A stretch of 51,013 bases of DNA, taken from NCBI GenBank assembly GCA_003139095.1, contig PLHW01000063.1, positions 121,990-173,002 of the forward strand, read 5' to 3'. Positions 1 to 51,013 of the stretch are shown one piece after another. The notes under the pieces were generated by a model. The model had not been told where the DNA came from. It saw only the letters and a list, made by a program, of their open reading frames with translations, and searched no databases. Position numbers and translations under genes: made by a program. The stretch's first letter is position 1. Every line of letters begins with the position of its first letter. The stretch comes from Acidobacteriaceae bacterium. Lineage in GTDB: Bacteria; Acidobacteriota; Terriglobia; Terriglobales; Acidobacteriaceae.

Positions 1-528
1 GCTCACCAGGCCCACGCCGCTCAGCTGAGAAATCTTCGGCGCCAGCCGCGTGTCCACCAGGTCCTCCACGCGCGAAAGCGGCATCGTGTCCGACGTAATG
101 GCCAACGTCAGCACCGGCGCATCCGCAGGATTGGTTTTGCTGTAGATCGGCGGCGAGGGCAGGTTCGCGGGCAGCAGGCTCTGCGCCGCATTGATCGCCG
201 ACTGCACTTCTTCTTCCGCGACGTCAATCTGCAGCGTCAGCACAAATTGCAGCACCACCACTGAGACTCCGCCCGAACTCGTCGAAGTCATCTGGCTCAG
301 GCCCTGCAACTGCCCAAACTGCCTCTCCAGCGGCGCCGTCACCGTCGTCGCCGTCACGTCCGGACTCGCCCCCGGATAAAACGTCAAGACCTGAATGGTT
401 GGATAGTCGACCTGCGGCAGCGCCGATACCGGCAGTTGGAAGTACGCAACAATTCCTGCCAGCATGATGGCCGCCATCAACAACGACGTTGCGACCGGCC
501 GCAGAATAAATGGCCGCGACGGACTCAC
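1..528 (-). CDS. RND efflux transporter permease, N-terminal part (MdtB/MdtC type), runs off the window
   Basis: Inner-membrane proton-driven pump subunit of a tripartite multidrug efflux system. Only about 176 N-terminal residues lie in the window. They show the usual RND opening: a first membrane helix after [11 protein letters not shown], then [25 protein letters not shown] and later the start of the porter domain. The wording of the [11 protein letters not shown] stretch is typical of the MdtB/MdtC branch. I chose the GTG start at 526-528 because its GTGA overlaps the TGA stop of the adaptor gene, a common sign of translational coupling. Order (adaptor then permease) fits an mdtABC-like operon. 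The substrate cannot be told from the sequence. The family is certain; the subfamily is an inference. Confidence 0.9.
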
Positions 529-1874
529 GGCGCTTTGCTCCCCGTTGGTGCCGGCGGCGTGTTTGGCGCCGCGGAATTATTCTTGCCGCCCGGCTGCCCA
601 TTGCCCGGCTGGCTGGGCTTTCCATTCGCCGCGCCCGGCTGCCCTACCTGCCCCGGCGTCGACTGCTGCACAACGCTCACCGTCGAGCCGTTCTGCATTT
701 TCTCAAAGCTGCTGTCGGCCACCACTTCGCCCGGATTCAATCCCGTGACCTGCGTCATGTTGTTGTCGCTCGCTCCCGCCGTCACATTGCGCGTCTGCGC
801 CTTCCCGTCCTGAATCACCCACACAAACGCCTGCGTTCCGTTGTGCTGTATCGCCGAAGAATCCACCAGCGTCACATTCTGCTGCGTATCCACCAGCAAT
901 CGCGTATTCACAAACTGGTTCGGAAACAACGCATTGTCCTTGTTATCGAAAACCGCCCGCATCTTCACCGTCCCCGTCGACGTGTCGATCAGGTTGTCGG
1001 TCGTCAGCAGCTTCCCCTTCGCGATCAATTTGCTCTGCGCCCGGTCCATCGCCTGCACTTCCAGCGACTGCTTTTTCTTTAGTTGCGCCAGCACCTGTTG
1101 CAGGCTGTCTTCGGATATCGTGAACACCACCGTAATCGGCTGCAATTGCGTGATCACCGCCAGAGCCGTACCGCCGCTCGCCGTCACCACGTTCCCCGGA
1201 TCCACCAACCGCAGCCCCACGCGCCCGTTAATCGGCGCAACAATGTGGCAAAATCCAAGCTGCACCCGGTCGTAATCCACCGTGCCCTCATCCAGCTTCA
1301 CCGTGCCCTCATACTGCTCCACGATCTTCGCCTGGTCTTCCACCGTCTGCCGCGCAATCGCATTCCGCGCCAGCGCATCCTGATAGCGCTTCAAATCCAT
1401 CTGCGCCTGCTCCAGCAAATGCGTGTCGCGTTCCAGCGTGCCTTCCGCCACCTTCAACGTTGCCGTGTACGGCCGCGGATCGATCTCCACCAGCGCATCG
1501 CCTTTCTTCACAAGCTGCCCTTCGCGATAATGCACCGTCACCACTTCGCCCGTGACCTGCGTCACGATCGAGTCCGTATACACCGGCGTGACCGTTCCGA
1601 TCGCCTGCAAATACACGCCGATGTCGCCCTTCTTCGCCGTCGCCGCCGTCGCCGTCACCGGCCCGCCGAATCCCCCTCGGCCCGTCGGCGCGCCCGTAGC
1701 GGGCGCATTGCTGCGCTGCCAGACCCACCAGAAAACCAGCGCGAAGATAATCAGCACGACGATCCAAACCCAGGCGCGCCGCTTCGGTCTTAATTCCGGA
1801 AGTGCCGTATCACGCTTCGGCGAGGGCGGCGCAAGATCGGGAGGTGTAGGTGTGCGGGATATTTGCTCAGTCAT
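525..1874 (-). CDS. RND efflux periplasmic adaptor (membrane fusion protein, MdtA/AcrA type)
   Basis: Periplasmic adaptor of 449 residues that links an RND pump to an outer-membrane channel. It has a cytoplasmic Pro-rich lead, one membrane anchor at about residues 34-52 ([15 protein letters not shown]), a lipoyl/barrel-sandwich half motif ([18 protein letters not shown]), an alpha-helical hairpin, a second lipoyl half ([14 protein letters not shown]) and a beta-barrel. The C-terminal tail is long and rich in Pro, Gln, Gly and Asn, which is low-complexity and not part of the family core. ATG start at 1872-1874. Its stop overlaps the permease GTG by 4 bp, so both are one operon. MdtA-like by sequence style; anchoring by a TM helix and not a lipobox is also usual for MdtA. 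Confidence 0.93.
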
Positions 1875-2201
1875 CGTTGGATTAGACGAATAGAAAAGTT
1901 ATTCTCTCCAAAACTTTTCGTCTGCAAGGCACGGCTCAGAATTATGCAATCGAAAATATTCGCCTATCATTATCCCCCAAACCTGCGCGGGCTGCCGTAA
2001 AGTCCTGTAAAGACCTCCGGCAGCCGCGAAGTTGTTATATGTATTGGAAGTTGTTCCGTGGATTTACGGATGAATAGGAGGCCGAGCTTCTTGGTGGGCG
2101 AGAAACCGCGGCCCGCGAGTCAGCCCGCCGCTCAGGGGAAAAATATCTCCCCTTGAATCCGCGAAAATCCGCGCGCCTCCGCGGAAAAAGAATCGGTGCA
2201 T
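1875..2201. other. Intergenic region with a 36-nt inverted repeat
   Basis: No convincing gene. It should hold the promoter of the efflux operon, but I see no clear -35/-10 pair. At 1990-2025 an 8-bp perfect inverted repeat (GGCTGCCG / CGGCAGCC) encloses a second short GTC/GAC pairing. No T tract follows on either strand, so it is not a textbook terminator. Around 2150-2190 the text is a low-complexity run of CCGCG/GAAAATCC words. Confidence 0.5.
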
Positions 2202-3356
2202 CTAATCCACTTCCGCTGTCCGCGCCGCGGTCCTCCAGACCCGGTTCCGCCCTTCCTTCTTCGCCTGAAACATTCTGTCATCGGCGGCGGCAAACAACTC
2301 GGAAGTCCCTTCTCCATCCTCCGGATAACTCGCCAGCCCCGCACTAATGGTCACGCGAATCTCCTCGCCTCGCGCCGTCAGCATCGCCGTCCCCGCCATC
2401 GATTCCCGCAGCGACTCCAGTTTTCGCCCCGCCGTTTCCATATCCGTCTCCGGCAGAATCACCACAAACTCTTCGCCTCCATACCTGCCGGCCGTATCGC
2501 TTTGCCGAAACGAACTCCGCAAAATCGACGCCATCCGCTTCAATACCCGGTCTCCCGCCGGATGGCCATGCGTGTCGTTCAGCGCCTTAAACCGATCCAC
2601 GTCAATCACAGCGATCGTCAGCGGCTTTTCGTACCGCCGCGCCCGGCTCAACTCAATCGCAAAGCGCTCGTCCACATACCCGCGGTTCGGCAGTCCCGTC
2701 AGCGCGTCGCTCGTCGCCATCTGCAACAGCGTCTGGCTGCGCGCCACCACGCACAGGCTCAGCGCCGAAGCCGTCAGCATAATAATCAGCCGCGAAACCT
2801 GGCTCGGCCAGCTGAAGTATCCATACGGATACGGCGAATAAATCGGGCTGTTCAAATCCCAGTGACTGGCGGTAAAACTCACAATCGCCAGATATTCCGA
2901 GAACGCCAGCAGCCCCGCCGTAACGCACACTCGTTTGTCATAGCGCAGGCTCGTGCCCGCAATCGCCAGAAAGTATCCCTCGAACACCACCTTGCTGTTC
3001 ACCGCGGTATAAGGCTCGTTCATAAAAAGAAAAAGCCCCAGCCCGCCGCTCACCAGCGTGACATCCATGCAACTCGTGGCAAAGCTCAACCACGACGGAA
3101 TGTACTCCCGCGACACCGCCAGATACACAATCACAGACAGCAGAAACGTCAGCGACGTCAGCGTGAAACCCACTACCGTTTCAGTCTTGTCAAGCGGAAA
3201 AAATACGGAATCGATGATCGGAATGAGCAGAAGAAAAGCGGCCAGCCCCAGCCGAATCTTGGCCACCAGTAACTCGCCCGCGCGGCCTGCCTCCGCCAGA
3301 ATCGGATCCGGACGCGCCCACACCGCCGACAACCTCTGCTTGACGGTTCTACTCAT
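2202..3356 (-). CDS. Membrane-bound diguanylate cyclase (GGDEF domain)
   Basis: Makes cyclic di-GMP from two GTP. The first half (about residues 30-200) is hydrophobic with around six predicted membrane helices and no recognisable ligand-binding fold. The C-terminal half is a GGDEF domain with DALTGLPNR, DVDRFKALNDTHGHPAGD and the active-site signature GGEEF (RYGGEEFVVILPE). An RxxD inhibitory site (RQSD) sits exactly five residues before GGEEF, so product inhibition is likely. The open frame extends to a TTG at 3422, but the ATG at 3354-3356 (MSRTVKQRL) is preferred, giving 384 residues. Neither start has a strong Shine-Dalgarno. It stands alone; the PilZ protein at 29.8 kb is a possible receptor elsewhere in the window. 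Confidence 0.93.
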   Translation of the reverse strand: MSRTVKQRLSAVWARPDPILAEAGRAGELLVAKIRLGLAAFLLLIPIIDSVFFPLDKTETVVGFTLTSLTFLLSVIVYLAVSREYIPSWLSFATSCMDVTLVSGGLGLFLFMNEPYTAVNSKVVFEGYFLAIAGTSLRYDKRVCVTAGLLAFSEYLAIVSFTASHWDLNSPIYSPYPYGYFSWPSQVSRLIIMLTASALSLCVVARSQTLLQMATSDALTGLPNRGYVDERFAIELSRARRYEKPLTIAVIDVDRFKALNDTHGHPAGDRVLKRMASILRSSFRQSDTAGRYGGEEFVVILPETDMETAGRKLESLRESMAGTAMLTARGEEIRVTISAGLASYPEDGEGTSELFAAADDRMFQAKKEGRNRVWRTAARTAEVD

Positions 3357-3533
3357 ATCGAGAATGGCGGGCGCGGCTCTGCTGCAAAACGCCTGCTGCA
3401 CAGGCGTTCTCACCCTTTGCAACTGAAGTGAAGAAGTAGCCGCCCCATTGCATTGATTATAAAACGGTGGATGAAAAGAAGAGTTTTTATTCGCGGCTGT
3501 TTCTAAAGTGATAACTATTTCTTCGGCCGGCCC

Positions 3534-6500
3534 CTACACCACAAAATATTTCGCCCCCGGATGATGCACCACGATCGCCGACGTGCTCTGCTCCGGCTCC
3601 AGCAAAAATCCCGACGTTAGCCGCACTCCCACATTCTTCTCCGGGTCCAGCAGCTTGAACAATTTCGTCTGGTCTTCCAGATTCGGACACGCCGGATACC
3701 CAAACGAATACCGCGACCCGCGATACTTCTGATGAAACAAATCCCGTATGTGCGGCGAATCCTCGCCCGCAATCCCCCACTCCTCGCGCATCTTCTTATG
3801 ATGAAATTCCGCCAGCGCCTCCGCCGTCTCCACGCTCAGCCCATGCAAATACAAATACCGCGTATACTCCCCGCCCTCAAACAGCCGCTGCGTTTCCACC
3901 GAAGCCTTCTCCCCAATCGTCACCAGAGAAATTCCCAGCACGTCCGTCTTCCCCGACCCAGCCCGCGCAAAAAAATCCGCAATGCAAAGTTTCCGACCCT
4001 CTTTCTGCCGCGGAAATGTAAACCTCAAAATCTCGGCAGGCTTTTCACTTCTGACTTCTGACTTCTGACTTCTGACCTTCTCGCCACCCCCCTTCCCTCC
4101 TACGCTAGCCATCTCTTGCCCGGGATTAGGTTCATACACGACAACATCGTTCCCCTCCCCCACCGCCGGAAAATACCCATACACCACTTTCGGCTCGAAT
4201 AACGCCGCCGCCATCACTTCCTCTTCCAGCTTCTTCTTAATCGGCCGATACTTCTCCTCCACCAACCGAGCGTAATCTTCCTGCGACGCCGTCTTCAACT
4301 GCCACTGGTTCTTGAACAGCGCGGTATCGTTGATATACGCAAAAATCTCCCGCAGATCGTAGTCCTTGCGCACCCGCACGCCCCAAAACGGCGGCTGCGG
4401 AATCTCCGCCACATCGCTCACTACCGCGCTCCGCTCCGCAAATACCGGCCCCATCTCTTCATCCACCGCCGCGGCCTTCGCGTATTCCTTCACCGTCTTT
4501 CCATCCCGCAATCGCGCCGCCCGCTTCCCATCCTCCGACGCCAGATCCTCCATCACGTGCAACCCCGCAAACGCGTCCTCCGCGTAAAACACCGCATTCG
4601 AATACTCCCGCCGCAAATCATCCTCCACATACTTCCGCGTCAGCGCCGCTCCGCCGCAAATCACCGGATACTCCAATTGCTGACGCTCCATCTCCTGGAT
4701 CACGTACTTCATCTCCAGCGTCGACTTCACCAGCAGCCCGCTCAGCCCAATCGCATCCGCCTTATGCTCCTGCGCCGCGTGAATAATCGCATCCCCCGGC
4801 TGCTTGATCCCCAGGTTCACCACCTTATATCCGTTGTTCGACAGAATTATGTCGACCAGATTTTTCCCAATGTCGTGTACATCGCCCTTCACCGTCGCCA
4901 GCACAATCGTGGCCTTCTGCTGCGACCCCGTCCTCTTCTCCATCTTCGGCTCAAGGTACGCGACCGCCGCCTTCATCACGCCCGCCGAATCCAGCACCGA
5001 CGGCAGTTGCATCTTGCGCGCTCCAAACAAATCGCCCACCGTCTTCATTCCATCCAGCAGCACCGTGTTGATCAAATCCAGCGGCGTGTATTCTCCCAGC
5101 GCCTGCTCCAGCAATTCCTCCAGGCTGCGCTTCGTCGCGCCTTCGCCAACCGATTTCTCCCCATTGATAATCGCGTACTTCAGCTTGTCCTCGATTGACA
5201 GCGTCTCCACATGCGCCGTCGTCTGCGCCTGCGGTTTGCCTTTTTTCCCGGCGAAGTGCTGCATATAAACCTGCAGCGGGTCCCCATTCGACCTGTCCTG
5301 ATAAATCAGCTTGCGCGCCAGTTCCACTTCTTCCTGCGGAATCTTGTACATTGGATAAATTTTCGTGTAATTGACGATCGCAATGTCCAGCCCGTTCTCC
5401 ACCGCCTCGTGCAGAAACACCGAGTTCAGCACTCGCCGCGGATACGCATCCAGTCCAAAACTGATATTCGAAACGCCCAGCACCGTCTTCACTTCCGGCA
5501 GCTCGCGCTTAATTCCCTTCACCGCGTTCAGCGTCTCAATTCCCGCCGAGCGGTATTCCTCCTGCCCCGTCGAAATCGGCAAAGTCAGCGCGTCAAAAAT
5601 CAAATCCACCGGCCGGATCCCATACTTCTTCGTCGCCAGCTCAAAAATCCTCTTCGCGATCGCAACTTTTTTCTCCGCCGTCAGCGCCATGCCCTCTTCA
5701 TCGATCGTCAGCGCGATCACCGCCGCGCCGTAGCGCTTCGCCATCGGCAAAACTTTCGACGTCCGCTTCTCCCCATCTTCCAGGTTGATCGAATTAATGA
5801 TCGCCTTCCCCGGAATCCGCTTCAGCGCCTCCTCCACCACGTCCGCTTCCGTCGAATCCACCAGGATCGGCGCCGGCACACGCGTCGCGATCTTCTCCAG
5901 GATCGCCGACATGTATCCCTTCTCGTCCTCGCCCACAATCGCGCAGCACAGGTCCAGCATGTGCGACCCTTCGTTCGCCAGCTTCTTCGCCAGCGTCAGA
6001 ATGTCGTCGTATTTTTTCCCCTTCACCAGGTTGCGGAAGTGCTCCACGCGCGTCGTCGTGTTCATTTCTTCCGCCACAATCAGCGGCTTCGGCTCCAAAT
6101 CCAGCGGCACCGACGTGTACGCGCTTGAAGCCGCGCCCACCGCCTTCACATCCCTCTCCGCCGGTTCCACGCCCCAAACCGCGTCCACCACGGCTTTCAG
6201 ATGTTCCGGCCGCGTCCCGCAGCATCCGCCCACAATCCGCACGCCATAATCCACCACAAAATGTTTATGGAATTTCGCAAGCTCCGCCGGCGTCAGCTTA
6301 TAAACCGCGTGCCCGCCTTCGTTCTGCGGCAGGCCCGCATTCGGCAGCACCGAAACTTCCTTCGTCGAGTTCAGCGCCAAATACCGCACCGCCTCATTCA
6401 TCTCCGCCGGTCCGGTCGCGCAGTTCAGCCCGATCACGTCGATGTCATACGGCTCCAGCGCCGTCAGCGCCGCCCCAATCTCGGTCCCCAGCAGCATCGT

Positions 6501-7085
6501 TCCCGATTCCTGCAACGTGACCTGCACCGTCACCGGCAGACGTTTCCCCGCCTTGCGCATCGCCTCAATCACGCCCGCCGTTGCGATCTTCGCCTGCAGC
6601 AAATCCTGGCAAGTCTCCACCAGCAAAATGTCGACGCCGCCCTCAATCAGCGCCGCCGCCTGCTCTTCATACGCCGCCAACATTGCGTCCCATCCGATGT
6701 GCCCCAGCGATGGCAGCTTCGTAGTCGGCCCCATCGACCCCGCCACAAATCGCGGCCGGTCTTTCGTCGAGAACTGATCCGCCACTTCCCGCGCCAATTT
6801 CGCCGCCGCCACATTGATCTCATGCACGCGATCCGCGAGTTCGAATTCCGTCAGCACCGTCCGCGTTCCGCCAAACGTATTCGTCTCGATCACGTCGCAT
6901 CCCACCTTCAAAAAGTCGGCATGCACCTCGCGAATAATGTCCGGCCGGCTCAGCACCAGCACTTCGCTGCAATTCTCCTTGCCCCAGTAATCGTCCAGCG
7001 TAGGCTGCCGCAACTGAATGTTGGTGCCCATCGCCCCGTCGTAAACCACGACGCGCTCTTTCACGGTTTGTAAAAAATCAGCCAT
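3534..7085 (-). CDS. metH: Cobalamin-dependent methionine synthase
   Basis: Transfers a methyl group from 5-methyltetrahydrofolate to homocysteine through enzyme-bound cobalamin. At 1183 residues it is full length. Domains in order: homocysteine-binding with zinc cysteines (GLNCATGP, VGGCCGTRPEHL), pterin-binding (about 330-620), B12 cap, B12-binding with DVHDIGKN, and the AdoMet reactivation domain with RYSFGYPACP near the C-terminus. Odd feature: at about residues 995-1020 a Gly/Lys-rich insert contains RSQKSEVRSEK, encoded by four copies of the heptamer ACTTCTG (top strand 4047-4074). Homologues normally run straight from the VVVYEP region to the LRFTFPRQ-type motif. The 5' side is also a heptamer array that reaches to within a few bases of the ATG, leaving no clear Shine-Dalgarno. 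Confidence 0.97.
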   Translation of the reverse strand: MADFLQTVKERVVVYDGAMGTNIQLRQPTLDDYWGKENCSEVLVLSRPDIIREVHADFLKVGCDVIETNTFGGTRTVLTEFELADRVHEINVAAAKLAREVADQFSTKDRPRFVAGSMGPTTKLPSLGHIGWDAMLAAYEEQAAALIEGGVDILLVETCQDLLQAKIATAGVIEAMRKAGKRLPVTVQVTLQESGTMLLGTEIGAALTALEPYDIDVIGLNCATGPAEMNEAVRYLALNSTKEVSVLPNAGLPQNEGGHAVYKLTPAELAKFHKHFVVDYGVRIVGGCCGTRPEHLKAVVDAVWGVEPAERDVKAVGAASSAYTSVPLDLEPKPLIVAEEMNTTTRVEHFRNLVKGKKYDDILTLAKKLANEGSHMLDLCCAIVGEDEKGYMSAILEKIATRVPAPILVDSTEADVVEEALKRIPGKAIINSINLEDGEKRTSKVLPMAKRYGAAVIALTIDEEGMALTAEKKVAIAKRIFELATKKYGIRPVDLIFDALTLPISTGQEEYRSAGIETLNAVKGIKRELPEVKTVLGVSNISFGLDAYPRRVLNSVFLHEAVENGLDIAIVNYTKIYPMYKIPQEEVELARKLIYQDRSNGDPLQVYMQHFAGKKGKPQAQTTAHVETLSIEDKLKYAIINGEKSVGEGATKRSLEELLEQALGEYTPLDLINTVLLDGMKTVGDLFGARKMQLPSVLDSAGVMKAAVAYLEPKMEKRTGSQQKATIVLATVKGDVHDIGKNLVDIILSNNGYKVVNLGIKQPGDAIIHAAQEHKADAIGLSGLLVKSTLEMKYVIQEMERQQLEYPVICGGAALTRKYVEDDLRREYSNAVFYAEDAFAGLHVMEDLASEDGKRAARLRDGKTVKEYAKAAAVDEEMGPVFAERSAVVSDVAEIPQPPFWGVRVRKDYDLREIFAYINDTALFKNQWQLKTASQEDYARLVEEKYRPIKKKLEEEVMAAALFEPKVVYGYFPAVGEGNDVVVYEPNPGQEMASVGGKGGGEKVRSQKSEVRSEKPAEILRFTFPRQKEGRKLCIADFFARAGSGKTDVLGISLVTIGEKASVETQRLFEGGEYTRYLYLHGLSVETAEALAEFHHKKMREEWGIAGEDSPHIRDLFHQKYRGSRYSFGYPACPNLEDQTKLFKLLDPEKNVGVRLTSGFLLEPEQSTSAIVVHHPGAKYFVV
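4047..4077. repeat. Heptamer array (ACTTCTG)4 inside metH
   Basis: Four exact head-to-tail copies of ACTTCTG at 4047-4074, then a partial copy. The same wording recurs in non-coding spacers at 7974-8022 and 31488-31543. Because 7 is not a multiple of 3, gain or loss of one unit would shift the metH frame at about residue 1003. Confidence 0.95.
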
Positions 7086-7091
7086 TGCAGT

Positions 7092-7154
7092 TCTCGGTTG
7101 TCAGTTGTCAGTTCTCGGTTCTCGGTTCCCGGTTGTCAGTTGTCAGTTTTCAGT
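7092..7154. repeat. Degenerate heptamer array upstream of metH
   Basis: Runs of TTCTCGG, TTGTCAG and close variants in head-to-tail order, directly upstream of the metH ATG (7085). They occupy the place where a ribosome-binding site and leader are expected. A shorter stretch of the same type (AACTGAAA words) lies at 7248-7283. Confidence 0.85.
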
Positions 7155-7294
7155 AACAGCTCTCCGAATTTCCAAGCGTCCGCCGACCAAGTTCCTGGCA
7201 CCCCAGGGATCGGAAGCTAGTCTTCGCTCCTTCCTGGCAATCGCCAGGTTTAACTGAAAACCGACACCTGATAACTGAAAACTCCTGATGCACA

Positions 7295-7320
7295 AACGCC
7301 GGCCCCCGGGGACCGGCGTT
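7295..7320 (-). terminator. GC-rich stem-loop downstream of nuoI
   Basis: Near-perfect 26-nt inverted repeat (AACGCCGG ... CCGGCGTT) with a GC core, 28 bp after the nuoI stop. Only two T residues follow it on the minus strand, so it is a plausible but weak intrinsic terminator. Confidence 0.45.
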
Positions 7321-7347
7321 GAATTGATTTGGAGATGTTGAAAGTTT

Positions 7348-7878
7348 CTAGCTCCCCGTTACCATTCCCGCCGGCGCCCCGCCCGCCAACTCCGTTCCCG
7401 TAAACACCGAGTTGGCTCCCATATGCGCGGGAGCGATCGAGAGCAACTGCTCTTTCCGATAAACCAGGTTACTGGCGTTGAACGACGCCAGCTCAAATCC
7501 GTGCCCGTGCGTGATCGCGTCCGTTGGGCAAGCCTCCACGCAATATCCGCAAAAAATGCAGCGGTTGTAGTCGATGTTATAAACCTTGGCGTATCGTTCC
7601 GCGCCCGAAATCCGCTTCTCCGCCGTGTTCTCCGCCGCCTCGATATAAATGCAATTCGAAGGGCAAGCTGCCGCGCACAAAAAACACGCCACACATTTCT
7701 CCAGCCCGTTTTCGTCGCGTTGCAGCACGTGCATCCCGCGAAAGCGCTCCTGAAATTTCGCGCCCTTCAGCGGCCCCGGCCCGTCCGGATAATTCTCCAC
7801 GATCGTCGGCTGAAACATTTCTTTCAGGGTGATGGTCATCCCCTGAGCAATAGCCCCGATATTCTTAATCACCGACAT
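7348..7878 (-). CDS. nuoI: NADH-quinone oxidoreductase subunit I (two 4Fe-4S ferredoxin domain)
   Basis: Peripheral-arm subunit of respiratory complex I carrying iron-sulphur clusters N6a and N6b that pass electrons towards quinone. The 176 residues include two 8Fe-ferredoxin motifs, CVACFLCAAACP and CIFCGYCVEACP, with the family's PSNCIYIEA and PTDAITHGH contexts. The N-terminal part (MTITLKEMFQPTIVENYPD) is the usual NuoI membrane-facing segment. ATG start at 7876-7878. It is not flanked by other nuo genes: metH lies downstream and a secreted protein is divergent upstream. It is therefore a detached copy, perhaps one of two in the genome. The identity is secure; whether it serves the main complex is not known from here. 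Confidence 0.93.
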   Translation of the reverse strand: MSVIKNIGAIAQGMTITLKEMFQPTIVENYPDGPGPLKGAKFQERFRGMHVLQRDENGLEKCVACFLCAAACPSNCIYIEAAENTAEKRISGAERYAKVYNIDYNRCIFCGYCVEACPTDAITHGHGFELASFNASNLVYRKEQLLSIAPAHMGANSVFTGTELAGGAPAGMVTGS

Positions 7879-7888
7879 GACCCAACCA

Positions 7889-7924
7889 GTATATCGAAAC
7901 CCGCGACTATATCGAAACCCGCGT
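7889..7924. repeat. 18-bp direct tandem repeat, two copies
   Basis: Two near-identical 18-bp copies of TATATCGAAACCCGCG with flanking bases, just upstream of nuoI. Their position could overlap the nuoI promoter or leader. Confidence 0.85.
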
Positions 7925-7973
7925 AATTCGAGCTTTGCCCCGCGTTCCCCCGCGCACCCGCGCCAAGATTTTA

Positions 7974-8022
7974 CTTCTGCATTCTGACCTCTGACTTCTG
8001 ACCTCGCCTACTTCTGACCTCC
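7974..8022. repeat. Degenerate CTTCTGA heptamer run
   Basis: Imperfect repeats of ACTTCTG/ACCTCTG in the spacer between nuoI and the secreted BNR protein. Same word family as the array inside metH. Confidence 0.8.
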
Positions 8023-8122
8023 CTACCTACGTTCCTCCCACTTTCGTAGACGCAACTCCCGCTCGCCATCACAGTATTGCCGCCCTCTTCTTTAGTACTT
8101 TCCTTCAGGGGTGATATTGCGT

Positions 8123-11100
8123 ATGTCCCATCGCCTGCCTTCATCGATTTCTTCGTTTCTAAATTCCGCCGCGCTGGCCGCATTGATCCTTCTATGCGCT
8201 CTCGCCATTCCAGCCTCCGCCCAAAATTCCAATAACATCCCCCCACACTCCGCGCAACAAAAACTCAAAGCCCGCGACCGCTACCTGCTGCGCGGCCGCA
8301 CCGCGCCCCCCGGCCAATCCCCCGCCGCCCTCCGCTTAAAAGCCTATCGCCAGAAAATCGCAAATCGCGACGCTGCCGCGGCAGGTCGCGTCTTCGCCGC
8401 ACAGCCCGGCCCCATCCCCCAAGTCGGCGGACCCCAATGGATCTCTCTCGGCCCCGCCCCGCTCATCTCCTATCAAAATATCTACGGCCCTGTCTCCGGC
8501 CGCGTCACCTCCGTCGCCCTCGACCCCACCGACTCCACCGGCAACACCCTCTTCGCCGCCTCCGCCACCGGAGGCATCTGGCAATCCCTCAACGCCGCCA
8601 CCCTCCCCGCCTCCGCCGTCACCTGGGCCCCACTCACCGACCAGCAACCCTCCCTCGTCAACGGCGCCATCTCCATCAAACCCGACGCCACCGTCCTCCT
8701 CGCCGGCACCGGCGAGCCCAATAATGCCATCGACAGCTACTACGGCGTTGGCATCCTCCGCTCCGCCGATCACGGCGCAACCTGGAATCTTATATCCTCC
8801 GCCGACACCGGCTCCCATTCCTTCGCCGGCCTAGGCTTCTCCAAGTTCGCCTGGAACGCAGCCGCCGTAGTCGCCGCCGCCGGCACCACCACCCAAGGCT
8901 TCAACGATGGCGACATCACCCGAGCCACCGCCCTTGGCCTCTACTACTCCCCCGACGCCGGTCAGACCTGGTCCTTCCAGACTCCGCAAGACGCCGGCAT
9001 CTCCATCACTCCCGCCTCCGCCACCGATGTCGTCTACAACGCCGTCGCCGCAAAGTATTTCGCCTCCATCCGTTTTCACGGCCTCTACTCTTCCACCAAC
9101 GGCCAGAACTGGACCCGCCTCGCCAATCAGCCGAATCCCGCGCAACTCAGCACGTCAAACTGTCCCGCCCAAATCCCGCAAGGCGGATCCGCCTGCCCCA
9201 TCTATCGCGGCCAATTCGCTGTCGTTCCGGGCCGCAACGAAATGTATTTCTGGTTCATCACGCTCGTCTCCGGCGAAGGTGAAGAAGGCGTGACCGTCCT
9301 CGACCAGGGCCTCTGGCGCTCGCTCGACGCCGGCAACACTTGGACTCAGATCGACGAAACCGGCATCGCCAACTGCGGCGACCCCGGCAACAATGGATGC
9401 GGCGTCGATCTCGGCTACTACAATCTCACGCTCGCCGCCCTCCCCAGCAGCACCTCCACCGACCTCTACGCCGGCGCCGACAATCTCTACAAATGCACTG
9501 TCGCCAGCGGCGCCGTCGACTGCTCCACCATCGACCCCAACCTCCCCAATCAGTGGACCAACCTCACCCACGTCTACGGATGCGCCAGCATCGCCGCCGT
9601 TCACCCCAATCAGCACGCCCTCGACTTCCTCCTCACCGGCGGCAAAGCCATCATGGTTTTCGGCACTGACGGCGGTCTCTACCGCGCCCTCAACGGCTAC
9701 ACCGGCCTCAACAGCGGCACCTGTGGCTCGCCCAATGCTTTCGACAGCCTCAACGCCTCGTCCGTGCCCGGCGCCACCATCGGCTCGCTCACCGAGTTCG
9801 TCAGTTTCTCCCCCGATGCCTTCGACCAGAACACCATCCTCGGTGGCACGGACGGCAACGGCTCCGCCGCCACCAGTTCCGCCACCACCAATCCCCAATG
9901 GATCACCGTCAACGGCGGCGACGGCGGCTTCACCGCCATCAACTCCGACCCGCACTGGCCCCCCGCCGAGTGGTATACCGCCAACAGTTTCGCCAACATT
10001 TATATGTGCGGCAGCGGCATCGACTGCACCACCCAAACCTTCGCCCAGACCATCGACTCCCAGGAACTCAACGGCGATCTCGGCGCTTTCAACACGCCCT
10101 TCATCCTCGATCCGCAGGACAACTACCAGATGCTCGTCGGCACTTGCCGCGTCTGGAGCGGCGTTCCCACCGTGCCGCCCACTTCGCTCGCCTCTCTCAG
10201 CTATGACTTCGACACCCTCGGTGACGACACCTGCACTGGCGAAGAAGTCAATCTCGTCGCCGGCCTCGATGCCGGTGGCCCCCAGGAAGCCGGCTTCATC
10301 TCCACCACCGTCTACGCCACCACCGAAGGCACCGGCCCCAACGCTGCCTCCCCTTACGGAGGCGAAGTCTGGATCACCACCAACTCCGGCATCGCACCCA
10401 TGTCTCAAATCACCGGCGCCATCAATCCCTCCAATTACACAATTTCGTCCGTCTCCGTCGATCAGTCCGACCCCTCCGGCGCCACCGCCTACGTCGGCAT
10501 CATGGGTTTCAACGTTTCCCACATTTTCAAAACCACCAACGACGGCGCAACCTGGACCGACTGGTCCGGCAGCGGCAGCGCCGCCCTTCCCGACGCGCCC
10601 GTGAACGCAGTGCTCGTCGACACGCTCTCCCAGCAGATCTACGCGGCCACCGATGTCGGCGTTTTCGCCAGTTCCACCGCCGCTCCCAGTTGGATCGAAG
10701 TCGGCATCCCGCCCCAACCCGGCGGCGCCTCCGGCTATCTCCCCAACGTCCCCGTCACCGCCCTCCGTGTCTTCGCCAGCGACGGTCTCAAAAAACTCCG
10801 CGCTTCCACCTACGGCCGCGGCGTCTGGGAATACACCCTCGGCCCCGACTTCTCCGTCTCCGTCACCGCCACTCCCACCTCCACCGTCGCCGCCCAAAAC
10901 GTAACGTGGAGCGGCGCTCTCACCGCCTGGAACGGCTACACCGGCACCGTCAACCTCGCCTGCGTTGACTCGCCGCCCAACTGCTCCATCAATCCATCCA
11001 CCATCACTCCCACCCCAATCGGCGTGGCAACTACCGCCACTGTCGGAAGCTCCACCGCAGGCTCGTTCACCTTCGGCATTCAGGGCACCGACGGCACCAC

Positions 11101-12109
11101 CACCCACACGCAACTCGTCAAACTCAACGTCGGCACCGATGTCGCCTGGTCCAACACCGGCAGCTCGAAGGTGACCGTTGCCGCCGGCCAAACCGCCACC
11201 TACCAATTTTCCGCTGCACCCGTCGGCGCATCCATCTTCACCGGCCCAGTCTCATTCGCCTGTCCCAATCTCCCCGCGCTTACCACGTGCAGCTTCAGTC
11301 CCACTTCCCTCGCCGCCGGAGCCGGAACCACCGCCGTCACTTTGACCATCACCACCACCGGCCCAAATCAAGGCACAGAATTTCGCCGCCGAATCGCCAG
11401 CGCCGCCGCGCACTCCAGTTCCACAACCTCGAACTTGATAGAAGCAACAAAAATGGGAGCTGCAAAAACCGGGGCAGTAAAAATAGGACCAACTAGAATC
11501 CCGCCACTACCAATCATCTCCCGCGCATTCGCGTGGCTACTCGCCATCCCTCTAGCCGCACTCGCGCTGTGCGGAATCTCCCGCAAAAAAATAAGCGCGA
11601 ATGCGAGCCCATCCCCGCTCCCCCGCGCCCAATTCTGGTCCTGCCTCGCCCTCGCCGCCCTCCTCCTCATGGTCGCCTGCGGAGGCCTCTCCGGTAGCGG
11701 CGGTGGTGGCGGCGGCCAGCCTCCACCGGCTGTGACCGTCACCGTCAGCCCCACCATCGCCAGCCTCTACATCAACGAGCGCGGCAACACCTGGCCCTCC
11801 TCCACCACCACGCAGCAATTTACCGCCACCGTAAACAACGGCAGCAGTCAAACCGTGACCTGGTCCGTAGGAGGCCCCGCCTCCAACGGCACCATCGACG
11901 CCAACGGCCTTTACACCGCCCCCGCCACGCTCCCCAATCCCGCAACCGCCACGGTCACCGCGACTTCGTCAGAAGCCACCAGCCCCGCGACCGCCACCAT
12001 CAACCTAAAACCCGCCACCGCCATCGGCGTATTCTCCAACCTCCAAGCCACCGCCACAGCCGCCAAGGGCCCACCCCACCCCGCAACCATCTCCCTAACG
12101 GTAGATTAA
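8123..12109 (+). CDS. Large secreted protein with BNR/sortilin-like beta-propeller and Ig-like C-terminus
   Basis: Function unknown; likely exported or surface-displayed. Starting at ATG 8123 (1328 residues) it opens with an AALAALILLCALAIPASAQ signal peptide. A GTG four codons earlier is possible, but AGGGGTG sits well as the ribosome site for the ATG. Residues about 60-900 contain repeated propeller blades of the BNR/VPS10 type (SADHGATWNLI, SPDAGQTWSF, SLDAGNTWTQI, TTNDGATWTDW). Next come Ig-like segments rich in Thr/Ser, a hydrophobic helix at about 1135-1160, then a second hydrophobic stretch ending LLMVACGG followed by Gly repeats and another Ig-like domain. Codon use is strongly C-rich. 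I cannot assign a substrate. Confidence 0.85.
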   Translation: MSHRLPSSISSFLNSAALAALILLCALAIPASAQNSNNIPPHSAQQKLKARDRYLLRGRTAPPGQSPAALRLKAYRQKIANRDAAAAGRVFAAQPGPIPQVGGPQWISLGPAPLISYQNIYGPVSGRVTSVALDPTDSTGNTLFAASATGGIWQSLNAATLPASAVTWAPLTDQQPSLVNGAISIKPDATVLLAGTGEPNNAIDSYYGVGILRSADHGATWNLISSADTGSHSFAGLGFSKFAWNAAAVVAAAGTTTQGFNDGDITRATALGLYYSPDAGQTWSFQTPQDAGISITPASATDVVYNAVAAKYFASIRFHGLYSSTNGQNWTRLANQPNPAQLSTSNCPAQIPQGGSACPIYRGQFAVVPGRNEMYFWFITLVSGEGEEGVTVLDQGLWRSLDAGNTWTQIDETGIANCGDPGNNGCGVDLGYYNLTLAALPSSTSTDLYAGADNLYKCTVASGAVDCSTIDPNLPNQWTNLTHVYGCASIAAVHPNQHALDFLLTGGKAIMVFGTDGGLYRALNGYTGLNSGTCGSPNAFDSLNASSVPGATIGSLTEFVSFSPDAFDQNTILGGTDGNGSAATSSATTNPQWITVNGGDGGFTAINSDPHWPPAEWYTANSFANIYMCGSGIDCTTQTFAQTIDSQELNGDLGAFNTPFILDPQDNYQMLVGTCRVWSGVPTVPPTSLASLSYDFDTLGDDTCTGEEVNLVAGLDAGGPQEAGFISTTVYATTEGTGPNAASPYGGEVWITTNSGIAPMSQITGAINPSNYTISSVSVDQSDPSGATAYVGIMGFNVSHIFKTTNDGATWTDWSGSGSAALPDAPVNAVLVDTLSQQIYAATDVGVFASSTAAPSWIEVGIPPQPGGASGYLPNVPVTALRVFASDGLKKLRASTYGRGVWEYTLGPDFSVSVTATPTSTVAAQNVTWSGALTAWNGYTGTVNLACVDSPPNCSINPSTITPTPIGVATTATVGSSTAGSFTFGIQGTDGTTTHTQLVKLNVGTDVAWSNTGSSKVTVAAGQTATYQFSAAPVGASIFTGPVSFACPNLPALTTCSFSPTSLAAGAGTTAVTLTITTTGPNQGTEFRRRIASAAAHSSSTTSNLIEATKMGAAKTGAVKIGPTRIPPLPIISRAFAWLLAIPLAALALCGISRKKISANASPSPLPRAQFWSCLALAALLLMVACGGLSGSGGGGGGQPPPAVTVTVSPTIASLYINERGNTWPSSTTTQQFTATVNNGSSQTVTWSVGGPASNGTIDANGLYTAPATLPNPATATVTATSSEATSPATATINLKPATAIGVFSNLQATATAAKGPPHPATISLTVD

Positions 12110-12438
12110 GAAGGCGGATTAAGTAGGTGGATTAAGAACGGCAGATTAGGAGAGGCGAATGCGAGATTAGAAACGTAGACCCGAGAAGCGAAATTAAGAA
12201 CCGAACATTAACAACAGATTCCGAACGCCGCCAGACCGTAGCGGCGGCGTGCCGCCGTCGGCCCGCGAGTAGAAAAAATCAAGCCCCTCACAGAAAACTA
12301 CAACCGAGAGAACTCCCCCGCACCCAACTCGCCGCGCCATTACCGCCCAATGTTCACCCGTCACACAAATTCCGAACCCCGTGCGCTACGATAAGCATCG
12401 CATCGTAGCTCGTAGCTCGTAGCTTGTAGCTCACACCC
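12110..12438. other. Gene-free spacer with degenerate repeats
   Basis: No gene seen. It begins with imperfect GGCGGATTAAG / AGGTGGATTAAG words after the stop of the secreted protein. A GC palindrome (CGGCGGCGTGCCGCCG) lies near 12242-12257, and the spacer ends in the heptamer array that abuts lhgO. No terminator with a T tract is visible. Confidence 0.6.
12404..12433. repeat. (GTAGCTC)4 heptamer array abutting lhgO
   Basis: Four head-to-tail copies of GTAGCTC/GTAGCTT end 5 bp before the lhgO ATG at 12439. There is no purine-rich Shine-Dalgarno in the gap. The same word occurs at 40331-40372 next to the crp-family gene. Confidence 0.9.
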
Positions 12439-13647
12439 ATGCCCCACGACCTAGCCATCATCGGCGGCGGAATTGTCGGCCTCTCCTTCGCCATGCAAGC
12501 CGCCCAAGCCTTCCCCAGCACCCGCATCATCGTCCTGGAAAAAGAACCCGGCCTCGCCCGCCATCAAACCGGCCACAACAGTGGAGTCATCCACTCCGGC
12601 GTCTACTACAAAGCCGGCTCCCTCAAAGCCCGCATGTGCGTCGCCGGAGCCCGCGAAATGGTCGCCTTCTGCGCCCGGCACTCCATCCCTTACGAGGTCT
12701 GTGGCAAGCTCATCGTCGCCACCACCGCCGCGGAATCCGCCCGCCTCGACGACCTCCGCGCCCGCGGCGAAGCCAATGGCCTCACCGGCCTCCAACTCCT
12801 CGACCGCGACGCCATGCGCCAAGTCGAGCCTCACGTCGGCGGCCTCCGCGCCCTCCACGTCCCCGCCACCGGCATCACCGACTACTCTCTCGTCACCGCC
12901 AAATACGCCGCCCTCGCCACCGAACGCGGCGTCGAAATCAAAACCTCCTCCGCCGTCACCGCCTTCACCACCAACTCCTCCGAAGTCCTCATCCACACCC
13001 GCGCCGGAAATTTTCCCGCCCGCTACGTCGTCAATTGCGCCGGCCTCTACAGCGATCGCATCGCCCAACTCGCCGGCCACGATCCCGCGCTCATCCTCGT
13101 CCCCTTCCGCGGCGAATACTACGACCTCATTCCCGCCCGCGCCAACCTCGTTCGCAATCTCATCTATCCCGTCCCCGATCCCGCCTATCCCTTCCTCGGC
13201 GTCCATTTCACGCGCCGCATTCACGGCAACGTCGACGCCGGCCCCAACGCCGTTCTCGCCTTCCGCCGCGAAGGCTACCACCGCACCGATTTCGATCTCC
13301 ACGAAACCATGGAAGTCATGCGTTACTTCGGCTTCCGCGTCATGGCCCGCCAACACTGGAAAAATGGCCTCTCCGAAATGCAGCGTTCCTGGTCCAAAAG
13401 AAAATTCGTAAGCTCCTGCCAGCGCCTGCTCCCCGAAGTCCAAATGCAAGACATGACCCCCGGCGGTTCCGGAGTCCGCGCTCAAGCCCTCGCCCCCGAC
13501 GGCACCCTAGTCGATGACTTCCGGTTCCTCCCCCGCGGCCGCTTCCTCCACGTCCTGAACGTCCCCTCCCCCGCCGCCACCGCCTCGCTCCCCATAGGCC
13601 GCGAAATAGTACAAATGGTCCGCCAATCCGCCCTCATCACCGAATGA
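12439..13647 (+). CDS. lhgO: L-2-hydroxyglutarate oxidase (FAD-dependent)
   Basis: Oxidises L-2-hydroxyglutarate to 2-oxoglutarate with electrons passed through FAD, probably to the quinone pool. The 402-residue DAO-type protein begins with the FAD dinucleotide fold IIGGGIVGLSFA and the characteristic LEKEPGLARHQTGHNSG and VIHSGVYYKAGSLKARMC. It ends with the family's SGVRAQALAPDGTLVDDF and a last helix (GREIVQMV). Length matches LhgO. The ATG at 12439 is chosen because it gives the exact N-terminal FAD motif. It has no visible ribosome site, since a heptamer array lies immediately upstream. No operon partner; the next gene is convergent. Confidence 0.93.
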   Translation: MPHDLAIIGGGIVGLSFAMQAAQAFPSTRIIVLEKEPGLARHQTGHNSGVIHSGVYYKAGSLKARMCVAGAREMVAFCARHSIPYEVCGKLIVATTAAESARLDDLRARGEANGLTGLQLLDRDAMRQVEPHVGGLRALHVPATGITDYSLVTAKYAALATERGVEIKTSSAVTAFTTNSSEVLIHTRAGNFPARYVVNCAGLYSDRIAQLAGHDPALILVPFRGEYYDLIPARANLVRNLIYPVPDPAYPFLGVHFTRRIHGNVDAGPNAVLAFRREGYHRTDFDLHETMEVMRYFGFRVMARQHWKNGLSEMQRSWSKRKFVSSCQRLLPEVQMQDMTPGGSGVRAQALAPDGTLVDDFRFLPRGRFLHVLNVPSPAATASLPIGREIVQMVRQSALITE

Positions 13648-13666
13648 TTGCTTTTGCTCGTGTGGG

Positions 13667-13684
13667 GCGGACACTCTTGTCCGC
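13667..13684. repeat. Perfect hairpin GCGGACA-CTCT-TGTCCGC
   Basis: Seven-base perfect stem with a 4-nt loop, 20 bp after the lhgO stop. Related hairpins occur at 25285-25306 and 44025-44046, each soon after a gene end. No T tract, so it is a repeated palindrome and not a standard terminator. Confidence 0.8.
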
Positions 13685-13752
13685 CGCTGTTGTCGTTGCT
13701 GTTGCTGTTGCCTTTGCTCTTGCTGTTGCTCGCATCGTGACGGGGCCCCGCT

Positions 13753-13802
13753 GGGTGCCCCATCCTTAAACGTCGCGCATTTTGCGACGTTTAGGGTGGG
13801 GC
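13753..13802. repeat. GGTGCCCC-type palindromic element, copy 1
   Basis: Outer arms GGGTGCCCCATCCT and AGGGTGGGGC enclose an inner stem AAACGTCGC / GCGACGTTT with a short loop. The outer arms match the other copies while the inner stem sequence differs and still pairs. Confidence 0.85.
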
Positions 13803-13803
13803 T

Positions 13804-13860
13804 TTTGACTTTGACTTTGACTTTGCTTTTGACTTTTGATTTTGACTTTGCTTTTGAACT
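13804..13860. repeat. Degenerate TTTGACT tandem run
   Basis: Head-to-tail TTTGACT/TTTTGACT words. The same words follow palindromic elements at 13920 and 33881. Confidence 0.8.
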
Positions 13861-13878
13861 TCGACACCACCAAACCGA

Positions 13879-13920
13879 GGGTGCCCCGTCCTTGTCGCGT
13901 TTTCTGCGACAGGGCGGGGC
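13879..13920. repeat. GGTGCCCC-type palindromic element, copy 2
   Basis: Outer arms GGTGCCCCGTCC / GGGCGGGGC with inner stem TGTCGC / GCGACA. Bases 13880-13919 are identical to 33841-33880, which lies inside a protein kinase gene. The similarity continues into the following ATTTGACTT stretch. Confidence 0.92.
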
Positions 13921-14019
13921 ATTTGACTTCCTATCCCCACCCCAACTCCCATCGTTCTCTCTTTCGCGCCGTCCACTGCGACTCGATTTCGACCACTCCC
14001 TCATCCCCTGGAACATAAT

Positions 14020-14054
14020 GGGGCTGGCCCACCCTCTCACCCATCACAACTCCC
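14020..14054. repeat. 35-bp dispersed element (copy A)
   Basis: GGGGCTGGCCCACCCT followed by CCCATC and CAACTCCC. A very similar stretch occurs at 39971-40005, downstream of the AIPR gene. Confidence 0.7.
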
Positions 14055-14136
14055 GAGGGTGCCGTCTCAGCGTTCTAGGCGAACTCCGCGGTTCAAGATT
14101 CTTATCCTGGCTCCGCGCCTTAATACCTGCCAATCC

Positions 14137-15408
14137 TTATCGCGTAATCTTAAACAGCACACCTGCGCCGTTAGCGCCTCCCGCGGCGGTGCCGTACAGG
14201 CTCCCCTTGCTATCCACGGCCAATTCCGACGAGGGATGCTCCCCGTCGATGCCTCCCGTAAAGGTATAGACAACGATCTCTTTCCCTTTGGCTAGGTTCG
14301 GCAGTTCATACACGACGCCACATCCGTAGTAATTGCCGTCGTAACATGAATGGTCGCCGCCATAGTAAGTTGTGCTATAGAGATTGCCCGCAGCATCCTG
14401 CACGAACCCAGCCCGCGGCGCTTGCCCGTCCTTTCCCAGCCGGGTGAATGCGTGCGGCACTTTTTCCGTCCCCGCGGGCGTGATCTTGTAGGCTACCCCG
14501 CAGCCTTCGTACGGATAATTCTGCGTGCACCCTTTCAGGTTGCCGCCATAGTATGTGGTGCCGTAAACATTCCCCTTGGCGTCCAGCATCAGCAGCCCGT
14601 ACGGCGACTCGCCATACGTCGCGCCATTGTAGAAGGAGAACAGCGTCGTGAAGTCGCCAGACGGTGTCACCTTAAACACGATTCCTGGGAACGGCCCGAA
14701 GTCCCATGCCTGGTCGGTGGTGCCGTACAGATTGCCTTTTGCATCCCCAATCAGTCCCGCCGATGGGTTGCCATCATCCAGCCCCCCAGTGAATGCCCAG
14801 ACCACGCTCTCAATCCCCGTGGCCGTGACCTTGAACACCACACCGCACGGGTAGCCCTCAAAGCAAGTGTATGGACCGCCGTCTATGGTCGTGCCGTACA
14901 GATTGCCCTCGGCATCGCGCACCAATCCGCCATTCGGAAACCCTCCGTCGTTCCCATCGGTAAAACCGTAGAGCACTGTTTCCTTTCCCGACGAGCCTAG
15001 CTCAAACACTGTTCCGGCGCCGTAAGCGCCTCCTCCGCTCGTAACGCCATAGAAGTTGCCGTTGCTGTCTTCCACCAGAGGACCCGCCGGACTTGCCCCG
15101 TCCGAGGGGCCTCCCTTGAAGCTGTAGAGTACTTTTTCTGTCCCGGCCGTAGTTAGCTCGAACACCGTTCCCGCATTGTATGCACCTCCTGCGTAGGTGG
15201 TGCCGTAGAGGTTGCCGCTTTTATCTTGGATCAATTGGCCGCTTGGTCCGTAGCCATCGGTACATTGTGACTGGGAACAAAAGTTGTAGAGCACGCTATA
15301 CGTCTGCGCTTGCCCCGGCAGAGTTGCTCTGACCACGAACCCCAGAACCGCAGCCAGCATCATGACTCCGGGGCCGATTCGTTTCCATAAAAAGTGCGCG
15401 TCACACAT
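14137..15408 (-). CDS. Secreted GloVer-repeat protein
   Basis: 423 residues. A hydrophobic signal segment (VMMLAAVLGFVVRATLPGQAQ) precedes about seven repeats of roughly 45-55 residues. Each carries the GloVer signature (TIGR03803 type): GTVFELT, KVLYSF, DG..P..GL, D..GNLYGTT. The family is abundant in Acidobacteria and Verrucomicrobia; the fold is likely a beta-propeller and the role is unknown. ATG at 15406-15408 is well supported by AAGGAGGAGAT just upstream. A second GloVer gene lies at 25475-26860. The upstream leader contains a possible conserved stem-loop (15560-15585). Confidence 0.9.
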   Translation of the reverse strand: MCDAHFLWKRIGPGVMMLAAVLGFVVRATLPGQAQTYSVLYNFCSQSQCTDGYGPSGQLIQDKSGNLYGTTYAGGAYNAGTVFELTTAGTEKVLYSFKGGPSDGASPAGPLVEDSNGNFYGVTSGGGAYGAGTVFELGSSGKETVLYGFTDGNDGGFPNGGLVRDAEGNLYGTTIDGGPYTCFEGYPCGVVFKVTATGIESVVWAFTGGLDDGNPSAGLIGDAKGNLYGTTDQAWDFGPFPGIVFKVTPSGDFTTLFSFYNGATYGESPYGLLMLDAKGNVYGTTYYGGNLKGCTQNYPYEGCGVAYKITPAGTEKVPHAFTRLGKDGQAPRAGFVQDAAGNLYSTTYYGGDHSCYDGNYYGCGVVYELPNLAKGKEIVVYTFTGGIDGEHPSSELAVDSKGSLYGTAAGGANGAGVLFKITR

Positions 15409-15720
15409 ATCTCCTCCTTATCCGCGACAATTCATTCCGATTTCAAGCGTCGGCCTTTCGCCTCCAGGGGTGCTGCGTCTCAACGGGCGGGAACTGCTCT
15501 TCGGAGAGGCGAGACGGATCGTCGGCGACGAATCTACTCCTTTGCCGAATCTCTGCAATAGCAGGCATCACCCATCGCTGTGATGTGATTCCGCACGGGC
15601 CCGGAGGGGTTCCCCACGTCTCGCGCCCCTCGAGACATGGGCTGAATCAATGCGCAGTCAAAGGCCCAATACCTAAATGACCAAATGACTAACTAAATGA
15701 TTAAATCACCAAATGCCTAT
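15409..15720. other. Leader region of the GloVer gene and AATGA-type tandem run
   Basis: No gene seen. The part next to 15408 is the 5' leader of the GloVer gene. At 15674-15716 lies a degenerate run of AAATGACT/AAATGATT octamers, of the same type as 18503-18561 and 32122-32170. Confidence 0.6.
15560..15585 (-). promoter_or_regulatory. Possible leader stem-loop (copy A)
   Basis: On the minus strand CATCAC-N8-GTGATG forms a perfect stem, followed by GCC and a short TGC/GCA hairpin. A similar string (TCACAG..GTGATGCC, 16 of 20 positions equal) lies in the leader of the small membrane gene at 27089, where the stem is CTCAC/GTGAG. Function unknown; the match could be chance. Confidence 0.3.
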
Positions 15721-17247
15721 CTAATCCGAATCCGGCGCATCCACCTCTTCCCCCTTCGTCTGCGTGAAGAAGCTTCCCGCCAGCGGCGCCGGAATCGTCT
15801 TATACGCCGTTGCCGGCTGATTGAAGTTAAAAAAGTCATGCAGATCGTTGGCCGCCCGCGCGTCCGCAAATCCCAGACTCCCCAGCCCAAATATTCCCTC
15901 AATCCCCTTCACGATGCTCCCAAAATCGTATTCCTCATTGCTGATATATCCCACCTTCGTCGAGTACGCAGAAACCACCACCAGCGGCACCCGAAACCCA
16001 AGCTGATAGTCATTCTGGTTCGCCCCACTCTGGAACACCGGCCGCACGTGGTCGTACCACCCGCCCCAGTCGTCCCACGTTATAAATATCGCCGTGTCCT
16101 TCCAGTACCCCGTGCCCCCGTCGCAGTTCGTGTTGTTTCCAATTGCATTCACAATCGCCGCCACCCATGACGGCCCCTGCCCGCTGTTAATCGGGTGATC
16201 CGAATACTGTCCCGCCGGCGTAATCCAGCTCACCTGTGCCAGCGCGCAGTTCCCAATGTCGGTCAGCACATCCGGCGGCGCCGTGTCCACGTATCCATTC
16301 GATTCCCCTTTATTCCAGTCCGGCCCCGTGCACACCCCCGCCTGCGGTATGCAGATATTCGACAGCGAATTCGGCGCCACCCACAAGCTGCTCTGCCCCT
16401 GTGCGTAATACGTCCACGTGATTTTCGGCGTCGGCTGGCTGAACAAGTAATCCATCGCATTGCGCGTAAAGCATTGCACCGTCTCGTCCCCCGGAGTCTC
16501 CGTCCCATACGGTGGTTTCGAGTTCCCATTCGGCCGGATCAGCTGCACCGAATTCCCCGATCCGCATCCATACAACGTCGACCCATAATTCTCCGACACA
16601 AAAATCCCCAGCGCGTCGTCCCCCGCCGTCGGCGCCGATGTCGCCCCAAAAATATACTGGTGCGCCGGATAACTCGGCCCCTGGTTCGTCTGAAACATCC
16701 GGTTCGCCCACCCATAGGTCGTCGCCAGCGTGATATACGGGTCCATCAGCCCGCCCTTCGTCCCGTTACTATTCGTCACCGGCGTGTTGTACACGTACAT
16801 GAACTGCGAATACCCGTTCGCCGGAACCACGCACCCAAAAATATTCGCCCCGCATGTCGCCGGCACGTTCGCCGCCGCCTTCCCCGCGATCCCCTGGCTC
16901 TCGTATTCGAAATTAAACCCGCTGATCGTCCCATTCAGCTTCGGCCCCCCGTGGCTGTGATCCAAATCAAAATTCGTCGCCAGCCCCACCGGCGTCAACG
17001 GCACTGTCTGCCCATCGCTATTCACATACGTCGATGCAATCTCATACGTCCCCTTCGCCCCGGTTGCGCTGCATCCGGGCTTGCCCCCATTCGCCGTGCA
17101 CAATCCCTGAAACAGATTGTCCGGCGTCCGGTTTTCCTGAAAAATCACCACCACATGCTTTATGGGAGTGCTCCCATACTGCGCTTGCGCTCCACTCGAA
17201 ATCAGCGCAACCGCGAAAAGCGACAACATCCAGCGGCTACATTTCAT
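15721..17247 (-). CDS. Secreted phosphoesterase, phospholipase C / acid phosphatase family
   Basis: 508 residues with a clear signal peptide (MLSLFAVALISSGAQAQ). It belongs to the PF04185 phosphoesterase family: HVVVIFQENRTPDNLFQGL holds the metal and Thr nucleophile region, DLDHSHGGPKLNG follows, and FITWDDWGGWYDHVRP near the C-terminal half supplies the second metal-ligand region. Such enzymes cleave phosphodiester or phosphomonoester bonds outside the cytoplasm. Substrate (phospholipid or soluble phosphate ester) cannot be fixed. ATG start at 17245-17247 with GGAGAG upstream. Not in an obvious operon. Phosphate scavenging is the likely role by family, which is an inference. Confidence 0.9.
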   Translation of the reverse strand: MKCSRWMLSLFAVALISSGAQAQYGSTPIKHVVVIFQENRTPDNLFQGLCTANGGKPGCSATGAKGTYEIASTYVNSDGQTVPLTPVGLATNFDLDHSHGGPKLNGTISGFNFEYESQGIAGKAAANVPATCGANIFGCVVPANGYSQFMYVYNTPVTNSNGTKGGLMDPYITLATTYGWANRMFQTNQGPSYPAHQYIFGATSAPTAGDDALGIFVSENYGSTLYGCGSGNSVQLIRPNGNSKPPYGTETPGDETVQCFTRNAMDYLFSQPTPKITWTYYAQGQSSLWVAPNSLSNICIPQAGVCTGPDWNKGESNGYVDTAPPDVLTDIGNCALAQVSWITPAGQYSDHPINSGQGPSWVAAIVNAIGNNTNCDGGTGYWKDTAIFITWDDWGGWYDHVRPVFQSGANQNDYQLGFRVPLVVVSAYSTKVGYISNEEYDFGSIVKGIEGIFGLGSLGFADARAANDLHDFFNFNQPATAYKTIPAPLAGSFFTQTKGEEVDAPDSD

Positions 17248-17667
17248 AACGACTCTCCTTCTCTCCGGAGATTGCGAAGAATCTCCCTCTCTGCGGAATT
17301 GTGGGGCTGAACCAGGCGTTTACTCCGTTGAACCAGACGCTTACTCCAACCAGGGGCGAGTCCAACTATGGAGACTCCAACCAGGCCGCAATGCGCCCCC
17401 GGTCTTCACCTCATGAACCCGTACGTCCAGGCAACCTCTCGCCGCTCCCTATTTATTTTTCTCCGCCGTGCCCCTGAACCTACCGTTGGGCCGGGGCCTT
17501 TGCTCTGCCGATCGACAGACCTTTTGTGGGATCGCATTCTTGCCCGGCATGTCGTCCGTGAGGCAACTGTAGTTGTAGCGGCGCTCTCGTTCTCCTCGCG
17601 TCCACGATTCGCGTGAATGTAAAGTAATCTTGCTCGCAGCCGTAGGCGTGGCGCCGTCCACTCAGCC
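17248..17667. other. Gene-free spacer with a 21-bp tandem repeat
   Basis: I accept no gene here. At 17307-17348 two 21-bp copies of TGAACCAGGCGTTTACTCC-like sequence stand head to tail, followed by shorter AACCAGG words to about 17395. The rest shows nothing clear. The promoter of the phosphoesterase gene should be in the first 100 bp. Confidence 0.6.
17307..17348. repeat. 21-bp tandem repeat, two copies
   Basis: Two adjacent 21-bp copies differing at four positions, 60 bp upstream of the phosphoesterase start. Confidence 0.8.
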
Positions 17668-18408
17668 CTATACCGTCGCCTCCGCCCGCAGCCTCGCCGC
17701 CACTTTCCGCACTCGACGGCAATACCTATCCGCAAGCGCCCTCCGCCCCGCGCCCCACTCCGCCTCCCGCAAACCACGCGTAAGCAGTGACCCGTGCACC
17801 TCCCGCGCCCCCGTCGCGCGCACCACTCGCACCACATTCCCCGGAGTAATCCCCCCACCCGGCATCACCCTCAACCGCTCCCCGCCGTCCTTCACCAGCC
17901 GCGCCAGCGTCGAGAGTCCTTCCCTCGCCGTCCGACGACCACCAGAAGTAAGAAGCCGCGAAGCCCCCGCTTCCATCACCGCCTCCACCGAATGCGGTCC
18001 GCATCCCGTCAAGTCAAACGCCCGATGAAACGTCACCGGCAGCGGCCGCGCCGCCTCCACCAGTTCGCGCGTCCGCGCCACGTCAACCCGAGACTCTGCG
18101 TCCAGCACGCCCACCACAATCCCATCCATCTTCAACTCTTTCGCCTTTTCAATCGACCTGCGCATCGTCCACAACTCGCGCCCCGAATAAACAAAGCGTC
18201 CAGCCCGCGGACGAATCAGCACATGAATCGGAATCCGCACGCCCGCGCGCGCAGCCTCCATCAACCGCCCGTCGGCCGTAACCCCGCCGCACTCCAACTC
18301 GCTGCAAAGTTCAATCCGATCCGCACCCCCACACTCCGCGGCAATCGCAAACTCCACCGAAGTAACGCAGATCTCCAGCAAAACGCGTTCAGCAAAATTC
18401 GTATCCAT
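17668..18408 (-). CDS. cutC: CutC family protein
   Basis: TIM-barrel protein historically linked to copper homeostasis; its biochemical activity is still unclear. The 246 residues from ATG 18406-18408 match CutC length. The diagnostic N-terminus LEICVTSVEFAIAAECGGADRIELC, then GGVTADGRLM, IPIHVLIRPRAGRFVYS, KMDGIVVGVLDAESRVD, LPVTFHRAFD and RLRVMPGGGI are all present. An upstream ATG at 18471 adds 21 residues that do not resemble the family, so it is rejected. Transcribed alone; proC is divergent with 190 bp between. Confidence 0.92.
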   Translation of the reverse strand: MDTNFAERVLLEICVTSVEFAIAAECGGADRIELCSELECGGVTADGRLMEAARAGVRIPIHVLIRPRAGRFVYSGRELWTMRRSIEKAKELKMDGIVVGVLDAESRVDVARTRELVEAARPLPVTFHRAFDLTGCGPHSVEAVMEAGASRLLTSGGRRTAREGLSTLARLVKDGGERLRVMPGGGITPGNVVRVVRATGAREVHGSLLTRGLREAEWGAGRRALADRYCRRVRKVAARLRAEATV

Positions 18409-18502
18409 CGCAAAAACACGATAGCGCAAATTCAGATTCAAAAGTGTTTGCCTTCCCCCATGTACATCCACGTCCCGCCTGGTTCAAGCCCTTGACTTCC
18501 CC

Positions 18503-18561
18503 CAATGATGAAATGACTAAATGATTCAATGATTCAATGATTCAATGATTCAATGATCAAA
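18503..18561. repeat. (AATGATTC)n octamer array
   Basis: Head-to-tail AATGATTC with AAATGACT variants between divergent cutC and proC. It ends about 38 bp before the proC start. Confidence 0.9.
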
Positions 18562-18598
18562 TCCCCAGGGAAGTCACGCCACGAAAAGAGACTCGTCT

Positions 18599-19420
18599 AT
18601 GACCAGCATCCGCCCAGAAAAACTCGCCATCCTCGGAGCCGGAAAAATGGGCTCCATCCTCCTCCAATCCTTCCTCCGAGATAAGCTGCTGAAACCACAC
18701 CAAGTCTGGGCCACTGCCGCCCACGCCGACCGCGCCCGCGCCCTCAAAGATAAGTTCAAGATCCATGCCGGCACGAACAACCGCGAAGCCATCCGCCAGG
18801 CCGGCATCATCTTCCTCTGCGTCAAGCCCCAAATCGTCGCCGAAGTCCTCCGCGAAATCCGCGACGACATCACCCCCAATCAACTCATAATCTCCGTCGC
18901 CGCCTCCGTCCCCACCGAAATGATCGAGCGCGCCCTCGAAAAAGATGTCCCCATCGTCCGCGCTATGCCCAACACTCCATGCGTCTTAGGTGCAGGAATG
19001 ACGGCTCTCTGCAAAGGCAAATTCGCCCGATCCGAGCACCTCCAAACCGCCACCCGCTTCTTCGATGCCGTCGGCCGCACCCTCATCCTCGACGAAAAAC
19101 ACATGGACGCCGTCACCGGCCTTTCCGCCAGCGGTCCCGCCTATATCTTCATCATTCTCGAATCTCTCGCCGAGGCTGGCGTCAAGGTCGGCCTCCCCCG
19201 CGACATCGCCACCCTCCTCGCCGCCCAAACCACTCTCGGCGCCGCCCGCATGGTCCTCGAAACCGGCGACCACCCCGCCCTCCTCAAAGACGCCGTCACT
19301 ACCCCCGCCGGCTGCACCATCGACGGCATCCTCGAACTCGAAGAAGGTAAGCTCCGCGTAACCCTGATCAAAGCAGTGGTTAAGGCAGTCCAGCGCGCCA
19401 AAGAACTCGCCTTTTCCTAG
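18599..19420 (+). CDS. proC: Pyrroline-5-carboxylate reductase
   Basis: Last step of proline biosynthesis: reduces 1-pyrroline-5-carboxylate with NAD(P)H. 273 residues, usual length. N-terminal Rossmann motif LAILGAGKMGSILL, middle FLCVKPQ and VRAMPNTP, and the C-terminal dimerisation domain with TGLSASGPAYIFIILESLAEAGVKVGL and DAVTTPAGCTIDGI. ATG at 18599, with a GAAAAGAG stretch ahead of it. Spacing of 190 bp from divergent cutC. Nothing unusual in the enzyme. Confidence 0.96.
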   Translation: MTSIRPEKLAILGAGKMGSILLQSFLRDKLLKPHQVWATAAHADRARALKDKFKIHAGTNNREAIRQAGIIFLCVKPQIVAEVLREIRDDITPNQLIISVAASVPTEMIERALEKDVPIVRAMPNTPCVLGAGMTALCKGKFARSEHLQTATRFFDAVGRTLILDEKHMDAVTGLSASGPAYIFIILESLAEAGVKVGLPRDIATLLAAQTTLGAARMVLETGDHPALLKDAVTTPAGCTIDGILELEEGKLRVTLIKAVVKAVQRAKELAFS

Positions 19421-19516
19421 GAAAGAAGATGGGAGGCAAATCGGAGTTTTGCATCAAGGCCCAGGATCAAGAGAAGGAAGTAAGGAGGAACCCCGCGGGT
19501 CGGCTTAATAACGCCC

Positions 19517-21253
19517 TCAGTTCGGCAGCGAAAATCTCACGGTCACATCCGTCTGGAACGCCGACGCCTGCTGATGCGACCGGTAAGGTTGATACCGCCA
19601 ATTTCGCACCGCCTGCGCCGCCGCATCCGCCAGCACCGGATCCCCACTCAGCCTCCGCACCGAAGAAACCGTCCCGTTTTCAGCAACATGCACTTCCAGC
19701 GTTACATCGCCCGCCCGCCGCGCCGCTAAAGCGCCTACCGGGTATTGCGGTTCCACCCGCGTCACCAGCCTGCTTTCCGCCTCTGACGGCGCCAGCCACA
19801 GCCGAGTCCGAAGCGAACTTCGCGGCATCGTCCGCGAGGAGGTTCGCTGCGATGTACTTGGAGACGTCCTGGGAGGAGGCTGCGTCGAGCTTCCCGACGT
19901 AACTCCACCGCCAACAGCAGCCTGCGTCGCCGCGTCCGTCGACTCGCCCTCGCCCGCCGCCCTACCGCCAGGCGTTTTCGCATCGCCCCCATCTGCGCCC
20001 GAACTCTCCCCACCCCGCGCAGCACCCCGCGGAGGCGCCGGCTTCATTCGAAAAATTACCTTGCCCTTCTCATACACCACCAGCTCGTCCGACGCTCCGT
20101 CCGCCGCGCTCTTTGCCGAATTCCTAATCCCGCCCTGCTTCCGCGCCGATGCCGCTCGCTCCCTGCTCCCTCGCGAACCCTGGCTCTCTCCACCGCCCGC
20201 CTCCACCGCACTCGCCGCGCCCACATTCACAGCGGGCTGAGGATTCACAACCGCTTGCTGGCTCACGGCAGCCTGCCCTTCGTCCTTCGCATCGCTCCAC
20301 GGCATCCAGCCAATTCGCCATGCGATCAGCAAACAGACCGCAACCGCCGCCACCACGACGAGTCCTCCAAGAATCCATCCCGCCGTTTCATACGGATCGC
20401 GTCGCCGATCATCTCCCGGATCGCCCACGGGCCGCCCCACGAATGGCAACACCGCGCCATACTCGCTCGCCTCCCGCCCTCCCTTGCCAACTTCGTCGCC
20501 GCTAGGAACCTCCCGCTCCGGCGCCAACCACTCCTCCTGCGCCTCCGCACCGCGCTCCGGTTCGAGCCCACTCTCTTCCTCTTTCGGCCACGCAATCGTC
20601 CCGCTCGCCGTCGCCGCACTCTCCTCCGCAGTCTCCTCCTCGTCAATCACGAGGCTCGGAGCGTCAAGCACGAAGCTCGGAGCCACGCCGATCTCCATCC
20701 GCGCCGCCTGCCGAATCCGCGCGCACTCCCCCGCGAACTCCTCCAGCATCACCTGCTCCGCATGCGAGAACGCATTCGCTTGCGGCGAGAAAACTTCCAG
20801 CACGCCCGCCAGCGTCCCTTCACCATCCGCCGGCCTCTCCTCTTCAAAAACCGGCACCAGCAGCATCGAGCGGATTCCCATCCGGCGCGCCATCGCCGCA
20901 TCCATGCGCGGATCGTTTTCCGCATCCCCCGACATCTGCGGCGCGCGCGTGCGCACGCACTCGCCCGAAAGTCCATTGCGCATATCGAGAGGAATGCCCA
21001 GATCGGGTGCGTGCAGGCCGGTCGCGGCCCGGCACACCATTTTGTTGCCGCGCGCCAGCGCCAGCGCCGCCCCCGAGGCGTCCGTCGCGTCCGCCACCCG
21101 CACCACCAGTTCGTTCAACACCAAATCAAGGGCCAGGTCTGGCGGGAAGCCCGCTCGCGCGTGTTGCTCCAAAAGCCGCGTCAACACCGGCTGATATAGC
21201 GGCAGACTTGGGTTCGCGGCCGTTTCGGACGTCGACATTCGGTTGGGGGACAT
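19517..21253 (-). CDS. GAF domain - membrane helix - TonB C-terminal fusion protein
   Basis: 578 residues with an unusual order: a cytoplasmic GAF-like domain (about 20-190; ATDASGAALAL, ATGLHAPDLGIPL, LSGECVRTRAPQMS, VPVFEEE, GVLEVFSP), an acidic linker, one membrane helix (about 290-312; ILGGLVVVAAVAVCLLIAW), a long low-complexity periplasmic linker rich in Ala, Ser and Arg, and a TonB C-terminal domain (about 495-578; RVEPQYPVGALAARRAGDV and AVRNWRYQPY). TonB domains couple inner-membrane energy to outer-membrane receptors. The GAF domain could sense a small ligand, which is inference. No ExbB/ExbD is adjacent. A TonB-dependent receptor is divergent 350 bp away, a likely partner. Start ATG 21253; ATG 21238 is also possible. 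Confidence 0.88.
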   Translation of the reverse strand: MSPNRMSTSETAANPSLPLYQPVLTRLLEQHARAGFPPDLALDLVLNELVVRVADATDASGAALALARGNKMVCRAATGLHAPDLGIPLDMRNGLSGECVRTRAPQMSGDAENDPRMDAAMARRMGIRSMLLVPVFEEERPADGEGTLAGVLEVFSPQANAFSHAEQVMLEEFAGECARIRQAARMEIGVAPSFVLDAPSLVIDEEETAEESAATASGTIAWPKEEESGLEPERGAEAQEEWLAPEREVPSGDEVGKGGREASEYGAVLPFVGRPVGDPGDDRRRDPYETAGWILGGLVVVAAVAVCLLIAWRIGWMPWSDAKDEGQAAVSQQAVVNPQPAVNVGAASAVEAGGGESQGSRGSRERAASARKQGGIRNSAKSAADGASDELVVYEKGKVIFRMKPAPPRGAARGGESSGADGGDAKTPGGRAAGEGESTDAATQAAVGGGVTSGSSTQPPPRTSPSTSQRTSSRTMPRSSLRTRLWLAPSEAESRLVTRVEPQYPVGALAARRAGDVTLEVHVAENGTVSSVRRLSGDPVLADAAAQAVRNWRYQPYRSHQQASAFQTDVTVRFSLPN

Positions 21254-21606
21254 GCGCCTTTCAGTGGCCTGCGAAAAAACCGGGAAGTGCGCGCAGGCAA
21301 CTAGCGCGAGTGTCCCCCGAAACTCCTGCGAAAGTCAATCGTCAGAAAGGGCCATGCGCCCCGGTTCGGCTTTCCCTGCTCGATTCTGCCTCTCGCACGT
21401 CTCTCGCTTCTCACCGCTCGATATGCCCGGACTGGGAACGTCATACATAAGCGGAAGAGTGCCGCGTTACCCACGTGTAATGGACGTCGAGCGCTGGTAG
21501 TGGCAGCGCGCCCTGGAATAAACTAGGTCGATTCAGAATGTGCCTCGGAATGGTTGGCAAGCCGCGGTTCACCTTGGCAAGGCGGGAGTTTCAGGGGAAT
21601 TTCAGG
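21254..21606. other. Divergent promoter region, GAF-TonB / TonB-dependent receptor
   Basis: No gene seen. It should carry both divergent promoters. I find no strong sigma-70 pair, inverted repeat or operator. Confidence 0.5.
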
Positions 21607-23958
21607 ATGAGGAAGGTCGCAATCGCCTGGCTCGTACTGTTCCTGCCCCTTCTACTTTTGGGCCAGGCCAATCACGGCGAACTGCGGCTCAAAGTCACCG
21701 ATCCCGCCGGACTCGGCGTCCGCACCACCGTCCGAATCGTCTGCGAAGCCAACCAATACCGTAATACTCTCAACACCGATGACGAAGGCAATCTCATCGC
21801 GCAGCGCCTGCCCTACGGCATTTACCGCATCGAAATCCTCCAGCCGGGCTTTGCCGCCGTGCAGCAAACCGTCGGTATTCGCACGTCGGTTCCGGCGGAA
21901 TACAAATTTCAGCTCAAGCTGGCCGCGGTGGGCGAGGTGGTCAACGTCAGCGCGCCCAGCACGCTCGTCAATCCCGAGCAGGCCGGTGACGTCAGCCAGA
22001 TTGGATCAGAAGAAATCCAGGACCGCGTCACCTCCGTTCCCGGCCGCTCCATGCAGGATCTCGTCAACGATCAGCCGGGCTGGCTCTATGAAGGCAATGC
22101 CGTGCTCCATCCCCGCGGCTCCGAGTATCAAACCCAATTCGTCGTCGATGGCATTCCGCTCACCGACAATCGTTCCCCCGGCTTCGGCCCGGAACTGGAA
22201 GCCGACGATGTGCAGTCCGTGAGCATCTACACCGCCGGAATTCCCGCCGAGTATGGCCGCAAGATGGGCGGCGTCGTCGAGGTCAACACCCTCAAGGATG
22301 TCCAGCCCGGTTTTCACGGCGATCTCGTGCTTTCTGGCGGCAGCTTCAATTCGGCCGGCGTCTTTGCCCAGGGACAATACGTTTGGGGCAAGAACGCGCT
22401 GGGCGCCAGTGCCAGCGGCAGCATGAGCGATCATTACTTGAATCCCGTCGTCCCCCAGAATTACACGAACGCGGGCACACTCGGCGATTTCTCTTCGCAT
22501 TACGAGCGCGACCTCACGCCCCGTGACCGCCTGAATCTCATCGTCCGCCACGAACTCGCGCACTACCAACTGCCCAACGAACAGGTGCAGCAAGCTCCTC
22601 ACCTCGATTCGATCGATCCATCCTTGCCGCCCGGCTCGCAACTGGAAACCGCCAGCAACATTGAGACGATGGGTATCGCCTCCTATCAGCACACCTTTTC
22701 GTCGCGCGCGGTCGCGGACATTCGCGCCATGGTGCGCGACAATCAGCTCGGTTTCAATTCCAATGAATATGCCACGCCCATCGAAGTCTTCCAGAACAAC
22801 GAGTTTCGCGAAGGCTATGTGCGCGGCACCATCAGCGTCGATCGCGGCCGCCACGAGTGGAAGGCCGGCTTTGAGACCGACAGCTCCACGCTGCATGAAA
22901 ACTTCAGCTACCTCATCACCGATCCCACGCAGTTCAATCCCACCTCCCCGCCCACTTTTTCTTTCGCCGCCTATCGTCCCGACCTCGAGCAGTCCGCCTT
23001 CGTACAGGATCGCATTCGCCTCGGCAAATGGACGATCGGCGCCGGTTTGCGCTGGGACCACTACCAGCTCTTGTTAAACCGTCAGTCCGCTCAGCCGCGT
23101 CTGGCCGTCTCCCGCTACTTCCCGTCAGCGGACCTGCTCGTGCATTTCTCCTACGACCGCGTCTTTCAGACGCCGTCCTTCGAAAACATTTTGCTGTCCA
23201 GCTCCACTGCCATCGAATCGCTTGACCCCACACAATTTCTTCGTTTGCCCGTTCAGCCTTCCGTGGGCAACTACTACGAAGTCGGCATGACGAAAGGCAT
23301 CGCCGGCCAACTGCGCCTCGACGCCAATTACTACCGCCGCTGTGTCAACAACTACGCCGATGACGACCAGATTCAAAACACTGCCATCAGCTTTCCCATC
23401 GCCTTCCGAAAATCGGTGATCTACGGCGCCGAAGCCAAGGTCGAACTGCCCGACTGGCGGCGCTTCTCCGGTTTTCTCAGCTATTCCTACATGGTCGGCA
23501 ACGTCTGGTATCCCGTAACCGGCGGCTTGTTTTTGGGCGGCGACACTACCGGCATACCAACCAATGGCCATTTCCCCGACTCGCAGGATCAGCGCCACAC
23601 GCTGCGCGGCCGCCTTCGCTACCAACTCACTCCGCGCTTTTGGATCGCCGGCGGCATTCAATACGATACCGGCCTGCCTTTCGAATTCGACGGCGATCCC
23701 GCGACCGCGCTCGCGGAATACGGTCAGGCAGTCATCGACCGGCTGAACTTCGATCGCGGCCGCATTCTTCCCGCGTTCCAGGTCAATGCCTCGGCGGGCG
23801 CCGATATTTACAAGTCGGAGCGCCTGAAAATGCGCTTCCAGGCGGATGGTCAAAATCTCTCGAATATTTTGAACGTAATCGACTTCGGCGGCCTGTTTTC
23901 AGGCAACGCCATTGGCCCATCGCGCAGCTTCGCCCTGCGCCTCAGCGCCACATTCTAG
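21607..23958 (+). CDS. TonB-dependent outer-membrane receptor with carboxypeptidase-regulatory-like N-terminus
   Basis: 783 residues from ATG 21607, where MRKVAIAWLVLFLPLLLLGQA makes a clean signal peptide. An upstream ATG at 21538 would add 23 residues before it and is disfavoured. Residues about 25-110 are a CarboxypepD_reg-like beta sandwich (GELRLKVTDPAGLGVRTTV). A plug domain follows (QDLVNDQPGWLYEG, FVVDGIPLTDNRSPGFGPEL, IYTAGIPAEYGRKMGG), then a beta-barrel ending SFALRLSATF with the usual terminal Phe. Shorter than many acidobacterial Oar-like receptors (about 1000-1200). The transported substrate is unknown. Divergent to the GAF-TonB gene, which may energise it. Confidence 0.92.
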   Translation: MRKVAIAWLVLFLPLLLLGQANHGELRLKVTDPAGLGVRTTVRIVCEANQYRNTLNTDDEGNLIAQRLPYGIYRIEILQPGFAAVQQTVGIRTSVPAEYKFQLKLAAVGEVVNVSAPSTLVNPEQAGDVSQIGSEEIQDRVTSVPGRSMQDLVNDQPGWLYEGNAVLHPRGSEYQTQFVVDGIPLTDNRSPGFGPELEADDVQSVSIYTAGIPAEYGRKMGGVVEVNTLKDVQPGFHGDLVLSGGSFNSAGVFAQGQYVWGKNALGASASGSMSDHYLNPVVPQNYTNAGTLGDFSSHYERDLTPRDRLNLIVRHELAHYQLPNEQVQQAPHLDSIDPSLPPGSQLETASNIETMGIASYQHTFSSRAVADIRAMVRDNQLGFNSNEYATPIEVFQNNEFREGYVRGTISVDRGRHEWKAGFETDSSTLHENFSYLITDPTQFNPTSPPTFSFAAYRPDLEQSAFVQDRIRLGKWTIGAGLRWDHYQLLLNRQSAQPRLAVSRYFPSADLLVHFSYDRVFQTPSFENILLSSSTAIESLDPTQFLRLPVQPSVGNYYEVGMTKGIAGQLRLDANYYRRCVNNYADDDQIQNTAISFPIAFRKSVIYGAEAKVELPDWRRFSGFLSYSYMVGNVWYPVTGGLFLGGDTTGIPTNGHFPDSQDQRHTLRGRLRYQLTPRFWIAGGIQYDTGLPFEFDGDPATALAEYGQAVIDRLNFDRGRILPAFQVNASAGADIYKSERLKMRFQADGQNLSNILNVIDFGGLFSGNAIGPSRSFALRLSATF

Positions 23959-23981
23959 CCATCGCGCCCAGCCCTGCTAAA

Positions 23982-25229
23982 ATGCCTGATCTGTCACCTT
24001 GCGCGGAGCCTCCCATGCCCCAACCCCGCCCCTCCCAACCCTTCCTCGAACCCCAGCAGTGGCACGCTGTCAGCGCCAGCTTTCTCGGCTGGACCCTCGA
24101 CGCCTTCGACTTCTTCGTCGCCGTCTTCCTCGTCAACACGCTCGCCGCGCAGTTTCACGTCACCGCGGCAAAAATCATCTTCACCACCGCCGCCACGCTC
24201 GCCATGCGTCCCCTCGGCGCCGTCATCTTCGGCCTGCTCGCCGACCGCTACGGACGCCGCGGCCCCCTCATGGCCAACGTCGTATTCTTCTCCGTCGTCG
24301 AACTCCTCTGCGGCTTCGCCCCCAACTACACCTTCTTCCTTCTCCTGCGCACCGTCTACGGCATCGGCATGGGCGGCGAGTGGGGCGTCGGCGCCTCCCT
24401 CGCCATGGAAAGCATTCCTCCCCATCGCCGCGGCCTCATCTCCGGCATCATCCAATCCGGATACTCCTGCGGCTATCTCCTCGCCGCCATCGTCGCCAAA
24501 TTCATTCTCCCGCTCTGGGGATGGCGCGCCATGTTCTGGGTCGGCGGCCTGCCCGGCCTGCTCGCTTTCTACATTCGCTGGAAGGTTAAAGAGTCGGAAG
24601 CATGGAAACAGCACCGTGTCCCCGAATTCAAATCCATCGCCCGCGCCGCCTCCTCCAACTGGAAACTCTTTCTCTACATGATCGGCCTCATGGCCCTCAT
24701 GAATTTCTTCTCCCACGGAACCCAGGATCTCTATCCCCACTTTCTCGCGTCCCGCGGCTTCACCACCTCCACCATCGCCAACGTCGCCATCTTCTATAAC
24801 ATCGGAGCCCTCGTCGGCGCGCTCACCTTCGGCCGCCTCTCTGAGCCGCTCGGCCGCCGTCGCGCCCTCGTTCTCGCCGCCGCGCTCTCGCTCTGCATCA
24901 TTCCGCTCTGGGCCTTCGGCCGCACTCTCATCGCGCTCGCCATCGGCGCCTTCATCATCCAGGTCGGAGTGCAAGGCGCATGGGGAATCATTCCCGCGCA
25001 TTTAAACGAGCTCTCTCCGCCCGCCGTCCGCGGCCTAATCCCGGGCCTCGCCTACCAGTTAGGAAATTTCGTAGCCTCGCCCGTCAACACCATTGAATAC
25101 GCCTTGCGCGATCGTTGGGGATACTCCTGGGCCATCGCCGCCTTCGAAATCGCCGTCATCCTTCTCTTAGCGATCGTAGTAACCGCAGGCCCAGAGCAAA
25201 AAGGCAGACACTTCCTCAAACCAACGTGA
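23982..25229 (+). CDS. MFS transporter, sialate/carboxylate:H+ symporter type
   Basis: Inner-membrane secondary transporter of 415 residues with about 12 predicted helices. The opening FLGWTLDAFDFFVAVFLV and the loop motif GLLADRYGRRGPLM are those of the metabolite:H+ / sialate:H+ symporter branch. GEWGVGASLAMESIPPHRRG is the matching helix-5 motif. It may carry a monocarboxylate or sialic acid; this is inference from family. The open frame extends far upstream into the receptor gene, but the ATG at 23982 (24 bp after the receptor stop) or the ATG at 24015 gives the proper N-terminus. Close spacing suggests co-transcription with the receptor. Confidence 0.88.
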   Translation: MPDLSPCAEPPMPQPRPSQPFLEPQQWHAVSASFLGWTLDAFDFFVAVFLVNTLAAQFHVTAAKIIFTTAATLAMRPLGAVIFGLLADRYGRRGPLMANVVFFSVVELLCGFAPNYTFFLLLRTVYGIGMGGEWGVGASLAMESIPPHRRGLISGIIQSGYSCGYLLAAIVAKFILPLWGWRAMFWVGGLPGLLAFYIRWKVKESEAWKQHRVPEFKSIARAASSNWKLFLYMIGLMALMNFFSHGTQDLYPHFLASRGFTTSTIANVAIFYNIGALVGALTFGRLSEPLGRRRALVLAAALSLCIIPLWAFGRTLIALAIGAFIIQVGVQGAWGIIPAHLNELSPPAVRGLIPGLAYQLGNFVASPVNTIEYALRDRWGYSWAIAAFEIAVILLLAIVVTAGPEQKGRHFLKPT

Positions 25230-25290
25230 TTGTGCAGCGCAGTGATTGTGCAGCGCAGTGATTGTGCAGCGCAGTGATTGTGCAGCGCAG
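25226..25290. repeat. 16-bp tandem repeat, four perfect copies
   Basis: GTGATTGTGCAGCGCA repeated four times without mismatch, overlapping the last bases of the MFS gene. The last copy runs into the GCGCAGACA hairpin at 25285-25306. Confidence 0.95.
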
Positions 25291-25306
25291 ACACTTCTGT
25301 CCGCGT
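25285..25306. repeat. GCGGACA-type hairpin (variant)
   Basis: GCGCAGACA-CTTC-TGTCCGCGT, a 9-bp stem with one mismatch. Same family as 13667-13684 and 44025-44046. Confidence 0.7.
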
Positions 25307-25339
25307 GCCTGTCCGCGTCCAAAAGTCCGCTTGATTTTG

Positions 25340-25366
25340 GGTGGCGCATAGCGCTTCAGCGCTGCG
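25340..25366. repeat. GGTGGCGCA-type REP-like element
   Basis: GGTGGCGCA then the hairpin AGCGC-TTCA-GCGCT. Same lead words as the REP-like units at 45713 and 45892, with a different stem. Confidence 0.6.
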
Positions 25367-25474
25367 ATCATCGGATTGAACCTGAACGCGGCTTCAAGCG
25401 CTCAATAAGAGCGGAGCGGGGCGAAACAAGCTTTCATTTCCACGTCGGCAATCTGCCTTCTGCCCTCCGACTTC

Positions 25475-26860
25475 CTACGGCGTCACTTTGAACACCGTGC
25501 CGCAGCCGTAAGGAGCGCAGTAGGCGCCGCCCCGGTAGGTCGCGCCGTAGAGATTCCCCTTCTTGTCAAAGACCAGTCCACCATTGAGCTGGTAGCCGTC
25601 GCCGCTCGCGCCAAAGCTGTGGAGAATCGTCTCCGTCCCCGATGGCGTCAGCTTAAACACCGTGCCGCAGCCGTAGAGAGCGCATCCGTATCCTTCGCGG
25701 CTATAAGAGCCGCCATCTGCGGTCGTGCCGTAGAGGTTCCCTTTCTTATCCAGGAGCAGGCCGGCCACGGGAGCATATCCATCCCCGCTCACGCCAAAAC
25801 TGTAGAGAATCGTCTCCATCCCCGATGGAGTTAGCTTAAACACCGTGCCGCATGTGTATCCATAAGGGCAGCTATATACGCCGCCCTCTTCGGTCGTGCC
25901 GTAGAGATTCCGCTTCTTGTCAAAGACCAGGCCGGCGTAGGGATGGGACCCATCCGTCCCATTCCCAAAACTCCAGAGAATCGTCTCCTTCCCCGATGGC
26001 GTCAGCTTAAACACCGTGCCTCCGTTGTAAGCACCGCCGTTGACGGTCGTGCCGTAGAGATTCCCTTTCTTGTCAATGACTAGGCCGGCGGCGGGAACCC
26101 ACCCATCCGTCCCATTCGGGTCAAAGCTGTGGAGAATCGTCTCCGTCCCCGATGGCGTCACTTTGAACACCGTGCCATAGCTGTACGCGCCGCCCGCAGA
26201 GGTGGTGCCGTAGATATTCCCCTCTGCGTCCCGGACCAGGCCGGGGTTGGGCCAGAACCCATCCGTTTCACACCGATCGAAGCTGTGGAGAATTGTCTCC
26301 GTTCCCGAGGGCGTCAGCTCAAACACTGTGCCGCTGCCTTGAGGGCAGATGTATTCGCCGCCCAGCAAAGTTGTGCCGTAGAGAGTCCCTTCATTGTCCA
26401 AGAACACTCCGCCCCAGGAAGAGTGCCCGTCCGTCCCGTTATCATCGAAACTGTGGAGAATCGTCTCGGTTCCCGAGGGCGTCAGCTCAAACACCGTGCC
26501 GCATCCTCCATGATTGCAGCTGTAGGCGCCGCCCACCAAAGTTGTGCCATAGAGATTCCCCTCCCCGTCGAAAACCGGTGTGACCCAAGACGGTCCCGCC
26601 CCGTCCGTGCAGTTGGGCCGGGCGCAGAAACTGTAGAGTACGGTTTCCGTCTGGCCATGCGCCGGTTGAACGGCCCCCAGCAGCAGCGCGGAAAACACCA
26701 CCAGTGTCAGTACACCGCACACTCCACCCCAGCCGGCGAAACCCACATTGTCTAAGGACCCCGGTGTCGCCGACGCCAGTTTCGTCGAGCCCGGATTCCG
26801 CTCGACAGCAGAATTGCCCGAACCACGCTTCAGGCCGCGCACAGTAGCTGAGGGGCGCAT
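25475..26860 (-). CDS. Secreted GloVer-repeat protein (second copy)
   Basis: 461 residues with a late hydrophobic export segment (about 48-66, VLTLVVFSALLLGAVQPAHG), then eight or nine very regular GloVer repeats: GTVFKLTPSGTETILHSF, DG..P..GLV, DKKGNLYGTT. The repeats are nearly identical even at DNA level, so they probably expanded recently or are homogenised by recombination. The N-terminal 45 residues ahead of the hydrophobic segment are long for a signal peptide. ATG 26858-26860 has AGGAGGG upstream. Role unknown; probably a cell-surface propeller. Confidence 0.9.
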   Translation of the reverse strand: MRPSATVRGLKRGSGNSAVERNPGSTKLASATPGSLDNVGFAGWGGVCGVLTLVVFSALLLGAVQPAHGQTETVLYSFCARPNCTDGAGPSWVTPVFDGEGNLYGTTLVGGAYSCNHGGCGTVFELTPSGTETILHSFDDNGTDGHSSWGGVFLDNEGTLYGTTLLGGEYICPQGSGTVFELTPSGTETILHSFDRCETDGFWPNPGLVRDAEGNIYGTTSAGGAYSYGTVFKVTPSGTETILHSFDPNGTDGWVPAAGLVIDKKGNLYGTTVNGGAYNGGTVFKLTPSGKETILWSFGNGTDGSHPYAGLVFDKKRNLYGTTEEGGVYSCPYGYTCGTVFKLTPSGMETILYSFGVSGDGYAPVAGLLLDKKGNLYGTTADGGSYSREGYGCALYGCGTVFKLTPSGTETILHSFGASGDGYQLNGGLVFDKKGNLYGATYRGGAYCAPYGCGTVFKVTP

Positions 26861-26966
26861 AATCTTCCCTCCTCTTGGCTGGCATATCTAGACTGAGGAC
26901 TACTTAAGGACAAAAAACAAAAAGGGGCCTTCTACCAATCCGCTCCGCGAAATCCCGCGCAACCCT

Positions 26967-27089
26967 TCACGCCGTTTTCTCGGGACGCGCTTTCTCCTTG
27001 CGCTGTTCCAGTAATACCGCCGCTCCCAGAAAAATTCCAATCAGCCCAAACACCGCCAGCGCCAGCAACGCAACAAATAGGACGGGCAT
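26967..27089 (-). CDS. 40-residue single-pass membrane peptide
   Basis: Small ORF MPVLFVALLALAVFGLIG... with one strongly hydrophobic helix (residues 2-26) and a short charged tail (QRKEKARPEKTA). AGGAGGG lies 5 bp before the ATG, one of the best ribosome sites in the window. Its upstream leader carries the possible stem-loop at 27141-27165. It lies 106 bp upstream of the second GloVer gene on the same strand and may be co-transcribed. It resembles small respiratory-complex or stress membrane peptides only in general form; no family recognised. Confidence 0.6.
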   Translation of the reverse strand: MPVLFVALLALAVFGLIGIFLGAAVLLEQRKEKARPEKTA

Positions 27090-27140
27090 AAGTCCCTCCT
27101 AACCCGAATTCTCGGTCCCGCGTCTCCATCCTTCGGTGAC

Positions 27141-27165
27141 GGGCATCACTCACTACTGTGAGGTT
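27141..27165 (-). promoter_or_regulatory. Possible leader stem-loop (copy B)
   Basis: Minus-strand CTCAC-AGTA-GTGAG hairpin followed by TGATGCCCGTC and a GACGCGGG that could pair with the CCCGTC arm. Located 50-75 nt upstream of the 40-residue membrane peptide. See the similar stretch at 15560-15585. Confidence 0.3.
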
Positions 27166-28679
27166 TCATTTCCCGTTCCTGCTCCGCGCTCGCTCCCATC
27201 CTTACAATCCCTGATGGAATCCACACCCATAACTGGTAAAGTTTAATTGCTGCACTTCCGACGAGCCGGTTGTGCAGCTTTCCATTCATAATAAGGAGAA
27301 GGCTCGCTTATGCGCATCGCAGTCGTCGGTTCGGGATACGTTGGTCTGGTTACAGGTGCCTGTTTCGCCGACCTCGGGCATGAGGTCGTTCTGGTCGATA
27401 ACGACGAGCAAAAGCTCGAGGCTCTTCGCGCCGGCGAAGTCCCCATTCACGAAAAATTTCTCCCCGAGCTCCTCGCCCGCCATCGCGGCCATCGCATCAA
27501 ATTCTCCGGCGATCTCCAGGCCGCCACCCGCGACAGCCAGGCCATCTTCATCGCCGTCGGCACTCCCCCCACCGAGAGCGGCGACGCCGACATGTCTTAC
27601 GTCGAATCCGTCGCCCGCGAAATCTCCGGCGCCGTCGACGACTACAAAGTCGTCGTCGAAAAAAGTACCGTCCCCGTCTACACCAACGAGTGGATTCGCA
27701 CCATCATTCTGCGCAACGGCGCTCATCCCGATCACTTCGATATCGCCTCCAATCCCGAATTTCTCCGCGAAGGCACCGCCGTCACCGATTTCCTTTATCC
27801 TGATCGCATCGTCGTCGGCGTCGAAAACGAGCGCGCCGCCCAGGTCATGCGCCAGATCTACGATCCCCTCACCAGCGGCTGGTATTACGGCCGCGGCGAT
27901 GCCATTCCCCGCCCCGACCGCGCCATGTCGCCCACCGAAGTTCCCCCGCGCCTCATCGTCACCAGCGCCAAAAGCGCCGAACTCATCAAGCACGCCTCCA
28001 ACGCCTTCCTCGCCATGAAGATTTCCTTCATCAACGCCGTCGCCTCCATCTGCGAGAACGTCGGAGCCGACGTGCAGCAGGTCTGCGACGGCATCGGCGC
28101 CGACTCCCGCATCGGTCCTCGCTTCCTCAATCCCGGCATCGGCTACGGCGGCTCCTGTTTCCCCAAGGATCTCCTCGCCTTTCGCGCCGTCGCCAAAGAG
28201 GGCGGCTACGATTTCCGTCTCCTCGAAGAAGTCATCCGTATCAACGAAGAGCAGCGCCGCCGCTTCCTCAAAAAAGTCCGCAGCGTTCTCTGGACTCTGC
28301 GCGGCAAGCGCCTCGGCGTCCTCGGTCTCGCCTTCAAGGGCGGCACCGACGACATTCGCGAATCGCCCGCCCTTCTGCTCGTCGAAGAATTGTTGCGCGA
28401 AGGCTGCCGCGTCTGCGCCTACGATCCCGCCGCTATGGATCGCGCCAAAGAAGTTTTGCCCGACGCCGTCGAACTCGCCCCCGACGCCTACCACGCCGCC
28501 AAAGGCGCCGACGCGATTCTCATCCTCACCGAGTGGGAGGAATTTTCCTCCCTCGATCTCGATCGCCTCCGCGCCCTCGTTCGCTATCCCATCGTCATCG
28601 ACGGCCGCAATCTCTACGATCCCGCCACCATGCTCGAGCACGGCTTCTCCTACTATAGTGTCGGCCGCCCACCCGCCTT

Positions 28680-29690
<1,011 letters not shown>

Positions 29691-29723
29691 CCCGCAGCGC
29701 CTCGGCCTGTCGTTCTTGTTTTT

Positions 29724-29755
29724 GATCACCCGATGGCCCGATCACCCGATGGCTA
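29724..29755. repeat. 16-bp tandem repeat, two copies
   Basis: GATCACCCGATGGCCC followed by GATCACCCGATGGCTA in the 70-bp convergent gap between the decarboxylase and PilZ genes. Confidence 0.85.
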
Positions 29756-29760
29756 GATCC

Positions 29761-30861
29761 CTAGCACACCTGCCCGTCCCGCACCTGCGCCGCCGACAAC
29801 ATCGCCAGCAACCGCAATATCTCCTCGCGTTCCGCGGGGTCCCGGAACACGAACCGCACTCCCATCCCAAATCCCGGATGCGTGCTTAAAACCTCTCCCT
29901 GAATCTTGAATTTCACTTCCGCCGTCCGGATCGTAATCTCCACGTCCGCGTGTCCCACCAGAGGCGTCGGCATCTCGATGTAGCATCCGCTTTCGCTGAT
30001 GTCGGTCATCGCGCAGTGATTTGGCGTCGTGCCACCCACCGCTCGCACCTCCGCGCCCACCCGGCATGGCAGCCGTTCTTCCCGCCGCCGGTCGCCCGCA
30101 TGCGAAACCTGCTGGATGTTCGCCTCTTTCGCTTTGCGCGCGCTCTCCTCATGCTCCGCCCCCACCGCCTGCGCCCCGATCTCGCTCAACCCGCCATTCT
30201 TCTCCAGCCATCCCTGCATCAGCCGCCGCGACGCTTGCGGCACATCCATAAACCGAATGCCCGCCCGTCCCGACGAGTCCTGCCACGCCACCTGGCCTGA
30301 CAATCGTACGATCGCCCGCTCGCCCGGCAGCGCAAACTCAAAATACACCTTCCCCGAATCCAGCACCCGGTTCCTCGTCGTAATCAGCGTCCCGCTGTCG
30401 CTGATGTTCAGCATCGTCGCCTTAATCTCCGGCGCGCCCGGATACGACACGTTCGCATTCGAAAACACTCGCGCGCGCGGCGACTTTCTCCTCTCGCTCC
30501 GCATCATCCCCCGCGCCGCATGCAGGCTCAGCCGCGTCCGTTCCAGCGACAGCGGCCGGTACAACACAAAATTCGCCCCCAGCCCGAACATCGTCTGCGC
30601 ATTGCGGTGCGCTTCCGCGATCGCCATCAAAATCGTGTCGTTGTTTTTCGCCGATTGCCGCAACAGCGTCAGAAATTCGTCCGAACCCTTGTCGGGATGG
30701 TACTCCAGCAGTATGCCGTCGAATTTTCGCTCTTCAATCAGTTCCAGCCCGCGCGCGACCGAGGGCGTGTATTCCACCTCGATCTCCATCTCGGCCAAAA
30801 CCGTCTTCAACAGCTCGGCTGCCTCTTCGTCAGGGCACACCACCAGCACGCGCAGTTGCAT
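29761..30861 (-). CDS. REC-like domain with two PilZ domains
   Basis: 366 residues, cytoplasmic. Residues 4-115 have the receiver fold, but the phospho-acceptor position is Glu53 (GILLEYHPD) and the switch Lys is Arg (VLYRPL), so it is probably not phosphorylated. Two PilZ domains follow. The first has RRKSPRAR and NISDSG, the second RRREERLPCR and DISESG. Both thus keep the RxxxR and (D/N)xSxxG elements that bind cyclic di-GMP. Probably a c-di-GMP effector acting on a partner not seen here. ATG 30861. Convergent with the sugar-nucleotide genes, so a link to exopolysaccharide is suggestive only. Confidence 0.88.
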   Translation of the reverse strand: MQLRVLVVCPDEEAAELLKTVLAEMEIEVEYTPSVARGLELIEERKFDGILLEYHPDKGSDEFLTLLRQSAKNNDTILMAIAEAHRNAQTMFGLGANFVLYRPLSLERTRLSLHAARGMMRSERRKSPRARVFSNANVSYPGAPEIKATMLNISDSGTLITTRNRVLDSGKVYFEFALPGERAIVRLSGQVAWQDSSGRAGIRFMDVPQASRRLMQGWLEKNGGLSEIGAQAVGAEHEESARKAKEANIQQVSHAGDRRREERLPCRVGAEVRAVGGTTPNHCAMTDISESGCYIEMPTPLVGHADVEITIRTAEVKFKIQGEVLSTHPGFGMGVRFVFRDPAEREEILRLLAMLSAAQVRDGQVC

Positions 30862-31008
30862 GATGACTCCATGCTATGAGACACCACTCTCCCCCAACAA
30901 GTTACTTGCGTCATATTAAAACTTCGGTTATCTGGAGCTTCCCCGCACCCGCGAATATCCTGAAATCAACGGAGAAAATCCCATCTCCGCCCACAAGAGA
31001 GTTATCCC

Positions 31009-31416
31009 ATGCCTCAAAAAATCGGCACCTGGATGATCGCAGTCGGATGTTTCTTTGCCTTCGCCGGCCTGTGCTTTCTCACCGCAGCGCTCGGCTCTCA
31101 AGGAGACTCTTCCCTCCTCAGTGCCGCGGCCATGATCTTTTCCACCGGCATGGTCCTGGCGGCCGCCGGTTTCTACTTCAAAGCCCGCTCTTACTCCGAA
31201 CTCGCGCCCGCCAAAAAGCCCCACTTAAAACCCAACCAAAAATTGTGCGACCAGTGCCACAAGCAGGAAGCCGCCATCCACTGCCGCGTCCACGACCTCA
31301 GCCTCTGCCCCGATTGCCTTGCCACCCACTACGATTTCAAATCCTGCGCCTACGTCCCCGCCTCGCGCCAAACCGCCCACAAACCAAAAGCCCGCGCCCA
31401 CTCCACCTCCGCCTGA
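31009..31416 (+). CDS. Two-helix membrane protein with B-box-like zinc finger
   Basis: 135 residues. Two hydrophobic helices (about 5-28 and 36-58) are followed by a Lys/Pro linker and a Cys/His-rich module: C80-x2-C83, H91-C92, H95, C100-x2-C103, H107, C113. The spacing is like a B-box zinc finger, which is found mostly in eukaryotes but also occurs in some bacterial membrane proteins. No catalytic motif. ATG at 31009 after a short AGAGAGTT stretch. Not linked to a neighbour in an operon. The zinc site is read from the pattern; the role is unknown. Confidence 0.65.
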   Translation: MPQKIGTWMIAVGCFFAFAGLCFLTAALGSQGDSSLLSAAAMIFSTGMVLAAAGFYFKARSYSELAPAKKPHLKPNQKLCDQCHKQEAAIHCRVHDLSLCPDCLATHYDFKSCAYVPASRQTAHKPKARAHSTSA

Positions 31417-31487
31417 GCAAAATTTAAGAGATTGACGTACGGAATCGCCGCAAGAGATCGCCGCAAGAAATGTTTAAATCTGATTTC

Positions 31488-31543
31488 TCAGTCGTCAGTT
31501 GCCAGTTCTCACTTCTGCCTTCTGCCTTCTAACTTCTGCCTTC
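31488..31543. repeat. Degenerate CTTCTGC/GTCAGTT heptamer run
   Basis: Head-to-tail GTCAGTT then CTTCTGC words, ending at the stop codon of the carboxypeptidase-regulatory-like gene (31545). Confidence 0.85.
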
Positions 31544-31544
31544 C

Positions 31545-32081
31545 TCACTGCGGCTTCTCCCCAGCTTTCTGCCCATCCGCCGCCTTCCCCTTCTCCTGCA
31601 CTCCATACGCCGAGATCTGTCCCGCCGGTTTCTTCAGTCTCACCGTAATTTCCGTCTCTGGCTGCTTGATCTCGTAGTCCTCTCCAAACGTCTGGAATCC
31701 CGGCGCCAGCACCTGCACCCGCAGCGGCCCATACGGAATCCCGTCGATCCACGTCTTCCCCTCTTCGTCCGTCTTCAATTCCATCCCGCCCATCGCCTGC
31801 TTGCCCTTCTTATTCACCGGATGCAGCACCACCGCCGCATTCTTCACCGGCTTGCCGTTCGCGTCGCGCACCACTACAAACCGCATATTCGACATCGGCC
31901 CTTCGTCTTCATCCTGCGCAAAACCGTGCCCCAGGCCCATTCCCAGCCCCAGCGCGATCACCGCCAATCCCACCGCAAACTTCCCAGCGAAATTCCCACC
32001 GAACTCCCTCGCGAATCCCACAGCAAACCTTCCCCCAAACGTTCTCATACCCACCATTTTATTCGATCCCAAACCCGCCAT
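31545..32081 (-). CDS. Secreted carboxypeptidase-regulatory-like domain protein
   Basis: About 178 residues. A hydrophobic export segment (AVGLAVIALGLGMGLGHGFAQ) is preceded by an odd Phe/Gly/Ala/Arg-rich stretch (FGGRFAVGFAREFGGNFAG). One beta-sandwich domain follows: RFVVVRDANGKPVKNAAVVLHP, TDEEGKTWIDGIPYG, LRVQVLAPGFQTFGEDY, ITVRLKK. This resembles CarboxypepD_reg/transthyretin-like domains used as adhesion or binding modules. Several starts are possible: ATG 32081, 32057 or 32048; a TTG at 32105 is disfavoured. The shortest would give the best signal peptide. Function unknown. Confidence 0.75.
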   Translation of the reverse strand: MAGLGSNKMVGMRTFGGRFAVGFAREFGGNFAGKFAVGLAVIALGLGMGLGHGFAQDEDEGPMSNMRFVVVRDANGKPVKNAAVVLHPVNKKGKQAMGGMELKTDEEGKTWIDGIPYGPLRVQVLAPGFQTFGEDYEIKQPETEITVRLKKPAGQISAYGVQEKGKAADGQKAGEKPQ

Positions 32082-32121
32082 CGAAGTTTGATCATTCAGC
32101 GCCAATCGCGATCCGTCGTCA

Positions 32122-32170
32122 GTCTCAATGACTCAATGCCTAAATGATTAAATGATTAAATGACTAAATA
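32122..32170. repeat. (AAATGATT)n octamer run
   Basis: AATGACTC, AATGCCTA, then AAATGATT copies lying just before the stop of the kinase gene. Confidence 0.85.
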
Positions 32171-32173
32171 GCC

Positions 32174-34798
32174 CTACCTCAGCCCCCTCACCACATACCC
32201 CACCGACAAATCCTGATAATGCATATACGCATACGCGCTCCCATCGCTTGAGAATAGCGGCGCCTTTGCCCCCGTCTCGCCCGCCGGGAGTTCCGCCCCA
32301 AACGCCTTCCAGAATTCCATCTTTCCCGTTGTCACATCTACCTTATAAACCTTCGCCTCTTTCTCGTTCTTATGGCTCGCATCCACCAGCAACGACGCCC
32401 CATCCGGCGACCATCCTCTCACCACCCACTTCGCGTCCAGTCCCGGAACCAGCCGCAGCCCGCTCCCATCCAAAGGCCATACGCCCCATTTCCCGTCCTT
32501 GTCCTGCACTGCCACGCTCCGCCCGTCCGGCGAAACCTCCGTGCCCGCCACGCCCTCCGGCGTTACCTGTTTCGCTTCGCCGCTACTGGCGTCAATCAAG
32601 TAATCCCGAACTCCATGGCCCGGCTCGATCCCCATCGCGACCACATGCCTTCCATCCGGCAAGTACCGTGCACTCTCATAACTGATCTTGTCGGACGTCA
32701 ATGGCCGCGCCTCGCCCGCCCCCGTCGGCACCAGCATCAGCGCCCCCTCCTCCGCCGGTTTCGTGATCACCCACTTTCCATCCGGAGAAATCGCCTGCCC
32801 CACCCCGCTCCCTATCCGCACCGGCGGCGCGCCATTCATATCCCGCAAAAACACTGTGTAGTTCGGCCCCCCTCCGTCCCCTTCTTCTTCGAACAACACT
32901 TTTTTTCCGTCCCGGCTCACATCCCGCAGTTGCGCCCATCCCAGCCAGCCCAACTCCCGCTCTTCTTTTCCTCCCGCTGCCATTCCCCTGATGCCCAGCC
33001 GGATCTGATGCGTAATCGTCAGCACCTCTCCATTCCGTATATCCTGCAGCCACATCCCTCCTGGTACGTTCGCAATCGTCCTCTCCTTGCCCTCCAGCGT
33101 CACTCCATGCAGACTCTCCGCGCTGCCCGTGCGGCTGGCCGTAAACCACACCTCGTCTCCCTTTCCCGACCACACGATTCCCTCTTGCGCGTGCCATCCC
33201 GACGACAGCTTCCTCTCGTGTCCCTCCGCATCGATCACTGCCACCGACCCTTCGTCGTCGCCTCCAATATTTTCGTGGTCCGCAAATGCCACCCTCTTCC
33301 CGTCCGGCGAAATCTTCGGCGTGCTGATCCAGTTGATCCCGTCCAGCAAAACCTTCCCCACCGGATATTCCAGCCTCCAGTGCCGGTTCTCGGGCAGGTA
33401 TCTCACCACCGCCATGTGTTCTCCATCCGCCGCCCAGTCCGCGTCCTGCACATTGTCCAGTACCTCCCGCGGCGTTCCCCCGCTCAACGGAACCCGCGCC
33501 AGCGTTCCCGCCCGCGCATACCCTCCGAATCTCACCGTGTTTTGCAGAATCGCCAGCTCCCCGCTCTTCGAAATCGAGAGCAGCTCCGCATCCTTAATCC
33601 CCAATTCGCGCGCGCCCGTTTCATTCGACTGCTCAATGTAAAGCTGGTTCTCACTCCCGTCCCACGACGCGCCATACACCACGCTCCCGTCCGGCGCAAA
33701 TCGCGCGCTCCAAATCGGCCCCGTCTGGAATGTAATCTGCTGGTACTCCGCCAGCGACGTCTTCACGCTCCCGCGTCCCACCCACCAGCCCAACCCGAGC
33801 GTCGCCAGCGCCAGCGCCAGCCCAATCGCAAGCCCGAGAAGGTGCCCCGTCCTTGTCGCGTTTTCTGCGACAGGGCGGGGATTTTGACTTTCATCTCCAC
33901 CCGCCCCCACCACCGCCTGCGCGCTCGTCCGCGTCGCCACCGAACTATCCGACAGCGCCTCCAGATTGAACGCCACATCCCCCGCCGACTGAAATCTTTG
34001 CCCCGGATTCTTCTCCAGGCAATGCCGCACAATCCGTTCCAGCGGCAAAGGAATACTTCTCCCCGTCTCCGCAAACTCCGGCGGCTCTTCTTTCAAAATC
34101 GCGCTCATCGTCTCCGCCGCGCTCTCCCCGTGAAACGCGCGCTTCCCCGAAAGCATCTCGTACAAAATCGATCCAAACGCAAAAATGTCCGCCCGCTGAT
34201 CCGTCGGCTTCCCCCGCACCTGCTCCGGAGACATATATCCCGCCGTCCCCAAAACTTGCCCCGGCTCCGTATTCACCTGCGCCGTCAGCGTGTCCCCGCC
34301 CCCCACCGGCGACTCCGGCCGCGTCAGCTTCGCCAGCCCAAAATCCAGAATCTTCACTCGCCCGTCTTCGGTTATAAAAATATTCTCCGGCTTCAGATCG
34401 CGATGCACGATCCCCTTCTCGTGCGCCGCCGCCAATCCCCTCGCCGTTTGCAGCGCGCAGTCGATCGCCTTCCGCACCGGCATCGGCCCGTCCCGCACCA
34501 GTTCGCGCAGCGTCGTTCCCTCCAGCAATTCCGAAACAATATAAGGAGCCCCCTGCTCCTCCCCAATATCGAAAATCGAAAGAATATTCGGATGGTTCAG
34601 CGCCGCCGCCGCCCGCGCCTCCAGCGCGAACCGCTGCAACCGGTCCCCGTCCGCCGAGTACGACGTCGGCAGCACCTTGATCGCAACCGTCCGGTTCAGC
34701 CGCGCATCCCGCGCCCGGTACACCTCGCCCATGCCCCCAGCCCCCAGCAAAGACTCAATGTCATAAGGCCCAAGCTTAGTACCCGCAGCAAGTGTCAT
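32174..34798 (-). CDS. Membrane Ser/Thr protein kinase with PD40/WD40-like C-terminal propeller
   Basis: 874 residues from ATG 34796-34798. The open frame continues 94 codons upstream without family similarity, so that part is excluded. N-terminal PknB-type kinase: glycine loop LLGAGGMGEVYRARD, VAIKVLP, catalytic HRDLKPENI, DFGLAKL and MSPEQVRGK. After an unusual linker a single helix (LLGLAIGLALALATLGLGWW) puts a PD40/TolB-like beta-propeller outside (SPDGKRVAF, SPDGKWVI, SPDGRSVAV, SPDGASLLV). The linker peptide SQNPRPVAENATRTGH is the translation of a 40-bp palindromic repeat (top strand 33841-33880) also found between genes at 13880. Substrates are unknown. Confidence 0.93.
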   Translation of the reverse strand: MTLAAGTKLGPYDIESLLGAGGMGEVYRARDARLNRTVAIKVLPTSYSADGDRLQRFALEARAAAALNHPNILSIFDIGEEQGAPYIVSELLEGTTLRELVRDGPMPVRKAIDCALQTARGLAAAHEKGIVHRDLKPENIFITEDGRVKILDFGLAKLTRPESPVGGGDTLTAQVNTEPGQVLGTAGYMSPEQVRGKPTDQRADIFAFGSILYEMLSGKRAFHGESAAETMSAILKEEPPEFAETGRSIPLPLERIVRHCLEKNPGQRFQSAGDVAFNLEALSDSSVATRTSAQAVVGAGGDESQNPRPVAENATRTGHLLGLAIGLALALATLGLGWWVGRGSVKTSLAEYQQITFQTGPIWSARFAPDGSVVYGASWDGSENQLYIEQSNETGARELGIKDAELLSISKSGELAILQNTVRFGGYARAGTLARVPLSGGTPREVLDNVQDADWAADGEHMAVVRYLPENRHWRLEYPVGKVLLDGINWISTPKISPDGKRVAFADHENIGGDDEGSVAVIDAEGHERKLSSGWHAQEGIVWSGKGDEVWFTASRTGSAESLHGVTLEGKERTIANVPGGMWLQDIRNGEVLTITHQIRLGIRGMAAGGKEERELGWLGWAQLRDVSRDGKKVLFEEEGDGGGPNYTVFLRDMNGAPPVRIGSGVGQAISPDGKWVITKPAEEGALMLVPTGAGEARPLTSDKISYESARYLPDGRHVVAMGIEPGHGVRDYLIDASSGEAKQVTPEGVAGTEVSPDGRSVAVQDKDGKWGVWPLDGSGLRLVPGLDAKWVVRGWSPDGASLLVDASHKNEKEAKVYKVDVTTGKMEFWKAFGAELPAGETGAKAPLFSSDGSAYAYMHYQDLSVGYVVRGLR
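33841..33880. repeat. GGTGCCCC-type palindromic element inside the kinase gene
   Basis: Identical over 40 bp to the intergenic copy at 13880-13919, with a further similar TTTTGACTT tail. It lies in the linker between kinase domain and membrane helix and leaves the reading frame open. Confidence 0.93.
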
Positions 34799-34928
34799 AA
34801 CCAAGCGTCCTAATAAGGTCTGAATCGAATAAGCTCTGAACCAAATAAAGTCCGAACCGACTGGATTCAGTCTGTGGAGTGATCTATGAATACATCCGAG
34901 GCACAGGATTATATATCGGAACCCTAAA

Positions 34929-34977
34929 CCCTGAGACCTGAGAGCTTGGAACTGACAACTGACAACTGAGAACTGGA
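34929..34977. repeat. Degenerate heptamer run (AACTGAC/AACTGAG)
   Basis: ACCTGAG, AACTGAC, AACTGAC, AACTGAG words in the leader of the secreted protein at 35022. Same word, inverted, as at 7092-7154 and 44049-44079. Confidence 0.85.
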
Positions 34978-35021
34978 GTACAATTCTTCCGCCTTCCCAA
35001 GTAACAAAGGAGAGAACACCC

Positions 35022-35900
35022 ATGAAAAAACTCACCGTGCTTCTGCTGTTCTCGTCTCTGGTCCTCGGAGCCGCCGCCACGCTCGCCGCTCAGGAACACG
35101 CCGCCAACCAACCCCCCAAAATCCTCAACATCGTTCGCGAATACACCAAGCCCGGCAAATCCGGCTCGGCTCACGAAAAAACCGAAGCCGCCTTCGTGCA
35201 GGCCATGCGCGCCGCCAAGTCCCCCACTCACTACCTCGCCGCCGACTCCATGTCCGGCCAAACCCGCTCCCTCTTCTTCACCGGTTTCGATTCCTTCGAG
35301 GCCATGGAGAAAGACATGCGCGCCGTCGAGAAAAACCCCACCTTCGCCGCCGCCCTCGATCGCGCCGGCGCCGCCGATGGTGAGCTCCTCAGCGAAACCG
35401 ATGCCGGCGACTTCGTCTATCGTGAGGAATATAGCCTCCGTCCGGTCACCGACATTCCCCACATGCGCTACTTCGAAATCTCCCTCTTCCGCATCAAGCC
35501 CGGCCACGAAAAAGACTGGGACGACCTGGTCAAGATGTACATGTCCACCGGCGAAAAAATCCCCGACGCGCACTGGGTCACCTACGAAGCCGTCTACGGC
35601 CAGACCAATGGCACTTTCATCGTATTTACTCCCATGAAGTCCGCCTCCGAAATCGACCACTCCCTCGGTCAGCAGAAACAGTGGATGGCCGCCTTTGGCG
35701 AGGAGGGCATGAAAAAACTCGGCGAACTTTCCGCCAAGTCCATCGAATCCACCCAGACCAATCTGTTCGCCTTCAACCCGCGCATGAGCTACGTCTCCGA
35801 AGACTGGGTCAAAGCCGACCCCGACTTCTGGGCCCCCAAAACAAAAGCAGCCCCCAAGAAAGAAGCCAAGAAGTCCGAAGAATCCGAACCTAAGAAGTAG
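35022..35900 (+). CDS. Secreted protein of unknown function
   Basis: 292 residues with a good signal peptide (LTVLLLFSSLVLGAAATLAAQ). The mature part has two similar halves, each with an opening beta strand followed by a Pro-Gly-x-x turn (NIVREYTKPGKSGSAHE; FEISLFRIKPGHEKDWD). This suggests a tandem ferredoxin-like (dimeric alpha-beta barrel, ABM/EthD-like) arrangement. No catalytic residues are evident. The tail is Lys-rich (KKEAKKSEESEPKK). AAGGAGAG precedes the ATG by 9 bp. Stands alone. Fold assignment is inference only. Confidence 0.78.
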   Translation: MKKLTVLLLFSSLVLGAAATLAAQEHAANQPPKILNIVREYTKPGKSGSAHEKTEAAFVQAMRAAKSPTHYLAADSMSGQTRSLFFTGFDSFEAMEKDMRAVEKNPTFAAALDRAGAADGELLSETDAGDFVYREEYSLRPVTDIPHMRYFEISLFRIKPGHEKDWDDLVKMYMSTGEKIPDAHWVTYEAVYGQTNGTFIVFTPMKSASEIDHSLGQQKQWMAAFGEEGMKKLGELSAKSIESTQTNLFAFNPRMSYVSEDWVKADPDFWAPKTKAAPKKEAKKSEESEPKK

Positions 35901-35940
35901 CCTGTAGGGCGGAGTTCGCGTGGTGGCGGAGTCTCCGCGC

Positions 35941-35978
35941 GGTGCCCCATTCAAGCCCTCCTTTGGCTTGAGTGGGGC
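35941..35978. repeat. GGTGCCCC-type palindromic element, copy 4
   Basis: GGTGCCCCATTCAAGCC-loop-GGCTTGAGTGGGGCA. The inner stem differs from the other copies but pairs perfectly, and a GCCCCACC arm follows. Confidence 0.8.
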
Positions 35979-36050
35979 AGTTCCCGCCCCACCGTCCGCA
36001 GTAATCGCCTTGCCAGCGTTCACTTCAAGGCCTTGGAGTATAACTTCGTC

Positions 36051-37322
36051 ATGCAGTCGCCCCGGATCGTTTGTGTTGTAGCTTCTTTTCTTGTCGCCGC
36101 CAGTGTGCTTCTGGCGCAAGTTCCACAAAATTCCGGTTTAGCCTTTGCGCACGCCGTCAGCTACGACGCCGGCGGCCAGGCCACTTATGCCGTCGCCGTG
36201 GCCGACCTGAACGGAGACGGATATCCGGACATCGTTGTGGCGAATCAGTGCGCAATCGGTGGATGTTCGAATGGTTCAGTTGGCGTACTACTCGGCAACG
36301 GTGACGGCACCTTCCAGCCGCCGGTCGTATACCAATCGGGCGGGAGGATTGCAACCGGCCTGGCTGTGGGCGATGTAAACGGCGACGGGAAAATCGATCT
36401 TATCGTCGCCAATTATTGGCCAACCGGGGCTGGGGACGGCGGCACATTGGGCGTGCTGCTCGGCAACGGCGACGGAACCTTCCAGCCGGCAGTGACCTAT
36501 CAGTCCGGTGGTGTCACCGGCTTTGGAGTTGCGATCGCCGACGTGAACGGGGATGGAAAACTGGACCTGGTCGCGACCAGCGAGTGCAACAAAAAGAAAC
36601 CCTGCAAGTACGGTGTCGTGGGCGTGCTAATCGGCAATGGCGACGGAACCTTCCAGCCGGCAGTGACTTACCGCTCAGGCGGGGACGATGCCTTAGGGGT
36701 TGTGGTTGCCGACGTGAATGGCGACGGCAAGCCGGACATCGTGACGGCGAATTTTGTTTCGTGGGGTGCAAAATCCAAACATGCAAGCGTCGGCGTTCTA
36801 CTAAACAACGGCGATGGAACATTTCAACCGGCGGTGAGCTACGACTCGGGCGGAGCGTTTTCCCTTTCCGTGGCAGTGGCGGATTTCAACGGCGATAGAA
36901 TTCCCGATATCGTTGTGGCTAACTTGAATCCGAAGGGACAGAATGGCGAATCGGAGGGTGTGGTGGGCGTGCTGATCGGCAATGGAGACGGAACTTTTCA
37001 GAGAGTCGTGACTTACCAGCCTGGTGGCGAGGAAGCTTATTGGTTGGGCGCGGCGGATGTTAACGGGGACGGGAAGATGGACGTCGTCGTGTGCGAACTG
37101 GGCGGTGTGGATGTGCTGCTGGGCAACGGCAATGGAACTTTGCAGCCCGGCGTGGCATTCGACTCGGGCTTCCCGACTGCCACAGGTCTCGTGATCGCGG
37201 ATGTGAACGGCGACGGCAAACCGGATCTGGTTATCGCCAACGACAGTTACTCCTCCTCGGTGAATGTAATGCTGAACGAGTCTACGAATATCCCGATTAC
37301 CTCATTACCGCCCAGTCAATAG
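36051..37322 (+). CDS. Secreted FG-GAP/VCBS repeat protein
   Basis: 423 residues from ATG 36051. A TTG at 36033 is in frame but less likely, as GGAG at 36035-36038 serves the ATG. Signal peptide IVCVVASFLVAASVLLAQ. Seven repeats of about 55-60 residues follow with VADVNGDGKPDIVVAN, GVLLGNGDGTFQPAVTY and close variants. These DxNxDGxxD loops bind calcium in integrin-like beta-propellers. Extracellular or surface-bound; ligand unknown. Codon use is less C-rich than in the genes to the left. Confidence 0.9.
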   Translation: MQSPRIVCVVASFLVAASVLLAQVPQNSGLAFAHAVSYDAGGQATYAVAVADLNGDGYPDIVVANQCAIGGCSNGSVGVLLGNGDGTFQPPVVYQSGGRIATGLAVGDVNGDGKIDLIVANYWPTGAGDGGTLGVLLGNGDGTFQPAVTYQSGGVTGFGVAIADVNGDGKLDLVATSECNKKKPCKYGVVGVLIGNGDGTFQPAVTYRSGGDDALGVVVADVNGDGKPDIVTANFVSWGAKSKHASVGVLLNNGDGTFQPAVSYDSGGAFSLSVAVADFNGDRIPDIVVANLNPKGQNGESEGVVGVLIGNGDGTFQRVVTYQPGGEEAYWLGAADVNGDGKMDVVVCELGGVDVLLGNGNGTLQPGVAFDSGFPTATGLVIADVNGDGKPDLVIANDSYSSSVNVMLNESTNIPITSLPPSQ

Positions 37323-37351
37323 CGCCCGTTCCGTAAATCGGGTCTGGGAAG

Positions 37352-37425
37352 GGCACGACTTTTAGTCGTGCCGTCCGGAGCTAATAAATACGGGGGGCTT
37401 TAGCCCCTGGGGTCCGACGCCCCGC
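37352..37425. repeat. REP-like pair of hairpins
   Basis: GGCACGACT-TTT-AGTCGTGCC (9-bp perfect stem) followed by GGGGCTTTAGCCCC and CCGACGCCCCGCC words. The GGGGCTTTAGCCCC motif recurs, shortened, at 45763 and 45942, where it is linked to transposase remnants. Confidence 0.75.
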
Positions 37426-37496
37426 CCGTCTAAAAAGCATTTATGAAACACCCTCCAGCACTGTAAATTAATGCGGACAGAGTTGCCCCAAGCCTT

Positions 37497-38027
37497 ATGT
37501 CTCGCAACCAACAAAATGCGGTTCGGCTCCATGAACAGCGCAGACGGCTCACCGCCATATCGTTTCAAAAGCTGCAATGGCTCTTTCCCATCGCCGTCAC
37601 ATTACACAACTCCGAAGAAGCACTCTGGCTCCCGCCATGGTGGGTCCGCCATGCCAGCGAACTTCCTCTGCACCCAGCAGCCGCAGCATTTCGATCCGCA
37701 CTTGCCGCCCTCACCGTTGCTGCCTTCGTGGTCACGTATCTCAGTGCGCGCAAGGGCAAACAAAGTGTTTGGGCCTACCTGATGTTCGGGTACATCGTCG
37801 CCATGCTCGCCAACGTCTTTGTTCCCCACATTCCAGCGTCCTTGGTGTTCCGCTCCTACACTCCGGGGGTAGTGACGGCGGTTTTGATAAACCTCCCAGT
37901 GATGAGCTTTCTCTCGGTACAGGCGCTTCGTGAAGGCTGGGTGTCGGGCCGGAAAGCGGTGGCGTTCGGTGTAGTAGTGCCCCTAGCAATTGCCAGCCTG
38001 ATTCCGATCCTGCTCCTCCTCCACTAA
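37497..38027 (+). CDS. HXXEE-domain membrane protein
   Basis: 176 residues with about five hydrophobic helices. The first helix carries the defining HxxEE motif (VTLHNSEEALW), followed by a conserved-looking Trp-rich segment (LPPWWVRHA). Such proteins are small integral membrane proteins of unknown function; the His and two Glu could bind a metal. The first 25 residues are polar and may be too long. No strong ribosome site. Not in an operon: the next gene begins 158 bp later and has different base composition. Confidence 0.75.
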   Translation: MSRNQQNAVRLHEQRRRLTAISFQKLQWLFPIAVTLHNSEEALWLPPWWVRHASELPLHPAAAAFRSALAALTVAAFVVTYLSARKGKQSVWAYLMFGYIVAMLANVFVPHIPASLVFRSYTPGVVTAVLINLPVMSFLSVQALREGWVSGRKAVAFGVVVPLAIASLIPILLLLH

Positions 38028-38185
38028 CATGTCCGTGGAGGATTCCCTAAGATTTCCGTGGAGGCTCCCACCACAACCCTTCAAGTAGCGCCTTTACTTG
38101 TTGGGCGTTAATTACCTTGCCTCACCCACGAAAATGTGCATCATGGAGACAGCGCAAGTCATAATGGTGCGCCCTGGGAGAAACC

Positions 38186-39898
38186 GTGTCCACCCTCCAA
38201 CTCGGCTACCCACAAATTCTCAAATTGTTCGGGATTCATGCGATGAAAGAGCGAACAGAATCCCGTGCGTTTTTAGCGTGGTTTCTTGAGAACTACTACC
38301 GTCTCGATGAAACTGAGGTCAGCGATTGCATATGTGATGGCAAGTACGACAAGGGCATAGATGGAATATATGTAAATGAGCAATTGGGCCATGTAGACGT
38401 ATTTCAATCGTCACTCGCACACAGTAACAAAACGCTAGGAGACACGAGTCTCAAGGAGTTCGAGGGGACGCTCTCGCAGTTTAAGAACAAAGACTCGGTT
38501 GACAATCTGCAAAAAACGTCTAAAAACCCTGCTCTCACAAGTCTCCTCAAGCGCAATGACATTGCAACGAAAGTGGGTGAAGGCTATGTCGTTAGAGGAG
38601 TTTTCATAACCAATGTAGCGCGTGACAGTAATGCGAAAGATTTTCTCGCTACGCACTCGACCATCGTCCTCTATGACGGTCCGCAGTTAGAAAAATCGTA
38701 TACGCCGCTGGACAAGACTGCCCCAATCGCGCAGTCCATTTCTTTCAATATTGGCAGTGTTCCGCATATGGAGTACCAACTCAGCGCAAAAGTGAAGATG
38801 GTCATTGCGTCGCTCGCGGCGGAGGATTTGATAGGTATGGGAGGTATAGCAAATGGTGAACTGTTCGCATGGAACGTGCGGCAGTTTCTTGGACGCAAGA
38901 CAAAAGTGAACAAGGATATAGAGAAGAGTATTAAGGACGCAAAGGATCATCAATTATTCCCCGCCTTCCACAACGGCCTGACGGTTCTTTGCGATACGCT
39001 TAATGTCAAAAAAGACAAGCTCACGATTGCGGGATACGCGGTGGTCAACGGCTGCCAGAGCTTGCGAAGTTTATGGGACAACAAAAAGGATTTAACCCAC
39101 GATCTGCGCATCATCACCAAATTTATCAACGTGCCCCCAAATGACCCGTTGGCAACAAAGATCACAGATCATACCAATAATCAGAATGGAACAACCTTTC
39201 GTGATCTTCAATCGAACAACCCGATTCAGGTCAGGCTACAGTCGGAAATTCATCGTCAGTACAAAGACACGTACTTCAGGATCAAACGCGGTGAGCATCC
39301 GGAATGGCCGCCTGAGCATGTAATAGAGAATGAATTGATTGCGAAGGTCTTGCTCGCGTTCGACCTGAAAGACCCAGCATCGTGCCATCAAACCTACAAA
39401 CTATTTGACGAACTTCACGCCAGCATTTTTGGCCGACCCCAAGTAAATTCCGATCGCATCATTCTAGCTAGCGACATTTACGGCATCATTGTGGCCCTTT
39501 TAGACTCGATGGACAATAAGCTTTTCGGTCACTATACCCTCACAAAATACCTGCTTATTTACCTTCTTCGAGAGGCGCTGGAAACTGACGCGCAAGGAGC
39601 CGAGGTGTGCAAAAACCCGTCCGCTTTTTTCACCCAGAAGGACGGCAGGAAAAAAGTGAAGGAAGCGATAGCCAAGGCTGCCGGCGCTATCGTGCGCATA
39701 TTGGATACATGGGCGACCAAGAAATTTAGCATTGAGGACGAGCGCGAATATTTCGACTACAAGAGTGATCTCAAGAGTCCAAGACAAATCAAAGAAATCC
39801 GGGCGCACGTGATTAGTTCGTATCAGGTGATGGTAGATAATAAATACGCTCCGAGCTTTTCAGACGCTATTAAGAACGGAGTCGCTAAGACGAAATGA
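38186..39898 (+). CDS. AIPR family protein (abortive infection phage resistance)
   Basis: 570 residues, GTG start at 38186 with CTGGGAG 7 bp upstream. Family traits of PF10592: N-terminal nuclease-like segment (DKGIDGIYVNE..HVDVFQSS), FHNGLTVLCDTL, the core VVNGCQSLRSLW, DHTNNQNGTTFRDLQSNNPIQVRLQ and a helical C-terminus. In the usual PD-(D/E)xK form the third motif is QxK; here it reads Gln74-Ser-Ser76, so the catalytic Lys seems replaced. The gene is visibly richer in A+T and uses different codons from its neighbours, which points to horizontal transfer. No toxin, methylase or helicase is adjacent. A defence role is inferred from the family. Confidence 0.85.
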   Translation: MSTLQLGYPQILKLFGIHAMKERTESRAFLAWFLENYYRLDETEVSDCICDGKYDKGIDGIYVNEQLGHVDVFQSSLAHSNKTLGDTSLKEFEGTLSQFKNKDSVDNLQKTSKNPALTSLLKRNDIATKVGEGYVVRGVFITNVARDSNAKDFLATHSTIVLYDGPQLEKSYTPLDKTAPIAQSISFNIGSVPHMEYQLSAKVKMVIASLAAEDLIGMGGIANGELFAWNVRQFLGRKTKVNKDIEKSIKDAKDHQLFPAFHNGLTVLCDTLNVKKDKLTIAGYAVVNGCQSLRSLWDNKKDLTHDLRIITKFINVPPNDPLATKITDHTNNQNGTTFRDLQSNNPIQVRLQSEIHRQYKDTYFRIKRGEHPEWPPEHVIENELIAKVLLAFDLKDPASCHQTYKLFDELHASIFGRPQVNSDRIILASDIYGIIVALLDSMDNKLFGHYTLTKYLLIYLLREALETDAQGAEVCKNPSAFFTQKDGRKKVKEAIAKAAGAIVRILDTWATKKFSIEDEREYFDYKSDLKSPRQIKEIRAHVISSYQVMVDNKYAPSFSDAIKNGVAKTK

Positions 39899-40368
39899 GT
39901 TCAGAAAATATGGCAGAGCGACAAGAACTCCGTCAGAATTAAAAAAAACGATGCTGTGGTTAAAAAGCTGGGGGCTGGCCCACCCTTTCCCCCATCCCAA
40001 CTCCCAAGCCTGCCCCAGCCGTCTCCAAACCTAACTTCAAATTTCCGCTTCATGCAAAACGTCAAACCCCTGGAACCAGGTGCCGTTTTTTTTGGCCTCC
40101 AATCCCACCAACTAAATAATTAAGACCAAGCATTCCAGGCAAAATCGCCAGGAATTCCCATATCATACTTCGCACCCCTTAGGTGCTATTTAAGTGGTAA
40201 TAAATCAACGAAATTTGAAATAACCAAATAGCCACTATTTCAAGCCCGAATCCCCAGCCGCAAAGGGCGAATAAACGTCGAATCTACCAGACAAGAAACA
40301 AGCCACGAGCAAGCACCCAGGATGTGCCCGCTCGTGGCTCGGGGCTCGTAGCTCGTAGCTCGAAGCTC
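39899..40368. other. Convergent spacer, AIPR / Crp-family gene
   Basis: No gene seen. It holds a dispersed 35-bp element (39971-40005), a CCTGGAACCAGG palindrome followed by eight T at 40086-40093 (a possible but weak terminator for the AIPR gene) and a heptamer array at its right end. Confidence 0.55.
39971..40005. repeat. 35-bp dispersed element (copy B)
   Basis: GGGGCTGGCCCACCCTTTCC then CCATCCCAACTCCC. Near-copy of 14020-14054. Confidence 0.7.
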
Positions 40369-40372
40369 TTAA
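40331..40372. repeat. (GTAGCTC)n heptamer array at the end of the Crp-family gene
   Basis: CTCGTGG, CTCGGGG, CTCGTAG, CTCGTAG, CTCGAAG in tandem, reaching the stop codon of the Crp-family gene at 40369-40371. Same word as at 12404-12433. Confidence 0.9.
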
Positions 40373-41163
40373 CTCACACAAAGATTCTCCAGCGCCTTCT
40401 GGTTCCGCACCAGCAAGGTCGCCCCGTGCAACTCCACCACTCCCCGCCTCTTGAAGTCCCCCAGAATCCGCGTCACGGTCTCCCGCGACGACCCAATCAA
40501 CTGCGCAAGTTCTTCATGCGTAAGGGCCATCTTCATCCGCACCACCCCGCCGCTCACCTGCCCGTCCGCGCACCAGTGCAGCAGCAGCCGCGCCAGTTTC
40601 CCCGGTACCGAATGGCACAGCCCGATCGACCGGATCACGTCATACGCCGACTGGCAATCCTGGCTCAAATGTTGCGTCGCCCGCAGGCAGGCGTCCCCAT
40701 GTGTCTTCACAAATCTCAAAAACTGGTCCGACCCAATGTATGCTAACTGGCTTGGTTGCAACGTCTCCGCCGTCAGTTCATATGGATTCCCTGCCACCAC
40801 CGATTGCAGCCCCAGCACCTCGCCCGGCTGCGCAATCTTCACGATCATTGTTTTGCCATCCGCGTTTGTTGTCATCAACTTCACGCGCCCCTGGCAAACG
40901 ATATAAACCCCGCGCGCCGCCTGCCCTTCCATCAAAACGACGGCCCCTTCCGGAAACGAACTCGTGTGCTTGATCCGGTTCAATTCCTGCAACGTCGCCT
41001 GCGATAACCCCGCAAAAAAACTGTTCGGCCCAAGGTCAAACTCCCGCACATCTTCGATGATCGGCAACCCGTAGGGCGAGTTGGCCTTCGCCTGCGCATC
41101 TGCCAGATACCGAAAGCTTGGCCCCATGCTTCTTCCCACCATCGCTACCGTCGCGGTTGCCAT
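40369..41163 (-). CDS. Crp/Fnr family transcriptional regulator
   Basis: 264 residues from ATG 41161-41163, chosen for the GGAGAACGAT just upstream; an earlier start at 41226 is possible. Cyclic-nucleotide-binding beta-roll (SFPEGAVVLMEGQAARGVYIVCQGRVKLM, GEVLGLQSVVAGNPYELTA), dimer helix, and a winged HTH (LTHEELAQLIGSSRETVTRILGDFKRRG). The N-terminal FNR cysteine cluster is absent, so an iron-sulphur oxygen sensor is unlikely. The ligand cannot be told. Divergent from groESL with more than 600 bp between. A heptamer array touches its stop codon. Confidence 0.92.
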   Translation of the reverse strand: MATATVAMVGRSMGPSFRYLADAQAKANSPYGLPIIEDVREFDLGPNSFFAGLSQATLQELNRIKHTSSFPEGAVVLMEGQAARGVYIVCQGRVKLMTTNADGKTMIVKIAQPGEVLGLQSVVAGNPYELTAETLQPSQLAYIGSDQFLRFVKTHGDACLRATQHLSQDCQSAYDVIRSIGLCHSVPGKLARLLLHWCADGQVSGGVVRMKMALTHEELAQLIGSSRETVTRILGDFKRRGVVELHGATLLVRNQKALENLCVS

Positions 41164-41776
41164 ATCGTTCTCCTCTTTTTCTACTGCTGCGTGCTCCACG
41201 GCTGCGTGCCCTTTCCGTGAGTTCACCTGCCTCTATGGGCAACCCTGTAGCCATTCCCGTTGGGCGTCCGGCCCCTCCCCTCCAAATCCGTAAGTCCTTT
41301 ATAATCAATCAGCATCTCCTCCGGAGCGAATCTCCCTCCAATCCCCGCACCTTCCCGCCCGGGCCTCCCACTGCGCGTTTTGCCACACGCATGAGTGATC
41401 TCCATCACTTAATGCCGTGAGAGCTGAACATTTTTCTGTGATCTAGCTTCTCTGCTCCGGCCATTGCCATCTGCCCAATTTTGGGCGGATAATCCGTCGA
41501 CACCGACGGCCCGCAGTCACTCTCCGGCAGACCTTCGGCAGGAATTTAGCCCGCCGCAGCGTCTCACCGCTGCCATAACCAGGCTAGTCTTAAGCACCGG
41601 ATTCTGCCGTCGTTGAGTGGTTTTGGCTTTCCCCCGTGTACCCCATGGTGAAAAATGGGTTTTGACGTCCCCCGTGTACCCCATGGTGAAAAATGGGTTT
41701 TGACGTCCCCCGTGTACCTCCGTGTACCCCGTGGCTGAGGGGTTTTGGCTTTTCCCCCGCCCATTCCCCGCAGAAC
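41164..41776. other. Divergent region upstream of groESL
   Basis: No gene seen. It contains the leader of the Crp-family gene and a tandem repeat at 41621-41760. Upstream of that nothing is recognisable. Confidence 0.55.
41621..41760. repeat. 38-bp tandem repeat, about three copies
   Basis: Units begin TTTTGACGTCCCCCGTGTA and end GGTGAAAAATGGG. The first (41621-41659) and second (41660-41697) are nearly alike; the third diverges into CGTGTACCTCCGTGTACCCC. Ends about 17 bp before the groES -35 box. Confidence 0.85.
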
Positions 41777-41806
41777 TTGACAACTCCCCACTCATATATT
41801 TACAAT
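41777..41806 (+). promoter_or_regulatory. Sigma-70-type promoter of groESL
   Basis: TTGACA at 41777-41782 and TACAAT at 41801-41806 with an 18-bp spacer. The last T of the -10 box is the first base of the CIRCE operator. Confidence 0.8.
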
Positions 41807-41832
41807 TAGCACTCGTTGAGACTAAGTGCTAA
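41806..41832 (+). promoter_or_regulatory. CIRCE operator (HrcA binding site)
   Basis: TTAGCACTC-N9-AAGTGCTAA, one mismatch from the consensus inverted repeat. It starts at the -10 box, so HrcA would block transcription of groESL until heat shock. No hrcA gene is in the window. Confidence 0.95.
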
Positions 41833-41879
41833 CAACCCGGCGTTAGATCCCACATCAACTCTTGAAAGGAGCACCATCC

Positions 41880-42209
41880 ATGGCAACTAAGTTCACTCCC
41901 CTGCACGACCGTATTCTCGTTCGTCGTGTAGAAGAGGCCGACACCACCCGGGGCGGCATCATCATCCCCGACAGCGCCAAAGACAAACCGCAGGAAGGCG
42001 AAGTCATCTCCGCCGGCAAGGGCAAAATTAACGAAGACGGCAAAGTCCGCCCCCTTGACGTAAAAGAAGGCGACCGCATTCTCTTCGGCAAATACTCCGG
42101 CACTGAAATCAAGCTCGACGGCGAAGACTTCATCATCATGCGTGAAGAAGAAGTTCTCGGCATCATCTCCGGCGCAGCCAAAAAAGAAACCGCCGGTAGC
42201 CGCAAATAG
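41880..42209 (+). CDS. groES: Co-chaperonin GroES
   Basis: Heptameric lid of the GroEL chamber. 109 residues, from ATG 41880 preceded by AAAGGAG. Family motifs: [19 protein letters not shown], mobile loop [38 protein letters not shown] and MREEEVLGI. The C-terminal tail ([13 protein letters not shown]) is some 10 residues longer than usual. An in-frame TTG at 41862 is disfavoured because it would contain the ribosome site. First gene of the CIRCE-controlled operon; 140 bp separate it from groEL. Confidence 0.98.
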
Positions 42210-42214
42210 TCTGA

Positions 42215-44014
<1,800 letters not shown>

Positions 44015-44024
44015 TGAACGTGTG

Positions 44025-44046
44025 GCGCGGACACTCCTGTCCGCGC
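44025..44046. repeat. Perfect hairpin GCGCGGACA-CTCC-TGTCCGCGC
   Basis: Nine-base perfect stem 11 bp after the groEL stop. Third member of the GCGGACA hairpin family (13667, 25285). Confidence 0.85.
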
Positions 44047-44048
44047 AG

Positions 44049-44079
44049 CTGTCAGCTCTCAGTTGTCAGCTGTCAGTTA
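44049..44079. repeat. TCAGTTG/TCAGCTG heptamer run
   Basis: GCTGTCA, GCTCTCA, GTTGTCA, GCTGTCA, GTT in tandem between the hairpin and the groEL terminator. Confidence 0.85.
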
Positions 44080-44084
44080 GATCA

Positions 44085-44119
44085 AAAGCCCCGCTCGCAA
44101 GAGCGGGGTTTCTTTCCTT
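44085..44119 (+). terminator. Intrinsic terminator of groESL
   Basis: AAAA, then CCCCGCTC-GCAA-GAGCGGGG (8-bp perfect stem, GCAA tetraloop) and TTTCTTTCCTT. A good Rho-independent terminator on the plus strand. Confidence 0.92.
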
Positions 44120-44142
44120 GGGCCAAACAGATGCACCATCAA

Positions 44143-44470
44143 TCAACCGTAGATCACAGCTATAGCCCTGTTGACGGGGGTACCGGTCACCGGATTGTCA
44201 AGGTTCACGACTACCCTACAAAACACTGTATCTCCCGCTGCATTGGCAGCGGTCTGGACGCTTGAAGTGTAGAGAAACGCTCCCCCTGCCCAAGGCGTTA
44301 GATGATCCGCATGTAACTCCGTCGCCCACGCTGACACAGCGCGGGTGCCGGCTGGAAAGCCTGTAATAGTCACTTCGTTCCGCCCCACGGAAAAAGGGCC
44401 CCGAGAGTAAGACTAATTCCGCAGTGACGCCTCCAGCCACCCCCCTGCCACTGATACTTCCGTTAAGCAT
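44143..44470 (-). pseudogene. Small gene split by a 1-bp frameshift in a T5 run
   Basis: AAGGAGG and ATG 44468-44470 start a frame MLNGSISGRGVAGGVTAEL... that runs out after SGPFF. In the next frame a protein-like sequence continues (VGRNEVTITGFPAGTRAVS ... VNRAIAVIYG) to a TGA at 44143-44145. Removing one T from the TTTTT run (top strand 44391-44395) joins the two into one ORF of about 108 residues. The combined product has beta-rich, Ala/Val/Thr-rich text and no recognised domain. It may be a true pseudogene, an assembly homopolymer error, or a +1 frameshift site. The very good ribosome site speaks for a recent gene. Confidence 0.55.
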
Positions 44471-44725
44471 TAATCCTCCTTGGCGATCTTTGATTCGCTA
44501 ACGGTAGAACAGTGCCATGCTACAGGGCTGCAAGTAAGTTGCCGAATCTAAGAGAGCCTCGTGCCGCCGCGTGCGTCACTTACGCGCCTTACGAGAAATG
44601 ATCTGGGGTGCCGGGCCTTTGCGCGTCCCGCGTGCAGGGGCGCGCCAACACCAAACCACTTGCCACTACGATGCCCGAAGTGGAATGCTAGAAATTCCCT
44701 ATCCCCGAGTGGACGGAGGACCCCG

Positions 44726-45646
44726 ATGGCCGACAAATCCGATCTGTGGATCCCCGAAGGCGATTGGCATATGTACGAAGCTTACGTCTTTGGCTCGCTG
44801 CAAAGGCGCTTCCCTGGGGCGCTGGTGATTCCTAATGCGCACCTCCGCGGGATCAAAAGCGGCAAGCTACGGCAGATCGACGTACTGGTTGAAATCGAGG
44901 CGGGCGATTCCGGCCTCAAAATTATATTCGACTGCAAATGCTACAAGCGCAAGGTTAACGTAGGCGATGTCGAACAATTTCTCGGGATGTTGGACGACCT
45001 CCGTGTGAGCAAGGGAGTTCTTGTCACAACAAAGGGGTATTCGAAAACGGCGCATGAACGCACTCAGAGGGAGTCGCGCGATGTCGATCTACAAATCCTT
45101 CCACCAGAACGGCTTTCCGCGTATCAGTACGTCGGGGACGTTTGGCTTTGGAAGGGTCCGGTTCTGGCAATCGTCAGAACTCCCACGGGATGGCTTGCCG
45201 ACAATCAGGACACGCACAAGGTCGGGGGATGTCAGTTCTCAATGTATCCACTCGGGCACACACTTGAATCTGCCATGCGAAAATGCACCTTCCTCTATGG
45301 AAACATCGTGCTAAAGAGCGAGACAGAACCCACAATGGAGGCGATAGCCGCGAGGCACGAGAGAGGGATCACTCAGAAATTCCCGCACGCCAAGTTCGAA
45401 CGCCTACCTTCTTTATTTCCCGATCCAAAGGATGGAGCACCGCGGACATTATTTAGAGTTGGTCACATCGACAAGTCGTACGGCGGGCCCGAGTATTCGC
45501 TTTATTTGGACAGCCCCGAAGGAGTTCTGCTTCTGGTACTACTATGCCTTGAGGGACAAGATGAGACGTATGTACCAGCGCTGAAGTGGATCGGGGGCGG
45601 AGCACTGTTAATGACGAAACAAGATGACCAACCCGGTAAAGACTGA
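44726..45646 (+). CDS. Mrr-like restriction endonuclease-fold protein
   Basis: 306 residues from ATG 44726, where GGAGGA lies 5 bp upstream; the open frame starts earlier but with no support. The N-terminal third is a PD-(D/E)xK nuclease of the Mrr/restriction-endonuclease-like group: RQIDVLVEI (Asp52), IIFDCKCYKRKVNVGDVEQF (Asp69-x-Lys71), then VSKGVLVTTKGYSKTA. The C-terminal 200 residues are unassigned. No methyltransferase or specificity subunit is adjacent. A lone nuclease of this type may act on modified or foreign DNA, which is inference. Base composition is more even than in the core genes, in line with an accessory gene. Confidence 0.8.
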   Translation: MADKSDLWIPEGDWHMYEAYVFGSLQRRFPGALVIPNAHLRGIKSGKLRQIDVLVEIEAGDSGLKIIFDCKCYKRKVNVGDVEQFLGMLDDLRVSKGVLVTTKGYSKTAHERTQRESRDVDLQILPPERLSAYQYVGDVWLWKGPVLAIVRTPTGWLADNQDTHKVGGCQFSMYPLGHTLESAMRKCTFLYGNIVLKSETEPTMEAIAARHERGITQKFPHAKFERLPSLFPDPKDGAPRTLFRVGHIDKSYGGPEYSLYLDSPEGVLLLVLLCLEGQDETYVPALKWIGGGALLMTKQDDQPGKD

Positions 45647-45651
45647 ACGCC

Positions 45652-45689
45652 GGGCGCACCAATCATCGCGCCTTTTGCGATGAGTGGGT
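45652..45689. repeat. GGTGCCCC-related palindrome after the Mrr-like gene
   Basis: GGGCGCACCAA then TCATCGC-loop-GCGATGA and GTGGGT. Same layout as the other GGTGCCCC elements with weaker outer arms, starting 5 bp after the stop codon. Confidence 0.6.
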
Positions 45690-45707
45690 TTCCACAACTC
45701 CCGACGC

Positions 45708-45866
45708 TTTTGGGGTGGCGCAGCGGTTCACCGCTGCGTCCACACAGCCACAAAACCCGACGGCTTTAGCCCCTGAGGGACGGCATCCAATACCATCCCA
45801 GCACCGGGCGGAAGAATATGCATACTGCTCAGCCACAGCAGCCAGTCCCCTCTTCACCTGATCAAA
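45708..45866 (-). pseudogene. REP unit plus 3' remnant of a REP-associated (Y1-type) transposase, copy 1
   Basis: On the minus strand a fragment VKRGLAAVAEQYAYSSAR is readable. It resembles the NPVKRGLV..PEQYRWSSAR end of REP-associated tyrosine transposases. It is followed by a GGGGCTAAAGCC word and the hairpin GCAGCGG-TTCA-CCGCTGC. The catalytic part (HUH and Tyr) is absent. Confidence 0.6.
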
Positions 45867-45887
45867 ATATCCCTTTCCCTCAGTGCC

Positions 45888-46054
45888 TTTGGGTGGCGCA
45901 GCGGTTCACCGCTGCGTTTACACGGCCACTAAACTCGGCGGCTTTAGCCCCTGAGGTGCGGCATCCAGCGCCATCCCGGACTCAGCAGAAGAATAAGGAT
46001 ATTGTTCACGAGTAGCAGCCAACCCCTTCTTCACTGGATTCAAATGGATGGACA
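45888..46054 (-). pseudogene. REP unit plus 3' remnant of a REP-associated transposase, copy 2
   Basis: Second copy about 180 bp further on, with HLNPVKKGLAATREQYPYSS and then the same GGGGCTAAAGCC and GCAGCGG hairpin order. It is better preserved than copy 1, and the two are clearly a tandem duplication. Confidence 0.65.
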
Positions 46055-46116
46055 GCCGCCGACGGATCGAAGAGCAACCGATGCAGATCGTACATAAGTA
46101 CTCGAGGCCGGCATAT

Positions 46117-46311
46117 CTATCGGCCAACCACCCATCGCATTTGGGCCCGGGGATTTCCTTTTGTGTTGTCGTCTAGGACCGAGTTCATATGTGGAGGATT
46201 CAATTCGGTCTCGTATTTTTGGTGAACTGGAAGGCATATGTCACAGCAAGCGCCTTGGACGAGTGGGACGCTGGTCGGCGCTGCATGCACAGTTAGCATT
46301 AGAGAGCACAT
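46117..46311 (-). CDS. Possible 64-residue protein
   Basis: Small frame beginning MCSLMLTVHAAPTSV with a CCDIC cysteine cluster. AGGAGGAA lies 6 bp upstream of the ATG, the main reason to list it. No family is recognised and the surroundings are full of decayed genes, so it may be a fragment. Confidence 0.3.
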   Translation of the reverse strand: MCSLMLTVHAAPTSVPLVQGACCDICLPVHQKYETELNPPHMNSVLDDNTKGNPRAQMRWVVGR

Positions 46312-46419
46312 GGTTGTTCCTCCTATCTCAGAACTGCCTGTTGAGAACTTTTGTCTTCGTCTTCTTGACCAATCGTCGAGCCGTGAATCGGTGAGGCCGC
46401 GTTCAGGTTTGGTCCTATC

Positions 46420-47124
46420 TCACATCCAGGGAGGTGGAAGTGACGGGCGCTTCAACTGCTGAACGTGCGGCCGCCCATGGATGACACCTTTCGTTTGATA
46501 AAAGCTGACGGCGCTTCGTACGTTGGAAGGAATGACCGCGTCCTCATGGCCGGGTTTATGAACGCTATCGACTTGAATCGTGAGCAATACTGGAATGTCC
46601 AATCCTTCCAATTCATGGGCCAACGTAATGGCTTGAGAAGCGCCCCAACTGTGGCCATAGATGATGATGCTGGCTTGTTCTTTCTCGCTGGGCGCAAGGA
46701 CGCCATCTCCGTTGGTATCCAGCAACTGCACCACCCGGCGAAGGGCGCGCTTCCCCTCGTGGTTCGCAAACACTTCGGCATGGACGATAGAGGGATAAGT
46801 CTGACGAAGATATTCAGCAAACTGCACTTCAGGATGGTGCATGTCATCGCGCCTCACGAACCCTCCAATAAAACCGATAACAATGGCGTTCCGGGCATTG
46901 ATGCTTCCGCTCCCGCCATGCTCCCGAAGGCAGACTCGGCGGAGAGCTGCTTTGACACTTGCCGCTGGCATGGGCTCACCGCAGGCAGCAGCGTGTAACG
47001 AAGTATGGAGAGAGACGGGGGACCTTTCAATCGGTGCAGACGACTGTCCTCGAACGATGCATGGGCGAACCCATATCCAGCGAGGACCAGCCACACCGGT
47101 AAGAGCCTCCTAAGTCGATGCATA
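46420..47124 (-). pseudogene. Broken secreted alpha/beta-hydrolase-like gene
   Basis: GGAGGG and ATG 47122-47124 start a signal peptide (LLPVWLVLAGYGFAHA) and then SRLHRLKGPPSLSILRYTLLP ... KQLSAESAFGSMAG. The hydrolase part is in another frame: NARNAIVIGFIGGFVRRDD, EVFANHEGKRALRRVV, an EF-hand-like DTNGDGVLAPSEKE, the nucleophile elbow YGHSWGASQ, then VLLTIQVDSVHKPGHED and GVIHGR. The frame change falls at about 46895-46950. After GVIHGR the expected C-terminal segment is missing. One indel plus loss of the 3' end make a pseudogene likely. If the indel is a sequence error, the gene would still be truncated. Confidence 0.6.
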
Positions 47125-47136
47125 CAGCATGCCCTC

Positions 47137-47427
47137 CTAAGCGGTTTTGTCCTTGCGACAAGCCTTTCGCCAGGGCACCTGCATAGTGATCGCAAGCCAG
47201 TCTCCAAATCGGCCCCATAGCAAGCCGCTCTTCAGCAATGACATAAGAGGGAGCATTCTTTCTGGAACTGCCCGTATTGAGGCATTGACCGTGAGCGGGC
47301 AGGCGATATGGCGCAAGACTTGGTCACACCCCACTGTGTCGGGCAACTTAGGTGCAACGCGGACTGGCACACAACCTGCAATATCCATGGCGTCCCTCAG
47401 GATGAGGCCGCATATGTTCAAGATCAC
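47137..47427 (-). CDS. Possible small protein upstream of the broken hydrolase gene
   Basis: Up to 96 residues (GTG or inner ATG start). The C-terminal part reads like a basic amphipathic protein (RMLPLMSLLKSGLLWGRFGDWLAITM). Its stop TAG overlaps the AGGAGGG ribosome site of the next gene, an arrangement typical of operons. The N-terminal start is unclear and a longer, frameshifted ancestor is possible. No family recognised. Confidence 0.35.
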   Translation of the reverse strand: MILNICGLILRDAMDIAGCVPVRVAPKLPDTVGCDQVLRHIACPLTVNASIRAVPERMLPLMSLLKSGLLWGRFGDWLAITMQVPWRKACRKDKTA

Positions 47428-47643
47428 GCCGAATACGATTCATCGCTTTTCTCTCGCAGAAATCCTGCTCATGGCGGCTATGAATGAAATAGAAGCCAAG
47501 CGAAAGGCTTCGGCCACGATGAGCAATCCCGAAAGGACCAGCTAGGAGCGAGCGATCATTGTTAGCGAAACACAAAAGAGTGGCGCAAGGCATGTCCCTC
47601 GACAGGAGATTTGTCATGCATGAACTCCTCCTATCGTTGGGCG

Positions 47644-47985
47644 TCAGGCCATCCGGCCCTCAACCGCAAGCCTGGCACACTCATCATCTTCCAACATCGT
47701 AAGCACATTTCTAAGTTCTTCCAAGCCGGTTACAAGCTCGTCGCCCCACTCGTCGCCGAGAAACACTGCTAGCAATGGTTGCAAGCCGTGCGCCTTTGCC
47801 GTGAAGTTCAGAATGTCCAGTGTATCTTGCGCACAATCCATCACGAGAACATCAAAGACTTGTCTGCGCATCATTGCGAAGGCGTCGGCGCAGCTGCTCG
47901 CGGTCGCCACATCGTGTCCTCGCTGCCTGAGGATCTTGATGTATTTGCCATGGACAGATTCGGGATCGAAATAGAGAATCTTCAT
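47644..47985 (-). CDS. Stand-alone receiver-like response regulator
   Basis: 113 residues from ATG 47983-47985, with GGAGGAGG upstream; a longer frame to 48105 is rejected. Receiver fold with an acidic residue in the first turn (ILYFDPES), the phospho-acceptor Asp in VLVMDCAQD and helices matching CheY length. The switch Lys near the end is not evident (LEELRNVL), so signalling is atypical. No output domain and no adjacent histidine kinase. The same orientation as the DUF2934-like and tonB genes upstream suggests a loose cluster. Confidence 0.75.
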   Translation of the reverse strand: MKILYFDPESVHGKYIKILRQRGHDVATASSCADAFAMMRRQVFDVLVMDCAQDTLDILNFTAKAHGLQPLLAVFLGDEWGDELVTGLEELRNVLTMLEDDECARLAVEGRMA

Positions 47986-48168
47986 ACGAACGCCTCCTCC
48001 AGATTTTCGAGCAGAGTCGCTTTCGGTCTTAGGGCCGTCGGAGGGGCGTGCGATGCGTGTGGCCTCTTGGCGCGATGGGGAGAGCCCGACCAACGCGCAT
48101 CGCAATTTTCGCCCCTGTCACCGCCTCCGGCGGGCCGGCATAAACACATGTTCAGTGCCGCTGATGGC

Positions 48169-48384
48169 TTATCGCCGATCGGCGTTGCCGCTCACCTCCG
48201 ATTCAGCTTTGAGCCAATCGTCGAAGTCGCGTCCGTCTTCTTTTCCATGACGTTCGTAGGAGTTTCCTGCCCCCTTCGGGTTCTCGCACGCGCTTCTATC
48301 AATGTGGCGGGGCGGACTGACGTTGCCGCGGTTGCGGTGAACAGAATCTAAGTACATCGCGTTCCGCCCCACATCGGTATACAT
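48169..48384 (-). CDS. DUF2934-like small protein
   Basis: 71 residues. The stretch SYERHGKEDGRDFDDWLKAESEV matches the core of DUF2934 (usually RAYE.Y..RG.EDG.DLDDWL.AE..L). The residues before it (ACENPKGAGN) do not fit the usual helix, so the N-terminal half may be altered by a frameshift. The start at ATG 48384 lacks a clear ribosome site. Family role unknown; common in proteobacteria and acidobacteria, often near transport or stress genes. Confidence 0.5.
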   Translation of the reverse strand: MYTDVGRNAMYLDSVHRNRGNVSPPRHIDRSACENPKGAGNSYERHGKEDGRDFDDWLKAESEVSGNADRR

Positions 48385-48410
48385 CGAATCAGCTCACGAG
48401 CTTCCTCCGA

Positions 48411-49469
48411 TTAGTGCTTATGCTTGCTTGTGAATTTCTCCAAAATAAACTCTTGGGCCAAACTGCCCGCGACGTGTAGACCGATGTCAATCCCGAAACC
48501 TCTGAACACATGCTCAGCATTGCGATCCGAACTGGGATAGTACGCGGTGGAAATGGAATATGCGATTAGACTCCCGCCCAAAGCAGAGTAATTCGCCTGC
48601 GTTACTCCATTGTCTCCCTTACAGATAAATGTAGCCAAGACGGCATGGAGAGCCCGCGATTTCTTTGTACCGGTGCCCTGGTAGAAGTAGCGAGGGTCCT
48701 GATGCAGGAGCGAGGGCAGAACGGCGTTGCCGATAAGTCCTGCGGTAGTGGCGTCAGCAAATCCAGCACCCAGCCGCTTGCCATATCCTTCTGCACCCTG
48801 CCGCCACTGACCAGGGGTGTCAGCGGCCTGCTGGACGCCGGCCCACCCAGCCGTGCGGGCGAAGAATACTGGATTGGTGAGATCTTTGTAGGCTAGGTGG
48901 AACTTCATCCCTGTGGTGAGAGGCTCGGGATGGGGTTCGTAGGTCACATAAGTATTCGGTATAAAGCGGAGAACGCGCTGCCGTTCCTCGGCTTTGAACT
49001 CTTGCGCGGCAACCTCCTTCTCCGAATAACTCACAGTAACTGCCCGCTGCACAGTCAAAATGCGAAGTTTGATGTCGGTTATAGTTTTCTCCTGCCCGAA
49101 TTCGACTGTAATGGAGGAACTCCACTCTGCGAATCCTTCAGCGGTGATGGTGACCTGGCAGGCAATTCCCGGCGTGACATTGTGGAATGCAAAGGATCCA
49201 TCGTCCTTTGTCACAACTGTGCGACGATCGCCAGTCGGCACTTGAAGGACTACGGTGGCATCGGGAACCGGATCGTCGCTGGTATCGACCACCGTGCCTA
49301 GGATGCTTCCTGTCTTTGTATTTGTCGCTTCTGTAGACTGCGCGCACACGGGTACAACAAGAACCAACCCTCCCGCCATGACGATCAGCAGCAACATTTG
49401 CGTTACTTTCAGGAACGTTCGCAAATGCCGGTCAGTCGTCGCCTGTGTGTTGTTGTGCATCGTTGACAT
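48411..49469 (-). CDS. Secreted carboxypeptidase-regulatory-like protein with unassigned C-terminal domain
   Basis: 352 residues. Signal segment MLLLIVMAGGLVLVVPVCAQ, then a CarboxypepD_reg sandwich (GSILGTVVDTSDDPVPDATVVL, DDGSFAFHNVTPG, ITAEGFAEW) and a conserved-looking C-terminal domain (RVLRFIPNTYVTYE, KDLTNPVFFARTAGWAGVQQ, LPSLLHQDPRYFYQGTG, HVFRGFGIDIGLHVAGSLAQEF). The latter is common in acidobacterial secreted proteins and may be an outer-membrane or lipid-facing module; I know no activity. ATG 49469 is 2 bp after the TonB-like gene's stop, so the two are co-transcribed. Confidence 0.82.
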   Translation of the reverse strand: MSTMHNNTQATTDRHLRTFLKVTQMLLLIVMAGGLVLVVPVCAQSTEATNTKTGSILGTVVDTSDDPVPDATVVLQVPTGDRRTVVTKDDGSFAFHNVTPGIACQVTITAEGFAEWSSSITVEFGQEKTITDIKLRILTVQRAVTVSYSEKEVAAQEFKAEERQRVLRFIPNTYVTYEPHPEPLTTGMKFHLAYKDLTNPVFFARTAGWAGVQQAADTPGQWRQGAEGYGKRLGAGFADATTAGLIGNAVLPSLLHQDPRYFYQGTGTKKSRALHAVLATFICKGDNGVTQANYSALGGSLIAYSISTAYYPSSDRNAEHVFRGFGIDIGLHVAGSLAQEFILEKFTSKHKH

Positions 49470-49471
49470 CT

Positions 49472-50335
49472 CTAGCCTCTGGACAGGGTAAAGTTAATTG
49501 TGATCCGGGAGTCAACTTCGACCGGCTCCCCATTCAGCAGGTACGGTCGATAGCGCCACTGCTTCACCGCATCAATGGCGGCTTGCGCCAGCAGCGGCAA
49601 ACCGCTCTCGACTCGCACATCCTGCACGCTCCCATCCTTGCCGATCACGGCCATCAGCACTACCATCCCTTCAATCCGAGCCCGGCCAGCCTCAGGCGGA
49701 TACTGCGGCGCAACGTCGTGGATCAGGTTCGCCTCGGCTACACGTGAAGCGACACGGATTCTCCTGACGGGGGTCGGCTCAGGCGTTCTCGCGAGAACCG
49801 GCAAGCTGCGTGTGCTACTCAGCGCTTCGTTAAACACTCCACTGGGAACTCCCCCGACCGTTCCGCCAGGAACTCCTCCGACCACTTCGCCTGTGGTGCC
49901 GACCGGAGGTGGTGGCGTTTCTTGCGTCTTCTGCGTTGCGTTAGGAATGCTGATGCTTGTTGGCGTGTACGTGGGCGTGGGCGCTCGAAGCGTCGTGACA
50001 TTGGAAGCTGCCGCCGCCGACGGTGCATATAGCATCGTTAGCACTTCCCGCTTGGGGAGCGGAACCCTTTGATATAGCGGAATAACAATTAACGCCGCTA
50101 CGACGAGCACCTGGAAGGCCAGCGATCCAGCTGCCGCCCAGGGATTTCGCGGTCGCGACTTCCCGCCCGATACAATTAGACTCTCGTGAAATAAACAACC
50201 CTCTTGCAGGCTGGGAGAGATGGGACGCTGTTCTTTGCCTTCCGCCGGAAATGTCGCAACCCGTGAACCAGTTCGCAACCTTGGTCCCGGAAAGGCCGGG
50301 TATGCAATGTGATGAACTATGTCCGAACTTGCCAT
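49472..50335 (-). CDS. TonB family protein
   Basis: 287 residues. One membrane helix (about 68-88; AAAGSLAFQVLVVAALIVIPLY), a Pro/Thr-rich periplasmic linker with a Gly-Val-rich run (GEVVGGVPGGTVGGVPSGV), and a TonB C-terminal domain (VAPQYPPEAGRARIEGMVVLMAVIGKDGSV and AVKQWRYRPYLLNGEPVEV). It would pass energy from ExbB/ExbD to outer-membrane receptors, but none of these genes is adjacent. The cytoplasmic lead of about 65 residues is longer than usual. First gene of a two-gene unit with the carboxypeptidase-regulatory-like protein. Confidence 0.9.
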   Translation of the reverse strand: MASSDIVHHIAYPAFPGPRLRTGSRVATFPAEGKEQRPISPSLQEGCLFHESLIVSGGKSRPRNPWAAAGSLAFQVLVVAALIVIPLYQRVPLPKREVLTMLYAPSAAAASNVTTLRAPTPTYTPTSISIPNATQKTQETPPPPVGTTGEVVGGVPGGTVGGVPSGVFNEALSSTRSLPVLARTPEPTPVRRIRVASRVAEANLIHDVAPQYPPEAGRARIEGMVVLMAVIGKDGSVQDVRVESGLPLLAQAAIDAVKQWRYRPYLLNGEPVEVDSRITINFTLSRG

Positions 50336-50857
50336 AACACCTTGACCTCTTTCCCAAGCAGCATCGCTGTCGCTGTCCTAAACCGCAGCCCAGAACTCTC
50401 GCGTGCCGGTCTTGCCTTATCCACACTTCTGCAAAAGCATTTCATTAGCCCAAGCTGGCTTCTCGCAATTCATTGCAAGGAAAGGACAAGGACGATTGAA
50501 ATCGCGCTTCGGTGCCCACATGTTGGCACCCGCCTTCGGAAGGTCACGAACAGATGTGGCTTGGGCGCAGACCGGTTCGAGTGAAGGACGGATTCTGGCC
50601 ATTAGCGGCGTGAGCGATCCAAGCCGCGAACAGAGCAGTAACATCTCGACGTGGGGACCGGGGGTTTCGGGCACTATAGCGAAACTTGTATGCCCGGTAG
50701 GCTGATCAATCCACGATCGGCAGCGGCGATCTGGACTGTCCCACGGACGTTGGGAGGCACTTCGGCCCACGGCGGAAGTGCCGTTGCAGCCAGCCTTGGA
50801 ATTAGCAGCTAATCGACAAGAACATCGCAGAGCATTCCTGTTTCACGCACTCTTCCA
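50336..50857. other. Spacer upstream of the TonB family gene
   Basis: I see no credible gene, repeat or RNA in these 520 bp. The tonB promoter should be in the left part. Frames that stay open here lack ribosome sites and protein-like composition. Confidence 0.5.
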
Positions 50858-51013
50858 CTACTGACCGTTCGACGGCTTCTCCAGGGAGGTGGCGACTCCT
50901 GCGCCGGCAGCCTGCGTGATCTGGTAATCGCGATATTCAATTCTAAGAACCGCTGTGCCGAAAACGCGCACCTTCGTCTCGCTCTCGTTGGATTCCGGCA
51001 ACCAGAAGTCACC
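50858..51013 (-). CDS. C-terminal end of a gene entering from the right
   Basis: The last 51 codons of a minus-strand gene: GDFWLPESNESETKVRVFG, then TAVLRIEYRDYQITQ and a short tail to TAG at 50858-50860. The text is protein-like. DFWLP followed by a beta strand and an EYRDY segment is the usual ending of acidobacterial secreted proteins of unknown function. No start is in the window. Confidence 0.65.
   Translation of the reverse strand, partial: GDFWLPESNESETKVRVFGTAVLRIEYRDYQITQAAGAGVATSLEKPSNGQ

Follow-up and report, generated by a model that had tools for sequence, protein, structure and literature searches.

The palindrome inside the protein kinase gene of this acidobacterium is most probably a copy of a non-autonomous, REP-like element that is recognised by a RAYT transposase, and that entered the linker of the kinase as a unit of about 51 nt, in frame and antisense to the gene. 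We use the term window for the whole stretch of DNA analysed, 51,013 nt in length. The features of the window that we refer to are these:

33840..33890, + strand: putative mobile unit of about 51 nt (an A, then the GGTG-hairpin, then the tail ATTTTGACTT)
33841..33880, + strand: REP-like hairpin (unpaired GGTG; stem CCCCGTCC..GGGCGGGG plus GTCGC/GCGAC; loop)
33881-33890, + strand: tail ATTTTGACTT of the kinase copy
13880..13929, + strand: second copy (identical hairpin at 13880-13919, plus tail) in surroundings without a clear coding frame
13754..13801, + strand: variant copy whose stem, AAACGTCGC/GCGACGTTT, is longer, with TTTGAC-like repeats after it
14020..14063, + strand: possible remnant, by eye, of a longer flank (GGGGCTGGCCCACCC...ACTCCCGAGGGTGCC), ending before the stem
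35941..35977, + strand: sister-family hairpin (GGTGCCCCATTCAAGCC...GGCTTGAGTGGGG), of the type also seen within the RAYT gene on contig C47 (L019) and around it
32174..35080, - strand: kinase open reading frame, 968 aa as listed, with a likely start ATG at 34798
33989..34765, - strand: protein kinase domain, residues 106-364 (Pfam PF00069, Pkinase, E 1.2e-51)

A preliminary description of this DNA had reported that forty bases of the kinase gene recur between genes with a similar flank, and direct comparison bears this out. Positions 33841-33880 and 13880-13919 are identical at 40/40 nt, the similarity of the repeat reaches 53 nt at 94%, the flank or tail TTTGACTT is common to both copies, and the second copy does lie in a stretch where no clear coding frame is found. 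A 20-base probe with up to 3 mismatches has 2 matches in the window and 0 in 100 shuffles of it. With its tail, the + strand folds at -14.9 kcal/mol under DNA parameters, compared to a shuffled mean of -5.9 (z -5.45), and 0/200 shuffles fold as low. The limits of the unit in the kinase copy are inferred from a 51-nt insert in genome G029, described below, together with column counts over 67 copies of the element; the kinase copy has an A at the base before GGTG, where a G is usual. No Rfam family matches the window above its gathering score. The preliminary description had not included the variant copy at 13754-13801 or the sister-family hairpin at 35941-35977. The tail of the variant copy, TTTTGACTT, continues as an irregular TTTGAC/TTTTGC array (13798-13860), and similar runs are also present behind the copies at loci L010 and L016.

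The kinase reading frame consists of the kinase domain, a linker, a hydrophobic helix and a C-terminal part that matches WD40 weakly, below threshold; we place its start at 34798 from the coverage of orthologues and the position of M95. Read on the minus strand within the 968-aa frame, the element translates as NPRPVAENATRTGH, after the kinase domain and, by eye, directly before the hydrophobic stretch LLGLAIGLALALATLGLGWW, in agreement with the in-frame translation and the position between kinase domain and membrane helix that had been proposed. The closest kinase matches are acidobacterial MAGs. The scan of named genomes for the kinase covered 32 loci, at least one of them on a contig equal in length (159,152 bases) to one already used. 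We aligned 25 relatives, 19 of them at 61-73% identity and 6 at 40-49%, and the element peptide is in none of the 25, even with 5 substitutions allowed. One peptide-like reading, at locus L146, stems from an element about 217 bases past the kinase match and is on the opposite strand. The linker measures 34-70 residues in the 25 relatives (median 42) and 52 in the window, with 6/25 as long or longer. Because the linker is hypervariable and the nearest relative is only 73% identical, the kinase has no exact empty site. The reading frame next to the kinase (31545-32105) has a homologue in the loci of 5/25 relatives. Taking 17 residues out of the window linker leaves 35, below the 46-70 of the five orthologues with that neighbouring gene, and basic residues that precede the helix in many relatives are, by eye, absent from the window kinase; native linker residues may therefore also have been lost. 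A predicted structure of a kinase fragment (12 rows) is unusable, with a mean pLDDT of 48.8: confidence is low in the linker blocks and also in much of the kinase domain, and about 70-74 in helix 319-342.

A sharper case of insertion is found in another protein. We asked which of the 67 copies lie in one frame, open for 200 bases either side, that is also the best-scoring coding frame in both 300-base flanks, a test that copies near gene ends can escape. Four do: the kinase copy (L003), L105, L106 and L130. The L106 copy has a poor downstream coding score and L105 lies at the edge of an RHS repeat frame, and we accept two of the four, the kinase and the G029 protein at L130. Pfam searches of four reading frames that span an element, L105 and the G029 protein among them, report above cut-off only the RHS repeat of L105, with COX4 below cut-off for the G029 protein and none for the other two. 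The G029 protein has relatives in 34/61 genomes, itself included, and an alignment of 20 rows sets it against 19 of the 33 further genomes that have a relative, namely the ones that yielded loci. It carries a 17-residue insert where 18/19 orthologues have 0 extra residues and the remaining one has two. In the DNA this insert measures 51 nt and corresponds to the hairpin, the tail and one base. The element is antisense to the gene in both the kinase and the G029 protein (two cases), and the frame in which G029 reads it is not the one used in the kinase, such that the peptides SQNPRPVAENATRTGH and KSNSPPSRKEREKDGAP differ; what the two inserts have in common is therefore the DNA and not the peptide. 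As a separate observation, positions 3065-3529 of L099 (genome G003) hold two elements in inverted orientation within one open frame, whose C-terminal stretch resembles by eye the end of a DNA methyltransferase and has no Pfam match.

The preliminary description had suggested a search of the whole genome and of related ones, and both contain further copies. In its own genome (5.53 Mb in 75 contigs, 98.13% complete) the exact 40-mer occurs 4 times, and 6 times within 3 mismatches. The wide hairpin pattern GGTGCCCCN{20,50}GGGNGGGG has 16 matches in this genome and the reversed pattern has 0. A narrower pattern is found in 17/61 genomes (its own and 60 relatives) belonging to 5 genera. Within the genus, the identical 40-mer is present in 5/24 genomes, its own included, and the GTCCTTGT form in 10/24. 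The 67 copies are only part of those in the relatives, with L013 and L015, two copies of its own genome that carry a nested insert, left out; in both of these (positions 1501-1565 of each locus) a second short repeat, AGCCTGCCCTGAGCGGAGCCGAAGG, lies within the 3' arm of the element. The GGTG start of all 67 rows is imposed by the search pattern; a G precedes it in 63/67 copies, and the tail fits NTTTTGAYTT. Many copies have common flanks beyond 51 nt, GGGGCTGGCCCACCC...ACTCCCGAGGGTGCC among them, and the moved unit may therefore vary. In genome G003, two contigs (L104 and L106) carry a near-identical element with near-identical flanks, next to similar reading frames with a possible start codon just past the element.

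The arms of the stem vary between hairpin variants, and pairing is kept. The covariation support for the hairpin at 33841-33880 comes from its 46-nt relatives. In the ten distinct 46-nt forms, 97.1% of the cells pair, and 29 cells are changed on both sides compared to a shuffled mean of 11.7; these cells are not independent, because the ten forms stem from about three lineages. The covariation score of the ten forms is 0.441, compared to 0.192 when shuffled and at most 0.101 when slid. Two other measures on the same ten forms are null: the 7/17 pairs changed on both sides are no excess over shuffles (167/500 as high), and neither are further pair types (488/500 as high).

The copies are also associated with RAYT genes. 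In the 17 genomes with the element, 11/69 copies lie within 500 bp of a RAYT gene, where 0.097 are expected given the 80 RAYT genes among the matches listed from those genomes, and these 11 copies belong to 8 of the 80 genes. All eight score above the cut-off of the family REP-associated tyrosine transposase. In a tree of 42 RAYT rows a single branch (95/88) separates them from all the others; the average under label shuffling is 7.5 changes. The eight were picked for their nearness to the element, and 30 of the other 34 rows are the best matches per genome, chosen regardless of it. At six of the eight (L091, L092, L093, L094, L095 and L098) we find a pair of inward-pointing hairpins, some of which are close variants of the element (GCTCTTGT, CACCCTTGT, GTCCTTCTTTCGCG). 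L097 has a clear copy only downstream of the RAYT and L096 has a mixed arrangement; the rules of this hairpin search miss some copies visible in another scan of the same loci. Most copies flanking these genes sit 120-158 bases from the matched core. The linkage to this clade is not exclusive: the count rises to 13 copies near 10 RAYTs when the distance is extended to 1000 bp, and the additional genes, L095b and L099 (the latter also with a variant copy about 410 bp away), belong to other branches of the tree. The copies adjoin RAYT genes in two of the five genera.

The genome of the window itself has RAYT genes at three places, on contigs C56, C9 and C47, the one on C9 with an internal stop. 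Each has hairpins close by in which GGTG or GCTG precedes a CCCC stem, and the C47 gene has hairpins of the sister family inside and around it. No RAYT of the element-linked clade was found in this genome, where the best full-length match to a member of the clade reaches 60% identity and two short pieces on C47 reach 66%; the element is therefore only presumed to be mobile there.

How the kinase came to hold the palindrome has other conceivable answers. The element lies in an open and clearly coding frame, as would be expected if it were an old segment of the kinase from which the other copies derive. The preliminary description had pointed out that such a segment should show in distant orthologous kinases as the same peptide with synonymous differences. 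The 25 aligned relatives all lack the peptide, albeit in a hypervariable linker, and the family of the element extends over five genera, two of which have copies next to RAYT genes; as far as these relatives go, we reject an old coding segment as hardly tenable. The same hairpin could be a terminator or an mRNA-stabilising structure spread by ordinary duplication, with mobility playing no role. It is GC-rich and followed on the + strand by ATTTT, and 63/67 copies were not flagged as inside one coding frame. The kinase mRNA, however, has no T-run behind the element because the element is antisense there, and the hairpin pairs around RAYT genes and the 51-nt insert of G029 suggest mobility. We regard duplication of a terminator as very unlikely to account for the family; copies may nevertheless serve as terminators at their sites of insertion.

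The likeness to the Rickettsia palindromic elements that had been drawn raises the question of whether the palindrome is selected for insertion into coding regions, either for a useful peptide or for a length kept at a multiple of three. The stem classes of 40 and 46 nt, which make up 53/67 copies, correspond to unit lengths divisible by three, 51 and 57 nt, and there are the two accepted in-frame inserts. On the other hand, no more than four of the 67 copies are flagged in frame, the two inserts differ in frame and peptide, and particular stem lengths cluster in particular genomes (G028 supplies all six 44-nt rows). Neither do open frames point to an adaptation to translation: that five of the six are free of stops is nothing special, as 40% of base shuffles have five or six. 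Such selection seems to us highly improbable. The comparison with Rickettsia holds for behaviour, since the insert is kept in frame as extra peptide in the G029 protein and also, without an exact empty site, in the kinase. It fails for identity: sequence and host are different, the element is REP/RAYT-like and its in-frame copies are rare. PMC3733652 describes the elements of R. conorii as CGTC-ended, and CGTC repeats as having no linked transposase gene; the unit here does not end in CGTC, and its closest kinases are acidobacterial.

The systems closest in organisation are the REP/REPtron (RAYT/TnpA-REP) systems, as presented in PMC3733652 and PMC6006769, the only two papers listed by our searches that, to judge from title and abstract, treat REPs and name Acidobacteria. 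In both cases a short palindrome is dispersed in copies, a RAYT gene is flanked by copies in inverted orientation, a RAYT is paired with a palindrome family that belongs to it, and some copies lie in frame inside genes. REPs within genes and kept in frame are known (PMC3733652), as are REPs inside RAYT genes (PMC6006769). Here too, the hairpin is short and dispersed, and RAYTs of relatives are flanked by inverted hairpins, some of them close variants. The element differs in the unpaired tag beside the stem: directly before the stem it has GGTG and not the canonical GT[AG]G at the 5' foot. In the register of the sister GTGG hairpins the tag reads GTGC, and since the sister RAYT branch (L068, L071, L073) has GTGG before CCCGTCC in its hairpins, the element appears to be a REP of the GTGG type in which a G has become C and the stem has gained a pair. 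According to PMC6006769, TnpA-REP subclass 2.4 has REPs in its own gene, as does the C47 RAYT; the HuH motif here is EHVH, compared to NH[IFV]H in the table of that paper. The acidobacterial tyrosine transposases named TIRYT (PMC3733652) are alike in phylum and in being Y1 transposases with flanking inverted repeats, one of which is a dispersed family in Koribacter; their repeats, with the quoted motif GGGGWSAS, are set beside the element by description and not by sequence.

From this we propose that the hairpin, a putative substrate of RAYT binding and cleavage, would be recognised in single-stranded form by a cognate RAYT (a HuH/Y1 transposase), and that a unit of about 51 nt would be transferred, either by movement or by copying, with no duplication of the target. 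One copy would have landed antisense in the kinase gene, within the variable linker that joins the kinase domain to the membrane helix, presumably by the same kind of event as the G029 insert. The unit amounts to 17 codons without a stop in that frame, and so the kinase stays open; the variable linker could tolerate such a frame-keeping insertion, and the extra peptide is probably neutral. The small mobile palindrome able to sit in frame that had been envisaged fits a hairpin that is dispersed, covarying, linked to RAYTs and inserted in G029 where the orthologues are empty. Against this RAYT-based reading we count the lack of a clean empty site in the kinase, the failure to find a RAYT of the clade in this genome, the non-exclusive RAYT linkage, the two null covariation measures and the variable flanks. 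According to PMC8266576, TnpA-REP enzymes bind the hairpin in single-stranded form, and the tetranucleotide tag determines the adjacent dinucleotide at which they cut. Under the rule tested on the Marinomonas enzyme, cleavage at CA or CC would be expected for a GGTG tag; in G029 the unit is followed by CA.

We take the element to be a variant of the REP/RAYT systems that is seldom inserted in genes, an ordinary type of element and a good test case. A translated palindrome gains a likely agent in one particular clade of RAYTs, as well as a clear-cut insert in frame that the orthologues lack; together these make the insertion unit, the target and the guide rule testable in this phylum. We consider it unlikely that the family represents more, namely an acidobacterial REP/RAYT lineage with a changed guide tag (GGTG or GTGC for GTGG), a changed cleavage site and frame-preserving units of 51 and 57 nt that spread peptides; if true, small peptides would be spread into the loops and linkers of proteins across the family. 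In the literature searched we found no account of this element family, its tag, its RAYT clade or the insertion with 19 empty orthologues, and searches with four 11- or 12-base pieces of the hairpin listed no paper that appears to concern such repeats. The window holds other repeats as well. Two reading frames about 11 kb apart (14137-15408 and 25475-26860) have a common GTGCCGTAGAGATTCCC-like repeated unit spaced at about 150-185 nt, and at 25226-25289 the 16-base unit GTGATTGTGCAGCGCA is repeated four times in perfect tandem.
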